Positions 1-64,000 of a stretch of DNA of 64,000 nt are shown here, piece by piece. Position 1 is the stretch's first letter. Every line of letters begins with the position of its first letter. The notes under the pieces were generated by a model. It saw only the letters and a list, made by a program, of their open reading frames with translations. It was not told where the DNA came from and searched no databases. Made by a program: the position numbers and the translations under genes. The DNA comes from Aphelenchoides besseyi (lineage: Eukaryota; Nematoda; Chromadorea; Rhabditida; Aphelenchoididae), in the NCBI GenBank assembly GCA_024699855.1, contig JAMPIQ010000002.1:11594001-11658000 (forward strand), given 5' to 3'.

Positions 1-878
1 TTGACAGTCGTATGAGTTTTTGGTGGATCGTATTGGTGGCTAGTGGTGTCTTCCGTTGGCTGATCAAATTTTTGATTGATCTCAACGTTCGTATTCATTT
101 CAAACGTTCGACGGTTTCAGTTTTTTTAAATTTCTGTTTTTATTACTTGCAAGCAGACAAAGTGATTTCTTACCGACTATCTTTATTGCGATATACTTGG
201 TCGTCGTGCGCGTTCTTTTTGGCAATTGAATTGCGCAGGTGCTCGTCTTCTTTCTACAGCATCGAATGTCAAAACCCATAACACAAATCTAATGGTTATT
301 GCTAACATCAAAACAGCGACTTTGGATTCTTGCAATTCCGATATCATTTCGTTTTAGCCAACCAAAAACAACGTCCAGAACAGTGTGCTAGCTTTCAATC
401 ACATTTGCTAATGAACGTTGATCAAAACCAATTGCACTTCTTCATCTCCGATTAAGTTCCAACTTTGAATCTAAGCTTCATTCCGTAACTTATTGCAAAG
501 TCGAACTTCAAAATCGATAGCTCGAAACTAATGGCTGTTGATGATATCAAAACTGCGGCTTGAACATTTTCTCGATCATTTCACTTCGACAATTGCCAGC
601 ACAGAACCAAACATCAAATTAACATAAGTGAAGAAGAAGAGTGCTTATTTCAAAAAAATGTGCGCAAATCGCTCGCACACACAGACAAACAGACAGACGG
701 TACTCACTTTCTTTAATGGGATGAGGTGCTTGTGATTTCGTAAATTCGGGTGTTGAGGCTTGATTTAAATTCACAAAGTTTTTTACGCGTGTACACTTTC
801 TTAGTCGTGATGAAGATAACGCGGACTAACACGTTAACCTGTAATTTTCAATTAATCAAATCGTATTATTTAGTCGCT
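1..878. other. Non-coding outer part of left arm
   Basis: No convincing gene. A short CA/GA-rich run lies at about 676-700. An 84-codon ORF with a hydrophobic stretch exists in the right-arm counterpart (45562-45816, +). In the left arm two one-base gaps shift its frame, which argues against it being coding. Confidence 0.5.
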
Positions 879-1452
879 ATGGCCCCGACAGGCAATCTTG
901 AATGCTCAAAAAATTCAAATGCTATTTGCCAATACGAATTGTGTCCATTTACGAACAAATTAATCACCCAGGTAAACTACTAAATTGAAACTTGCGTAAA
1001 TTTGTTTTAGCCGATTCGAGTTCGATCAGGAACTTGGTTTCACCGAACTTTTTGGTCAGTCTATTGTACTTTCACGATAATGTTAAATTATTTCAGGCAC
1101 GTCGTTTGCTGGGAATCCAAATATGGACCGGTGAGCATTCCACCAAGTTTACAAGGACTTTACGATGAAGTCAAAGGTTTGCGCAATTCAGACCAATACA
1201 ACAATTAAAAATAATTTAGCCGCTGAGAAGCCTACAATTGACTCCGAACAATTGAAGAAAGACAACACTTTTGAGGTTAGTTTTTCAAGGGTTATATTTA
1301 CCAAATTCAAATGCATCAATCTAATTTTAATGCCAACGTTGACAAATTTTTTTGTCTACCAGCAACTCCGTGGCTGCGGCGCTCCGGTGCTTTGCGAGAC
1401 TTATAAAACCTCTCATCAACGCAACAAAATTGAAGCAAGATCAAAAAGTTGA
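879..1452 (+). CDS. Small Cys/His-rich protein, possible zinc finger (left copy)
   Basis: Five exons (879-971, 1011-1054, 1097-1176, 1220-1275, 1363-1452) join in frame to a 120-residue protein, with introns of 39-87 bases. The ATG at 879 is chosen because a T-rich acceptor (ttatttag) ends five bases upstream, as at a trans-spliced start. Longer upstream reading is open but lacks this context. Cys at residues 9, 17 and 22, a His-x2-Cys near residue 46-49 and a Trp beside it suggest a treble-clef type zinc site; the spacing loosely recalls PARP-type or headcase-type fingers, but the first Cys pair is x4 rather than x2. Function is unknown. An essentially identical copy lies in the right arm. 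Confidence 0.55.
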
Positions 1453-2390
1453 TTTTTGCTCGAGAAAACCGACTGGAGATCGGTCACAAAGAAGATTACT
1501 TAAGCTTTCTCCTGGCCTGTAATTTCCTGGGAATTTTACTATAGTTTCTGTCATCAGTAGGGCTATAGGCATGAGCTTTTTGGGCTGATGTGCAGGCCAA
1601 GACAATGGCCAATGGAGTCAATTAGTGCCAGAAGTTTCAAAAATTGACAAACTTGCGTCGGCATCCAGACAATTGTCTGACACTGAAACTCAAAAAACTG
1701 GTCATTCCAGGTTGTTTAGAACATAAAAGTAGGTGTCAAATATATAAATTCGAGGGTGAGGGCACACAAAACCCTGACTGACATTGCAAAATGAGTTATG
1801 TAATGCTTGCAGTAAACTAAACGTTTTGCAAATCAGTGTGTGGGCATTATTCCATCCGTAGACATCGAACTGCGCGTAAACTTAATCTGAGTCTTTTCGC
1901 AAAAACAGCTTGTTTTCCCAGTTGTGGCGTGTTGTTCAGGAATTTTTCGGCAAATAGATTCAGTTCGTAAATTGAGGGTGTTCGGTCAGTTTAAATCCGA
2001 TTTTTGTACGGATGGCTACTTGGTTTTTAGAGCTTAAATTTATTGAATTATAGGGAAGTCGAGAAGTTTTTGCGCGATTTGCCGTTCTTATTTTCAATGG
2101 TTTGCTGTTTTAATTTAAAGCGAAAAGCTTCTAATTGATCGTATAAGTTACCGAGATCTAAACGCTAGCATTTTCAGAATTAAAAGATAGAAATTGGCTT
2201 AGTTGAGTCGGTTTTTGGATAACCTCAAGAAATAGCCGTTTTTATGACATAAATTAAATTCTGTTTGCAAGCTCCTTATTTTTTCGAGCTTCCATATTGT
2301 TTCTTTTGTTTGATTATAGCTGAATTCCCAATATTTTGACACTTTCCTAACATTGCAAATTCATTCGTTAAATTTTAGAGCTCTCCGACA
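1453..2390. other. Intergenic DNA between the two left-arm genes
   Basis: No coding signal seen. The sequence is conserved in the right arm (about 43521-44458). Between about 2100 and 2390 the two arms begin to differ more often than in the outer part. Confidence 0.5.
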
Positions 2391-2657
2391 ATGGACGTCT
2401 ATCTCCAGTTACAAGACCATGAAGGTAATGTGAATAGGCCGGTGATCTGCTCTCTTGGCAATAAGGTTTGTTTCGAAACATAATTCAGCCGAAAATTAAA
2501 CGCATTTTTCTAGGCAACACATAAGCAATTGCAAGAAGAAGTGAAGGAGGTATTTAACATCGATCCCAAACATCAACTCATCAAAGTCAATGACGAAAAC
2601 CTTAAGATTGGTGCTTTGTCGGCGGCCGGAGTTCAGAATGGGGATACGATCTTCGTG
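2391..2657 (+). other. Hypervariable ubiquitin-like exons (left copy)
   Basis: Exons 1 and 2 encode the ubiquitin-like domain. Compared with the right copy (43520 down to about 43255) they carry about 10 amino-acid replacements and 2 silent changes in 73 codons, several reversing charge. The following intron differs at only about 6 of roughly 265 bases. Confidence 0.8.
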
Positions 2658-4086
2658 GTAAGTTGATTCTTTTACAACTTATGCAAGGTTTTCGGGTTTC
2701 CAATTATTTTATAGCTATAGCATATCAACTTTTATGTCAACATCAAAGATCACATCATTATTTTTGTTAATACTTTACATCCTTTTGGGCATAATGTCCG
2801 ACATCACCCTGTTAGATTAACTTTTATGGCTGGGCGAATTTGCTAAAAAGTTTTGGTAATAGGCGCGGAAATTGCTTTTGAAATGCTACTCATTAATCAA
2901 GACAAAATTCTGTATGTTTTAGAAGCACTCAAATGTTGTTCAATGGGAAAGAATTATCAGATCTCTGAACGAAATTGCTCGAACAAGAGACATAGAAGAG
3001 CAAATCAGCACTGCCAACATCTTACGCGATTTAATTCACTTAATTACCGAGCAAAAATTTTTCCATCGCTACGGTCACTTGCTCGGCGAAAAGCTACGTA
3101 TTTCTTCTGAATTGCGTGAGTATCTTGGGGGCTCCAAGGCTACAAGGGAAGCGGGTACCAAATTGTATTTCTTTAATTGGCTTAAAGAAACGGGAAAAAT
3201 GAAGGATCTGAGGTCATTCAACGTTCATTTTGGACCAAAAGTTGGTGGTGTACACTCTGGATGCACGGCCACGATTGTCTTCGATGGAATGGACGAAAAG
3301 TATTACATAAAAACGCACCATGATGGGTCGACAGGTACATCATCAATACCGTATCGTGCACCCAGTACGTAACTATCAATCTATTTATTTATTTAACCGA
3401 CGGTTTCAGATCTGAGGGAAGTGTTCGCTTACGTATTGTTAGAAATTATTGGTCTTTGCCCAGAAACACATTTTTATGGGCCTATTCCTGGAGAAGGCAG
3501 AGGAACTCTATTCATTGCCACAAAGAGCATTTCCGAACTTGAACTCATGAACGTAATTTAAATCGTCTGTAGTTTGTTTCAAAATTCGTTGTTTAGACAG
3601 CAACACCCAAGTCCTCCAACATCAAAGATGTTATCCTTCAAATTCACATTGCTAGCTCTATTCTTTGCTTGAAAGATGTCCATGACGAGAATTGCGGTTT
3701 TTCCAATAATAGAGCGTGGATATTTGACTTTGCTGTACCCCAAGGTTTGATTTTTCACAAACATCCAACAATTCCGATTTTAAGGCTACTACAACATGGA
3801 AATGCAATTGTTCAAAAATCACAAACCTCAATGTGCCGAACCTAATATGCGAACACCAAATAAAATAAGTGCCTTTGCTCAAACGATAACGGCAAACGAA
3901 CGTATGGAATTCGGAAAGGAAATCGTGGAAACATGGAACCTTTTGGAAAATGTCGACAAGGCGGTGGAAAAAGTCACTTCAGTGAAAGAAAAAATTCGGT
4001 CAAGTGGCGGTATCATTGAACGCACTGATGATTTCGATACGTATATCCAAGGTGTCAAGAGCAACATTTTATTGTTTACCAAATAA
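2391..4086 (+). CDS. Ubiquitin-like + atypical kinase-like protein (left copy)
   Basis: Six exons (2391-2465, 2514-2657, 2923-3364, 3410-3552, 3597-3744, 3785-4086) give 417 residues with all phases matching. Residues 1-73 form a ubiquitin-like domain: a beta hairpin, then a helix, then a segment reading VNDENLKIG. Residues 180-320 look like an atypical kinase fold: GGVHSGCTATIVF, candidate ATP lysine K203 in YYIKTH, a helix beginning LREVF, hinge-like LFIATK, a catalytic-loop-like D295-x-H297-x-x-N300, and WIFDF with metal-ligand candidate D312. The pattern resembles HipA/PI4K-type kinases; a nematode family with the YYIKTH and IGL-x-P motifs is recalled, not checked. A possible trans-splice acceptor ends at 2378 and AATAAA follows the stop. 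Kinase activity is inference. Confidence 0.75.
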
Positions 4087-4370
4087 TTTTCAACTTTGTT
4101 TAATGTGAAGACGAAAATAAATTATTACAGTTTGAGTTGATTGTTTTGGTAAATATGGAGAATCAGACGAGCAGACAATCAAACCTGAATGAATAGGCTA
4201 CCTATCCACCAACAAGAAAAATAAATGATAATTGACTGTTTGCACCGTGAATCGTCTTTGCACCAACTCATCATTATTCACAACTCAGCCGCCGTCTCAA
4301 GGGGTCGCCTTAAAACCGACCAGGTTTTGGATGGTTTGAAAAACGAGACGTTTACTATTAGATCGAATTT

Positions 4371-5242
4371 TATTGGTTTGTAACGAAAATTTTGCCTGAT
4401 TGCGTCATGGGTGACCTAAATTTCGAATGAAAGAAATTGACCGGTCGGTCGGAAGTGTGTGAACGAAGTTTGGCTGTCCAGCTGCCTACTGTCCTAAGTA
4501 TGGTTGCCGTTGTAGATTAGAATTCTTTATTATCTGTTAACCGAGCATTAAACATAGTCACCGGGTGCGTTGATAGTTCGCCGCCACCCTTCGGGCAATT
4601 GGGCGATTTCGCGGGAGTAGAATGAGTGATGACGGGAGGCGAAGAACGAGTTCAGGGGCCGGCGGACATGATCGATGTCGTTGAATCGGCGTCCTCGTCG
4701 ATGCCGGAGACCTAGACGAGAGTGACCATTAATGATTGTAGACATAAAGAATTGCTTGACCGCTCGTCTCAATGTCCTCCATACGGCCATTACAAAACAA
4801 CCAATGGCCAATTCACGAGTTTATTGCGCAGGTCGATTAGCCACAGCGTTGAGAATCGTCGCTTGATGAATCGTTGACGGACGTCCTGTTCGTGGTTGAC
4901 CGGCCAAATCCTCGAGTCCATCGTCGAACTTTCTGAACCATCGACATGCCGTCCTCTCGGTGGTCATTCGCGCTCCATGTGCCGAGTTGATGATGGCAGT
5001 GGCTTTGGCGAGCGATTGATGGAGACGATATTTGTTGAGAAGCAGAAATCGCATTTGTTCACGAGTGAGGCCCATTTGACGAAATTAGTCAAGGAAACAG
5101 GAGTAGCGATGTCAAAAACAGCAGATCCAATAAATCGAATTTGACACTTCGTTTAATTTCCAATCGACCGGTCAATTTCTTTCGTTCCAATTTTAGAAAA
5201 TGCATTGCGCAATCAGACAAAATTTTCATTACAAACCAATAT
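4371..5242 (-). mobile_element. Internally deleted mariner-family element (left copy)
   Basis: The element is bounded by TA ttggtttgtaa at 4371 and its inverted form ttacaaaccaa TA at 5242, giving imperfect terminal inverted repeats of roughly 100 bases and a TA target duplication. On the minus strand, 5075-4821 encodes a mariner transposase N-terminus with the helix-turn-helix segment ending WFRKFDDGLEDLAGQPRTGR. From 4811 to 4548 the C-terminal end follows (LNSFFASRHHSFYSREIAQL). The catalytic DDE/D core between them is missing and the frame is broken, so it cannot encode a working transposase. Confidence 0.85.
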
Positions 5243-5402
5243 TAAAACCGGGATTGAAATGTTTAAAAGCTCGTAAATTAAAGGAACATCGCATTAGTGC
5301 AATAATCAAGTCACAAACAGAAGTCAATACCAGAACCCCAACCCGAATACTATGAGCAAACGAAATGAAAGACATTAAAAGGCTGAAGGTGATCGTTGAG
5401 TT

Positions 5403-7199
5403 TCAGGCGGTGGTTGTTGAAGACGCTAAAAGCGACTTGTCTTTTTCGGTTTCACAGAACTCGGCAGGTACTTTGGACGAAATACAAGAGTCGTAGTAGT
5501 GATCCAGAGAGTACGTGTAGTCGGAGTCCCAATCACGCATGAACACATTCCTCATTTTCACAACAAACGGTCGATCGATGGTCGTGTTCTGACTCACCAC
5601 AATTGCAACTCCCGTCCCGATACCCTCGAAGTAGTCGCCGCTCCAATTCGAAGTTCCTGAACATCACCGTCCATGTTGACTCCAATACGACTTACCGATA
5701 ACAACCGCCGTGTCGGTTACCAGAAACTTTTTGTGAGTTCGTCTTTCTCGTTGCATCAAGTGTTTCATGTGTTTTGGAGTGGGAACTTTGAATATCCTCT
5801 TAAACAAATCGACATCCGATCTCCTGGAGCAGTCAACTTACAACGTCAATTGAGCCGCGCGTGGGCACTTCGTTGAGCTGTTCGAGCGACTTCAGAAAGT
5901 TGAGCCCAATCTTCGGATAGTGCAATGCCGCGCAAATGATCTTCACATGAACCCCACGTAGAACGGCGGCGCGAATAGAGTTGTCGATGCGCGGCCAAAA
6001 CTCGTGTTTCTCGGCGTACAGAAACATCGGAAAATAGTCCATGACATGAATCAAAGCGACCGTTTTTGCGTTGTCGATCTCTTCGACTATAGCATCTAGA
6101 TCCCACGTTTGTTCGGGAGCTTCTTCCACCTTCGGCGAGGTCTGAAAACAACGAGTTGTGGGAACCGGGCGAACGTCAGTTACCGCAATGTAGACGTTCG
6201 TTTCGACTCCTTGATACTGGATGCGCAGCGGATTGTGCGTGTTGAATGAAAGCGGTGAACTGTGCACAATCAGCTCTTCCATTTCCTCTGCATCCCTCAC
6301 AGTCGCTGCCTTCCAATACAAACCGAAGACCTTCTCCAGCTCGCGCGCCAAACACGGACAGTCGCGGACCAAAACGCCCAACTCCAACTTCTGAACAGAC
6401 CTTATAGGCGGCTCTCTCAACGCCACACCAACCTGATTCAGCGATCTCCAGTCCAGGTTTGCTGAACCCAAATAGAAATGGCTTTCGTCGGAGATTATGA
6501 ACTTCGAGTGCATGATTCCCGTGTTGTAGATTCTCTGCAGATTCAACGAGCGTCGATCGATTGCTCCTTGTTCGTGAAGACTTCGAGCATCCGCGTTGTC
6601 TCCCCGGTCCTTGGACGGACTGTTTTCGACCACGCGAATCCGAACATTTCGATTCAGACCCGCACTCTGCAGCTCGTCGTAGATCATTTCGCCCTAAACC
6701 AGCGTTCAAGCCTCTCATCAACTGCTTACTTGGACGGAAAAGTCTTGTTGCATGGAACCCAGAACGTGCATGCCCCTCAGACTCGACTTGTAGGCCGCAA
6801 CATCGATTTTGTGTCGAGCGGTGGAGATCAGAAACTGCCACGCCTCAAAAGTCGATGGAATCGGGTACTTTGTTATGGTCAAGTTCTGCGGTACACTTTC
6901 GACGAGCGAGATTCTAAAATCGGGTTCGTGTTTGAAGTACTATCGAGGTATTCGACCTGCACGTTTGATAGCAAGTTTCCAGCGTATGAGAGTCGGTTGT
7001 TGTGATGACTTCGCGTGTAATCGAACTAATATAGTGGGTAGAGGAGCAGGCGACGAAAACACATACGATCGTGAGTAGACTGGTGATCACCTAAAGCCTC
7101 GTCAATGACTGCCATCTACTGTTCGAAAGTTACCCAAAGAATCGGACTCTGTCCACTCGAGTCGTGGACGAACGTACGCGGTTTGCTTGGCTTCTCCAT
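5403..7199 (-). CDS. PLD3/PLD4-type phospholipase D family protein (left copy)
   Basis: Same six-exon structure as the right-arm copy, about 530 residues with all splice sites kept. The N-terminus has a short cytoplasmic head and a signal-anchor segment (ITSLLTIVCVFVACSS), implying a type II membrane protein. Two H-x-K-x4-D catalytic motifs are present: HSKFIISD (6487-6510) followed by GSANLDWRS, and HKKFLVTD (5712-5735) followed by GTSNWSGDYF. These flanking words are typical of the PLD3/4 branch, whose mammalian members act in the lysosome as exonucleases; whether this one is lipase or nuclease cannot be read from sequence. Antisense ORFs over this gene are shadows. Confidence 0.9.
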
Positions 7200-7259
7200 T
7201 CGAACTGCAATTGGGTAAGCCAATGAAATGTCAGAGGAGTAAAGAAATGCGAAAAAGAA

Positions 7260-7493
7260 GTGATCGAAATTGATAAGTGCATTTTATTGTTGAACAGAAT
7301 TGCGAGTAACGATAAGAACACCACCCTGACGTCAACGACTACCGTGCAAGTGATGTTCGAGAACAATGAGCTGTTGGCGCACGTGTTGATTGTTTACGTC
7401 GTGGGTTTCGATCGATCGGAACGACTTAGCCAACTCGGCTTGGATCCCTTATCTTCTGCTTTTCTTATCAAACTGTTGGGGGGAAACGCGTGA
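7260..7493 (+). CDS. Uncharacterised 77-residue ORF at inner edge of left arm
   Basis: This ORF reads divergently from the PLD3-like gene and stops 17 bases inside the arm boundary. Its reading frame is fully kept in the right arm (38829-38596). A plausible intron (gtaag to aaaag, about 7213-7255) could extend it upstream across the PLD3 first exon on the opposite strand. No family was recognised. It may be chance, or a terminal exon truncated by the duplication. Confidence 0.25.
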   Translation: MIEIDKCILLLNRIASNDKNTTLTSTTTVQVMFENNELLAHVLIVYVVGFDRSERLSQLGLDPLSSAFLIKLLGGNA

Positions 7494-7510
7494 AATTTTG
7501 GGTCATTTGA

Positions 7511-8247
7511 CTGATTGCTATTAACATTTAATTCATGTACATTCAATGTTGGTAACTTGTGTTTAAAAGCCATTTGATGCAAAGAACTTCCGTAGAAAAA
7601 CAAAACGTTCAATTTTCAGTGTTAAATAAAAGCCGACGCAAAGCCCTGCTTTTGACCAACTTGTAATCCACAAACATGTCTAGAGATTTCAACTGCAGTT
7701 GTTAAGCCTGAAGCTTCTTATTTTAGAACACTCAAAAGTATTTCAACTTGCGATGTTGAACGTCCGAATGCGAACATTAAACACTATGACGAAACGGACA
7801 AGCCAAAGATGAGAGTATTGATTGATTTCGGTATGCTGCAGATCCGAAGATCCCGCCAAGTTTTGCGACTGACCACGCAGCTCGATAAGTGGATGGTCAC
7901 TTTTGGGTGATCGTCCGACTGCGCCCATGAGCAGGCGGTCAGAGCAAACAACCCAGTTCTAACTAATACCAACAACCACTGTCCCGTTGCTCGTAGTCGC
8001 GGGTGGTTTAACCACTTGATTTTTTATTGAGTGCTTGATTCACGCTCTATGCGCTCATTTCACCGTTCGATTCGAACAACAAGTTCGACATTTGTCGTCG
8101 ATTAGGACGTATTGATGTTAACAGAAATTAGCGCGTCCTTTCAAAATTAATTGTCGGTTTTGTAAATCCCTACTTGCAGATTTTTTGTTGAATTCTACAG
8201 CTATGCAAGTTCCTGGTCTTCGTTATTCTTAACGTCCCATAAACATC
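7511..8247. other. Unique DNA between left arm and AGAP gene
   Basis: No gene supported. A 61-codon minus-strand ORF (7928-7743) is open but lacks splice or signal features. The sequence just before 8248 is the likely AGAP promoter and 5' leader. Confidence 0.4.
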
Positions 8248-11200
8248 ATGTCTATGCGTGGAGCTTCCGAAGCTCATATGCTCGATGTGTCGAAACAAGT
8301 GAATGACGAGATTCAACGATTTGAAAGCGTTCATCCGTACATTTATCGCGCCTACAACCTCATCAATACAATCGAAAATATTTCATTGCGAGAACAGTTG
8401 GAGAAAGAGGTCGTTTTGATCGAAGGTAACCGTCTATTTGGCTGAAATCATTTATGTTCTTTAGATGCTTTTATTCGTTCTCAAGAATGGACTTTGACAA
8501 GAAACGTCCCAAGTATTCATTTGGTAATCGCTTTTTCTGTTGTTTTTATTGTACAAATTGCAGGGCGTTGTCGGATCTATGGACAGTGGGAAAACGCCGT
8601 TAATTCATCGCTATTTGACCGGGAAATATCGAACACCAGAGTCGACGGAAGGCGGACGATTTAAAAAAGAAGTGTGTATAGATGGCAATTGCCATTTGCT
8701 GCTCATTCGAGATGAAGGTGCTCAACCGCCGGATTTACTCGTATGTTTGTTTATGTGGAAAATTTCTTGAACGAATTTTAGTTTACCCATTGGTTTGACG
8801 GCGCATTGATTGTGTTCAGTGTGGCCAATCGAGGAAGTTTCAATGTTGCCAAACACTATCTACAAGTTATGGCCGATTATAGACGACACCAAGATTATCC
8901 AATAATTGTCATCGCTACATTGGTTAGTGAACGCATACGACAATAAATTACAATCTTATTCAGGAATCAGTCTCGCAAATAAGCCAACGATGTGTAACCG
9001 AAGAAGAAGCCAAACGCTACTCGTTGGAACGTAATTGTGGATACATCGAAGTTGATTCGATCAGTGGAAGTAACATCGAACATGTGTTTCGAACAAGTGG
9101 GTTAAACGACTCTCGATGACTAACAAAATTTCTGAATTTAGTTTGCAAATCGATAATAAACGCTCAAATGGACGCTGCTATTGCTTATAGACGAAACTAT
9201 CGGGCTGCTGGAATGTCGACAACAAGTGGAAATGGCGGCAGTACAAAACAACGTAACCGCATTCCAGCCGAAGTGGATCTTGGAGTAACTAGCAAAGTAC
9301 CTGTTCAAGCTTCTCTTAAAAACTAATCATTTTTGTTAAGTCGAAACGATCCCAACGTGCTAATTGTGATGTCGGTGGTCATATTTCGCACACACGTTCA
9401 ATGTCTGCTGCACCAGTCTACGCCGCTCATCAACTGCGAAATTTGGACGATCCAGCACAGTTCAATAATCACTTTCACAGTTCCGCGGACTATATGCACG
9501 ACTCAAATTTTGGTTCTTATCGTCAACGATCTGATATGCCCACTAAACCGGATTACCACACGAAATTCCCATCTGACGACGTTTACAACATGCGTAATCG
9601 AATGTTTTCGACACCTCGTCCATCATCCGATCGTTTTCAAGAACCGAGTTTTGGTTTGTTGAAGATACTTGAGCTCTTTAAATTGAACGAAACTCTTCAG
9701 CTATTCCGGCTACGCGTTCTGTCACTTATTTCAATGGATCAGAGAAGAAATCGATGCCTAAATTGCACCCCCAACTGCCGACTCCAAACTCTACACCAAC
9801 GAATAGTCGTAAATATCGTATTTCAAATATATGGGTAATTTTTCCTTTGGTTCTAATCAACTATCGAATTTTTTAGCGAAAAGATAAGATACCGTTACCT
9901 GATGGACATGGTCGTGAAATCCCTCTAAAACAGGGATATTTGTACAAACGCGGTAACGCTCGTATCACTTGGAAAAAAAAGTATGTGTGTTTGTTTGCTG
10001 AACGTCTCTGCTACTACGAGAACATGAAAGCGTTCCAAGAGCAATCCAGTCAAGTAAAAGAAGTGTTCTTGGGTTTGGCGACCGTTCGTGTACCGAATTC
10101 ACAAGCTCGAAACCGACGATCATCGTTATTGAATGTTTTTAAAACGGGCAAAGAGAACGTTGGTCCATCGAACACGTTGACCAATTCCGTTTCATCGATA
10201 CCACCTGCTTCTGCAACCGATCGAGTTTCAATTGCAAGTGATACAAACGGCGGCGCTACTTCGACGCCCGGTGAAGACTCTTCCACTGGTGGAATTAGCG
10301 ATTTGGAACTCGGCAACATGCCGAATGAACCGATGCCATCGACAGTCAACGAAACAAAGCGAAAGAAAAAGAAACAGCATAGACGTTTGGCGAGTTTTGG
10401 TGTTCGTCCGAATGATGACGGTAAGTTTCTTGTCGTTGTTTTTTCTTCTATTTCACGTCTTTTAGATGAAGACAATGAGTTTGAAGTAGTGACTAGCGAT
10501 CAGCGACGTTTGGAGTTTTCAGCATCATCAAATCAAGAAAGGGACGAGTGGGTCGGTCTGATTGGCCAACAAATCTCCAAGTCTCTCAGTTTGCAATTGG
10601 CAGAATCGCGTGACGGACGAATGATGGCTAGCAAAAATGAAACTGAAGATATTTTTCGGATTCCGGGTAACGAGGAATGTGCAGACTGCGGCAACACAAC
10701 TCCCGTATGGGCTGCTTATAATCACGGAATAACGATTTGCATCGAATGTTCTGGAGTTCATCGCAAATTAGGTACTCATGTGTCAAAAGTCCGTTCATTG
10801 GAATTAGATCAATGGCCGTAAGTTTTGGACAAACAAGCGACGATAACGATTTTAGTCACGAGTACATTGACATCATGAAACGAATCGGTAATCGCAAAGC
10901 CAACGCTGTGTGGGAGAAAACTCTTCCTGCTCACTTAAAAATTGAACCCAACGCTTCTACGTAGGTTATTGAAAGCTCCTTCAAACCAGCTTGCCTTCGT
11001 ATATCCATTGTTAATGGGTCAATTTGTAGATCAGATCGCGCAAATTTCATTGAAAACAAATACGTTCGAAAAGCTTACGTTGGTCCGTCACACCCACCAC
11101 CGAAGATCACACTTCTCGACGCCATTCATCGCAAAGATTTTGATCAATTCGCTCGAATCTTACCGTGTTGCACTAAAAACGATTTTGATTCTGTGGATGA

Positions 11201-11588
11201 TAGCGGTCGTAATTCCGCTCACTATGCAGCTTTAGCGTCGCTTCCTGAATTTTTACTTCTGCTTTCATGGGTAGGTTTGACTTCTGTTATCATTCTTATT
11301 GTTCGAGTTCAGAATCAGGCAAACCTAACAAAGAAAGATGCAAACGGCAAGACCGCGTTGGATTATGCAATGAAAAACTCGGCTGTTAATTCGCAACTAC
11401 TTTCCGATATTCGACCTTCTAGTTCCGACGATCTGTCACTCTCGAACAATAACATTCCAGTTCAAGCGACATTGACTTCAGGCTTCAATCGTATTGATGA
11501 TCCGAACACGTCCGATGTTCGCAACGAAGATTCGCTTTCCGCTCGTCATTCGCAAACTTTTTCCCATTTGCCGTCAAGTGTGCTTTAA
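8248..11588 (+). CDS. AGAP / centaurin-gamma ArfGAP
   Basis: Multi-exon gene with the full AGAP domain order. An N-terminal helical lead is followed by a GTPase-like domain with P-loop GSMDSGKT (about 8572-8595). A low-complexity linker and a split PH domain (about 9930-10600) follow, the PH insert being Ser/Thr- and Lys-rich. The ArfGAP zinc finger is C-x2-C-x16-C-x2-C (about 10678-10750) with the usual [16 protein letters not shown] motif, then ankyrin repeats (about 11090-11400). AGAPs stimulate GTP hydrolysis by Arf proteins in endosomal and membrane traffic. It is close in architecture to the single AGAP/centaurin-gamma of other nematodes. AATAAA lies about 190 bases after the stop. The start at 8248 is the first in-frame ATG before the conserved lead. 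Confidence 0.9.
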
Positions 11589-12132
11589 GATTTGCCTTCT
11601 TTTGATCTCTTGTTTATCAGTTGCACATAAAAGTTCTTTGCAAATTTGGGAATTCACGAGCTATCTCTTTTTTCTTAAACATATTCATTATTGTAGTGGC
11701 CTTCAAGTGCTTTGTTACGGTAATTATGACTTGAAAATGTCCGCTCTTCATCGTGAACAATCTGAATTTTGTGTAAATAAACTTTTGCTTTCGAACACCG
11801 TTCGATCATTGTGAAAGGAAGACAACTCGACTGTCCACAGGTCTTTTAAGTTAAATTTAATATCAACAGGAGAGTTTATTAGCTACAAGCGGTGGGTGGA
11901 AATGGGAGACTGTTGAAACGGAATAGACGCATAAGAATACGAAAACATCCATGAAACTAATTGAAATGAAAGATTCTGCACACTTTTGACTACCTCTTCA
12001 GAAATTTAATTAAGAAAAATACTCGTAAAATGGCAAACGCATACGAAGAAATGTTAGCTATTGCGCAAAATTTCATAAACACATGTGCATATTTAACATG
12101 CAATCAAGAAACGATTGAGATACAAAGAGGCA
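11589..12132. other. Convergent 3' regions of AGAP and Cys-rich gene A
   Basis: Holds the AGAP 3' UTR (polyadenylation signal near 11776) and the 3' end of the minus-strand neighbour. No further gene seen. Confidence 0.5.
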
Positions 12133-14725
12133 TTATAGTAAAAGAATCGAACGTTTTCGTCTTCTGTACGTGGCGTTATCGGAACAACAAAAGCCATTAA
12201 TGCACGTATAACCTAAATTTCAAAACGTTAATCGTATTCGTTATAATCAACTACCTGAAGGACATTTCGGGTCGGTTGGATTGCACGGTCCGAATTGATC
12301 TTGTGGAGCACAGGTACCCGTTTCGAGACGATAACACTGACCACCATCAGGGCCCGAACATGCGTAACCTAAACAAAAATTCATCGAAATAAACAAAAAC
12401 AACCAACCGTCTGGACACAAACGAGTTCCTCCTTCGCCGCGAATACATGGACCGACTGGATCACCAGCAATATTCGGACAACACCATTGATTCGTAATGT
12501 CACAATTGAAGCCTGGATCCGGACACGTATTATCGGATAAACAAGGTCCATTTGAGTCGACTTGACTGCACGTTGTAAGGAGATTGGTACTGTTGGCGGC
12601 AGACGGTGGACCACAACATTGATTGTTGATGCATGCATATCCAACCGGACAAACGCCGTTAACACACGGACCGATTGCAGATGTGCCGATCGGACACACT
12701 AAATTCAAGAGTAATCAACGTATAATTGAAAACGGTGTTTTTACTCGATAATGTTGATGGACAACAAATATTGCCAGTGGTGCATGTGTAACCTTCACCA
12801 CATTTTCCACCAATACACGCACCAATCGCTTGTGACCCATCCAAACATCTCGGCGTTTGCGATGAATTCGTGCAACAAAGTCCTTGATTGCACATAAAAC
12901 CAAAGCCACATTGCCCGTTAACACAACCTCCTGCTGCTTGCGTACCATCCGGACATACTGTTAAAAACTTAGAACTCATAGCATAGAATTCAAATTACCT
13001 GTTGCCGGAACCACACGTTCACAACATAAATTGTTTCGACTACAAGCATAGCCACTACCACACCTGCCACCAATGCAATTTCCGCCTCCGTTCTCGCCAT
13101 CTGGACATCCTACAAACAGAAACTTAATAAGATGAAAAGTGAAATTGAAGAGGTACAACGAGAGCAAAAATCTGTTCATTTGTCTTCGATCGTCAACTGT
13201 TTTTAGGTTATTGGTCATTAATTTAAAACCCAGAAATAAGTGCAGTTATTTGTCGGCCGCATAGCTCAATTGGTAGTAGCGTTCGACTCCAGATCGAAAG
13301 GTTGGGTGTTCAAGTCACTCTGTGGTCAAATATCTTTTGGGTCAATTTTTTGGTTGTAAACAAAACTTTCACTTATTGTACAGCAGCTTTGTAGTACGTA
13401 AATGATTGGGCGTATTAGATACGAAAACAAAACCATTTTAAACAAACGAATTGATACACAAGAATGTTCGTTATAGAAAATGAATGTACAATATTAAAAG
13501 ACTTTTACAAGATATGCGGCATTCAGTCAGTAATAGCTTTTAAAGCCCGTGATAGATTTTCTCAGAAAGAGCTTTTATTGTTAAAGAAAGCGTGTTGTTA
13601 TGTTGAAAGAAATTCTTACCCATATTGCTATTAACGGAGTTTAACGATGACATCGAATTCATCGGATAGTATTGCTGTCGATCATCGCAATTCGAACACG
13701 GATAGGCTCCCACTGTAATGCGCAGTCGAGTGAATCGAGCTTGATTTCGAACTTACTTGGTCGTCGTGATCTCATTTGTTGAGACATATCGTCGGTTATG
13801 TAGTTGGGATAACGTTGCATCATTTGCATTCGCTGATAATAGTTGTTGTTTGGCATGTAGTTGTTGTAACTAGAAAATTGATGGAAACGAGCGGGATGAT
13901 GATGGTAATTGCGACGAGAAGGTGAGTGGTGGTGATGTTTCGGTTCGCCGATTGACATCAACATCGGACAACAAAGACTCGTTTTGTAGTCACAAACCAA
14001 TCCAGGCGGGCAACCGCCGTAATAACCGCATTTTATCGTTGAAGAAAAGCCACCGGTACAAAGCTCTTAAAATCAAAATTATCGAAACTTCAAGAATATT
14101 AGTTAGATAGGTACAAGACTATTATAACAATTGCAATAAAACCACGAAATTGCGGGATTTTATACAAAAAGAAAGAATCAGAGCTTTCAAAAGTAGTAAT
14201 GAAACTTGATAAACAACGTAAAATGATTTTCAATAGCTTCAAAGCCATTGTTTATTCTTTGCGCAATTAGTCAGAAACTGTATATGCTCGAGAGTAAACA
14301 GTCAAACTCACGTGGATCGATGGGTTTAATGGCATCTAAGGCTGAGACTCCGGCGTTGTTGATTGCATTGTTTGAGCCAACGTATCCCGGTTCGGACCAA
14401 TCATCAGAATACAATGAGCGAGGTACGTGTTTTACCGATGAGTTGACTACAAGGAATTTTGGAATGATTGGAAAATAACATACGTCGTGATGATAGTTCA
14501 ATCGTAGGATTTGTATTGATGGTAGTACAACAATAACCATTGTTACAAGTGCCCGTAATACACGGATTAGTTAGAGAACAACGACTGTATGTGCAACTTA
14601 ATTCAGCGGAAAACACGATCACTAAAATCCAAATTTAACTCGTCGTCTTAATCGAATCGACAACCTGTGGTGTATAACAAAAGATGAATGAATATCAGAA
14701 GAGGTTCCAGTTTGAGTGGTGCCAT
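12133..14725 (-). CDS. Secreted cysteine-rich repeat protein A (lustrin/EB-like)
   Basis: The ATG at 14725 starts a signal peptide (MAPLKLEPLLIFIHLLLYTT) that splices to a mature start rich in Cys. The protein then carries tandem modules of about 35-45 residues with the rhythm C-P-x-G ... G-x-C ... G-x-x-C ... C-C, broadly like lustrin or EB modules of extracellular matrix proteins, plus a His-rich segment near 13880. The last exon (after an intron at about 12252-12211) ends with the basic tail RRRKRSILLL at 12133. The reading frame that runs on past this intron and stops at 12247 is an intron read-through. Secretion and a role in cuticle, eggshell or matrix are inferred. Paralogue of the gene at 19113-22347, with which it shares module sequence and the basic tail. 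Confidence 0.75.
13255..13328 (+). tRNA. tRNA-Trp (anticodon CCA), slightly irregular D arm
   Basis: A 74-base cloverleaf. The seven-base acceptor stem GGCCGCA/TGTGGTC has two G-U pairs. The anticodon arm is TTCGA-CTCCAGA-TCGAA with anticodon CCA, the variable loop is AGGTT, and the T arm is GGGTG-TTCAAGT-CACTC. A TTTT run follows near 13335 as a Pol III terminator. The D arm reads gctc aattggtag tagc: one extra base compared with the usual form leaves three paired bases and a C-T mismatch. It lies about 40 bases upstream of a minus-strand exon, inside the span of gene A (intronic). Likely functional, though the D-arm change leaves some doubt. Confidence 0.8.
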
Positions 14726-15765
14726 GTGAACGGCTTACTTGTTCACTCAGGCACACGGCTAGCGAAATAATCTAAAGCAGATAGTATGCAAATAGTCGAA
14801 GTAAATACACGTCGTAAGAGTTATCGTAAGTTCGGATATTGGTGTAACAATTCGGAAAAAATTCGCGTAACATGTGACTGTTGGCGCGCGATGAATCAAA
14901 TGGAATCGTTGCGTTCAAATCAACTTCCGATCAATTCACTAATGGACGAGGATCATCAACAATCACGTCGACCACTTACTAGCGAATTTACGCGATGAGA
15001 TACGATTTACAAATCGGATTTTATTTCCTTGTACAATAAACGGATGAAGAAGTTGGGATTGAAGGCAGAAAGTGTAAGGCTTTTTGGGTTTCGTTTCCCA
15101 TACGTTTGATCAGAACAAAAATTACAACGTGCTATGGACATGTACGTAGGTCTCGTCCTCTGCAAATCTCTGAATCTCTACGTTGTGCGTTTAGCAAAAT
15201 GAACAAGCGACGACATGCTATGTGATCGGTTTGAAGATCCAACCCAACTCCTAAACCAACTTTGGCTTGTCCCGAGATATGTTTCGTCCGATTCACCTGA
15301 AGAGATTTCGACCCTCTTGAGTTGTTACCGCAGAAGATGAAAAAGTCTGAATCATGTGAACAGTGGTTAACATATGTATGTGTGTATCTTTTTGTTAAGT
15401 GGTTCGGACGATAACTGCGGTCAATTTCGTCTTTGGTAAACGCGGGTCAATACTGAAGTCATAACGCAACAAGTCGATAATATTGAACTTGGCTCAAAGA
15501 AACCGCGCGAAAAGCGGAATGACGGAAAAGCAGCGTCAAGTGGACAAGCCGAATTCTGCGAAACTGTACGCGACAGTTATTCCGAGTTATTGCGATTTAC
15601 AACCAGGATCTACGAACAACTCCAAACGTGAATCGCCACGTGTAATAAGACGACAAAAATTTAAGTTTATTATAAGTAGCTTCATAGTTGCAAAAGTTCA
15701 AGCGCAATAATTATTCTAAACACATACGAGATCTAACTACCGGGAAGATGTTATGTGAAAGTAGT
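14726..15765. other. Intergenic DNA between Cys-rich gene A and STAT
   Basis: No gene supported. A plus-strand 70-codon ORF (14786-14998) followed by AATAAA is open but matches nothing I recognise and has no splice structure. Confidence 0.4.
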
Positions 15766-18171
15766 TCAATTAATTGCCGCAACGGGCTTGTTTTCGAGTG
15801 CATAGCAGGTACTAAAATATCCGGGTGGTGCAGCCGAACTCCAACTCGCCGTGCGTTTCTCGCCCTGTGTTTCACGATGTTGCCAAAGCGAGGACAGCAG
15901 CTACAAAAGAACTAGTGAACGTGAATAGTGAACGTACTCTGTTAGGATAGATGTATTGAATGTAAGCGAAAGTTGGATTCGATCGAATTGCATCGGCGAT
16001 CGACGTGCCAATGGGCATTTTTTCGGCTTCGGTTTCATAGTGAACGACACGATGATCCGGTAGTTTGCAACTGATTTTCAGGTAACCAATGACCATATCG
16101 GAAAATCGAATTAGCATCGTTGGTCGAAGCGTCGATCGTAAGATTCGTTCCGATTGTTCTTTCGAGCAAAATCCGATTATTATTCTACAAAACTTGTGTT
16201 TGACTCTTTTGATAAGTTTACCCGTCATTCCACTGTTCCTGCATGTACTTATTGATTACGGAAGCGCATTTATAATACCACTCGAAAAAAACGCAGGGCA
16301 TTGGAGCTCCATCCTAAATTTGATAATAAATCTACAGTCTTCATTAGCAATACCTTGTCTTTGTGTGAAACAGTACGATTGAAAAAGTTTTTCTTATGCA
16401 AAATCCCATCAACCACACCGAGACGTCGTGCTAGATGCTCGAGATTGTCAACGGAAAGCGGACGCGGTTCAGGCAACTCGGTAATCAGATCGCGAACATC
16501 CTGTGGTTCTTGAATCAATGCGCCCCATTTAAGGTTGATGGCAACTTTCGCTTGTTCCCACGAAACTGCGTCGGGTACAGCCGATAAGATACCAGTCTAA
16601 ACGACAAACAACAAAAGTATTGCATTACAATGTTCACATACGCCTTCCGCAAATGAACGATTCCAAAATAATGACGCGTCGGCTTCCAACGATGAATGTA
16701 CAAGAGCAGCAACAGGTAAACTCAACTTGTAACCACTAACTTCAATGTACGTTCTCTCATCCAATCGACTGTAGTTGCCGAAATTATTCAGAAAAGGTCC
16801 CGTTTGAACTTGATAGGCGAGATAATAACGAAGAGAAGAAACTTTAGAACGACGAGTTCCACGTTTCTCATCTAATCCCGCATCAACGGCACTTCTCTTT
16901 TGTCCGCTTAGGTTTTCAACGAGACGCTGAAAATGAAATCATAGTTGTTCAAAATAAAGCTCATTACGATTCGATCGAATGTCGCTCGATACATTGGCAT
17001 TCCAGATTCGACTGTCGGAGCCTCCAAACGAAAATTGGCCTCGTTGTAAATGAGATGAAACGATTGATCGATAATAGCTTTTTGACATGGATCTTGTTGA
17101 ATCTGACGTGCCATATTTTCGCTAAATAACTTGAATGCATAACAACCAACTTTTTCAATCCAACCTTATCAAATCAACTCGAACGGTTGTTGCCGAGTTG
17201 CGAACACCCAAAGCTTCGCCGCCAAGCAAACGAATTTCAGTTTTGCATGGAAATCGAGTGCTTCGATAACTCTCGCTGCCTCGACATTTAACAAGTACCG
17301 ATGGCGGTTGCACCGAGACAATTAACGATTGCCAAATGAATTGTCGGCTGCCTTGAATAAGGTCGGTTCGCAATTTGCAGATTCGATTTGCAACTGCCAC
17401 ATCTTCGCTACCTAATGTTTGTTCGACGCTGACCAGTAGACCCATCAAAATGACAATTTGTCGTCCACATTCTTCGAACCTAAAATATTTCGGTCGTTTA
17501 CAAGTGTGTTAGCGTATCCAACTGAATATCAATGTTGTTGAGCTCGTCGTAATGTTTTCGAATAATTGAACGTGCTCCACAACTGATTTCTTTCTGTTTG
17601 ACCAACCACGCAACGAGTTTGTCCGCTACGAGACTGTGCATTGCCTGAGACATCATATGACACGAAGTTTCAATTTGTGCGCTAACATGCTTAAGAAACA
17701 ACCAATTCTTGTGATTTATATTCGCAACATACCAATTTGAGTTTCTCAATTTTGGCTTCCAACTCAAACATATATCCATGCAATTGACGAACTTCATCTT
17801 CGCTTGTCATCAGTCCTTGATTATTTGCATCTAAAGATATAAAGATTATACCATGGACAGTTATTCACCTCGAAATTTTTTGTTCAGAGCGTGCATTTCA
17901 TCTTGACGCATAAGAAGCTCATTCTTGGCGCTTATCAATTGGCCGTATAAATTTGTGCAATTCTGAATATTCGAATTACGAAACCAACTCAGAAACCAAC
18001 TTGGTTGGATTGAACGAATCCAGACAATGTATCAAGTCCTAAATCCGTGTACAGTTGTGTGGACATCATGTTCGAGATTGGCAACGGACGATGCGGATAT
18101 TCGTAGGAGTCGGTGGTTGAATCAGATGGCGAGAAGCGTAAAACTTGTTGATGCTCGAAACTTCTTTGCAT
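15766..18171 (-). CDS. STAT-family transcription factor
   Basis: Minus-strand multi-exon gene with STAT order. A helical coiled-coil region (about 17990-17490) is followed by the DNA-binding domain (about 17450-17160, with VQPPSVLVKC and IRLLGGEAL), the linker (about 16700-16270) and an SH2 domain (about 16230-15950) with the motifs KEQSERIL and LIRFSD. The start at 18171 sits eight bases after a tttcag acceptor, suggesting a trans-spliced first exon; ATGs near 18310 are possible but give unrelated sequence. The frame runs past the SH2 domain to a stop at 15872, but a 37-base GTACGT...TTGTAG intron there leads to a final exon ending at 15766. That exon contains PPGYFST, matching the usual G-Y-x-x-T activation-tyrosine site. 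Tyrosine-phosphorylated dimers bind DNA in the nucleus. Confidence 0.88.
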
Positions 18172-19112
18172 TTGAAACCCTGAAAATCTTAGAATGAAAA
18201 GTGAACAGCTACAAAAGCATTGCAAATACAATACACCATGAACATCGAAACTTAAACAGATTAGTGTTTGTAAATTCGACGAATAAATGTAAACAACAAC
18301 CGCTGTCACTCATTTTCGATAACCTCGAACAACATCAAGGTGCTTATTGATAGCCGTAAAAACGAGTGCCACGTTTTCGACGAATTCGTTAAGATGGTCG
18401 AAAAATGAATTTTACCTTTGACTCAGTTGATGAATTGAGTCGAGTGGTTCCTCCTCGACTGATAATCATCAGCATTTCCGACTGCCTACACGGCACTTGC
18501 ACGCCCCAACCGGCGGCACAAATCGTCTTAGAGAAAAAAAAACAGAAGATTGTTGATTACGAGAAAATTTATGCTCAAAATCTTAACCTATTTACTTACT
18601 TTCAGATTCCCGCTTTTCTATGCCTAGAATCTACTTCGAATCCCGATTTATGTAACAATACTCTTTGTTGTACAGACACAAATGAACGAACAAATAGTTA
18701 AACGATATTCGCTAGCAAGAATGAAAGTGAGATGTTTAAACTGATGGAGAAACAGTTGGGAAGTGTTGGCTAATGATCAAACTGAAAGACATTGCAATCT
18801 TCAAATTGAACAAACAATCGACAAGTTACTATTACGGGACGAACGAAATGTGCGTTAAAGAACTTCAACAGTTTTCAGTTTAATAAGAAAACTTCACAGA
18901 TTAATAAACAACTTAAAACAAGTAATTTTCAGATTTGAATTTAAAAGCAATGGGCACCAAAGTGTGTGTACTCGATTTTAATCGAAATGTTCAGAAATCA
19001 ACTTTTATCTAAGTGATGGACAAGGGTTGTAAAGCATGTGTTCAGAAAAGTATGTAGAGGTTAAAGGAAGTATATAGAATACAAACGAAGCTGCAAATGC
19101 AATTAAAAATGT
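18172..19112. other. Region between STAT and Cys-rich gene B
   Basis: Contains the STAT upstream region and the 3' end of gene B. A plus-strand 98-codon ORF (18405-18701) is open but has no recognised domain. Confidence 0.4.
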
Positions 19113-22100
19113 TTAATTAAAGTCCAATAATAGCGACCGTTTTCGACGTCGGAACGATCCATCTCGACAACACATACCGCCGTACGGCGAGAATCCCGGC
19201 GGACAAGGACCGCCATTTGCTGGCATTGGCAGCTGATCTTCTGGTGCACATGTTCCCGTATTGATTCGGAAGCATTGTCCGACGCCAGAGCCGGTGCAAG
19301 CGTAACCTTCAAACAAAAAACTTATTCCTTTTTATTTCTTTTGTTTATACCTTCAGGACAAAGTCGTGTTCCTGCTGCGCCTGTAATACATGGACCGACT
19401 GGATTGCCGAGAATTTGCGGACAACACCAATTGTTTCCTGTGTCGCAAGCATAGCCAGGCTCGGGACATGAACCGTCAAGTAAACAAGGACCGTTTGAAT
19501 CGATACGATCACAAGTTACGAGCGAGCTGGTATTGCTAACTGGAGGACCACAGCATTGGTTGTTAATGCAAGTGTAACCATCAGGACAACGACCATTCAC
19601 ACATGTACCAATTGAAGTTTGACCATTGGGACAAGCTAAAGTAATCGAATGAAAGATGGTATAGAAAGATTATAAGCTTACAGTTTAATGTTGATGGACA
19701 ACAAATATTACCGGTTGTGCACGTATAGCCAGTACCGCATCGTCCTTGCATGCATGCACCAATCGCTTGTGACCCATCCAAACATCTCGGCGTTTGCGAT
19801 GAATTCGTGCAGCAAAGTCCTTGATTGCAGGTAAATCCAACACCGCACTGGTTATTCACACATGCTCCTGCCGCTTGCGTACCATCGGGACAAACCGTTG
19901 CCGGAACAACTTGAGCACAGCAAACATTGCTTCCACTGTTGCACGAATAACCAGGACCGCATTGACCAGAAACACACGATCCACTAGCCGCACCACCGCC
20001 TGGGCATGTAGAATCTGAAATATTAGACGTGTTGGAGATCTTATATCTATGTAGCATTCAAAAATGGTGCCAAAATATTCCAATTTGTGCAAAAAGTAAA
20101 GAAAAGAAAATTGTGAAATAGTAACAAACACAACGGTTGTTGGTTATTGTTCGGACAGCAGAGATTAGTTGTTGGCATGCACTGGTAGCCGGTGGCACAG
20201 GTGTTTCCACTACAACGTCCATAAGGCATCAAACCATTCGGACAAACTAAATTAGTGGTGGGTGTGCAAGTGCGTAAAAAAGTTTGTTAACTGGTGCATA
20301 TAAACTTTTTTGTTGCAAAAGCTGTTAACTAGTTTTTTACAAACAGCAAAACTGTTATCTATTCGAATACAAGTTTTGTTGAACTTTACATCACTTACCA
20401 TAATTGAAAAATTGATTGCAACGTGGACACGGGAATTGATGCACTGAAACGAAGTTGTTAATTTTCATCTTCTTTACGATAATCTGTTAGTCGTCACAGC
20501 AAAAGGATTGAGTTTGTTATCGAAACTAACTTGCACGACGTTGTTTAAATGTCTGTGCAATTCCGCTCATCGTTTCGTCGGAATGTGTTGAGTGATGTGT
20601 TGAAGGAGGAGCAAATCGGCTGCCCGGCGGAATTTTACTGCTCGAATAACGAGCGGGAAAGTGATGAGAATGTTGGAAGTGTTGATGTGCAATTGCGGCA
20701 GACGGTGGCGATGTGGTGGGCGGACTTATTGTTACTTCGCTTAACGGCAACAAAAGCGGACAACAAAGTTTGGCGTGAGTATCACAAAACAGTCCCGGTG
20801 GACATTGAATGAAACTCAAACATCGTAAATTTGACGTGAATCCAGCGGCGCAACTTGCTGTAAAAGATCAACCGCCTTGCGGAAGGTTCAAAATGAATTG
20901 AAGAGTAAAGACAACGTACATGCATCTTGTGTTGCTTTGGCTACCATAGCGTCCAATTTGTTGATATCCAACGGAGATGCAGCAGGAAGTGAAGGAGACC
21001 AATCATCAGCAATAGTTAAAAAATTTGACAGGGTTAAAGTTTTGTTAGTGGGTTTAGCATCTGGAAAAGTTAACACACAGCAAAATGATTAGGATACAAG
21101 AAAGAAAAAACAGATTTTAGAATACTTACTTGACGGAATTGTTCTAGCAATTGACGGCGAGGATGAACAACAGTAACCGTTGTTACATGTTCCCGTTGAA
21201 CAAGGATTTGATTGCGAACATTGCGAGTAAGTACAAACTACACCGCCGCCTGTATTGGCCGGTTGTCCTAAACTGGCGGCTTAGTTGCGATTGATTTGTA
21301 TGGTACTCACTAGCGACATGTTGTCGGAATGTTTTCGGATGTCCAATACATGCTTGATGTTCGAAATTAAAAGCAAAACCCTGTTGACAATGTTTCTTTA
21401 TCCATTTATGCGTTCTGAAATGTTATCATCATGAATGATACGTTGACTTCCTTTGCATTTTTGATAAACTTCATGTTGTTTGAAATCAATTAAATGACTT
21501 ACAATGGATTGCATTGTAAATAAGAACCGGCGTCAGCGACATTTGGTTGAAGACACGCTTCGGGCACGTTGCAACTCCCTTGTTCTCGTGCTTGAAGATT
21601 TTGCTCTAAACCCGAAAGTTTTTTGTTTATTATAATCGAGGTTTTACCGCAAATGATCGGACCAGTGGGCATTTTAGCCGATTTTTTTGGATGTTGTTGA
21701 GCATCGTTACTGTCGGGAAATTGATAACCCATTGGGCCAAAAGATTTCAACGAAATTTGAGATGTTGCATCGACATGTGGAGCTTGTTGATTGTGAGCTT
21801 CTTGATTTGATGAAATCGTATTTGTGTTTGAATGGGACTTCACAACCCAAACTCCATCGGGATTAGATGGACTGAAATCGTTTTTTTGAAAACTTTCAAT
21901 TCTATTTCGTGTGATTAATTGCGCAAACAGCTAAATGTTCGCACGGGAGTGATAGTCACGCCTTGCGTCAATCACAATGGACAAGCGATGGACGATCGGG
22001 CTCGAACAAAGCGGCTTAAGTTTACTTACTCGCTTGCTTCGCAATGCAAAAAGAACTTGGTTTGTTTGCCGCCGATATTAACATCAGCAGAACCCATCTT

Positions 22101-22347
22101 GCACGGGCCTCCAATGACCGGTGTCGATTGACCAGCAGAAGAATGGACATTGTCTGAAAATTACTATCGGTTAAATCACTACAGCAGTTTCTGTTCAACT
22201 AGTCAACAATAAGTGAACATGTTGACGATGTCAATGCGCTTCACAAAACGTCATTGCTTGCTGCTCGCAAAGAAAAAACTTACACAAGAGAGTGACAAAC
22301 AGAAGTATTCTTAACCAGGAATGAAGTCCGGTGTGGAGGGCCATCAT
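19113..22347 (-). CDS. Secreted cysteine-rich repeat protein B (lustrin/EB-like)
   Basis: The start at 22347 gives a signal peptide (MMALHTGLHSWLRILLFVTL). Next come a non-repetitive N-terminal region with scattered Cys (about 22150-21330), a module ending CNNGYCCSSS matching one in gene A, a Pro/His-rich segment (about 20800-20560), and a tandem run of C-P-x-G...C-C modules (20230-19330). The last exon ends RRRKRSLLLDFN, so a basic RRRKRS tail is shared with gene A. Product: probable extracellular matrix, cuticle or eggshell protein (inferred). One 74-base stretch (19756-19829) is identical to gene A except for one base, suggesting recent exchange between the paralogues. Confidence 0.78.
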
Positions 22348-23899
22348 TTAGGGTGTTGGCCTTTTTAATCTGCAATTTGTAGATCGATTATTGTCGCAAT
22401 TCATGTATTACTCCGAAGAAGATTGAAGTGTTTTATTTAAATGGATTGCTGATTTAGAGTCTAAGGAACTTGAGTTCAATGGCCGTGCAATAAAAAGCGA
22501 TCAAACGTCAAAAACGGATTGGTTACAGAATTTGAATTGACGTCCGAATACTCACGTTAAAATAGAAATGAGATTGAAGAATTGAGGAATACATTGCTAA
22601 TAAGAAGCGGAGCTTGAAACAATCGTTAGGTTCAAGAAGCAACAAGAACTGTCGGATCATTTCGAATGCTTGAATGTCAAAGAGCTATTAACTTATTGTA
22701 TTTAGTCAACAAATCTTGTCTGGTCATTAAACACAAAGTTGTGTATTATCAAATGGTAACAGTCGAGATGTTTACATTGGAATACACTTGTGAATTGAAA
22801 GGAGCAATTGAAAATGGAATGGAAGTTGCCATTGAAAGTAATTAGCAAGTTTAAACAAAACTGAAACATGCGAATGACAATGGTCAGTGGCAGAAAGCGC
22901 GGAGAACAAAACCGTTTGGTTCGGTAACCGATTCGTTTGTTGGTATGCGGTAATGAAGAAAAACGAAGCAGTGGACCACATCGGTCGATCGCGTTCGATG
23001 CGGTTGCACTTCAGCGCGCGTTTACCGTCCTAGCCTAATTCCTTCTCGTCTTATTCATCAACATTTTACCATTCAGACCGTTTTCAAATCCGCCCGTCTA
23101 AACTTCTTTCGCATTTTTAACTCGTTCCTACATCCCCACCCACTAGTAATGCGAACTAATGACCGACATGGTAAAAGAGACTATTTGCGCAACAGAGCAC
23201 CACATAAAATTACAAATAAGTTGCGCACGCGCTTAAACTGCACGACGATCAGTTGAGGCTAAGAAAACCGTGATGAGGCGGAGCGGGTTTAAGTGATTCA
23301 ATAAGTGCGGGAATGACGAGCAATATGTTTGACTCAATGGCCACTTGTGGTTAATGAAACGAAATTAGAAGACGATCGGCCTGATCATCAACCGTTGTTT
23401 CGAAAACTTCAAATCGCCAGTCGATTTCCTGTAACTTTTAATTTGCGACAATCGCTTATTGTTGTCATCTGCTCCGCCTCTTATTCGACCGTAAACCACA
23501 TCGATCGAAATGATCGCGGAACGTCCGGCTAAAAGCAGATCACAAACAATAAGTATCTTCAGTAATTAAGTCCACTTGAATTTCATTGCGGAACTACTCG
23601 AAACCTTTAATTATAGAATAGTTTATCAACAGTCTGAACAAAACAAACAAGCATGAATCCTCGTTCAAAAGATTCAGAAAACTGCTATTAGGCAACGAAT
23701 GACTTAGTCAGACTTACCATAAACTCAAGATTATTATTAAGGATCCAGTAACGAAGTCGATGAATGAAATGTTCGTCAGTTGTTTCTGGAATGTACGAGT
23801 TTTGTTTAATTTAAATGTTTGACATTCAGTTTCTTGGAGATCCAAAAATGAGTTTACTGATACTGTAGCCTTAAATTACAACAAAGCTTAGCTATAACC
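22348..23899. other. Upstream region of Cys-rich gene B
   Basis: About 1.5 kb without a recognisable gene. It probably holds promoter elements for the divergent genes. No repeat or RNA gene found. Confidence 0.45.
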
Positions 23900-24156
23900 A
23901 TGCGTCTAAGGAAGCCTGGTGTTCGTATGGTCGTCGATTGGTCGTTGCGACAAGCTCTTACGTTGTTTTGTGTCTTAATCTAAAAGAAATTCAGTATCAA
24001 TGTCGATGGTTTTGTCGAGAGCGGATTGTTTCAGCCGACTGGAGTTTTGCTCTTCTGTCTGTTTTCATAGTACTCTCGAGTTCTCTTGCAGTTTGTTGTC
24101 TTGTTTTCCTTCTCCCGAACATTTTGCAAAACGGCTTTTACATCGTGGGACGATAA
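23900..24156 (+). CDS. Putative small single-pass membrane protein
   Basis: The ATG at 23900 opens a short exon. A GTGTCT...TTTCAG intron (about 23969-24041) joins in phase to a second exon with a strong hydrophobic segment (FALLSVFIVLSSSLAVCC) ending at 24156, about 63 residues in all. The stop lies only about 50 bases before the acceptor-like site of UFC1, so the pair could be an operon. No family recognised and the donor is weak. Confidence 0.3.
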
Positions 24157-24224
24157 CAAAAAATAGGGGACTGATGAATTTGTCAATAATCTCCGATTAT
24201 TTCCAGGTGTTTTGATTTGTCGAG

Positions 24225-24757
24225 ATGGACGAAAGTGCAAAACAGACGTTGAAGAGCATTCCATTGATGAAAAAGAATGCGGGACCTCGCGACGGCGATA
24301 TGTGGTTGGATCGACTTCAAGAAGAATTTCAAACACTCATCAAACTGATCGAGTCAAACAAAGAAAAGGACGCTGATTGGTTTCGAATTGAGGCAAACGA
24401 AGATGGAACTCGTTGGTTTGGCAAATGTTGGTATTATCACAATATGGTAAAGTAAGTAGTTTGTCGAGTTCTTTTCATTGTTTCAACGCTTTTAGATACG
24501 AATTTGAGATCGAATTCGATATTCCAATTACGTATCCGAAGACCGCACCGGAGATTGCAATTCCATCACTAGATGGGAAAACGGCGAAGATGTATCGTGG
24601 AGGTAAAATCTGTTTGAGCGACCACTTCAAACCACTTTGGGCTCGAAATGCTCCTAAATTTGGGATTGCTCACGTTTTAACACTTGGTCTGAGTCCGTGG
24701 TTGGCGGTGGAAGTGCCGTCGTTGGTTGAACGTGGCGTCATCAATCCACCAAAATAA
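24225..24757 (+). CDS. ufc-1: UFM1-conjugating enzyme 1 (E2)
   Basis: Two exons (24225-24451, 24496-24757) encode about 162 residues, close to the normal UFC1 length. The catalytic cysteine (codon 24611-24613) lies in [20 protein letters not shown], the family signature, preceded by the E2-like core [23 protein letters not shown]1 carries activated UFM1 as a thioester and passes it to the E3 complex at the endoplasmic reticulum in ribosome quality control. A ttccag acceptor ends 18 bases before the ATG, so the mRNA may be trans-spliced. AATAAA follows at about 24782. Confidence 0.95.
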
Positions 24758-24964
24758 TCGCGCTTAATTTATTGGACGTTAAATAAACTAACTTGAAAAC
24801 ATGTATGATTATCGTTAGCTTAAGGTTTAAACTATTTACGACCTGTTGATATTTTCTTATTAGCGAGATTTTTATGTTAGGAATCGCGTGAAAAAATTCA
24901 CGTTCACGAGTTAATTTCTTTGATTTGCAGAACCCTTATGTTTGACTGAAAATTTGCATTGGAC

Positions 24965-26118
24965 ATGACCACGACAGACAAGATGATTGATGACGAAGTA
25001 GGTTTATCCCATAGTTTCTTTTTCATCGTTTATTTTTAGATTGGTCATTTGCGAAAGACTTTGGTTCGTTCGAATGCCACTTGTGATGATGACGACACGA
25101 ACTTACGTTCCACTGATCAACCAGTTCGTTTAGTCAGTTCACAAACTAAGCCTGCACTATCTTCTTCTGCTTCTAAAGGTAAAATGTAGTGGTAGACGTT
25201 TTTTGACTTTTTCACGCAGATTCTACCTGTTTTACCGATGCCACGGACACGGATTTGCATTCTTTCATTGTCAAAACACTGCATAAAAACGAAAAGGACA
25301 GGAAACTGATTCTGCGGACCGAAGAAACTTTGATCAAGCTTCTCAACGATGAGCACCGTCAATCTGTTACATTTGAGGAAATGACAAGCTATGAACGAAT
25401 GATTGTTCATCGTGTAGCCGCTTGGTTCGGTTTGGATCACAATGTATCACAGAGTGGCAAGAATATTGTGGCTTCTAAAACAGACAAAGCAAAGATGTTC
25501 GTTATTTCTATTGCATTTCTTAATCATATAATTGAATTTTAGTCCTGAACGTGATTTCAAATCGCTTATTATTGCTGGAAAACCGTACACTGACGTAGAG
25601 ACTGGTCGGTCGACGTTGAAATCTCGTTCTTCTTTTGGCTCGACACCTACCAGTTGTTCTATGGCTGCAATGACTGCAGGTTCTTCAAGACAACGCGGGA
25701 ATCAAAATATGTACTATACGTGGCAACCATTTCCAATGGTTTTCAATCCACCGCAGGTAGTTGATTTGAAACAGTTGCTTAGTTTTGCTTATTTCCAGCA
25801 ACCACTTTGCTCGTTGATGCAAATTCCAAGTAATCAATCTGGCAAGTACGAAACCTATCAAGCAATGCCTCAAATACCGTGGTTTCCGGGCGCTAATGTT
25901 TATTCTGGCTATCAGGTTCTTAGCTTTCAAAATTCGGTGTTCAAAATTGTTTTTAGAATAACATGACATTCCAACCGCAGTGCTCAACGACAACCGGTTA
26001 CTCTTCTCTTAACTGTTCTTATCCTTATGATGTACAGTCTCAACAACTTAATAATTTCACCGCCAAGATGGACTCCAACGTTTCATTTGTCACCCAACCG
26101 AGCACTCGTAACTATTAG
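24965..26118 (+). CDS. R3H-domain protein (R3HDM/ARPP21/encore type)
   Basis: Exon 1 (24965-24997) starts MTTTDKMIDDE. Later exons carry an R3H domain (about 25290-25500) with the typical word SYERMIVHRVAAWFGLDHN and flanking basic residues. A SUZ-like piece follows (PERDFKSLI), then a long Ser/Gln/Tyr/Pro-rich tail to 26118. R3H domains bind single-stranded nucleic acid. In the R3HDM/ARPP21/encore group they occur in cytoplasmic RNA-binding proteins acting on mRNA stability or localisation. It lies about 200 bases after UFC1 on the same strand. The protein is shorter than vertebrate relatives. The RNA target is unknown. Confidence 0.8.
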
Positions 26119-26329
26119 CTAATTAGAAGACTTCCAAAAAATGATTATGTAAATACCTTTTCATGTGCTTCGTAATCATCGAACTTTGTTGTGCTACGCA
26201 CAAATACGGGGATGATTAATGAAAACGGGGATTATAATTGATTATAGTTGTATAGACATAATATGTTTGTATTGTTTTAGTGTACATAAACTGGGTTTCT
26301 ATAAGCATCTGTGTATAGTATTCTTTCGT

Positions 26330-28296
26330 TTATTTTTTGTATCTGAAGTAAGCGATCAGACTTAAAGCTAAGAACAACGCAGAAACTCCTAAAAAGCTGC
26401 TCGTAAGTAGAAATGTGCTGTTGGATTGAGGCTCTTCCGGAACTCCTAAATTTTGGTGTTAGAATGCAACTCATAAAGAACTTTACGATACAAATCAATT
26501 GTATCTTACCTTCAATTTTCTCAGCCAACGCACTGCTGGGCATTTGAATTGTAACGTTTTTGGACAGAGACAATTCAAAATACTGATCTTTTGATGCGGA
26601 ACGAGCAGTTCGTACGGGCATTTTGGTGCAGAGTTCGGGGAAGTTGTAATCAGGAGAGATATCAATTGAGCAGTAGAAGAAGACTTCACTTGGTCCGGGG
26701 AATTTGAAGGCTTTTAAAGGAAAGAAATATATTATATCGTCGTTAACACGCAGACGTTGCATAGGTCGAAGAACTTGCGAATGAATTGAACATCTAAAAG
26801 TTTGAATAACCACCGAATTAAGAATATCACACAAACCCGGAACTATCAATCAAATTCACTCTTACAGTGTTGTTGTCATCGGTGGCATAACATGAGTGAA
26901 CAAACATGTTGAATTGCTGTTGATCTAAAGGTATTTTGGTCGTAATTATTTTCGCTTTTTACTGACCCTTGGATGCAGCTTTTCCTTTGACAGTCAAAGT
27001 TATCATATCGCCAATTTTTACTGCGCTGTTAATTGAATGATTAAATGGTCCCTCGCCCTTCTGTATCTCCAGTTGAACACTTTCGGTCAATTTCTCAAAA
27101 TGTTGATTGGCGTATAATTTTGTCTCTGGCTCCATTGCTGATCTGAATTTCAAGTATGCTATTCACAAGAAAACTACAACATACGTGTCGATACTGTTTG
27201 CCGATTTCGGGGCAATAACCGGATTGGAAGTCGATTCATGATCACGAATCATGGTAGTAGATGTGCCAGATGGAGTTGTTTTCATTCTTTCTTCACCAGA
27301 AACCACAAGTAAATCGGCATCGCTATTGGTGGTTGCCTGTGACGAGGAGACAGGATTAAAATCGTCGATCACTTCGGGTGTATTTGTATTGACAATTGAC
27401 CACGAACTTCGATTTCCGTAGGCTCGAGTTGTGGCAGCTTTGGACAACAGTTCGCTTTTGGCATCTGCAAGCGAATTCTCTTTTTCTTCTGATGAATATA
27501 AACGTTTCGTGGTCTAAAATTAAGGAATCAATTAAAGTTCAAGAAAGTAAGTGAACCGGAAGTGTCGTGTGGATGTAAAATGTATCCGATGGCGAGTTTC
27601 GAGACGCTTGAAACGGATACAAACCAGGTGGTTGATTTGGTGCATAAAACGGTGAATTCGGAAGATTCCATCCGTTTGCAGGACGGTTATCTAAATCGGA
27701 TATGAAGTGTCAATTAACGAAATGCTCATACCAACAATCGGAATGATCGGTTTGGATAATGAAAGTGGATGTCGACGAATTTCATTTCCAATTCGATTCG
27801 TAATCGTGTTTGGCGAATAAGGTTGTTGACAAACGAACGCGTATTGCTTGTCAGCAACAGTCTGAGTAAGTTTATCCATTTGAACATAAACACGGTTTTC
27901 TATTGTCTCAACCAACTGAAACGTTAATGTGAAGGTAAGATTCTAAAAGCAAGCAACTTCGTGAATATTTTGCGTAACATGAGTGCCACAACGGTCGTTT
28001 GGAATGGAAAACAAAATGTTTTCGGTGAGTATGGCATTGTAGTAGACACATTCGTGTACATTGCCGTAACCCATCGAATAGATGATTCCCGAGAATGGGC
28101 GATCAAATGCGATTGATGCGGTTATACCACTTGCAGTGCACATTGCATTGACAACTAAAAGAAGATTAATAGACAAAAGATTTTCCCAAATACTTTTGAC
28201 TTGTGGGCTGTTCGAACCACCGAGATCTCCATAATTCTGTCCAGAAACAACCGTTAAAGAGAAGACGAAGTAAACGACTTGTAACAATCGTGACAT
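26330..28296 (-). CDS. ZP-domain membrane protein (cuticlin-like)
   Basis: The ATG at 28296 starts a signal peptide (MSRLLQVVYFVFSLTVVSG). A ZP-N-like half follows with Cys at MCTASG, HECVYY, DRCGTH and FVCQQ. A Ser/Thr-rich linker of roughly 190 residues separates it from a ZP-C-like half (VQLEIQKGEGPFNHSI, VHSCYATD, VFFYCSID, PELCTKM). The C-terminus has a single membrane span (FLGVSALFLALSLIAYF) and a short basic tail ending at 26330. ZP proteins polymerise after cleavage; in nematodes they build cuticle and apical matrix. The long inserted linker is unusual for cuticlins. A converging 3' end faces the R3H gene. Confidence 0.8.
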
Positions 28297-29139
28297 ATCG
28301 AAACTGTTCAATCAACAGTCATTAACATTCTAAAACAGTACAATAATAGTGCAAGAGTGCTACAAACGATTGAATGTTGTCACAACTTAAAGCGTATATT
28401 CAATCACCAGAGTATTCGCAAAAGTAATACAACGCCGAAGAAATTTGTATTCAATTACACGACATCAATGACAAATTTCTTCTTTTCGTAAGGCCGAATA
28501 CGAAATCGGTCACTCATATTCTGTGGTGCATTCAATCCGCGCATCGTCGAATTCCAATCGCTCTTGTGACCTTCTCGATACAATGCCCTCAATTATTTCA
28601 TTTCAAACCAACTGTCCGTTCTGAAATGCGGGTTGCGAGGGTGTCGATTGTAATTACACTGTTGCTCTCTTTTCCCGCATGTCCGTCACTTAAACTCTAC
28701 CACTGCAATAACCATCTATAGTAAAACATGAGGATTTTCGACAAACCACTCGTCCATAACCGTTTACTCTGCTTGTTTCATACGAACCTTTAAATCACAC
28801 TCAAAGCATCTGAACAACGAAATTCAAATAAAATCAGATTGAAAAGTTGGACGAGGACAATGATCTCCAGTTAAGTGGATGTGCAGAAAGTTCAGTACGC
28901 TCGTCAACAAACCTTTCAACGTGAAACAGTTGTAATAGCCATCTCCATTAATATCTACAGTTATATTAAGTTTATAAACCGAATTACATAACCGTTGACT
29001 TAGATCGACAAAACGCAATGAATCCGCTTGGGACTCAAAAATGAAACGTTGGTGAATCGTTGCAGCGAAACGAGTTTTACTTTGTCTTGTTGTAACTTTT
29101 CGTTGTTTAATTGTTTGTGGATTTTATGGACTAAATCCG
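28297..29139. other. Divergent promoter region between ZP gene and golgin gene
   Basis: About 840 bases between two gene starts pointing away from each other. A 64-codon minus ORF (29018-28824) is open but unsupported. No repeats seen. Confidence 0.45.
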
Positions 29140-32100
29140 ATGTCTCGTTGGCGCGATCAACTGAACGCCGTTGGATCGAATGCGTTCGACTTCGTTCAAC
29201 GAATTTCCAATGAGTTGGCCACCGAATCAGAAATCGACCCGGCTACTGAACTTCAGGTTTGTAAACGTTTCAATCGTGTCCACTTCTTTTCGATTTAGTA
29301 CCACAAAGACCAGGCAATGAAATTGGAGCGTGATTTCATTAAATGTCAATCTGAGTTGGCCGAGCGAAACAAGGAAATTGAAACACTCACTCATAGTGTT
29401 CAAGAAGCGCATGAAGAGGTGGAATTAACGCGACAAACATTTTTGAATCGAATTGCTGCTAAAGAATTGGAGTTGGAAAAAGCACAGGTAAACACTCGGC
29501 AATTGTTTAACTGGTTTTGTTCAGCATGAAATCGAGAAGATGCGCGATGCTCATAACTTTTCCGATTGGTCGGAGAACGGACACGATAGCAGTCAAATTG
29601 AATTGGAACTCGAAGTTGTTCGAGCTGAGAAAGCTGCTCTTTCCGACCAGGTATTCAGAAGTGTATTCATGTGACTTTCCTTATTTTTTAGCTAACATCT
29701 CTAACAAAACAGTTGGAAGAAACAAAACGTAAACAAACCGACAATTTCGATTCGTGGAGCAATCCAATGGTTTCGTCCGACGAGATCGATGAGCTTAAAG
29801 CGGAGCTCAACAACAGCAATGAACGAACGGAATCGCTTCGACAAGAGATGTCGAGACTTATCGAAAAGGTAAATTATTTCACGTTGAACCCCATTGAACT
29901 CCAATCAATTCTCCTACTCTGTGGTTCTTACTATCAAGAACAATAGTGATGATCGAAGTTTTTCTTAACTATTGTACTATAGAATCAAGCATTGTTGTCT
30001 GAGTGTTCGGAGCGACAAGAGGTCTGTCAACGTCTTGAACATCAACTTACAGCCATTCAAACGATGAATGCAACAGTAAGTAAAGCAAAAGATTTCGGTC
30101 AAAATTCTATTTGCAGGCTCATTCGGCTGAATTGGACAATCTGCGTTCTCAAATCGCAAAGTACGAAGACGAGAACCGGAAAATACGACAGCAATTAGAC
30201 GACGTTATTCAGCAAAATCAGCAGCTACTGAAGGCACACAGTTCACCAGCACAAGTCAACGAAGGTCTTGAATACGTTGAGTTGCTAGCGAAAGAAATGT
30301 TAAGAACTCAATCGCTTGTGCAAACCTCTTTACTGAACATGAAAGAATTGAAATCGAATTCTCAATCCGATAATGAAGTATGTTCTACCGGCTATTAATT
30401 TATTGTTCCGATTAACAAAAACCTCAATTCTAGGTTCACAAGAAACTTGCCGTAGCGCAGAAAGAACTCGCTGAATATCGTCATTTAAGACAGTTAGCTA
30501 AAAGTGTAAGTCTACAGTTTATTTCGATAATTTCTTCTACTTACTAGTGCCTTAATGATGAAAACTCGACTGAAACTTCAAATATCGATGGTCCTTTGTC
30601 AACAGAAAGTTGGAATGAATTTGAATCAGACAATGTAAGTCAACTCTTTTTGCTCTTTATCGCTAAAATCTCATTTATTTCAAAAAACGTGTTAAACTTG
30701 GTTTTTAAATTCAGCCCATTCCTCTGCTTGTAAAATCATGTGTCCAGCAAGCCAAAATTTATCGTGACCAATGTAAAGTACTTAATAAGCAACTGTCGGA
30801 GACCATAAAACAACATAATAGCGAAACCATTACAAATTCCGAAAAGATGGAGTTTGACTTAAAAAATCAAAATGAAACGGTAGGAACGATAGGTGATGAA
30901 GTCGAGTTTCACTGAGACATTTAGTTAAAACAACAGTTGATAGATGCAAGTGAGCAGTTAGCACAAATTCTCGCAGATAAGCGTCTTGCTGTGGATGAGG
31001 CTCAACTGCTTTCGAGAAAAGTAGACGATTTAAGCTCCCAATTGAATGAAATGACCGAACAACTAAATCAAGCTGGCAAGCAAGAAGTATGTTAAGATAG
31101 TAACCTTGTAAACTTCATATATAAAACAATTTATTAGCTGATCACTGTTTTTGTATATTCATTTTAGGGCGAGGTTACGAACAGCGCTCAAGAACTGGAG
31201 AACATGTGCGCAGAGAATCAAGCACTTCAAAAAGAACATCAACGTCTGGAAACTGAACTTCAATGTGTCGCCGCTCAAGCCGAAGAATACGTTTCTGTTC
31301 ATAAGGCTGAAAAAGAAGAAGTATGCAGTGGTCATGTTCTGTTTATACGCTTAAGTTTAGTTGGAAGCCAAAGTCAATGACGCGAACGAGACAATCAAAC
31401 GCTACACCAATCAACTTCAAGAACAAGCACAAGCATTTGAGACCGAACGCGTAGCAATACGTCAAGCAGTTACTGAAGAGTTCATGCACGTATGCCAAAT
31501 TTAATTCGATTAAAGCTCATTATTTTTACATTTAGCGTTTGGATGTTGCCAACAAACAACTCGAAGAATACGAAACCGATCGAAATAAATTAATTCAATT
31601 CTACGAGTCAGCAAAAGAAGCAAGCAATCAAGTAAGTGGTCTATTACGTATTGTTGCGTGATTTCGATTTAGAATGCAAATCACTACCAAAACCTTGTTA
31701 GCGAATGTTGTTTCTTCGTGGAAAGTATACGTGCTCAAAGCGGTTTGTCTATTCAACCTGAGCATACCACCGATTTGAAAGAAGCTCTCCATCAACTGTC
31801 AGTTGACATAAACCAAAAAATCACGGAGATAAAGAATCATGGAGACAAAACGATTGCAGATCTTCAGAAGGTATTTGAAACAATAAGATTAGAATCAGTA
31901 TAAAATTCTAGCAACTCACTGAATTGAACAGCACAATTGATCGCTTGAAACACGAGAACGAATATCTTCAAGGCTGCAACGTGAGTAACGAACAGCGTAT
32001 CGAGTCAATTCAAACCGAGAATGATCGATTGAAAGCGGAAACCGTTGCGACTGAAGAGAAATTGCACGAGCTGATATCCGAACGAAAAAACTTGGTTGAA

Positions 32101-33130
32101 GGCACGGCAGAAGCGGAGATCTACCGGCGTTATACACAAGACAAAATTGAGAAGAAACAACAGGAACTGGACGAGGCAAATGCTCGAATTCAGCAGAAAG
32201 AAACGGAAAACGAATAGTCAGTTACTTTGCTTGACTTTACTATTAGCCTTATTACTTACAGTTATCGTCTCAATTTGGAAAAACAACAAATGGAAAATGA
32301 ACAACTTCAAAAGAAAGTCAACGGTATCAGCATGACGGTAAAAGATTTGCAGTCCACATACGTGGAGTGTCAAAACCAACTTCGAGTTACGGAGGAAGTT
32401 TCTGCCAAACAAATCTCCGATCTATCGGAGTTGATTAGCGTAAGTGTTTGGTATTGAAATGCCGGAAAAATGAGTTTTATTAATTTTAGGAACTTCAAAC
32501 GGAAAAGGAAGCGACAGATAAGAATTATGAAAAAGTAATTGCACAGCTTCAAGTTGCTGAGAATCGTATCCAGGATCTACAAGCTGAGGTTGAGTTGTTG
32601 GAAAATCGAAAGCCCTCCACAAACTCACCAACAACCGTCCAAGAAGGAAGTTCAGTTGACATTAAAGCTACTAGCGCATCGACGTTCTCTGTACCGCCAA
32701 TTCTAAGACAATTCATTATATCGGCAGTTACATGCGAAGAACAACAACGAGCCGATGGAGCGCTTTTGTTGGCTAATTTGATTGGCTGCACTGCTGAGGT
32801 TGGTAAATTTGTTTGATACTTACGCTTACTTTGTAGGAGAAACAACGAATTGAACAGTCCTATCGACCAAAATCTGGTTGGGGATCATTCTTTGGCGGCC
32901 AAAAACAGTCAGCTGCTCAACATCCGCAAAACTTTCGAGAGCTCTATCAACAATTTGTCGAGTTCCTGGAACGTGAAAGTTCGCTAACAACTGTGACTCC
33001 GGCCAACGTGGAGTCGAAAGAGCCAATGATGATCAACAACGATCTTGAACCTCCACAACTCAAATCCGGTTCGTCGAGCACGGAGTTGCGAAAGATTCTG
33101 GACAACGAGGAAACTTCTTCTACTACGTAA
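29140..33130 (+). CDS. Long coiled-coil golgin, GMAP-210/TRIP11-like
   Basis: Many short exons beginning MSRWRDQLNAVGSNAF encode a protein almost entirely of heptad-type sequence rich in Glu, Gln, Lys and Leu, from about 29290 to 32640. Near the C-terminus (about 32690-32890) is a small globular helical segment (LLLANLIGCTAEEKQRIEQ) followed by WGSFFG. This resembles the GRAB domain by which GMAP-210-type golgins bind Arf1 on Golgi membranes. The N-terminus could form the amphipathic curvature-sensing helix of that family, but this is inference. It ends at 33130, with AATAAA near 33290. Another long golgin is the main alternative. Confidence 0.65.
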
Positions 33131-33701
33131 TTACCTCAACTTCTGCCAAGGTATTATAACTACCGGTTTATTGTACATAAGAGCGAACATTTCTTGAAAA
33201 GGTTTAAAACATAAGAATTAGTTATGGTGCCAATTTTGTTAACGTATTTTGTTTAAGCATAAAATGTGTGAGCTTTTAATAATTACGTCGAATAAACGTG
33301 TAGCTTATTGCGTCTAAATCGTCTTTATTACAAACCAAGCAAATTACAATAACCGGAATGGAAACTAAACCGTAAGTGAAGTTGATTAAAAACGGATTCT
33401 GAGCAAAGATTGCACACTTTTAGACCGTGTAAGTTTGTTAGATCAGAAGTTATAGGAAGCTAATAGGAATATGAACAATTGCTATGAACTGATTATTCTC
33501 GGGACTAAACTATCAGATAAACAAGCTAGAAGAAAATCTGTTAGTTATTGCACAGAAGAATCATGTTTTTGATTATCAAAGAAAAGCTTATTGCACGAAG
33601 AAGTTGTGAAAGTAGCCAAATTAAAAGATAAAAGTTAAGATTGCAATAATTAAGGTCAAGAATATGAAAGATTAAAAAGAGAGAAACATCAGAATTGCTG
33701 A
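33131..33701. other. Convergent 3' regions of golgin and KIDINS220 genes
   Basis: AT-rich DNA between two converging genes, with no ORF of note. Polyadenylation signal for the golgin gene near 33290. Confidence 0.5.
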
Positions 33702-36700
33702 TTAAGACTTTGGCCTACGTTCTGGACTTCTGTTCAGTAAACTTTGTCGAGAACCCGCTAATGACCTTATGCTGTCCTCATCTTCGTCTCCGTATGCGTT
33801 CTCTTCCAACTCGGGAGTATCCAATTTGCCTTGTGGTGAAGGTGTGTCGCGTTTGTGATCTTCAATATTGTCGTGCATCGTTGATCCGCCGTTTGGTTGT
33901 TCTTCGTGGATGCTGATCAAGTTTGTACTGCCACGAATTTCACTTAATGGTTTCGATGTTCGAGTTTTAAGTGATGTCGTATCCATCGGTCGATTCAAGG
34001 CTGGACGCCATACACGTAACGCTTCAATAAACAGTTTGAAGAGCGTCCAATCACCAAGTGGCAACTGAAAATACAAACTGTTTTCACTACTATAAAATTT
34101 TGCTTACTTGTAAAATTTGGCGAAGATCATCCAATTCACAGGACTGTAGTGCCAATCCATTCAAGTTGTTTTCAACCAAACTGTTCGTGATAATTGAAAT
34201 TTTTTCATTCGCAATATTCAATCGTTCAACCAACTTGCAAATCTCACCAATAGACATCTTTGGCAATGGACGAGTGATGGTTGACCAGACATCAGAATCA
34301 TCGAACAAAAACTGCGCGTTTTGAAGTTGATGTTGTTCGAATTGAGAGAACGAGAAAAGTTCACGTTCATCGTTCAAATTCGTTTGACCGTGTTCTTCGA
34401 TGATTTGCTCACGAATCAACTTCTTCAGATAGGGATCCAAATTTGATGTACACGGCGAGAACGACTTCAAATGACCGATTGTAAGTTGTTCGGTTTTTGC
34501 AGTTGAAAGTCGCTTCATGATTTGTTCGAATTCAGCAGGATTGCGATCCAAGTCGGTAAGAGTGCTTTTGGTCGGTAAAAGAGATTTGGATCGTTCGTAC
34601 AATTCGGCTATTGGCATCGAATCATCAACGTTGTCTAAGCCGCAGTCCACCAGAAATGTCATTCGAAACGGCCACTGTTCAAGTAAACTAATCCACATGT
34701 AAAGCAGAAACCACGAGAATTCAACTTCGAACGAGCGCAGTAAACGACCAGTAAGTGCAATAGAGTTGACAATTCGACGCATCAGACGCGGATTCATGTT
34801 AACAAAGTAGTCGTGTGATGGAAAAAGTTGGCTGAATTCACTTGACATCAACGAGTTTACAAGATTGTCTTTTGCGGCTGCTTGATTTGACGCAACATTT
34901 AGTCCTTCTTTTTCGCGTAGTGAAAGTCGAGAGCCACGAAGCGATTGAGATCGTCGACGTTCCAACCATCCACCGTTGGAAGTTTGAGTTGTGATGTTTT
35001 GACGTCGTTGAAGTTGTTGAAGTGCTGTGTGATGGAGATAAAATGGCATACTGATAATGTTCTTGATGTAATCATGACCCGTAATTTCGTAGTTAACATT
35101 CGTACCGCGTAAATTGTTCTGAAGAGCCGAAACTATGATGTGCGGATCAGCAGCAATAATGACAATATACGGAACGTTTTGTCGCGAACCAAAAAATAAA
35201 GAAATTGCATCCAAGAGTTGAACCATCGAGTTTTGTTCGCAACTATCCAATCCATCAACCATAATCACAAGACGCGTCTGAGAGTTTGTAAACGCATCCA
35301 AAGCATGAATAAGCGACGTCAATAAATCGACTTCTTTTTGTAGTTTTTGGACAAGTCGTTCGAATGGAATAGAGTGTAGTCGATGAGAAATACGTTTGAT
35401 TCGTCGTTGCGGAATATTGATCAACATCTTGACCACAAACAAATACAACGGAACTGTCGCACAGAATAGGAATAGCGATGTGAAAGCAATAAATCCAATA
35501 AACACGCTGGCCATTTCTTCGGTTCCAGTAACGTACTTGATAAGTAGAATTAGTGCAATAAAAAACGAAACGAATGTTAAAATAAAGAAGAATAATACCG
35601 GAATACCACATAATGTTCGTAGTTTGGATTCGGTTTGAGTGTGTCCCTTGAAAGCAGCGAATAGACGAACAGCAACCGGACCGTAATGTTCTTCAGCCGC
35701 CGTAAACAGTGAAAGAACGATATTCGTGAGCGCTTGATCACCACCGACGAATGAAAGCCGATGATCGTCGGAGAAAAGGAAACTGACTGGACTAACAATA
35801 AGCTCTTTGTCCGTGCGAATCGGAGCATTCAACGTCGCCACACTAATCACTAACTTCAGACGAGCTAATGAACGAGCAATTAGACGAGCTAACGCGATAG
35901 AACTGTTCCAAAGACGAATCTCACTGCCATAGTAAATAAAACTGTAGGTAGAAAGTAGTAAAATGAAACCAATAGCTCCAATAACTAACGGATACAGAAT
36001 ACTCAATGATGCTTGAATTAGTGTGAATAACGAAACAATAAGTAGAGACAATACAGAACATATGACGAAGCATATTAGAATCAGCGTCCATGACCAATAT
36101 AACTCGAGACCATCCAACCAACTTCGCGAAAAACTCTTCATCGATTCCCGCATTTTGGGTAACAAAAACGATTTGCCTGAGCCCCATTTTGCGTATAGAC
36201 CAATGCTCAGCGGTAGCGAAAGATTCGGTTCACAAACGATATCGGCCAACACGTCACTGTACGCTTCGAAACCAAGCAAGTTTTTCAAATCAGCATCAAT
36301 TCCAATTGGTCCAAAAATTGTAGGCAGAATAGGAGTTGCACTTTCCTGATCAATCGAATATGGAGTTTCGCCAACTTTATTCGGACGATACAAGAGTTTT
36401 GAGTCACCAGGATTTACGAGCAGAATTTGAGCCAAACGTTTTGATCGTGCACGTAAAGCCAAATGTAGAGCGTTATCACCGGCATTATCCACAGCACTAA
36501 TCTTGGCACCGGAATGAACAAGTAATTGGCACAGAGCAATATCTCGATTCTTGACTGCTCGAAGTAGAGCTGTATCACCGTCTTTGTTCTTTTGTTCCAA
36601 ATTCGGTTTCTTCTCCAACAAAGCCAAAACAATGTCGGTATACGATTTGTCAATAGCGAGATGAAGAGGCGTTCGATTTTCGGAGTCTTTGGCGTTCACA

Positions 36701-37635
36701 TCGGCATGCTTCTCCAACAACATTCGAATTAGATGAATGTTTCCACTTCGAACGGCACTTGCCAAAATCGAATTGCCAAATCGATCAACTGTGTTAACAT
36801 AAGCACCAGAATGAATAAGAGCTTGTGCTATTTCAGTATATCCCTCACGTGCAGCAATTCCCAACGCCGAGAGTCCATTGTAATCAACGACGTTGACATT
36901 CGGTTCGCGTGACAAAAGTAACTCTACAACTTTTCGATGACATCCACGAGCTGCCAACATTAGTGCGGTGGAAGAGTACATTCCAATGGCATCTACTTCA
37001 GCACCAGCATTTAGCAATTCTTCCACAATCTCTGTGTAACCTTTTCGAGCTGCCCATATCAATGCTGTGCTTCCGAACTTGTCACTAGAGTTGACTTCAG
37101 CGCCGGAATTCAGTAAAACGTGAACAACATCGGCGTAACCTCGACCAGCAGCAATAATCAACGGTGTGAGACCATCTTCTTCACCAACAATATTGACATG
37201 AGCATGGTATTCAAGTAGTACCTTCACAGCATCTAAGCGATTTTTGTAACAAGCCCACATCAACGATGTCCACCCCATAATGTCGGATTGGTCGATGCTG
37301 GCATTAGCTTCGAGTAGTAGGCGAACACAATCTGCATGTCCTTGATGAGCGGCACATAACAAGGCAGTCCATCCATCATTATCTGTTTCATCAACATCGA
37401 TTTCATTGCGGAATCGATCAATCACTGCTGCATGACCACATCGAGAAGCGACAATCAAAAGTGTTTCACCATCTTGATTTCGCATAATACTTGGAGCAAT
37501 GAGCGGTGGAATGCTTGGCACTTGGCCGCTTTCAACTGTGCCGAAGATTTCATTGATGAGTGGAGCAATATTTTGTTCGGCCAACGACGTGGTTGTTGTA
37601 TCGTGCAAATTAGCGGACTCAATCAATTGCAACAT
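33702..37635 (-). CDS. KIDINS220/ARMS-like ankyrin + KAP P-loop NTPase membrane scaffold
   Basis: One very large exon (37635 to about 34110) plus a last exon (34076-33702) encode about 1300 residues. There are 11-12 ankyrin repeats (about 37490-36360), then a KAP-family NTPase with Walker A GLYAKWGSGKSFLL (about 36200-36160) and Walker B-like VIMVDGLDS (about 35275-35245). Four membrane spans are inserted in it (about 36080-35940 and 35600-35420). The C-terminal segment includes GDWTLFKLF and an acidic tail. In mammals KIDINS220 couples neurotrophin and other receptors to signalling at the plasma membrane. Start chosen at ATG 37635, two bases after a tttag acceptor; a non-coding exon with a GTAAGT donor near 37672 probably lies upstream. 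No lesions seen. Confidence 0.92.
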
Positions 37636-38579
37636 ATCTAAACATACAAAATAAAAGCCAACTATCGACGTCACTTACTCTGTACAGGAGAAGGCAAAAA
37701 TGGTATGTTCCAAGCATAAAAGTTTCTCCGCTCAGAAACCTAAAACCATAAAATTGAGCTTCATTCTTCGTTTCCAATCAATCTTCCAACATAACGCGAG
37801 AGCAGATTGCTGTTTGACTGTGCGCCAAACTCGTGTCCGCAAAATCGACAAACAAATCGAAAAGAAAACACAATAATCCGAGAAGTTTTTCAAATCATTT
37901 TGTTCACTGCGAGCATTAACTGGAGCATTAACGGAAGAACATATGTCCCTGAGTCAACATATACATTTTGATTTTAGAGTAAAAGTAGTCTGCTCAATGC
38001 ACTTGTAATAAGATTGCGATTAGTTCTTAAGGAACTTAGTTTCACTGAAGTTTAAATTACTTCAATCAAAAACAATTGAATTATAGGAAAAATGATATAA
38101 AAAGAATGCTTTTTGTGTTTTCAATGCTAAAAAACCGTACAGTCACCTACCTCTTCAGACATTTCGTAAATTAAGCTTTAAATGTCATTCGATTATTGAG
38201 TTCTTAGGAGTTCACTGTTCGTACACTTACTATCCACTAATTGAAACAATAGTCAGCACTAATCTAACAGTTTTAAATAAACGTAACAAGAGCAGTTTGT
38301 TTCGCTAATAACGACTGATTGAATCATCACTCCTGCATTAAAGACAGCCCATAGAGTGTCCTTAGATATGTCATAGAGAGCGCTAAAATTGTGGAGTTGA
38401 GTCTACTGCTCATGTGGAATCCTTTACAAAGGTTGTTTAGTGAATGAGATCGCTAATCTGTCATTTAGCATTAAAACTCATTTGTACACAACAAAAATTC
38501 TATTGTCAAGTTATCAACAAATACCCAAATCGCAGATTGTGGAATTTTCTTAAAATCTATTGCAAAATTTGTACAAAAT
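37636..38579. other. Unique DNA between KIDINS220 start and right arm
   Basis: Contains a probable 5' non-coding exon of the KIDINS220 gene (ending about 37680). The remainder is AT-rich without a recognisable gene. It abuts the arm boundary at 38580. Confidence 0.45.
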
Positions 38580-38595
38580 CAAATGACCCAAAATT

Positions 38596-38829
38596 TCACG
38601 CGTTTCCCCCCAACAGTTTGATAAGAAAAGCAGAAGATAAGGGATCCAAGCCGAGTTGGCTAAGTCGTTCCGATCGATCGAAACCCACGACGTAAACAAT
38701 CAACACGTGCGCCAACAGCTCATTGTTCTCGAACATCACTTGCACGGTAGTCGTTGACGTCAGGGTGGTGTTCTTATCGTTACTCGCAATTCTGTTCAAC
38801 AATAAAATGCACTTATCAATTTCGATCAC
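38596..38829 (-). CDS. Uncharacterised 77-residue ORF (right-arm counterpart)
   Basis: Reverse-complement copy of the ORF at 7260-7493 with the frame unbroken. Same doubts as the left copy: no family, and it may be chance. Confidence 0.25.
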   Translation of the reverse strand: MIEIDKCILLLNRIASNDKNTTLTSTTTVQVMFENNELLAHVLIVYVVGFDRSERLSQLGLDPLSSAFLIKLLGGNA

Positions 38830-38889
38830 TTCTTTTTCGCATTTCTTTACTCCTCTGACATTTCATTGGCTTACCCAATTGCAGTTCGA

Positions 38890-40686
38890 ATGGAGAAGCC
38901 AAGCAAACCGCGTACGTTCGTCCACGACTTGAGTGGACAGAGTCCGATTCTTTGGGTAACTTTCGAACAGTAGATGGCAGTCATTGACGAGGCTTTAGGT
39001 GATCACCAGTCTACTCACGATCGTATGTGTTTTCGTCGCCTGCTCCTCTACCCACTATATTAGTTCGATTACACGCGAAGTCATCACAACAACCGACTCT
39101 CATACGCTGGAAACTTGCTATCAAACGTGCAGGTCGAATACCTCGATAGTACTCCAAACACGAACCCGATTTTAGAATCTCGCTCGTCGAAAGTGTACCG
39201 CAGAACTTGACCATAACAAAGTACCCGATTCCATCGACTTTTGAGGCGTGGCAGTTTCTGATCTCCACCGCTCGACACAAAATCGATGTTGCGGCCTACA
39301 AGTCGAGTCTGAGGGGCATGCACGTTCTGGGTTCCATGCAACAAGACTTTTCCGTCCAAGTAAGCAGTTGATGAGAGGCTTGAACGCTGGTTTAGGGCGA
39401 AATGATCTACGACGAGCTGCAGAGTGCGGGTCTGAATCGAAATGTTCGGATTCGCGTGGTCGAAAACAGTCCGTCCAAGGACCGGGGAGACAACGCGGAT
39501 GCTCGAAGTCTTCACGAACAAGGAGCAATCGATCGACGCTCGTTGAATCTGCAGAGAATCTACAACACGGGAATCATGCACTCGAAGTTCATAATCTCCG
39601 ACGAAAGCCATTTCTATTTGGGTTCAGCAAACCTGGACTGGAGATCGCTGAATCAGGTTGGTGTGGCGTTGAGAGAGCCGCCTATAAGGTCTGTTCAGAA
39701 GTTGGAGTTGGGCGTTTTGGTCCGCGACTGTCCGTGTTTGGCGCGCGAGCTGGAGAAGGTCTTCGGTTTGTATTGGAAGGCAGCGACTGTGAGGGATGCA
39801 GAGGAAATGGAAGAGCTGATTGCGCACAGTTCACCGCTTTCATTCAACACGCACAATCCGCTGCGCATCCAGTATCAAGGAGTCGAAACGAACGTCTACA
39901 TTGCGGTAACTGACGTTCGCCCGGTTCCCACAACTCGTTGTTTTCAGACCTCGCCGAAGGTGGAAGAAGCTCCCGAACAAACGTGGGATCTAGATGCTAT
40001 AGTCGAAGAGATCGACAACGCAAAAACGGTCGCTTTGATTCATGTCATGGACTATTTTCCGATGTTTCTGTACGCCGAGAAACACGAGTTTTGGCCGCGC
40101 ATCGACAACTCCATTCGCGCCGCCGTTCTACGTGGGGTTCATGTGAAGATCATTTGCGCGGCATTGCACTATCCGAAGATTGGGCTCAACTTTCTGAAAT
40201 CGCTCGAACAGCTCAACGAAGTGCCCACGCGCGGCTCAATTGACGTTGTAAGTTGACTGCTCCAGGAGATCGGATGTCGATTTGTTTAAGAGGATATTCA
40301 AAGTTCCCACTCCAAAACACATGAAACACTTGATGCAGCGAGAAAGACGAACTCACAAAAAGTTTCTGGTAACCGACACGGCGGTTGTTATCGGTAAGTC
40401 GTATTGGAGTCAACATGGACGGTGATGTTCAGGAACTTCGAATTGGAGCGGCGACTACTTCGAGGGTATCGGGACGGGAGTTGCAATTGTGGTGAGTCAG
40501 AACACGACCATCGATCGACCGTTTGTTGTGAAAATGAGGAATGTGTTCATGCGTGATTGGGACTCCGACTACACGTACTCTCTGGATCACTACTACGACT
40601 CTTGTATTTCGTCCAAAGTACCTGCCGAGTTCTGTGAAACCGAAAAAGACAAGTCGCTTTTAGCGTCTTCAACAACCACCGCCTGA
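38890..40686 (+). CDS. PLD3/PLD4-type phospholipase D family protein (right copy)
   Basis: Six exons (38890-38955, 38999-39132, 39176-39359, 39396-40247, 40291-40393, 40433-40686) with matching phases encode 530 residues, close to mammalian PLD3. A signal-anchor near residue 23-45 is followed by a luminal CYQTCRISLVESVP start. HKD motif 1 is at 39579-39602 and HKD motif 2 at 40354-40377, each with the family's GSAN/GTSNW follow-up. All introns are 35-45 bases. The copies in the two arms differ at very few positions (for example one Val/Ala), so either the duplication is recent here or gene conversion keeps them alike. The membrane topology predicts a luminal, perhaps lysosomal, catalytic domain. 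Confidence 0.92.
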
Positions 40687-40847
40687 AACTCAACGATCAC
40701 CTTCAGCCTTTTAATGTCTTTCATTTCGTTTGCTCATAGTATTCGGGTTGGGGTTCTGGTATTGACTTCTGTTTGTGACTTGATTATTGCACTAATGCGA
40801 TGTTCCTTTAATTTACGAGCTTTTAAACATTTCAATCCCGGTTTTAA

Positions 40848-41645
40848 TATTGGTTTGTAATGAAAATTTTGTCTGATTGCGCAATGCATTTTCTAAAATT
40901 GGAACGAAAGAAATTGACCGGTCGATTGGAAATTAAACGAAGTGTCAAATTCGATTTATTGGATCTGCTGTTTTTGACATCGCTACTCCTGTTTCCTTGA
41001 CTAATTTCGTCAAATGGGCCTCACTCGTGAACAAATGCGATTTCTGCTTCTCAACAAATATCGTTTCCATCAATCGCTCGCCAAAGCCATCATCAACTCG
41101 GCACATGGAGGGCGAATGACCACCGAGGGACAGCATGTCGATGGTTCAGAAAGTTCGACGATGGACTCGAGGATTTGGCCGGTCAACCACGAACAGGACG
41201 TCCGTCAACGATTCATCAAGCGACGATTCTCAACGCTGTGGCTAATCGACCTGCACAATAAACTCGTGAATTGGCCATTGGTTGTTTTGTAATGGCCGTA
41301 TGGAGGACATTGAGACGAGCGGTCAAGCAATTCTTTATGTCTACAATCACTAATGGTCACTCTCGTTTAGGTCTCCGGCATCGACGAGGACATCGGCTCC
41401 TGAACTCGTTCTTCGCCTCCCGTCATCACTCATTCTACTCCCGCGGAATCGCCCAATTGCACGAACGGTGGCGGCGAACTATCAACGCACACGGTGACTA
41501 TTTTTGATGCTCGGTTAACAGATAATAAAGAATTCTAATCTACAACGGCAACCATACTTAGGACAGTAGGCAGCTGGACAGCCAAACTTCGTTCACACAC
41601 TTCCAACCGACCGGTCAATTTCTTTCATTCCAAATTTAGGTCACC
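40848..41645 (+). mobile_element. Degenerate mariner element (right copy), one end deleted
   Basis: Counterpart of 4371-5242. The inner end with TA ttggtttgtaa is kept at 40848. The other end has been lost in a deletion: after gtcacc (41645) sequence jumps directly to gagttggtg, so 140 bases present in the left arm (4270-4409), including the terminal repeat end, are absent. The helix-turn-helix coding part (41014-41292) has a frameshift, and a further 27-base gap lies in the C-terminal part (41271-41507). Non-functional. Confidence 0.85.
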
Positions 41646-41828
41646 GAGTTGGTGCAAAGACGATTCACGGTGCAAACAGTCAATTATCATTTATTTTTCT
41701 TGTTGGTGGATAGGTAGCCTATTCATTCAGGTTTGATTGTCTGCTCGTCTGATTCTCCATATTTACCAAAACAATCAACTCAAACTGTAATAATTTATTT
41801 TCGTCTTCACATTAAACAAAGTTGAAAA

Positions 41829-43520
41829 TTATTTCGTAAACAACAAAATGTTGCTCTTGACACCTTGGATATACGTATCGAAATCATCAGTGCGTTCAAT
41901 GATACCGCCACTTGACCGAATTTTTTCTTTCACTGAAGTGACTTTTTCCACCGCCTTGTCGACATTTTCCAAAAGGTTCCATGTTTCCACGATTTCCTTT
42001 CCGAATTCCATACGTTCGTTTGCCGTTATCGTTTGAGCAAAGGCACTTATTTTATTTGGTGTTCGCATATTAGGTTCGGCACATTGAGGTTTGTGATTTT
42101 TGAACAATTGCATTTCCATGTTGTAGTAGCCTTAAAATCGGAATTGTTGGATGTTTGTGAAAAATCAAACCTTGGGGTACAGCAAAGTCAAATATCCACG
42201 CTCTATTATTGGAAAAACCGCAATTCTCGTCATGGACATCTTTCAAGCAAAGAATAGAGCTAGCAATGTGAATTTGAAGAATAACATCTTTGATGTTGGA
42301 GGACTTGGGTGTTGCTGTCTAAACAACGAATTTTGAAACAAACTACAGACGATTTAAATTACCTTCATGAGCTCAAGTTCGGAAATGCTCTTTGTGGCAA
42401 TGAATAGAGTTCCTCTGCCTTCTCCAGGAAGGGGCCCATAAAAATGTGTTTCTGGGCAAAGACCAATAATTTCTAACAATACGTAAGCGAACACTTCCCT
42501 CATATCTGAAATCGTCGGTTAAATAAATAGACTGATAGTTACTTACTGGGTACACGATACGGTCTTGATGATGTACCTGTCGGCCCATCATGGTGCGTTT
42601 TTATGTAATACTTTTCGTCCATTCCATCGAAGACAATCGTGGCCGTGCATCCAGAGTGTACACCACCAACTTTTGGTCCAAAATGAACGTCGAATGACCC
42701 CAGATCCTTCATTTTTCCCGTTTCTTTCAGCCAATTAAAGAAATACAATTTGGTACCCGCTTCCCTTGTAGCCTTGGAGCCCCCAAGATACTCACGCAAT
42801 TCAGAAGAAATACGTAGCTTTTCGCCGAGCAAGTGATCGTAGCAATGGAAAAATTTGTGCTCGGTAATTAAGTGAATTAAATCGCGTAAGATGTTGGCAT
42901 TGCTGATTTGCTCTTCTATGTCTCTTGTTCGAGCAATTTCGTTCAGAGATCTGATAATTCTTTCCCATTGAACAACATTTGAGTGCTTCTAAAACATACA
43001 GAATTTTGTCTTGATTAATGAGTAGCATTTCAAAAGCAATTTCCGCGCCTATTATCAAAACTTTTTAGCAAATTCGCCCAGCCATAAAAGTTAATTTAAC
43101 AGGGTGATGTCGGACATTATGCCCAAAAGGATGTAAAGTATTAACAAAAATAATGATGTGATCTTTGATGTTGACATAAATGTTAATATGCTATAACTAT
43201 AAAATAATTGGAAACCCGAAAACCTTGCATAATTTGTAAAAGAATCAACTTACCACGAAGATCGTATCCCCATTCTGAACTCCGGCCGCCGACAAAGCAC
43301 CAATCTTAAGGTCTTCGTCATTGATTTGGATGAGTTGATGTTTGGGATCGATGTTAAAGACCTCCTTCACCCGCTTTTGCAATTCTTCATCGGTTGCCTA
43401 AAGAAATGCACTTAATTTTCGGCTGAATTATGTTTCGAAACAAACCTTATTGCCAAGAGAGCAGATCACCGGCCTATTCACATTACCTTCATGGTCTTGT
43501 AACTGGAGATACAAACGCAT
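41829..43520 (-). CDS. Ubiquitin-like + atypical kinase-like protein (right copy)
   Basis: Same six-exon layout and length (417 residues) as the left copy, with every splice site intact. The candidate ATP lysine, the D-x-H-x-x-N loop, the WIFDF aspartate and the C-terminal helical tail (about the last 100 residues) are unchanged. The copies differ mainly at the N-terminus: this one starts MRLYLQ rather than MDVYLQ and reads ATDEELQKR rather than ATHKQLQEE. About nine further replacements occur in exon 3, including Arg-to-Cys, Gly-to-Asp and Ile-to-Arg. Exons 5 and 6 are identical at protein level. Both copies appear able to make protein, with possibly different partners for the ubiquitin-like head. 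Confidence 0.75.
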
Positions 43521-44458
43521 TGTCGATAAACTCTAAAATTTAACGAATGAATTTGCAATGTTAAGAAAGTGTCAAAATATTGGGAATTCAGCTATAATCA
43601 AACAAAAGAAACAATATGGAAGCTCGAAAAAATAAGGAGCTTGCAAACAGAATTTAATTTATGTCGTAAAAACGGCAATTTCTTGAGGTTATCCAAAAAC
43701 CGACTCAACTAAGCCAATTTCTATCTTTTAATTCTGAAAATGCTAGCGTTTAGATTTCGATAACTTATACGATGAACTAGAAGCTTTTCGCTTTAAATTA
43801 AAACAGCAAACCATTGAAAATAAGAACGGCAAATCGCGCAAAAACTTCTCAACTTCCCTATAATTCAATAAATTTAAGCTCTAAAAACCAAGTAGCCATC
43901 CGTACAAAAATTGGATTTAAACTGACCGAACACCCTCAATTTACTAACTCAATCTATTTGCCGAAAAATTCCTGGACAACACGCCACAACTGGGAAAACA
44001 AGCTGTTTTCGCGAAAAGACTCAGATTAAGTTTACGCGCAGTTCGATGTCTACAGATGGAATAATGCACACACACTGATTTGCAAAACGTTTAGTTTACT
44101 GCAAGCATTACATAACTCATTTTGCAATGTCAGTCAGGGTTTTGTGTGCCCTCACCCTCGAATTTATATATTTGACACCTACTTTTATGTTCTAAACAAC
44201 CTGGAATGACCAGTTTTTTGAGTTTCAGTGTCAGACAATTGTCTGGATGCCGACGCAAGTTTGTCAATTTTTGAAACTTCTGGCACTAATTGACTCCATT
44301 GGCCATTGTCTTGGCCTGCACATCAGCCCAAAAAGCTCATGCCTATAGCCCTACTGATGACAGAAACTATAGTAAAATTCCCAGGAAATTACAGGCCAGG
44401 AGAAAGCTTAAGTAATCTTCTTTGTGACCGATCTCCAGTCGGTTTTCTCGAGCAAAAA
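43521..44458. other. Intergenic DNA in right arm
   Basis: Partner of 1453-2390. No coding signal. Divergence from the left arm is concentrated in the part nearest the ubiquitin-like exons. Confidence 0.5.
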
Positions 44459-45032
44459 TCAACTTTTTGATCTTGCTTCAATTTTGTTGCGTTGATGAGA
44501 GGTTTTATAAGTCTCGCAAAGCACCGGAGCGCCGCAGCCACGGAGTTGCTGGTAGACAAAAAAATTTGTCAACGTTGGCATTAAAATTAGATTGATGCAT
44601 TTGAATTTGGTAAATATAACCCTTGAAAAACTAACCTCAAAAGTGTTGTCTTTCTTCAATTGTTCGGAGTCAATTGTAGGCTTCTCAGCGGCTAAATTAT
44701 TTTTAATTGTTGTATTGGTCTGAATTGCGCAAACCTTTGACTTCATCGTAAAGTCCTTGTAAACTTGGTGGAATGCTCACCGGTCCATATTTGGATTCCC
44801 AGCAAACGACGTGCCTGAAATAATTTAACATTATCGTGAAAGTACAATAGACTGACCAAAAAGTTCGGTGAAACCAAGTTCCTGATCGAACTCGAATCGG
44901 CTAAAACAAATTTACGCAAGTTTCAATTTAGTAGTTTACCTGGGTGATTAATTTGTTCGTAAATGGACACAATTCGTATTGGCAAATAGCATTTGAATTT
45001 TTTGAGCATTCAAGATTGCCTGTCGGGGCCAT
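44459..45032 (-). CDS. Small Cys/His-rich protein, possible zinc finger (right copy)
   Basis: Reverse-complement copy of 879-1452, with the same five exons and the same acceptor site just before the ATG at 45032. The predicted 120-residue protein is the same as in the left arm as far as I compared. Function unknown; the zinc-site idea rests on the Cys and His-x2-Cys spacing only. Confidence 0.55.
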
Positions 45033-46029
45033 AGCGACTAAATAATACGATTTGATTAATTGAAAATTACAGGTTAACGTGTTAGTCCGCGTTATCTTCA
45101 TCACGACTAAGAAAGTGTACACGCGTAAAAAACTTTGTGAATTTAAATCAAGCCTCAACACCCGAATTTACGAAATCACAAGCACCTCATCCCATTAAAG
45201 AAAGTGAGTACCGTCTGTCTGTTTGTCTGTGTGCGAGCGATTTGCGCACATTTTTTTGAAATAAGCACTCTTCTTCTTCACTTATGTTAATTTGATGTTT
45301 GGTTCTGTGCTGGCAATTGTCGAAGTGAAATGATCGAGAAAATGTTCAAGCCGCAGTTTTGATATCATCAACAGCCATTAGTTTCGAGCTATCGATTTTG
45401 AAGTTCGACTTTGCAATAAGTTACGGAATGAAGCTTAGATTCAAAGTTGGAACTTAATCGGAGATGAAGAAGTGCAATTGGTTTTGATCAACGTTCATTA
45501 GCAAATGTGATTGAAAGCTAGCACACTGTTCTGGACGTTGTTTTTGGTTGGCTAAAACGAAATGATATCGGAATTGCAAGAATCCAAAGTCGCTGTTTTG
45601 ATGTTAGCAATAACCATTAGATTTGTGTTATGGGTTTTTGACATTCGATGCTGTAGAAAGAAGACGAGCACCTGCGCAATTCAATTGCCAAAAAGAACGC
45701 GCACGACGACCAAGTATATCGCAATAAAGATAGTCGGTAAGAAATCACTTTGTCTGCTTGCAAGTAATAAAAACAGAAATTTAAAAAAAACTGAAACCGT
45801 CGAACGTTTGAAATGAATACGAACGTTGAGATCAATCAAAAATTTGATCAGCCAACGGAAGACACCACTAGCCACCAATACGATCCACCAAAAACTCATA
45901 CGACTGTCAAACAGAAAAGCACTAATGCAACGAACAGTATTGGTGTCGCTTAGTTATATAGATGATCACGATTTACTTTAGGGCGAATTGGGCGGAGAGA
46001 AACCCGCCGATTCGTTGGCAATCAAACGG
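45033..46029. other. Outer part of right arm and its unique flank
   Basis: Up to 45910 this pairs with bases 1-878 of the left arm. An 84-codon plus-strand ORF (45562-45816) with one hydrophobic stretch is open here but frame-shifted in the left arm. From 45911 the DNA has no partner in the window. Confidence 0.45.
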
Positions 46030-46385
46030 CACAGCTGAACAAAAACAAACGATGAGTGCAGTACTTCAAAACGATAGTGAGATCAAAGGGATGGGAGCGA
46101 AAGCAAGATGACCCGAAGATAAGGACCAAATCGCCCGGCATTCAAAAGTGGACCAGAAGTCACGAAATAAACAACGCGCAACATACGAACGGCACAACAG
46201 ATCAAAAGCAATCAACAAACGACAAGTGCGGTACTTCAGAACGATAATAAGATTAAACGGATGGAAGTGAAGGCAAGATGACTCGAAGATAAGGACCAAA
46301 TCGCCAGACGTTTATAAGTGAGCCAGAAGTCACAAAATAATCATTGCGCAACATACGACGACTCATCAAACACTCCAGACCGCTT
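46030..46385. repeat. Tandem repeat array, two units of about 170 bases
   Basis: Two diverged copies of one unit. The word gtacttc recurs at 46061 and 46231, with the rest of each unit aligned (gcaagatga...cgaagataaggaccaaatcgcc, then gcgcaacatacga). The same unit occurs as its reverse complement in a second two-unit array at about 57020-57345. Confidence 0.85.
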
Positions 46386-47659
46386 TCCGCGTTCAAGTGT
46401 TTAAAATATGTAGGTTTATTGGGAATAAGCGATGGGGGATGTTCCGTCGTTCGTTTTTTTTTATACCAATCGGGACGCGGGGGTGTCCATTAGCTCGTCG
46501 GCTAGTAAGCCGCCCGCGGATTTTTGTGGAATCTACGAACAACATGGTTTAGAGTTCAGTAGTAGTTATTATAGTTTTGTTAATTAAAAGCTTCTCCAGT
46601 CACTGATTCTTGACTTACAGTCGATGCAAGTTCGAATTTTGGACATTCACTTTCGGGCTAAAATCTGAAGGTCGACATCGTTGTTTGTTGTTGTTTCGAC
46701 TCATCCACATTATGAATAAGAGTTAATGCATCTGACAGCTGTAGAAGCAAAGTGCTATCATTGTATGGTCAACATCGTGCCCTCAAATTTAAAGTTGCAG
46801 ATTAGCGTGAGAACGTGAAAGGACAGCAAAACAGAAATCTACAAGCAAATGAACGAAGTGATCGACATCTACTCATGATCTTGCACTTGACTGCGACGAT
46901 AAACGTGAAATCTGCCATTTAACTGAAATCCATTATAATTTCCCTTGTGTACGAGATGATAATCCCGTTGAAGTGATGGAAGACATAGTTGATAGTCCGA
47001 GTCCAAAATAAAACCAAATAAACTGAAAATTTGTCCAATAAAATTCGAATTGGCCAACAATCTACTGTCCAATTTCATGTAAGAATATGACTTGGGGCCA
47101 ACAGCTCAGTAGCTGTTAACAGTAGTGTCTTATTCAGACATTGTGATATTCAACCGGATTCTGGGTATACACTTTTTCATCTTCCATGCAGAATTCTGGG
47201 TATGCGATTTTATGGGAATTCATCTTTTTTTATTCAAATTTCAAAATCGTATTTTGTCTTTTTTATACGAATCAATGAACAGAAAATTTCATTAAGTTGT
47301 CGGCAAAGTTAGCACGTCTTAAAACACCAATTTGTAGAGGAAAAGGATGAAGAAGAACAAAAACGGATCGAAATTCAATTGAAACGTGATGTTGCACGAC
47401 TTTTGATTTCTTCGTCGAACGAGGGATCTTGGATTCGGTTGAGTATTGTCTGAGCGAGCAGAAAAATGGAATACCATTGAACTCCCGAAAAGTGCCGTGT
47501 TTCTTTTCCGACTACTATAGTTCTAGACAATCGACTCACAAGAGAAGTTCACGAATTTAAGCTGGAGTTTCGAGACGTGTTATGGCTCATTTGATGCGCG
47601 CTGAAAAGTTGTTATTAAAAGGTGATTTCTGTTTCTGCTCAACGGCACGTTCAAGAACG
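46386..47659. other. Intergenic, probably decayed transposon-rich DNA
   Basis: No intact gene. A 69-codon minus ORF (47078-46869) is open but unrecognised. A GC-rich patch lies at about 46480-46520. Confidence 0.4.
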
Positions 47660-48050
47660 CTAGAACATCAAATCGGGAGCTTCGAGAGTGTACTGTTGAC
47701 CGAAAATTCGAACAACATCAGCTCGTGACTGAATGTACGAGAGATCATTCTGTACAATGCCGTTGATCAGTTGAACCGGTGCTTCGGCAACTCCACTATC
47801 TCGTTTTTGAAACTGTCGTGAAGCAAAGGCCGTAAGATTGCTAAGCTCCGGAATGTGAGCTTGAAACCATTTCGATACTTCCCGATTGTAAGCGTTGTTT
47901 TGGTTTTGATTGAATTTGACAATTACAGTAGGCGTTTCATCCAAATCCGGGTAGCGATGAAATTCGGGCATTTCGATCGTACCATTGGCACAAGACTTGG
48001 AACTGTTCTCAGCGTGAAACAAAAACGCTTTACAGTATTTGCACTCTTAA
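47660..48050 (-). pseudogene. Helitron-like replication protein fragment
   Basis: The minus-strand frame reads a Cys pair (ECKYCKAF), then a Glu, then SCANGTIEMPEFHRYPDL. A block with AYNREV and LTAFASRQF follows, then VRIFGQQYTLEAPDL, ending at a stop. This order (C-x2-C ... E ... C-x-x-G-x-I-x-L/M-P ... YN ... F-A-S ... G-Q-x-Y) matches the conserved region just upstream of the Rep domain in Helitron transposases. The Rep and helicase parts are not seen downstream, and a stop lies just upstream in this frame, so it is a truncated relic. Family assignment is from memory of the pattern. Confidence 0.5.
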
Positions 48051-48449
48051 ACGGGCAATCCGACGTCATAAGCGTCTACGATTGCTGTACGGCAAATCGC
48101 AGCAGCACACTTCAATGGCAGTCGACTTCGAGATCTATTGGACAATGGCGTAAACGAACGTTTCGGCAAATTCTGCATGACTCGCAGTCAACTTCGCAAA
48201 CTCCTTGATCGGCCGACGATTTCGGGATCGGGTCGCGGGACCGTCGGGCAACTTTTTTGACTTATGTGTTATTGATTGAGCTAAATTCAACTTTTTGGCC
48301 TTTGATTCTTCTCCTGAATCAACAGAAGTGCGATTGAAAAAGTCGAATGGATTGCTGATTCAACTCAATGACTTGAACGATTTGTTTAATTCGTCCATTT
48401 CTTTACCCTCAGCTTGTACAATTCCATCGACTTCTAACTCAGCAAATGT

Positions 48450-49801
48450 GAGTGGCATTCTTTGTTGACTCAGAGCTCGAGTTTATTGTTTGATTACATC
48501 ATCTTGAAATTGGAAATCCAATAACGCAGCGTCAAAATCGGTTTCATTGTGATACTAATCACTTGCAAATGCGTTTTCACTTTCCGAATCACTGCTTTCG
48601 ACATCATAGACGACTGTTGGTTGTTGATCGATTGGATTGATTGACATTTGAGTTATTTGGCACAACGAATGGCGGATTCTCGAAAAGACTTAGAAGTAAA
48701 TCTTTGAGCCATTGACAACGTTTATGAGCGTTCATTTCGTTCTTCGAAAAGAACTCTGATTTTGTTCTCTGACAATTCATAAAATCGACGATATTTTAAG
48801 ACACAAAAGCTGCACAACTGTGCTCGTCATCTTGCGCTTCCGAATGAATGCTGATGTCCTCTAAATGTGTTTGATAACCGAATGAAACATGAGCCAAAGA
48901 TCGAAAAACATTCAAATCAATTATCGACAAACCCGAATGACATGGAGTTGAATCGGAAGTTGCTGTAAACGAATCACAGTAATACATCACTAAAGTCTTC
49001 ATCTTCGTATCATAATGGAAAATAGTCATGATAAAGTGATTGCCCGTGAAAATCGGCGCAATCAGATATTCGAGGTGCCGAAATTGCGGTGCCACGATCA
49101 AAAAGTTGAATGGATTGTTTCCATCGTCATCCATTGACCCGACGACTTACGGCATTCCAATACAAAAGGTCTAAATAACCAATTGCTCGGTTATCCTTTC
49201 GAATGTAGTCGAGAACGCTGAAAGTGATCATTTCGCCCTGAAGATACTCAGGGTTGTCCAGTTTTTCCACAAATATCATCGGGAGAAGTGAATTGCACCG
49301 ATTGGGCGGTGAGTGAAGTTCCACGAAACGTTCTCGAAGAACGTCTTTGACATGCAATTGATTGGTTTGGAAATTTGTTGTGAAATAGTTATTTAAATCA
49401 TATTGCAACAATTCGACTTCTTCAGCGATCTCGTTTATTTCCGATTCGTTTCCTGACTGAGTGGAAAGTCGGTTTTTTGCTTTTTTCGGTCTTCCGAGAC
49501 CTTCGCGACGTTTTTTTGACTGGTCGACCTTTTCGTTTACCAGTGGAGCGATTAGAACGTTGTGGACCGCTGTCAGATTGGCTACTACCACCAAAACAGC
49601 TAAACAAACGATTTTGTGTTTGAGTTGTGCTTTAAATGCGGTTTTCGTTGTTTTTTTTTGCTTCTTTGATGTTTTCAACTGCTTCACCGACACTCGCAAA
49701 GGGTTTGATCGGATGTTTTTTTGTGAATTTGATGCTTTGAAGAATTTCGCTTGCTTTGATTTCCTCGATGCTCTTCTCGTGTTGCACCAGTTCAACAACA
49801 T
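48450..49801 (-). pseudogene. Ulp1-like (C48) cysteine protease, frameshifted, transposon-associated
   Basis: The minus strand encodes a basic, AT-hook-like region (GLGRPKKAKNR), then a segment with EYLQGEMITFSVLDYI and YLDLLYWNAV. After a frame change near 49130 comes the catalytic half: His in TGNHFIMTIF, Asp in YYCDSF, and QDDEHSCAAF with the Gln and Cys of the Ulp1 H-D-Q-C set. A 37-base intron then leads to an exon with CQWLKDLLLSLFENPP. A second frame change near 48615 precedes an acidic tail. A homopolymer A run near 49650 also breaks the preferred frame. Ulp1-type proteases cleave SUMO-like proteins and are often carried by transposons. The Helitron-like fragment just downstream on the same strand suggests one element. 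Confidence 0.55.
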
Positions 49802-49811
49802 TTGTTGGAAT

Positions 49812-50329
49812 TTACAAATGTCTGTTTGTTGGGTTTACCATCTCAATACACGAACTATTGTCAACTTTCTCGACTTTAGCCACGAAACATATTTCGGTTC
49901 TTGAGATTGGTAAGTGAGCAGTTGACTTATCCGTAATGGAACGGATCTTCAGGGCATCCAAATGTGTTGGTTCTTCCTGATGCGAGCTTTTCCATTTTAG
50001 GTACTTGCCCTCATCCAACTTTCCCCAAGATACTTGCCGGGTGTTTATGAAATGGCTTTCACTCATTTCAACCCACGACTTTTCTGTCGTGTTTGCTTTT
50101 CCCATAGACGGTACTTAACATCTAGTCTTTTAAACAGAAAGAACCACAACAACATACATCGTACGAATACAACACCAAACATCCGAAGAAACGGCATTGT
50201 CTTCAACATGCGTTCGAACAACTTACCTTTTTGCTGCAATCGCTTACGCCATCTGCGGCATTGTTTTCGCCACCGCAAACGGGATTCGGTTGAGGCCGAA
50301 CCACCTTTCCTCGTTCGAACATTGTTCAT
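49812..50329 (-). other. Coding-like ORFs upstream of the Ulp1-like relic
   Basis: Two overlapping minus-strand ORFs lie immediately upstream of the Ulp1-like sequence: 50329-50063, very basic, starting MNNVRTRKGG; and 50105-49812, starting MGKANTTEKS. A GTAAGT donor near 50225 suggests splicing, but I could not join them in one frame. They may be the 5' part of the same decayed element. Confidence 0.3.
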
Positions 50330-50449
50330 CTAAAAAGAAAAGTTAAACGACTATTGAACATCGAGAGATAAAAGTTACGCGTAACATTGACTATCATTAC
50401 GGACACTGTTGACTCTACGTACGAAAATACCCGATGATTGACTCAAAGA

Positions 50450-51150
50450 TTTAATTTGACAATCAAAAGCAACACAACGCAAAGATTTAATTGTTTATTT
50501 TTGGTAAAAACTTCAACAAAATAGTAATTGACTTTAATTCTGAACGGTTTTGTGTTCAATAAGAACTGCAACGCACCATCGATCCAACGAACGGGACGGA
50601 AAGAACGCCACACTTTATGTCCCGTTAATCCCTAAAAGAAATGCCATATAATCAGCGAAACTTTTGGAGCAAACCCGATAAAAACATGACAGATCGTTCG
50701 CTGATATTGACGTATGTATAGTAAGCAAATGAACGCCAATCTGAAATCCTCTGTTTTAGCGAAAACTCACCAGCGAGTTACATCCAATTGTTGCCCGTAA
50801 ACATCGGTAGCATGAACGTTGAATTCAGCACAACATTTAAAGTGTTTTTTGGGATCGTACGCAATAGAATTGCACCTGAAACAACACAAATCAAAAGAGA
50901 AAACGCGAGAACTCAGTTTTTGAGTGACGAATTTGGATCCCATCTAAAGCGCAATGATAGCTCTGGTTGTTCACTGCCTTGTAACACAAAAGATCACTGT
51001 CAGCGGCAATACTGAAGTGACCAATTTGCCTCAGCAAACAATATGCCGAGAAAACTCGGCAATTCATTCGGTTGAGTAAAGATCGATTGGTTTTTTGCCG
51101 TCGTACAATTCCAGTAACTATCGGGGTTCGATCCACGATGATTATCAAAG
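50450..51150 (-). pseudogene. Unrecognised multi-exon gene or gene remnant
   Basis: Three minus-strand segments look coding: about 51040-50935 (ADSDLLCYKAVNNQ...), about 50878-50772 after a tttcag acceptor (CNSIAYDPKKHFKCC...ATDVYGQQL), and from 50631 after a cttttag acceptor (GLTGHKVWRSFRPVRWIDG) to about 50457. Acceptors are good, but the first junction cannot be joined in phase, so the gene is either broken or has an exon I missed. It is Cys-containing with no family recognised. Its 5' end overlaps the start of the PITP pseudogene on the other strand. Confidence 0.35.
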
Positions 51151-52250
51151 AATAGTGAGTTTGCTTTTGGGTGTTTTGCGATTATGCTGATTTTCAGTTG
51201 AGTCGTTCTTCCGATGTCTGTCGAAAAGCATCAGGTCGGGCAGCTTTTCCCGTGATAGAAGCGTCCAAAAACGAGACTGGCGGCGGTGAAGGTGTTGAAG
51301 TGGTGAAAAATTAACCCTTCAACAACTTTTCTTTGTTGAATGGAGTTTTCGATAGTGGCCAATATACGCATAAAGTATATCAGTTGCAATCGTAAACTCT
51401 TTTTGTAGGTTCAATATAATCCTTGGATTTTCAATAAAGTCCCCGCACTTTTGCGTAAAGTTGCTTCTCGTGGATCGTTTGCGATACACGAAAAAGCGTG
51501 GAATGCGTATCCGTACTGTCAAAAGGGACTATCTGCAAGTCTCATTGAACTTCAATTATCACCGCGTTTTCAAAATCCCGATTACATGGGCGATAACTTC
51601 TTTGTGCGTATCGAAACGATGCACTTAAATGATCGCGTTACAACTGCCAATATAGACGGATATCCCGCTACGAAACTTCATTGCTGTTCGTTTTAGGCAC
51701 ACAGTCTCAAACCTGATGTGTGTTGGCTAAACGAGACGTTGTGGACATCAACATCGCCAATGATAACGAGTTTTTGAATCGTGAAGTGAGCTGGATTCTG
51801 GAGTTTTCTGTCTTTTTTGTTCAATAGAATGTTAAACGAGAAGCATTGCCTCGACTCTTTTACTCCGAACGTACGGGACGTGGTCGACTGGATCCGGCAA
51901 CTTGAAGACAAGACTACGAGCCGGTGATGTGCGCGTACAAGCTCGTAACCGTTTACTTCAAATGGTTCGGTTTGCAGAATATGGTCGAAACTTTTGCTCA
52001 CAAAGTACGTTTTTCTATCGTTCAATTCGATTATTAGTTTACCTTAGCAATATCCAGGTCTTTTCTCCAAGTTTCATCGCAAAGTCTTCTGTTGGATTGA
52101 CCGTTCGTAGGGATTGACGATGGTGGATATTCGAGAATTAGAGCGATTGGCGCAACAGAAATTAGATGAGGTATGTAAAAGCTTAGAAGAACTTAATCTC
52201 TGTTATTTTAGGCTCGAAAATCTTGTATCGTTCGTGGAATGGTCGCTTAA
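51138..52250 (+). pseudogene. Class I phosphatidylinositol transfer protein (PITP) pseudogene
   Basis: Collinear with class I PITP from an ATG at 51138 (MIIKEY) to a C-terminal SCIVRGMVA at 52250. Recognisable blocks are [76 protein letters not shown] and LFSKFHRKVFCWID. Several lesions disable it. A TGA replaces the Arg codon right after KEY, there is a frame change after QLFP, a TAA stands for Glu after VVKN, more frame changes occur near 51340 and 51880, and a TAG follows CWIDRS near 52109. Small introns are still present, so it arose by DNA duplication or loss of the original gene, not by retrotransposition. I describe the breaks only. Confidence 0.88.
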
Positions 52251-52776
52251 ACGCCCACTCAAAGCTTTCGCGTTGCTGGTTGGTGCTATGGCCGATCAAG
52301 CTCGTTTTCAATCTCTTGATTATTCGAATCATTTCCCTCTTGTTCTGACTAATTTAACCGCTTTTCATTCCTTCTAATCGTTTGTGAAACGCTAGATTTG
52401 TGTTATTAAAAGGTGCGATTGTTTGAGATGCCATCTATGACCGTATATCACATGAGAACACTGGGAAATTTTGTACAATAAACAACACGAAGACAGAAAC
52501 TCTCCATGATGCTTTTATTATACATACCTCTTCAAACAAATTCACAGGTTAGTTAAAGCTGAAACGTATAAGCACGTCATGCAAACATGGAGATTAATAA
52601 CAGATAAACAAAATTGCAAAAGTTAGAGGAATGAGATGATAGGAGGACGAGAGAGTTTAGAAGTATTGAAATACGTAAAATTATAGAGTTGGGGCTTTTA
52701 AAACTCTGAGGTTATGTTGACAATTTGCAAAAAATATAGCATGACCATTTGGGCACCACTAATAAGTTACAGACGA
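52251..52776. other. Intergenic DNA between PITP pseudogene and mut-7-like gene
   Basis: AT-rich, no gene seen. Holds the 3' end of the minus-strand neighbour. Confidence 0.5.
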
Positions 52777-55583
52777 TTATGCAGAAGAAGTGTAATGGTT
52801 CTCGCTTCCACATGTTAAACAAACTGCTGAGGGTCGAGCAGTTTTGTTTGGTTCTTTGAAGATATTTCGATGGAGTGCCAAACGCAATTTAATCATACGC
52901 TCCGGGTCGGATGGACGAGCTCTCGGCGGGCACATCATCACGGTACTAAAACTTCAGTGTTAAAGCTCTAAGTCTGCGAAAAAACTTACTCCAAAAAAAC
53001 AAGCGTTTTGTTGATTGTGATTGTAAGTCCAAAATCTCCACGAGCTAACGCAACGAATTGGTTTGGCGATGCAAAAGAGTCGATAGCACTCATCTCCTTT
53101 TCGACGTGCACAATTTCCTCAATCGAGACATTCCAGTTGAGCGACTTCTCAACGGCCAATTGATTGTGCAGATATTTCATCACACAATGTGGAATATAAA
53201 CCATCTTTTGACCGTTGCAGCTGATGCAACGTGGTCGAATTTCGTTCGAAACGATGTAAAGTTTCTCCTCTGTTAAGATCCAACTCAGTTGAACGTCCAA
53301 AGAATGCGAAGTGGGAACATTGAGGACTCGATTGTCGTATGAATACTGAACAAAAGGTTATTATTTTGTACAATCGAAATAACATACTCGTTTACAAGCT
53401 TTTCCGGTAGAAAGAATTTTTGCGCTTAAATGCATGTCCATGAACTTCGCAATTTGTTCTGGATTTTCTCCAACAGTCACATTGATTCCAATTCGACGTA
53501 AAGTGAATCCGATTTGAGCGCAGTTTTGATCGACGATGTAAATCGCTTGAGCCGAACGTATCACTTGTTGTTGACGCTCCACCAAGGTTGCATTCACATT
53601 CTAAATGTCATGCCTAATAAAATATTCGGCCGAAAATACACTTACTCGAACGACTGTCCACAACTCTTGATCGGTGAATTGACTGCATTTGGTTTTTCGT
53701 GAATTGCTGACTTCCTTCAAAAAGTTCGGTACAACACCACGATCTTTCTGCCAAACAAACGGTCCAAATACGATTTGCAGTTTGTGAGGAAAATCCAGTT
53801 TGATCTTATGCTCAAGCTTCTTCCCTAATTCAACGACAGCGAACGCATCTTGAGCTGCGTAACGTTGTTGCAATCGTCTCAATGGACGAAAACCGCCCCA
53901 AACTGATGCTTGTTCTCCTTTGTCTAAATGCCAGCCGAGAATAAGTTCAGCTATAACGGCGAGTTTCAGTTGAGTGGTTGAATTAGGTCCCAGAATCTTT
54001 GGACAAAGCTCTGGATCATCTCGTATCTAAATGCCAAAATGAGAACAATAAAGGATTATAAACGTACAATCTTAATTGAATTCAACAAACAAATCAGATT
54101 CTTTGAATTGGAAAAAATGTTTGCGTTCGTTGATGGAAAGTTTTGCACAATGACTTTCAGATCGTTTTCAAAACCGTACCCTAGAAAAGAACTTTGATTT
54201 CCGTCCCAAATAAGCAACTAACCGTAAATTCTTTTCTCGTGACTAAAAATGAGTTTAAATAACCACAAAAACTTCTCATCGCTCCATTGATGTTCTTCTT
54301 TTAACACGTGGATGTCGATCAGCAATGTTTGAGCGTGACCAGACAATTGGATAAGTGATAGCGTTCCCATTTCTCCACACCACGATTGATCAAATTCGGC
54401 ATCAAAACCGAAACACGTATTTTTTGGATCTTCGATGAAAGGACGCAAAATCGTGTTCACAGAATCCTCGTTGTCGATCATTTTAACCCAGTGAGCTGAC
54501 GTTTTCAAGCGTATGTCGAATCCATTTTTGTACTTCTCAAATTCGTTATGCTCAATCTCACGTCTGGAAACAAACAGTTAAACAGTAAAATTCTCATTGC
54601 TTACTCTTTTATGACCTTCTTTCTTATTTGTTCGAATTCCACGTTGTTGTAGAACAAATTTGATGGCCATTTTTCCGGTGGAAAATCCATCTGGGCTGCG
54701 AGCATCAATGCTGTTTCGTGTGCGGAATTCTGAGCCAAAAACGATAATCCAGCAATACGTCCACGTCGGCTGGGCCCCATCGTGTGAATCGCCTTTTGAT
54801 AGAACGCCGGTGTCCGATCTATTTGTTGATAGTCTTTGAAGTTTTTGATAAATGCATTCATACGACGCACGAAAACACAGTTGTTGACCATGCTCTTGTC
54901 CAGTTGAAAAATCTTCACGTAGTTGAAAGCCAATCGCACGACTTCTTTTTTGTGACTGCGAACGCTGATGATCTTCGAATCGAAGTTGAGATGCACATTT
55001 TCGGGATCAATGTCATTGAAAAATGTGCCAGCGATCGAATCGAGGAACAACACGACGTGCTCAGCAATCACCTTCTTAGTATCACTTTTGCAGACCTCCA
55101 ACAAACTTCCAGTCTCTCGTTTTGTGATGGCGCAGTAAACAAGATTCTTGATGGAGAAAGTGCGTGAGTGTTTGTAAAGTTGCAGCTTTGCAATCCATCG
55201 AAAAGCTTGACTGGTGTGAAGCTCCATTTTATCCTGAAGTTTATCATTACAACAAATGAGATCATACTTAAAACCTACCAAAACAAAATTAGCGAATTCA
55301 CTGATAACCTTGTCATTACAGAGGCTAGGAGCAAATTCGTCAATATGTTTTGTTCCAAAAATTGTTTCAAATGCAAATGGCTAAACAATACAAATTTGAC
55401 AATGTTAATGCAATTTGAATAACTCACCCGACATAATTTCCGATCCAATTGATGAGCTGAAGCTTTTTGGAGCAACGTCTGGTCGCGTTTTGTTCGTTCC
55501 TGATCAAATTTGATCAAGATTCTGTCGTTGTTGTCCGCACGAGACGACCCATTGAATTGATCTCGGCAACGGGAAGCTGACAT
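52777..55583 (-). CDS. MUT-7/EXD3-like 3'-5' exoribonuclease with Mut7-C domain
   Basis: Minus-strand gene of about ten exons from MSASRCRDQF (55583) to 52777. An N-terminal helical region (about 55280-54600) precedes a DEDDy exonuclease domain: Exo I in CFGFDAEFD (about 54400), and Exo III Y-A-A-Q-D (about 53860-53847), preceded by the GEQASVWGGFRPL stretch. The Mut7-C RNase-like domain follows (about 53600-53000) with the zinc-type words PRCISC and CNGQK. The last exon, entered by splicing at about 52943, ends with a single C-x2-C...H knuckle-like remnant. In C. elegans MUT-7 acts in mutator foci for small-RNA amplification and transposon silencing. All splice junctions checked keep frame. 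Orthology rather than a related EXD3 paralogue is likely but unproven. Confidence 0.85.
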
Positions 55584-55630
55584 TTGTGAAAAAAACTAAA
55601 ACAAGTTTGTTTAAACAACAACTTTTATTA

Positions 55631-56540
55631 CAGGGTGTCCCAGCTGAAACGCTTGATTTGAAACGCGCCGCAAAATTCGATTTCTTAACCAATTTTGATG
55701 CGGTTTTCTGTAATGGGTAGGAAATTTTGTTTTCTTTCAAAAGATTTTCAGAATTTCATTCAAAATCATACGAAATGTTCATTTTGGTGAAGTGTTCGGT
55801 TTTGAGCGCAAAAGCGCGTGTAAATGCGCTGCGTGTGGTCTTTTTCCACTTTTCAGAACAGACCTTTGACTGTTTTTCAAGTGTTTATCGTTCAAATCTC
55901 AGCAGATCTTCCGTCCTTTTGGATGACTTTTTGGAGTCGATGGGCGTACTCTTCGATCGAACGGTTGTTTTTGATGGGATTCCCTCAAGATTTGCAAGCG
56001 CGCGAACTGATTGATTTGGGTCTTCACGAATCAAACGGAGAATTTCCGCCATCATTTCCGGAGTTCTGGCCGTTCTTAAGAAAACGAATTGAAAATCAGA
56101 CGCAATTCCCAACCTTTCCTTAGCTCCACGTCTCTTGTGGAAATCGCTTCGTCGCAGAAAGTTGTCGAACCAAGTCGAGAAATTCGAAACGGGAGCACGT
56201 GGAGGAAGATTGAACTGTCGACGGAAGGCACGTTGAACGGAAATCGGACTGTTTGAATTACCGTACTCGATCACGCAGAACGCTTTCTCAACTGGTGACC
56301 AAGACGTTTTTGTTAAACGCAGTGGAGAGAAAGACCGCACGCAGCGCATTTGCACGCGGTTTTTCCGCGCAAACCGAATACTTCACCAAAATGAACATTT
56401 CATATGATTTTGAATGAATTTCTGAAAATCTTTTGAAAGAAAACAAAATTTCCTATCCATTACAGAAAGCCGCATCAAAATTGGTTAAGAATTCGAATTT
56501 TGCGGCGCGTTTCTAATCAAGAGTTTCAGCTGGGACACTG
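55631..56540. mobile_element. 910-base non-autonomous DNA transposon with long terminal inverted repeats
   Basis: Begins CAGGGTGTCCCAGCTGAAAC right after TA and ends with the inverted form (AGCTGGGACACTG) right before TA. The terminal inverted repeats are about 200-215 bases (55631-55850 and 56330-56540), long and nearly matched. TA target duplication and the CAGGGTGTCCC end point to the Tc1/mariner superfamily. It sits about 50 bases upstream of the mut-7-like start codon. The interior has only a transposase N-terminus and no catalytic domain. Confidence 0.85.
55885..56355 (-). pseudogene. Transposase N-terminal fragment (DUF4817-type helix-turn-helix)
   Basis: A 156-codon ORF inside the transposon. 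It reads like the paired helix-turn-helix N-terminus of mariner-like transposases: SPVEKAFCVIEYGNSNS, QRAFRRQFNLPPRAP, STWFDNFLRRSDF, then REDPNQSVRALANLEGIPSK. The catalytic DD(E/D) part is absent, so at most a DNA-binding fragment could be made. Confidence 0.65.
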
Positions 56541-57019
56541 TATAACACGACAACGATGACGCTAAACAAGTGGTAAAATGTGCTTTCTGTAATGTCAAAA
56601 ACGAGAAGAACATTTCAATAAAAAGGTGTAAATAGCTTTTATTCGAACGAAATCGAATTAAAGCATAAAAGTAAAAGCAAAGAGATTTGGGTAAATGGAG
56701 TTCTGTATCTGATCGCTTAAAAACAGCATTTCGCTAAAGAATGAGTAGAAGAGTTCCCAGTGCAAGGAGACAAAAACTGGTCTTAGAAATTGTGAGGGAG
56801 CTTATATGGTTCAAAGTTGGGCAGAAACGGGTGGAGCGTGGACAGCGATGATTGTGGGAGGTGCATATTTGCCGATGACCGAAAAGAATTGTCCCTAAAG
56901 TCTTCGTTCGTCCACATAGACGTGAGTCGTCCTGTAGCCCGACGATGATTAGTCATTGATGAATCATATAGTCCTCAATGTTTCTCTGAGAATTCTACTC
57001 GTTCGCACGTTCTTCGAGA
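56541..57019. other. Intergenic DNA before second tandem array
   Basis: No gene or RNA recognised. Confidence 0.4.
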
Positions 57020-57345
57020 GTTGGAATCGCTCACTTTTGAATGCCGGGTGATTCAATCCTTATCTTCGGGTCGTCTTGCTTTCACTTCCATACCTTTGAT
57101 CTCACTATCGTTTTGTGGTACCGCACATTGCGTTTGTTTTGTTCATTTGTGCCGTTCGTATGTTGCACAATGATTATTTGGTGACTTCACGCTCACTTTT
57201 GAATGCCGGACGATTCAATCCTTATCTTCGGGTCGTCTTGCTTTCACTTCCATACCTTTGATCTCACTATCGTTTTGTAGTACCGCACATTGCGTTTGTT
57301 TTGTTCATTTGTGCTGTTCGTATGTTGCGCGTTGTTTATTTTCGT
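57020..57345. repeat. Tandem repeat array, two units of about 162 bases, inverted relative to 46030-46385
   Basis: Two close copies: cacttttgaatgccgg recurs about 162 bases apart, as does tttcacttccatacctttg. Each unit is the reverse complement of the unit at 46030-46385, so the two arrays face each other across about 10.6 kb. Confidence 0.88.
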
Positions 57346-57603
57346 TACAAACCAATAGTTTGTTAATTGATCTTGTGTTTACTTAATAATTGAATAACAT
57401 TTTATGAACGGAACTAATCTTTTTGTGATTCAAAACTGTTAGATTTACAACCTAGTTAGTAGCAATTGTATCGGCCAAGAACTTTAATATATGAATGAAA
57501 ATATGACACAACGTCTAGAAGCACAAATACGTACAAAGTAGAAATTTTAATCAAACGCAGTTGTGAATTGGAATGAGCAGTAAATCAAATGCAACTTTAC
57601 GAT

Positions 57604-59426
57604 TTAGCCATAATTCATTCGTTCATCAGCTTCGTCTTCGATTAGCGGATTGCGATAAAGATTCAGTGAGGAGCCTGTGGCAATCGCTGCTTCACCAACT
57701 GTTTGTTTTCCGACGGAAGAACGAGGAGTAATAAGTGGAAAACGCTCATTATTCCCGTCCTCGGCTAAAAAATATGAGAACAAAAAATTAATTGGAAACT
57801 CACGTTTTGTACTTGCAGCACGAGGTTCATTTCGAAATGCTGTTGGAGTTGATGGTTGAAGGCGTGGTTGACTGCTGCTTATGGGGTTTCTTTTTTGTGT
57901 AGCTGGTGTCTGACTGCTTCCTCGTGGTTGTAAAAACGCTTGAACGCCTAACGGTGTGGTCGACTTGGAACGATCGCCATCCATTAACAGAATTTGCCGT
58001 TGAACAGACAGTTCACGTAAATGCCGTTGACTTTCGCGTACGTTCAAATACTCGTGCAGTTGTTCTCTATAATAATGAAATACACTTTGAATCTACCCAA
58101 TCTACTTACTTCGGGGTTTTGTAATCTCTCCATTGCTGTCCTTCTCGTCTTCCAAAGAAAATGTAACACAAAATTAACACAAGGCAAATAATGAACGCCG
58201 CTAGAAACAGTATTATCTAAAACATTTGAATGGTTAAACCACGTTGTTCATCCTTTTACAAGGTAGTTGGTCCAAAAGTCATTTGGATGTGAAAAATCGT
58301 AGATTCTCTCAGTTTCAATTCGCTTTTCACTCAACTTCTTTTCTTGACCAGTCATTTTGTCCATTTCTATAGGTATCTCGCCATTTTCACCATGAGATCT
58401 GGTTGATGGTGCGGTAGTGGTTGATGGACTTTGGATGAAACCTTTGAGAAGTGTAACATTCTTCTGAAATTGTTCTTATACATTAATCAACAATACGTTC
58501 CGCAAACTGACCACAGAAAATTGACACCAATCTATCTTGAAAGTGTTTCGGAAATGTTTGTTCAACGGTATGATAGCACTTTGACTGCAATAATCGGGAT
58601 TGCTGCGTAGTCCGTTGACCAAATTCAAGACATTCGGGTGGAAATGTGCTTGTGTGCCAATTTGTACTACTGATCTACAGTTAACTTATTAGTAAATTAG
58701 CCAAGAACTGAGTAACCATGTACCCAGATTTTATTGCTGGTCGATAATAGGTAATTTCTTTGTTTGGATCAGGGATGTATTCGGGGAAAATATTGTAAAC
58801 GTAGGGATTCACACCTTTGCCTCGAAATGTCTCATGAATCGTATGCTCCAAACGCTTCAATTGATCATTCCTCAAGTTAATGAAATCCTCGGCTTCCACA
58901 TTCTTTATTCGTAATTCCACAATTTGCTGAGTTGTAGTGTTGAAGCGTGCTGAAATGGAAATTTCATTTAATTTCTTCAAACGTTACCATCATCTCCAAG
59001 AATGAAGGTGACGTATTGATCAGCCTTTTCGTACGTGTCCAAACTTCGTGCAATGACATGAACGGTAACTTGTTGCAACGGCGTAACTGGTGTTCCAACC
59101 TATAGAAGTTGTAATAAGGTAAAGAATTTGTTGTTACCAAATAGGAAATCCCGCGATGTCGAGATGGAAACAGGTGCAACCAAAGTGGTAAATCAGGTTT
59201 CCCTTTTGTTGTCGCTGTCCATTTGACGTTAACTAGAAATCCCAAGAAAGTTAAGTTAAAGGCCAAGCAAAATACCGGTATTTTTAAAGAAATACGCCGA
59301 GTGTAACATGTGGACCATGAAACGCCCTTTTGGAGCATGAATTTCCGTGGAATGAGCTCGTTGAGCACGTAACGAAGACGGCAATACAAAACAGCCGATA
59401 ACCAGACATATGCAAAATAAACGCAT
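57604..59426 (-). CDS. Alpha/epsilon-sarcoglycan-like protein
   Basis: The start at 59426 gives a signal peptide (MRLFCICLVIGCFVLPSSLRA). An extracellular cadherin-like region follows, spliced in frame: VNVKWTATTKGKPDLPLW, TVHVIARSLDTYEKADQYV, then QIVELRIKNVEAEDFI. A Cys-containing membrane-proximal region (about 58680-58500) precedes one membrane span (FLAAFIICLVLILCYIFFG, about 58205-58145), then RREGQQWRDYKTP, the juxtamembrane word of this family, and a Ser/Pro-rich cytoplasmic tail ending MNYG at 57604. Sarcoglycans belong to the dystrophin-associated complex at the muscle membrane. An upstream in-frame ATG (59504) would hide the signal peptide, so 59426 is preferred. Confidence 0.85.
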
Positions 59427-59545
59427 TTCGTTTATTGTGCAAAATCCGGTTAACAAAGAACTAATTCTCGAACTTGGTTGAACTTCCTCGTCCGCTTGTT
59501 CCAATGGTTTTCAGCGAAAATCGAAAAGCGTGCGAAACGAGGTCG

Positions 59546-59734
59546 TCAGATCAACAAATCACTCGTCTTTCGATATGTTGTTGCATGGCGTATCCGTAAG
59601 CCGCCTAATCTTTCTATGCGTTTCTTAGCTTCTGCCTCAAAAATTAAGAGACCAAATTCTTTGGCACAATGATCGACCAGTGTTGGTTTTAAAGTCTCTC
59701 GTCTAATTCTCAACAGCTGTTTAGTTGCGTTCAT
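59546..59734 (-). CDS. Small basic ORF upstream of the sarcoglycan gene
   Basis: A 62-codon ORF starting MNATKQLLRIRRETLKPTL with amphipathic helical character and a basic C-terminus. It lies 120 bases before the sarcoglycan start on the same strand, so an operon partner is possible. No family recognised; it may be chance. Confidence 0.25.
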   Translation of the reverse strand: MNATKQLLRIRRETLKPTLVDHCAKEFGLLIFEAEAKKRIERLGGLRIRHATTYRKTSDLLI

Positions 59735-62700
59735 ACTTCACGAATACTTAGAGGTTATTTTTGTTTTTTTGAAAATGCGAAAGAACAACTAATTACGTGC
59801 GTTTCTTCATCTAAAAGACCTTGAATAGACATCATGTTTTGTATTTGAACAACCTTTTTGTAGTGTTTGAATTTGTTTTCTACTTCTCAATTAGAGCTGT
59901 GAATTGAAACTCGCAAACGTATTTGATTGCTATTTCCACTTCTGGGCGCTTCAAAGGAACGTAGTTTTCTTAGCTGGGCGATTAGATAAGCCACAAAAGC
60001 CGTGGACTTTGAATTATCGAGAGCTTTCATCCGTTCAAGCACATGGCTAAGTGTTGGACAAAATTGATATCTCCACTCGTAAAAGTGCCAGTGGTCTCCG
60101 TAGGCCTTATAATCTTCGAGTTAGTTTTTATACCATAATAAAAATGTCGCCATCAGACTGTGCAATGAGCTAGTTTATAGGTTGAATTCGACTAAAAAGC
60201 TTTACTTCCTCTTTTATAAACTATTCATTTTCTTTTGTGTTGTGAAGGATGTAGACAGAAGTCGTAACATTACATTTGACTTAATTGTCTTATTTGACTT
60301 CCTATCCGTTTCCTGCAATAGTTCACTAATAATGTACGTGTGAAGCAAATATCAATTGTAGTCAAAGCTTTCGTTTTTCTGATATTTCACTTATGTTTTG
60401 TATGTTTATTGCTTGAAATTCATTTGGCCAGCTATACGACGAGTATCAAGCATAAGAGAGATCAGCGAAAGATTCCGAGGTTTAGTTTTCTGAGCATTTG
60501 GCTAACAATTATATTTGCAATAAAAAACTACAGGGTTTACTCAAAGTCTATTGAAATATAAAACGTGACTTTGAGTACGTTTAACATTATTTCAAACCTT
60601 TCACATGTGACAATTTGAGAAACATGAGCTCATGACTGCACACGAAACCTAAAACATCGCTCGTTTACAGCATCGTTCCTCACTTTCCTCGGGGAAGAAG
60701 AAGGCGTAAACGAGTGTGAGTTTGTCTTTTATCCACCAGCAGAGTCAATGGAGCGCTAGCCAGCGGTTCTTTTTAGCCACTGAAAAAATAAACTCGTGTG
60801 GCCAGTCGGGACTCGTTCATGCTCCTCTTGAATGCTGACCTTCCAACGCTTTCTTACTTCTTAACGTCGGCGCACGATCCCGCTCATTTTCTCATCTTTG
60901 CATTGTATTCTTTTACATCGAAAGTAAAAAAACGACGTCTTCACAAGCTCTTCTAGGCTCTCGGCCAAAGACGTTCACAAAAAAGTGCGGGACGATGGCA
61001 TAAAAGCTTTTGAGCCAAAGATTTCCTTCTGATTCGTGGTTACGTTAGTTCTTCTGTTATTCAAACTGCAACATTCTGTTTTCATTATTTTATTTAGAAT
61101 CATTATTTTCATATTAAAGTTTTGTTAGATTTCTAATGACGTTAACCGTTCACAACCTTGTGAACTTTTTTGTCTCATGATTTTAAGAAACTATTCATTA
61201 AATGAACGTAAAGATAGAGAATTCTCATTTCGTCTATCCTCTAACTATTTCACATCAACAGTTGTTTTTTGGAATACAACGTTGATGTTTGTCGCGGTGT
61301 CAAACTCGGCACTTACAAGAAAGTAGTTTCTTTCTATGTCGATTTCAATGTCATGAAAACCACCGGTTTGGTGAACTACTTTACCTAAAGTGTTAGACTA
61401 CTGACAACGAAAAGTCTTTTAGCTACGTTTTATCTTCCAACAGTTACTTAAACAATTTGATTGGTGATGCATTTCAATAAAGTCGTTGCAACGGCAAGTT
61501 ATTCAGATTGGGCATTCGTTCAGTTTTTTTGGAGTCTAAAAAGTAGAAATTCAGACTGTTTTTAAGATTCAATCTGATCGCTTATCTTAATCTTCCGTAC
61601 TTTCGTAGTCGGTGGTCAGAGCACTCGTCTGGAACTAGTGACTAACCAAGTGGGTTCTTCGACCACGCAACTCTTGTCCTTAAATTTCAACCACTACGTT
61701 TCGCACGCTCGTCGCTTCTCTATCACTAATCTCTTTCACACCACTTTCCATATTTTAGCTACTAATACGCAGTCCGCACACATTTTGCTTGTTCGTTCTT
61801 TTCGTCTTTCATTTTCGGATGTCCTTGTAATCAACGTGCTTGAGAATGTAAAACGAAGCTTCCCTGGCATTATTCTTTGTAATTTTCATGCAAAGATGTT
61901 CTTCAACGTTTGTGTGTTTATTCGGTTGTTTTCTCGAATCGTTTTATTTGCATTTTTCTTCGGCACATTGAACTAAATTGATCGCACTTTCTTCGCATTG
62001 TTTCATGAATGATCGTCACGTCGAACGTTGTTGAATATGATTCATAACGAAGACCAATCCTTAGAGTCAATAGTTTGAATTAAACAAGTAGCAGCATAGA
62101 TGGTGGATTCATGCGACTCTTCGAATTTAAAACCGCCGAATCATCCGCGACGTTGACGTTTCTATCTTCCTTAAGTTTCCCAATGAATGCGGAAAGAAGC
62201 AAGTTACGTCATAAACGCAATGCAATCATGATGATCATTGAGCACGCGTGACTTGAAAAAGATTCAAAGTGCATCGACCAAAACTTGAGAATATTCATCT
62301 CGGATACACTGCAACGTTTTCTTCATTTCCTTTTCATCTCCAAGTTCCGGTACGTAAACTTTTCACGCTCAAATAAGACAAATTAGTGACGCTTCATTTT
62401 GTACCTGATCATTCTCGGTAAGGTCACTGCATGACGTAAAAAACAAAATCGAACAACTTGACCATTCTTGCAATTCTTTTTCGAGTTCAAATCAAAAGAG
62501 CAATTTCTAGACGCTTAGAACGAATATGCAAACAAAACAGAATTTGTCTTGTTCCTCAACTAACTTGACCCTCTTCACGCACCCAACATGCAGTCGCGCC
62601 CGGAGGCTGTCGGCAGTGCAAAAAGACGATGCGCTGGAGGCAACCATAGAAAAAAGCGACAGACATGAGAAAGAACAATTTCCGGTCTATAAGAAATTTG

Positions 62701-63461
62701 TATCAGTTCTTTTTGTCGTCGTTCTTTTTTCTTTTGATCCACACCTATTCCCTCATACTCCCAATTCGTTCACAGCACGCGGACTGCCATATCATCAGCA
62801 GCTTGATTGTCCGTCGGCCCGCCTTCTGAGCGTCCTGAATCAACCCGATTGGAACGCGACTGTTGCTCTCTCGCCCGTCATGAAAAGTTTGCAGCCGCGC
62901 TTTTTACGGAATAAGTTCTGAGGAAGTTGATTTTGGGTTCCCAGTCGACTGTCGATTTCAATGGATAATTGTGTTCGTATCTTTAATGTCAACCCAAGCG
63001 AGATTGTTTGTTTAAGAGTTGTACTTCGAATTTGTTTGACACCATTTACGAGTTATACATCAATGTTTGCCGAACACGTTTACTCGTTTCATTCTCGTGA
63101 TTATTTTTATTATACTTCGGATAATTTATGTTAATTTAGCACGAAATGTGCTCGGCGGATACACTCACCGCCGTCACTGCCAAATTTACGGGCTTTTTTG
63201 TGACGCAATTCGCGCCATTATTGGTAGAAACGACACTTTGATTCGAACTTGTTCGTTAGCTTTTGGCCGCTCAGGTCATTCTCCGATTATCTTATCGCCA
63301 ATCAACGTCACTGTTCAATTGGAATTCAACGTGAAATACTGATCGATCTTGATTCGAAAGCACACTGTCAACACACAAAGTCTTCTCACTTTTACCTTCG
63401 TATTGTCATCGAAACGACAACTTTGCCTCAACTTTATCGCCCTAAAGGCACCCGCTTGGCA
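59735..63461. other. Long gene-poor stretch upstream of GRK
   Basis: About 3.7 kb without a recognised gene. ORFs at 61638-61976 and 62526-62921 have no domain, splice structure or copy elsewhere. It probably includes the promoter and 5' leader of the GRK gene. Confidence 0.45.
61600..61675 (+). pseudogene. Possible tRNA-derived pseudogene
   Basis: Contains tRNA-like words: a D-arm-like GGTGGTCAGAGCACTC, a loop CTGGAAC, and a T-arm-like GTGGGTTCTTCGACCAC hairpin. The acceptor stem does not pair and the anticodon stem is poor, so it is not a working tRNA. Confidence 0.25.
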
Positions 63462-64000
63462 ATGGAGATTGAAAACATTGTCGCCAATACGGTGTACATC
63501 AAAGCCCGAGAAAGTAAGTCGCGTGTAGTTGTTTGCGTGTTGTCCGTGACGTCCGCCCCATTTCCGACATTTAATTCACAAATTGATTTAAATTGAAACT
63601 GGGATATTCGAAACAACAATATGAAAGTCTATTGTCCACTTTCCCTAAAAATGTCTGAAATTGCACGAACCAAACCGGAAACATAAGAGTGAAAGAGTTG
63701 TGTGTAACCGGTATTCATTCTGCGTTCTACTTGTAGGTGGAGGTCAGAAGAAAGGCAAAAGCAAAAAGTGGAAAACGTACTTGCAATTTCCGCACTATCT
63801 TCAATGCATGTATCTTCGAAACGAGTGTGAACTCACGTAAGTTGTGATCTTTGATGCATCGAAAACTTGCGCTTAGATCGATCAAAATGATTTGCATCGA
63901 AGAAAACTGACCTAAAAAGCATTGAAACTCAAACCATCAAAATTTCCATTTAGATATTCATTCATAGTAGAAAGACAACCGATTGGAAAGTGTTTGTTTC
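63462..64000 (+). CDS. grk-1: G-protein-coupled receptor kinase, GRK4/5/6 type (5' part, cut by window end)
   Basis: Exon 1 (63462-63513) encodes MEIENIVANTVYIKARE, the N-terminal signature of the GRK4/5/6 group. Exon 2 (about 63736-63832) gives GGQKKGKSKKWKTYLQFPH, and exon 3 starts after a tttag acceptor near 63952 (YSFIVERQPIGKCLF), entering the RGS-homology domain. GRKs phosphorylate active receptors at the plasma membrane. The N-terminal helix seen here is the part that contacts the receptor, and the basic patch binds membrane lipid or calmodulin. The kinase domain is beyond the window. The symbol follows the single nematode member of this group. Confidence 0.9.

Follow-up and report, generated by a model that had tools for sequence, protein, structure and literature searches.

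A ubiquitin-like (UBL) domain placed ahead of an atypical kinase domain is known from plants and ciliates. The UBL-headed type II PI4-kinases of plants (PI4K-gamma or UbDK-gamma) carry none, one or two UBL domains; according to the relevant sections of PMC4986951, they yield no lipid product and several members act as protein kinases. For one of them, PI4K-gamma-4, both RPN10 and UFD1 are substrates in vitro, and its UBL is required for binding UFD1; the same sections term the UBL domain exclusive to plants (PMC4986951). Ciliate PI4KII is described in part of PMC3823935 as UBL-headed too, with the UBL at the N-terminus. Furthermore, the CRN proteins combine UBL headers with, in some cases, kinase tails and recombine at the junction; the corresponding section of PMC5289972 views their signal peptides as absent.

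Here, we analyze a gene of Aphelenchoides besseyi, a rice-parasitic tylenchine nematode with a genome of 47.4 Mb in 31 contigs. The order of UBL and kinase domain is already known, whereas open-licence PMC papers were not found to describe this type of kinase, its occurrence in this host group or a head-swapping expansion. Searches of the same literature listed no description of the family, of nematode UBL kinases or of eukaryotic HipA-like kinases, in agreement with the original prediction that an animal counterpart is uncharacterised. Non-canonical kinases readily escape notice, since profile libraries have no entry for them. In this single 47-Mb animal genome, an unnamed putative kinase is carried by about 41 loci. 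A third case, in animals and differently built, would point to repeated origins of the combination of a UBL head with an atypical kinase.

Gene structure and product

The gene (M3Y98_00317000) occupies positions 2391-4086 on the plus strand of the window, the whole 64,000-nucleotide stretch of DNA under analysis. A splice model of six exons, the last including the stop, yields an open protein of 417 amino acids (P0001); its five introns are all GT-AG and range from 40 to 265 bp. Over its 417 residues P0001 is 100% identical to the GenBank entry ‘hypothetical protein M3Y98_00317000 [Aphelenchoides besseyi]’. The original prediction had the gene, its length and its residue numbers right, since the model is open, the GenBank protein is identical, and K203, D295-V-H297-D-E-N300 and D312 all lie at the numbers given there.

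All features of the gene are on the plus strand. According to the splice model and the predicted fold, exon 1 (2391-2465) encodes the first part of the UBL head and exon 2 (2514-2657) continues it to residue 73. After intron 2 (2658-2922, 265 bp), exon 3 (2923-3364) contributes the end of the UBL, a helical middle region with an FFxxY motif (approximately residues 76-165) and the kinase-like N-lobe with K203 (codon 3310-3312). Exon 4 (3410-3552) encodes an alpha-C-like helix with E224 (codon 3418-3420), followed by strands. The putative catalytic loop D295-x-H-x-x-N300 and the putative metal-site D312-F belong to exon 5 (3597-3744; codons 3675-3677 for D295, 3690-3692 for N300 and 3726-3728 for D312), and exon 6 (3785-4086) provides the C-terminal helical part and the stop.

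The ubiquitin-like head

By structure prediction, the head has a ubiquitin (beta-grasp) fold whose first strand begins at residue 2. With the Pfam family PF00240, P0001 alone gives no match, three of 11 family members do (best E 0.0019), and the family consensus scores 25.4 bits, exactly the cut-off of 25.4. The predicted fold, together with this consensus score at the cut-off, bears out the N-terminal ubiquitin-like domain that had been proposed for the protein. The head lacks the C-terminal Gly-Gly of conjugated modifiers, and its end (...DTIFVKHSN) runs directly into the next domain. We infer a head which would not be conjugated and would instead dock the kinase on a partner, for example a protein of the ubiquitin pathway.

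Conserved residues of the kinase-like domain

Kinase folds share a characteristic set of residues: the beta3 lysine, the alpha-C glutamate, the catalytic aspartate, and the asparagine and aspartate which bind metal. An alignment of 11 sequences (18-48% identity to P0001) has only four invariant columns, namely K203, E224, Y228 and K385, and D295, N300 and D312 are present in all ten rows which reach that region. The five residues named beforehand fared unequally: K203, D295, N300 and D312 are among the 20 columns conserved to at least 90% in the 11 sequences, whereas H297 is variable. The probability that four of five pre-named residues are conserved by chance is 1.9e-5, or 1.3e-4 when only K, D, H and N residues are drawn. 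E224 is absent from the original list; it is likely the partner of K203.

Counts over the whole family were taken from 43 rows (40 loci together with P0001, P0002 and P0003, the last of which repeats locus L027), and gapped rows were excluded from each count. K203 is kept in 31/32 rows, E224 in 31/33, D295 in 30/31, N300 in 31/31 and D312 in 28/28, and a histidine occupies position 297 in 20/31; these rows are not independent events because many are near copies. Misses at the conserved sites, E224 included, are confined to L021 and L022, both broken, and to L035, where the model is mis-spliced and the unspliced frame reads D. D312 is followed by F in 24 and by L in 4 of the 28 rows, and the glycine of a DFG motif occurs in none. 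Judged from the sequences, the near-invariant K203, E224, D295, N300 and D312 correspond, at the residue level, to the characteristic kinase-fold set.

Both AlphaFold2 models show low confidence in the kinase part, and over their whole length the mean pLDDT is 43.7 and 45.1. Foldseek returned no kinase among the best 50 matches listed for either model; four HipA entries match the P0003 model weakly in structure, over its C-terminal half.

Comparison with known kinase families

A profile of 22 sequences covering residues 165-417 was compared by hhalign with panels of PI3/4-kinases, APH-type kinases, HipA, Fam20 and PI4K2. As a yardstick, undisputed kinase-fold families were compared with one another in this set-up and gave P values between 1.5e-5 and 0.85. 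The best fit was to PI3/4-kinases (P 2.2e-5, score 39.5), a panel of six sequences joined by eye from A. besseyi exons and two from the PDB. This alignment starts where the E224 helix ends, reaches D312-F and places D, H, N and D in register; the lysine region is unmatched. None of 100 column-shuffled targets was as good, the best of them reaching 20.4, and reversing the profile gave a score of 16.8. APH-type kinases (15 frames, two identical) align in the same place, with the loop and D312 in register (P 0.0019, score 31.0, 0/99 shuffles as good).

The HipA panel (31 rows, five of them repeats) scored 23.4 (P 0.034), with 0/93 shuffles as good; the segment concerned is the E224 helix when realigned and the catalytic loop when unrealigned. 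In the former, the family helix E..YxLLExxGxGP is matched to NEyxxxxLAxxxGxxVP of HipA. A Fam20 panel was barely separable from its shuffles (3/100 as good), and two animal PI4K2 sequences (score 20.6) aligned out of register, with 1/100 shuffles as good. Taken singly, six of eight PI3/4-kinase sequences exceeded the best of 120 decoy frames, as did 2/15 APH frames (one frame twice), 1/4 Fam20, 0/31 HipA (five repeats) and 0/2 PI4K2 sequences. This comparison leans in favour of the kinases because the decoys were filtered to lack D-4-N...D, and some of them are maybe not genes. The single Fam20 sequence to outscore every decoy misses the catalytic loop in its alignment and was set aside.

The likeness to PI3/4-kinases (type III PI4K, PI3K and PIKK; PF00454) consists of the D-x-H-x-x-N loop followed by D-F. 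In contrast to them, the nematode family has no DFG glycine and a variable histidine, and PF00454 gave no match at E up to 10 for P0001, the 11 members or the consensus. The DRHxxN and HIDFG pattern of PF00454 is kept only as D-x-x-x-x-N, without a glycine after D312-F/L. HipA (PF07804) was likewise missing from the Pfam results for the same sequences, and, unlike HipA, the nematode proteins are eukaryotic and UBL-headed. Of the HipA/PI4K-like active site originally proposed, the family-wide conservation and the PI3/4-kinase register speak in favour, together with the weak HipA structural matches to the paralogue model.

No kinase family of Pfam or NCBIfam exceeded its cut-off over the kinase-like part; the single NCBIfam match of P0001 reached 17.1 bits against a cut-off of 1000, and PADLOC reported nothing for the family consensus. 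Several candidates were rejected. A homoserine kinase (NCBIfam) matched just one of 11 members (E 0.007). A whole-sequence PDB search gave chance-level matches, such as a cyclic AMP-AMP-GMP synthase at E 0.57. A C-terminal-binding protein appeared over the kinase part with profile A2 (E 0.07) and was absent among the 60 matches listed for the larger alignment A5.

A multigene family with exchangeable heads

The A. besseyi genome, searched with three members, contains about 41 family loci at E up to 0.05, an approximate count in which some loci are one weak exon match and others are broken by stops. Contigs C1, C2 and C3 carry 10, 18 and 13 of them, and five loci lie together both at C2:11.77-11.81 Mb and at C3:4.45-4.47 Mb. 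Forty loci were taken, and gene models of diverse stop-free members were built with a purpose-made spliced aligner. Among protein databases, only P0001, P0002 and P0003 were recovered; the absence of relatives elsewhere says little, because this search depends on shared 5-residue words. When viral contigs were scanned with a single pattern, none of the 114 matches was a relative. P0002, the one relative outside A. besseyi found by protein search, comes from the free-living tylenchine Acrobeloides nanus (352 aa, 48% identity) and would be a simple protein for testing. Its gene model has no equivalent of P0001 residues 249-319, the catalytic-loop stretch; this gap may be a prediction error (a missed exon), or else the protein is truncated.

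One paralogue, L017 (C2:11800200-11802300), joins a head of the L064/L065 type to a kinase body of the window-gene type. Across the head exons and the first part of intron 2 (its positions 190-517) it shares 89% identity with L064; from position 532 to 1841 it follows the window gene, at 98.4%. The 5′ flank (1-223) again resembles that of the window gene (75%). One joint of the chimera falls within intron 2, and the other boundary of the exchanged piece may lie near the start codon. Heads and bodies therefore recombine, and the swapped head of L017 provides a naturally occurring test of what the head specifies.

The family changes quickly. In the L033-type subfamily, dN/dS ranges from 0.46 to 0.76 in all 10 pairs of five loci, one of which (L066) is modelled with a stop within the frame. 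Between the window gene and a second copy in the window (L018), the body differs by 12 non-synonymous and 6 synonymous changes (dN 0.015, dS 0.028) and the head by 12.5 and 6.5 (dN 0.076, dS 0.158). Together, these values indicate that constraint is mild and change rapid, the catalytic residues being retained.

Proposed function and alternative explanations

In our reading, the gene product is probably an atypical kinase, with the UBL head as an integral part, from the HipA/PI3/4-kinase side of the protein-kinase-like superfamily; the gene belongs to an A. besseyi multigene family. Apart from the sequence and the predicted head fold, every step of its mechanism is what we infer. K203 paired with E224 would hold ATP, D295 would serve as the catalytic aspartate, and N300 and D312 would bind metal. 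By analogy with the plant UBL-headed kinases, the kinase part would phosphorylate a protein bound by the head, the product being a phosphoprotein and not a lipid. Duplication and head exchange may have diversified the family such that different members meet different partners. More tentatively, the family could be an undescribed animal branch of atypical kinases between HipA and the PI3/4-kinases, in which bodies and UBL heads were separately duplicated and recombined at the intron 2 joint. Tylenchine nematodes would thereby have gained numerous targeted kinases that change quickly, possibly for intracellular defence or genetic conflict.

The proteins could also be pseudoenzymes which keep the kinase fold and the nucleotide pocket for binding or scaffolding and act by competition or recruitment without phosphotransfer. 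The lack of a known activity, the DFG glycine missing in 28/28 rows, the loss of H297 in 11/31 and the fast evolution of the L033-type subfamily are in keeping with this. Pseudokinases usually lose the lysine, the catalytic aspartate, the asparagine and the metal aspartate, yet here all four are kept (31/32, 30/31, 31/31 and 28/28), the exceptions being broken or mis-spliced, and we hold a pseudoenzyme to be rather unlikely. That the domain is no kinase at all, and instead a lineage-specific helical domain with a coincidental D/N/D motif, is the least probable of the readings. It would account for the low-confidence fold, the weak HipA model matches and the silence of Pfam and NCBIfam above cut-off, but not for two profiles, PI3/4-kinase and APH, in register at the same place with no shuffle as good (HipA being weaker), nor for the conservation of four pre-named residues (P 1.9e-5).

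The remaining alternatives start from the architecture. A true type II PI4-kinase of the plant or ciliate kind (UBL and PI4KII catalytic domain), diverged past recognition, would share its domain order with the proteins covered in parts of PMC4986951 and PMC3823935, in which, as in the nematode protein, a UBL accompanies a kinase domain of atypical type from the PI3/4K/HipA side. We regard it as improbable: PF00454 does not match, the two animal PI4K2 sequences fall out of register, the PI3/4K type is a better fit for the catalytic segment, and an ordinary PI4KII sits elsewhere in the genome (L008). The nematode protein further differs in the helical region between head and kinase and in its large, partly clustered family. 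The plant parallel of the original prediction is one of domain architecture. The head exchange in L017 also recalls Crinklers, whose UBL header and catalytic tail recombine at the junction, with kinase tails in some and with signal peptides viewed as absent in the section concerned (PMC5289972); the family would then be effector or conflict genes spreading with exchangeable headers. Against this improbable reading, the Crinkler header PF20147 reaches only E 4.1 on the family consensus (8.7 bits, cut-off 24.6), no nuclease family is among the Pfam results, and a relative is present in the free-living Acrobeloides nanus.

The duplicated segment and neighbouring elements

The second copy in the window lies at 41832-43520 on the minus strand; its model (L018) has 417 aa and the same exon lengths. 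DNA identity to the first copy is 96.5-99.3% in exons 3-6 and 90-93% in exons 1-2. The two copies sit in an inverted duplication of two blocks, 98.2% identical and about 31 kb apart: a 7.5-kb segment at 1-7510 (plus), which touches the left edge of the window, and its inverted partner at 38579-45910 (minus).

A mariner-like element of about 870 bp (4371-5241) begins 285 bp downstream of the stop of the kinase-like gene. Its terminal inverted repeats are 80.8% identical over 99 columns and its transposase frame is broken; we take the start of this frame (MGLTREQMRFLLLNKYRLHQSLAKA...) to resemble a mariner helix-turn-helix. A stretch of 140 bp at 4270-4409, including the left end of the element, is without a partner in the second copy. 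Within the duplicated segment, a 284-aa frame on the minus strand (5833-6687) contains HSKFIISDE...GSANLDWRS, presumably a phospholipase-D-type motif. Farther along the window, a direct repeat of about 560 bp occurs at 12406-12962 and 19349-19899, with 72% identity.
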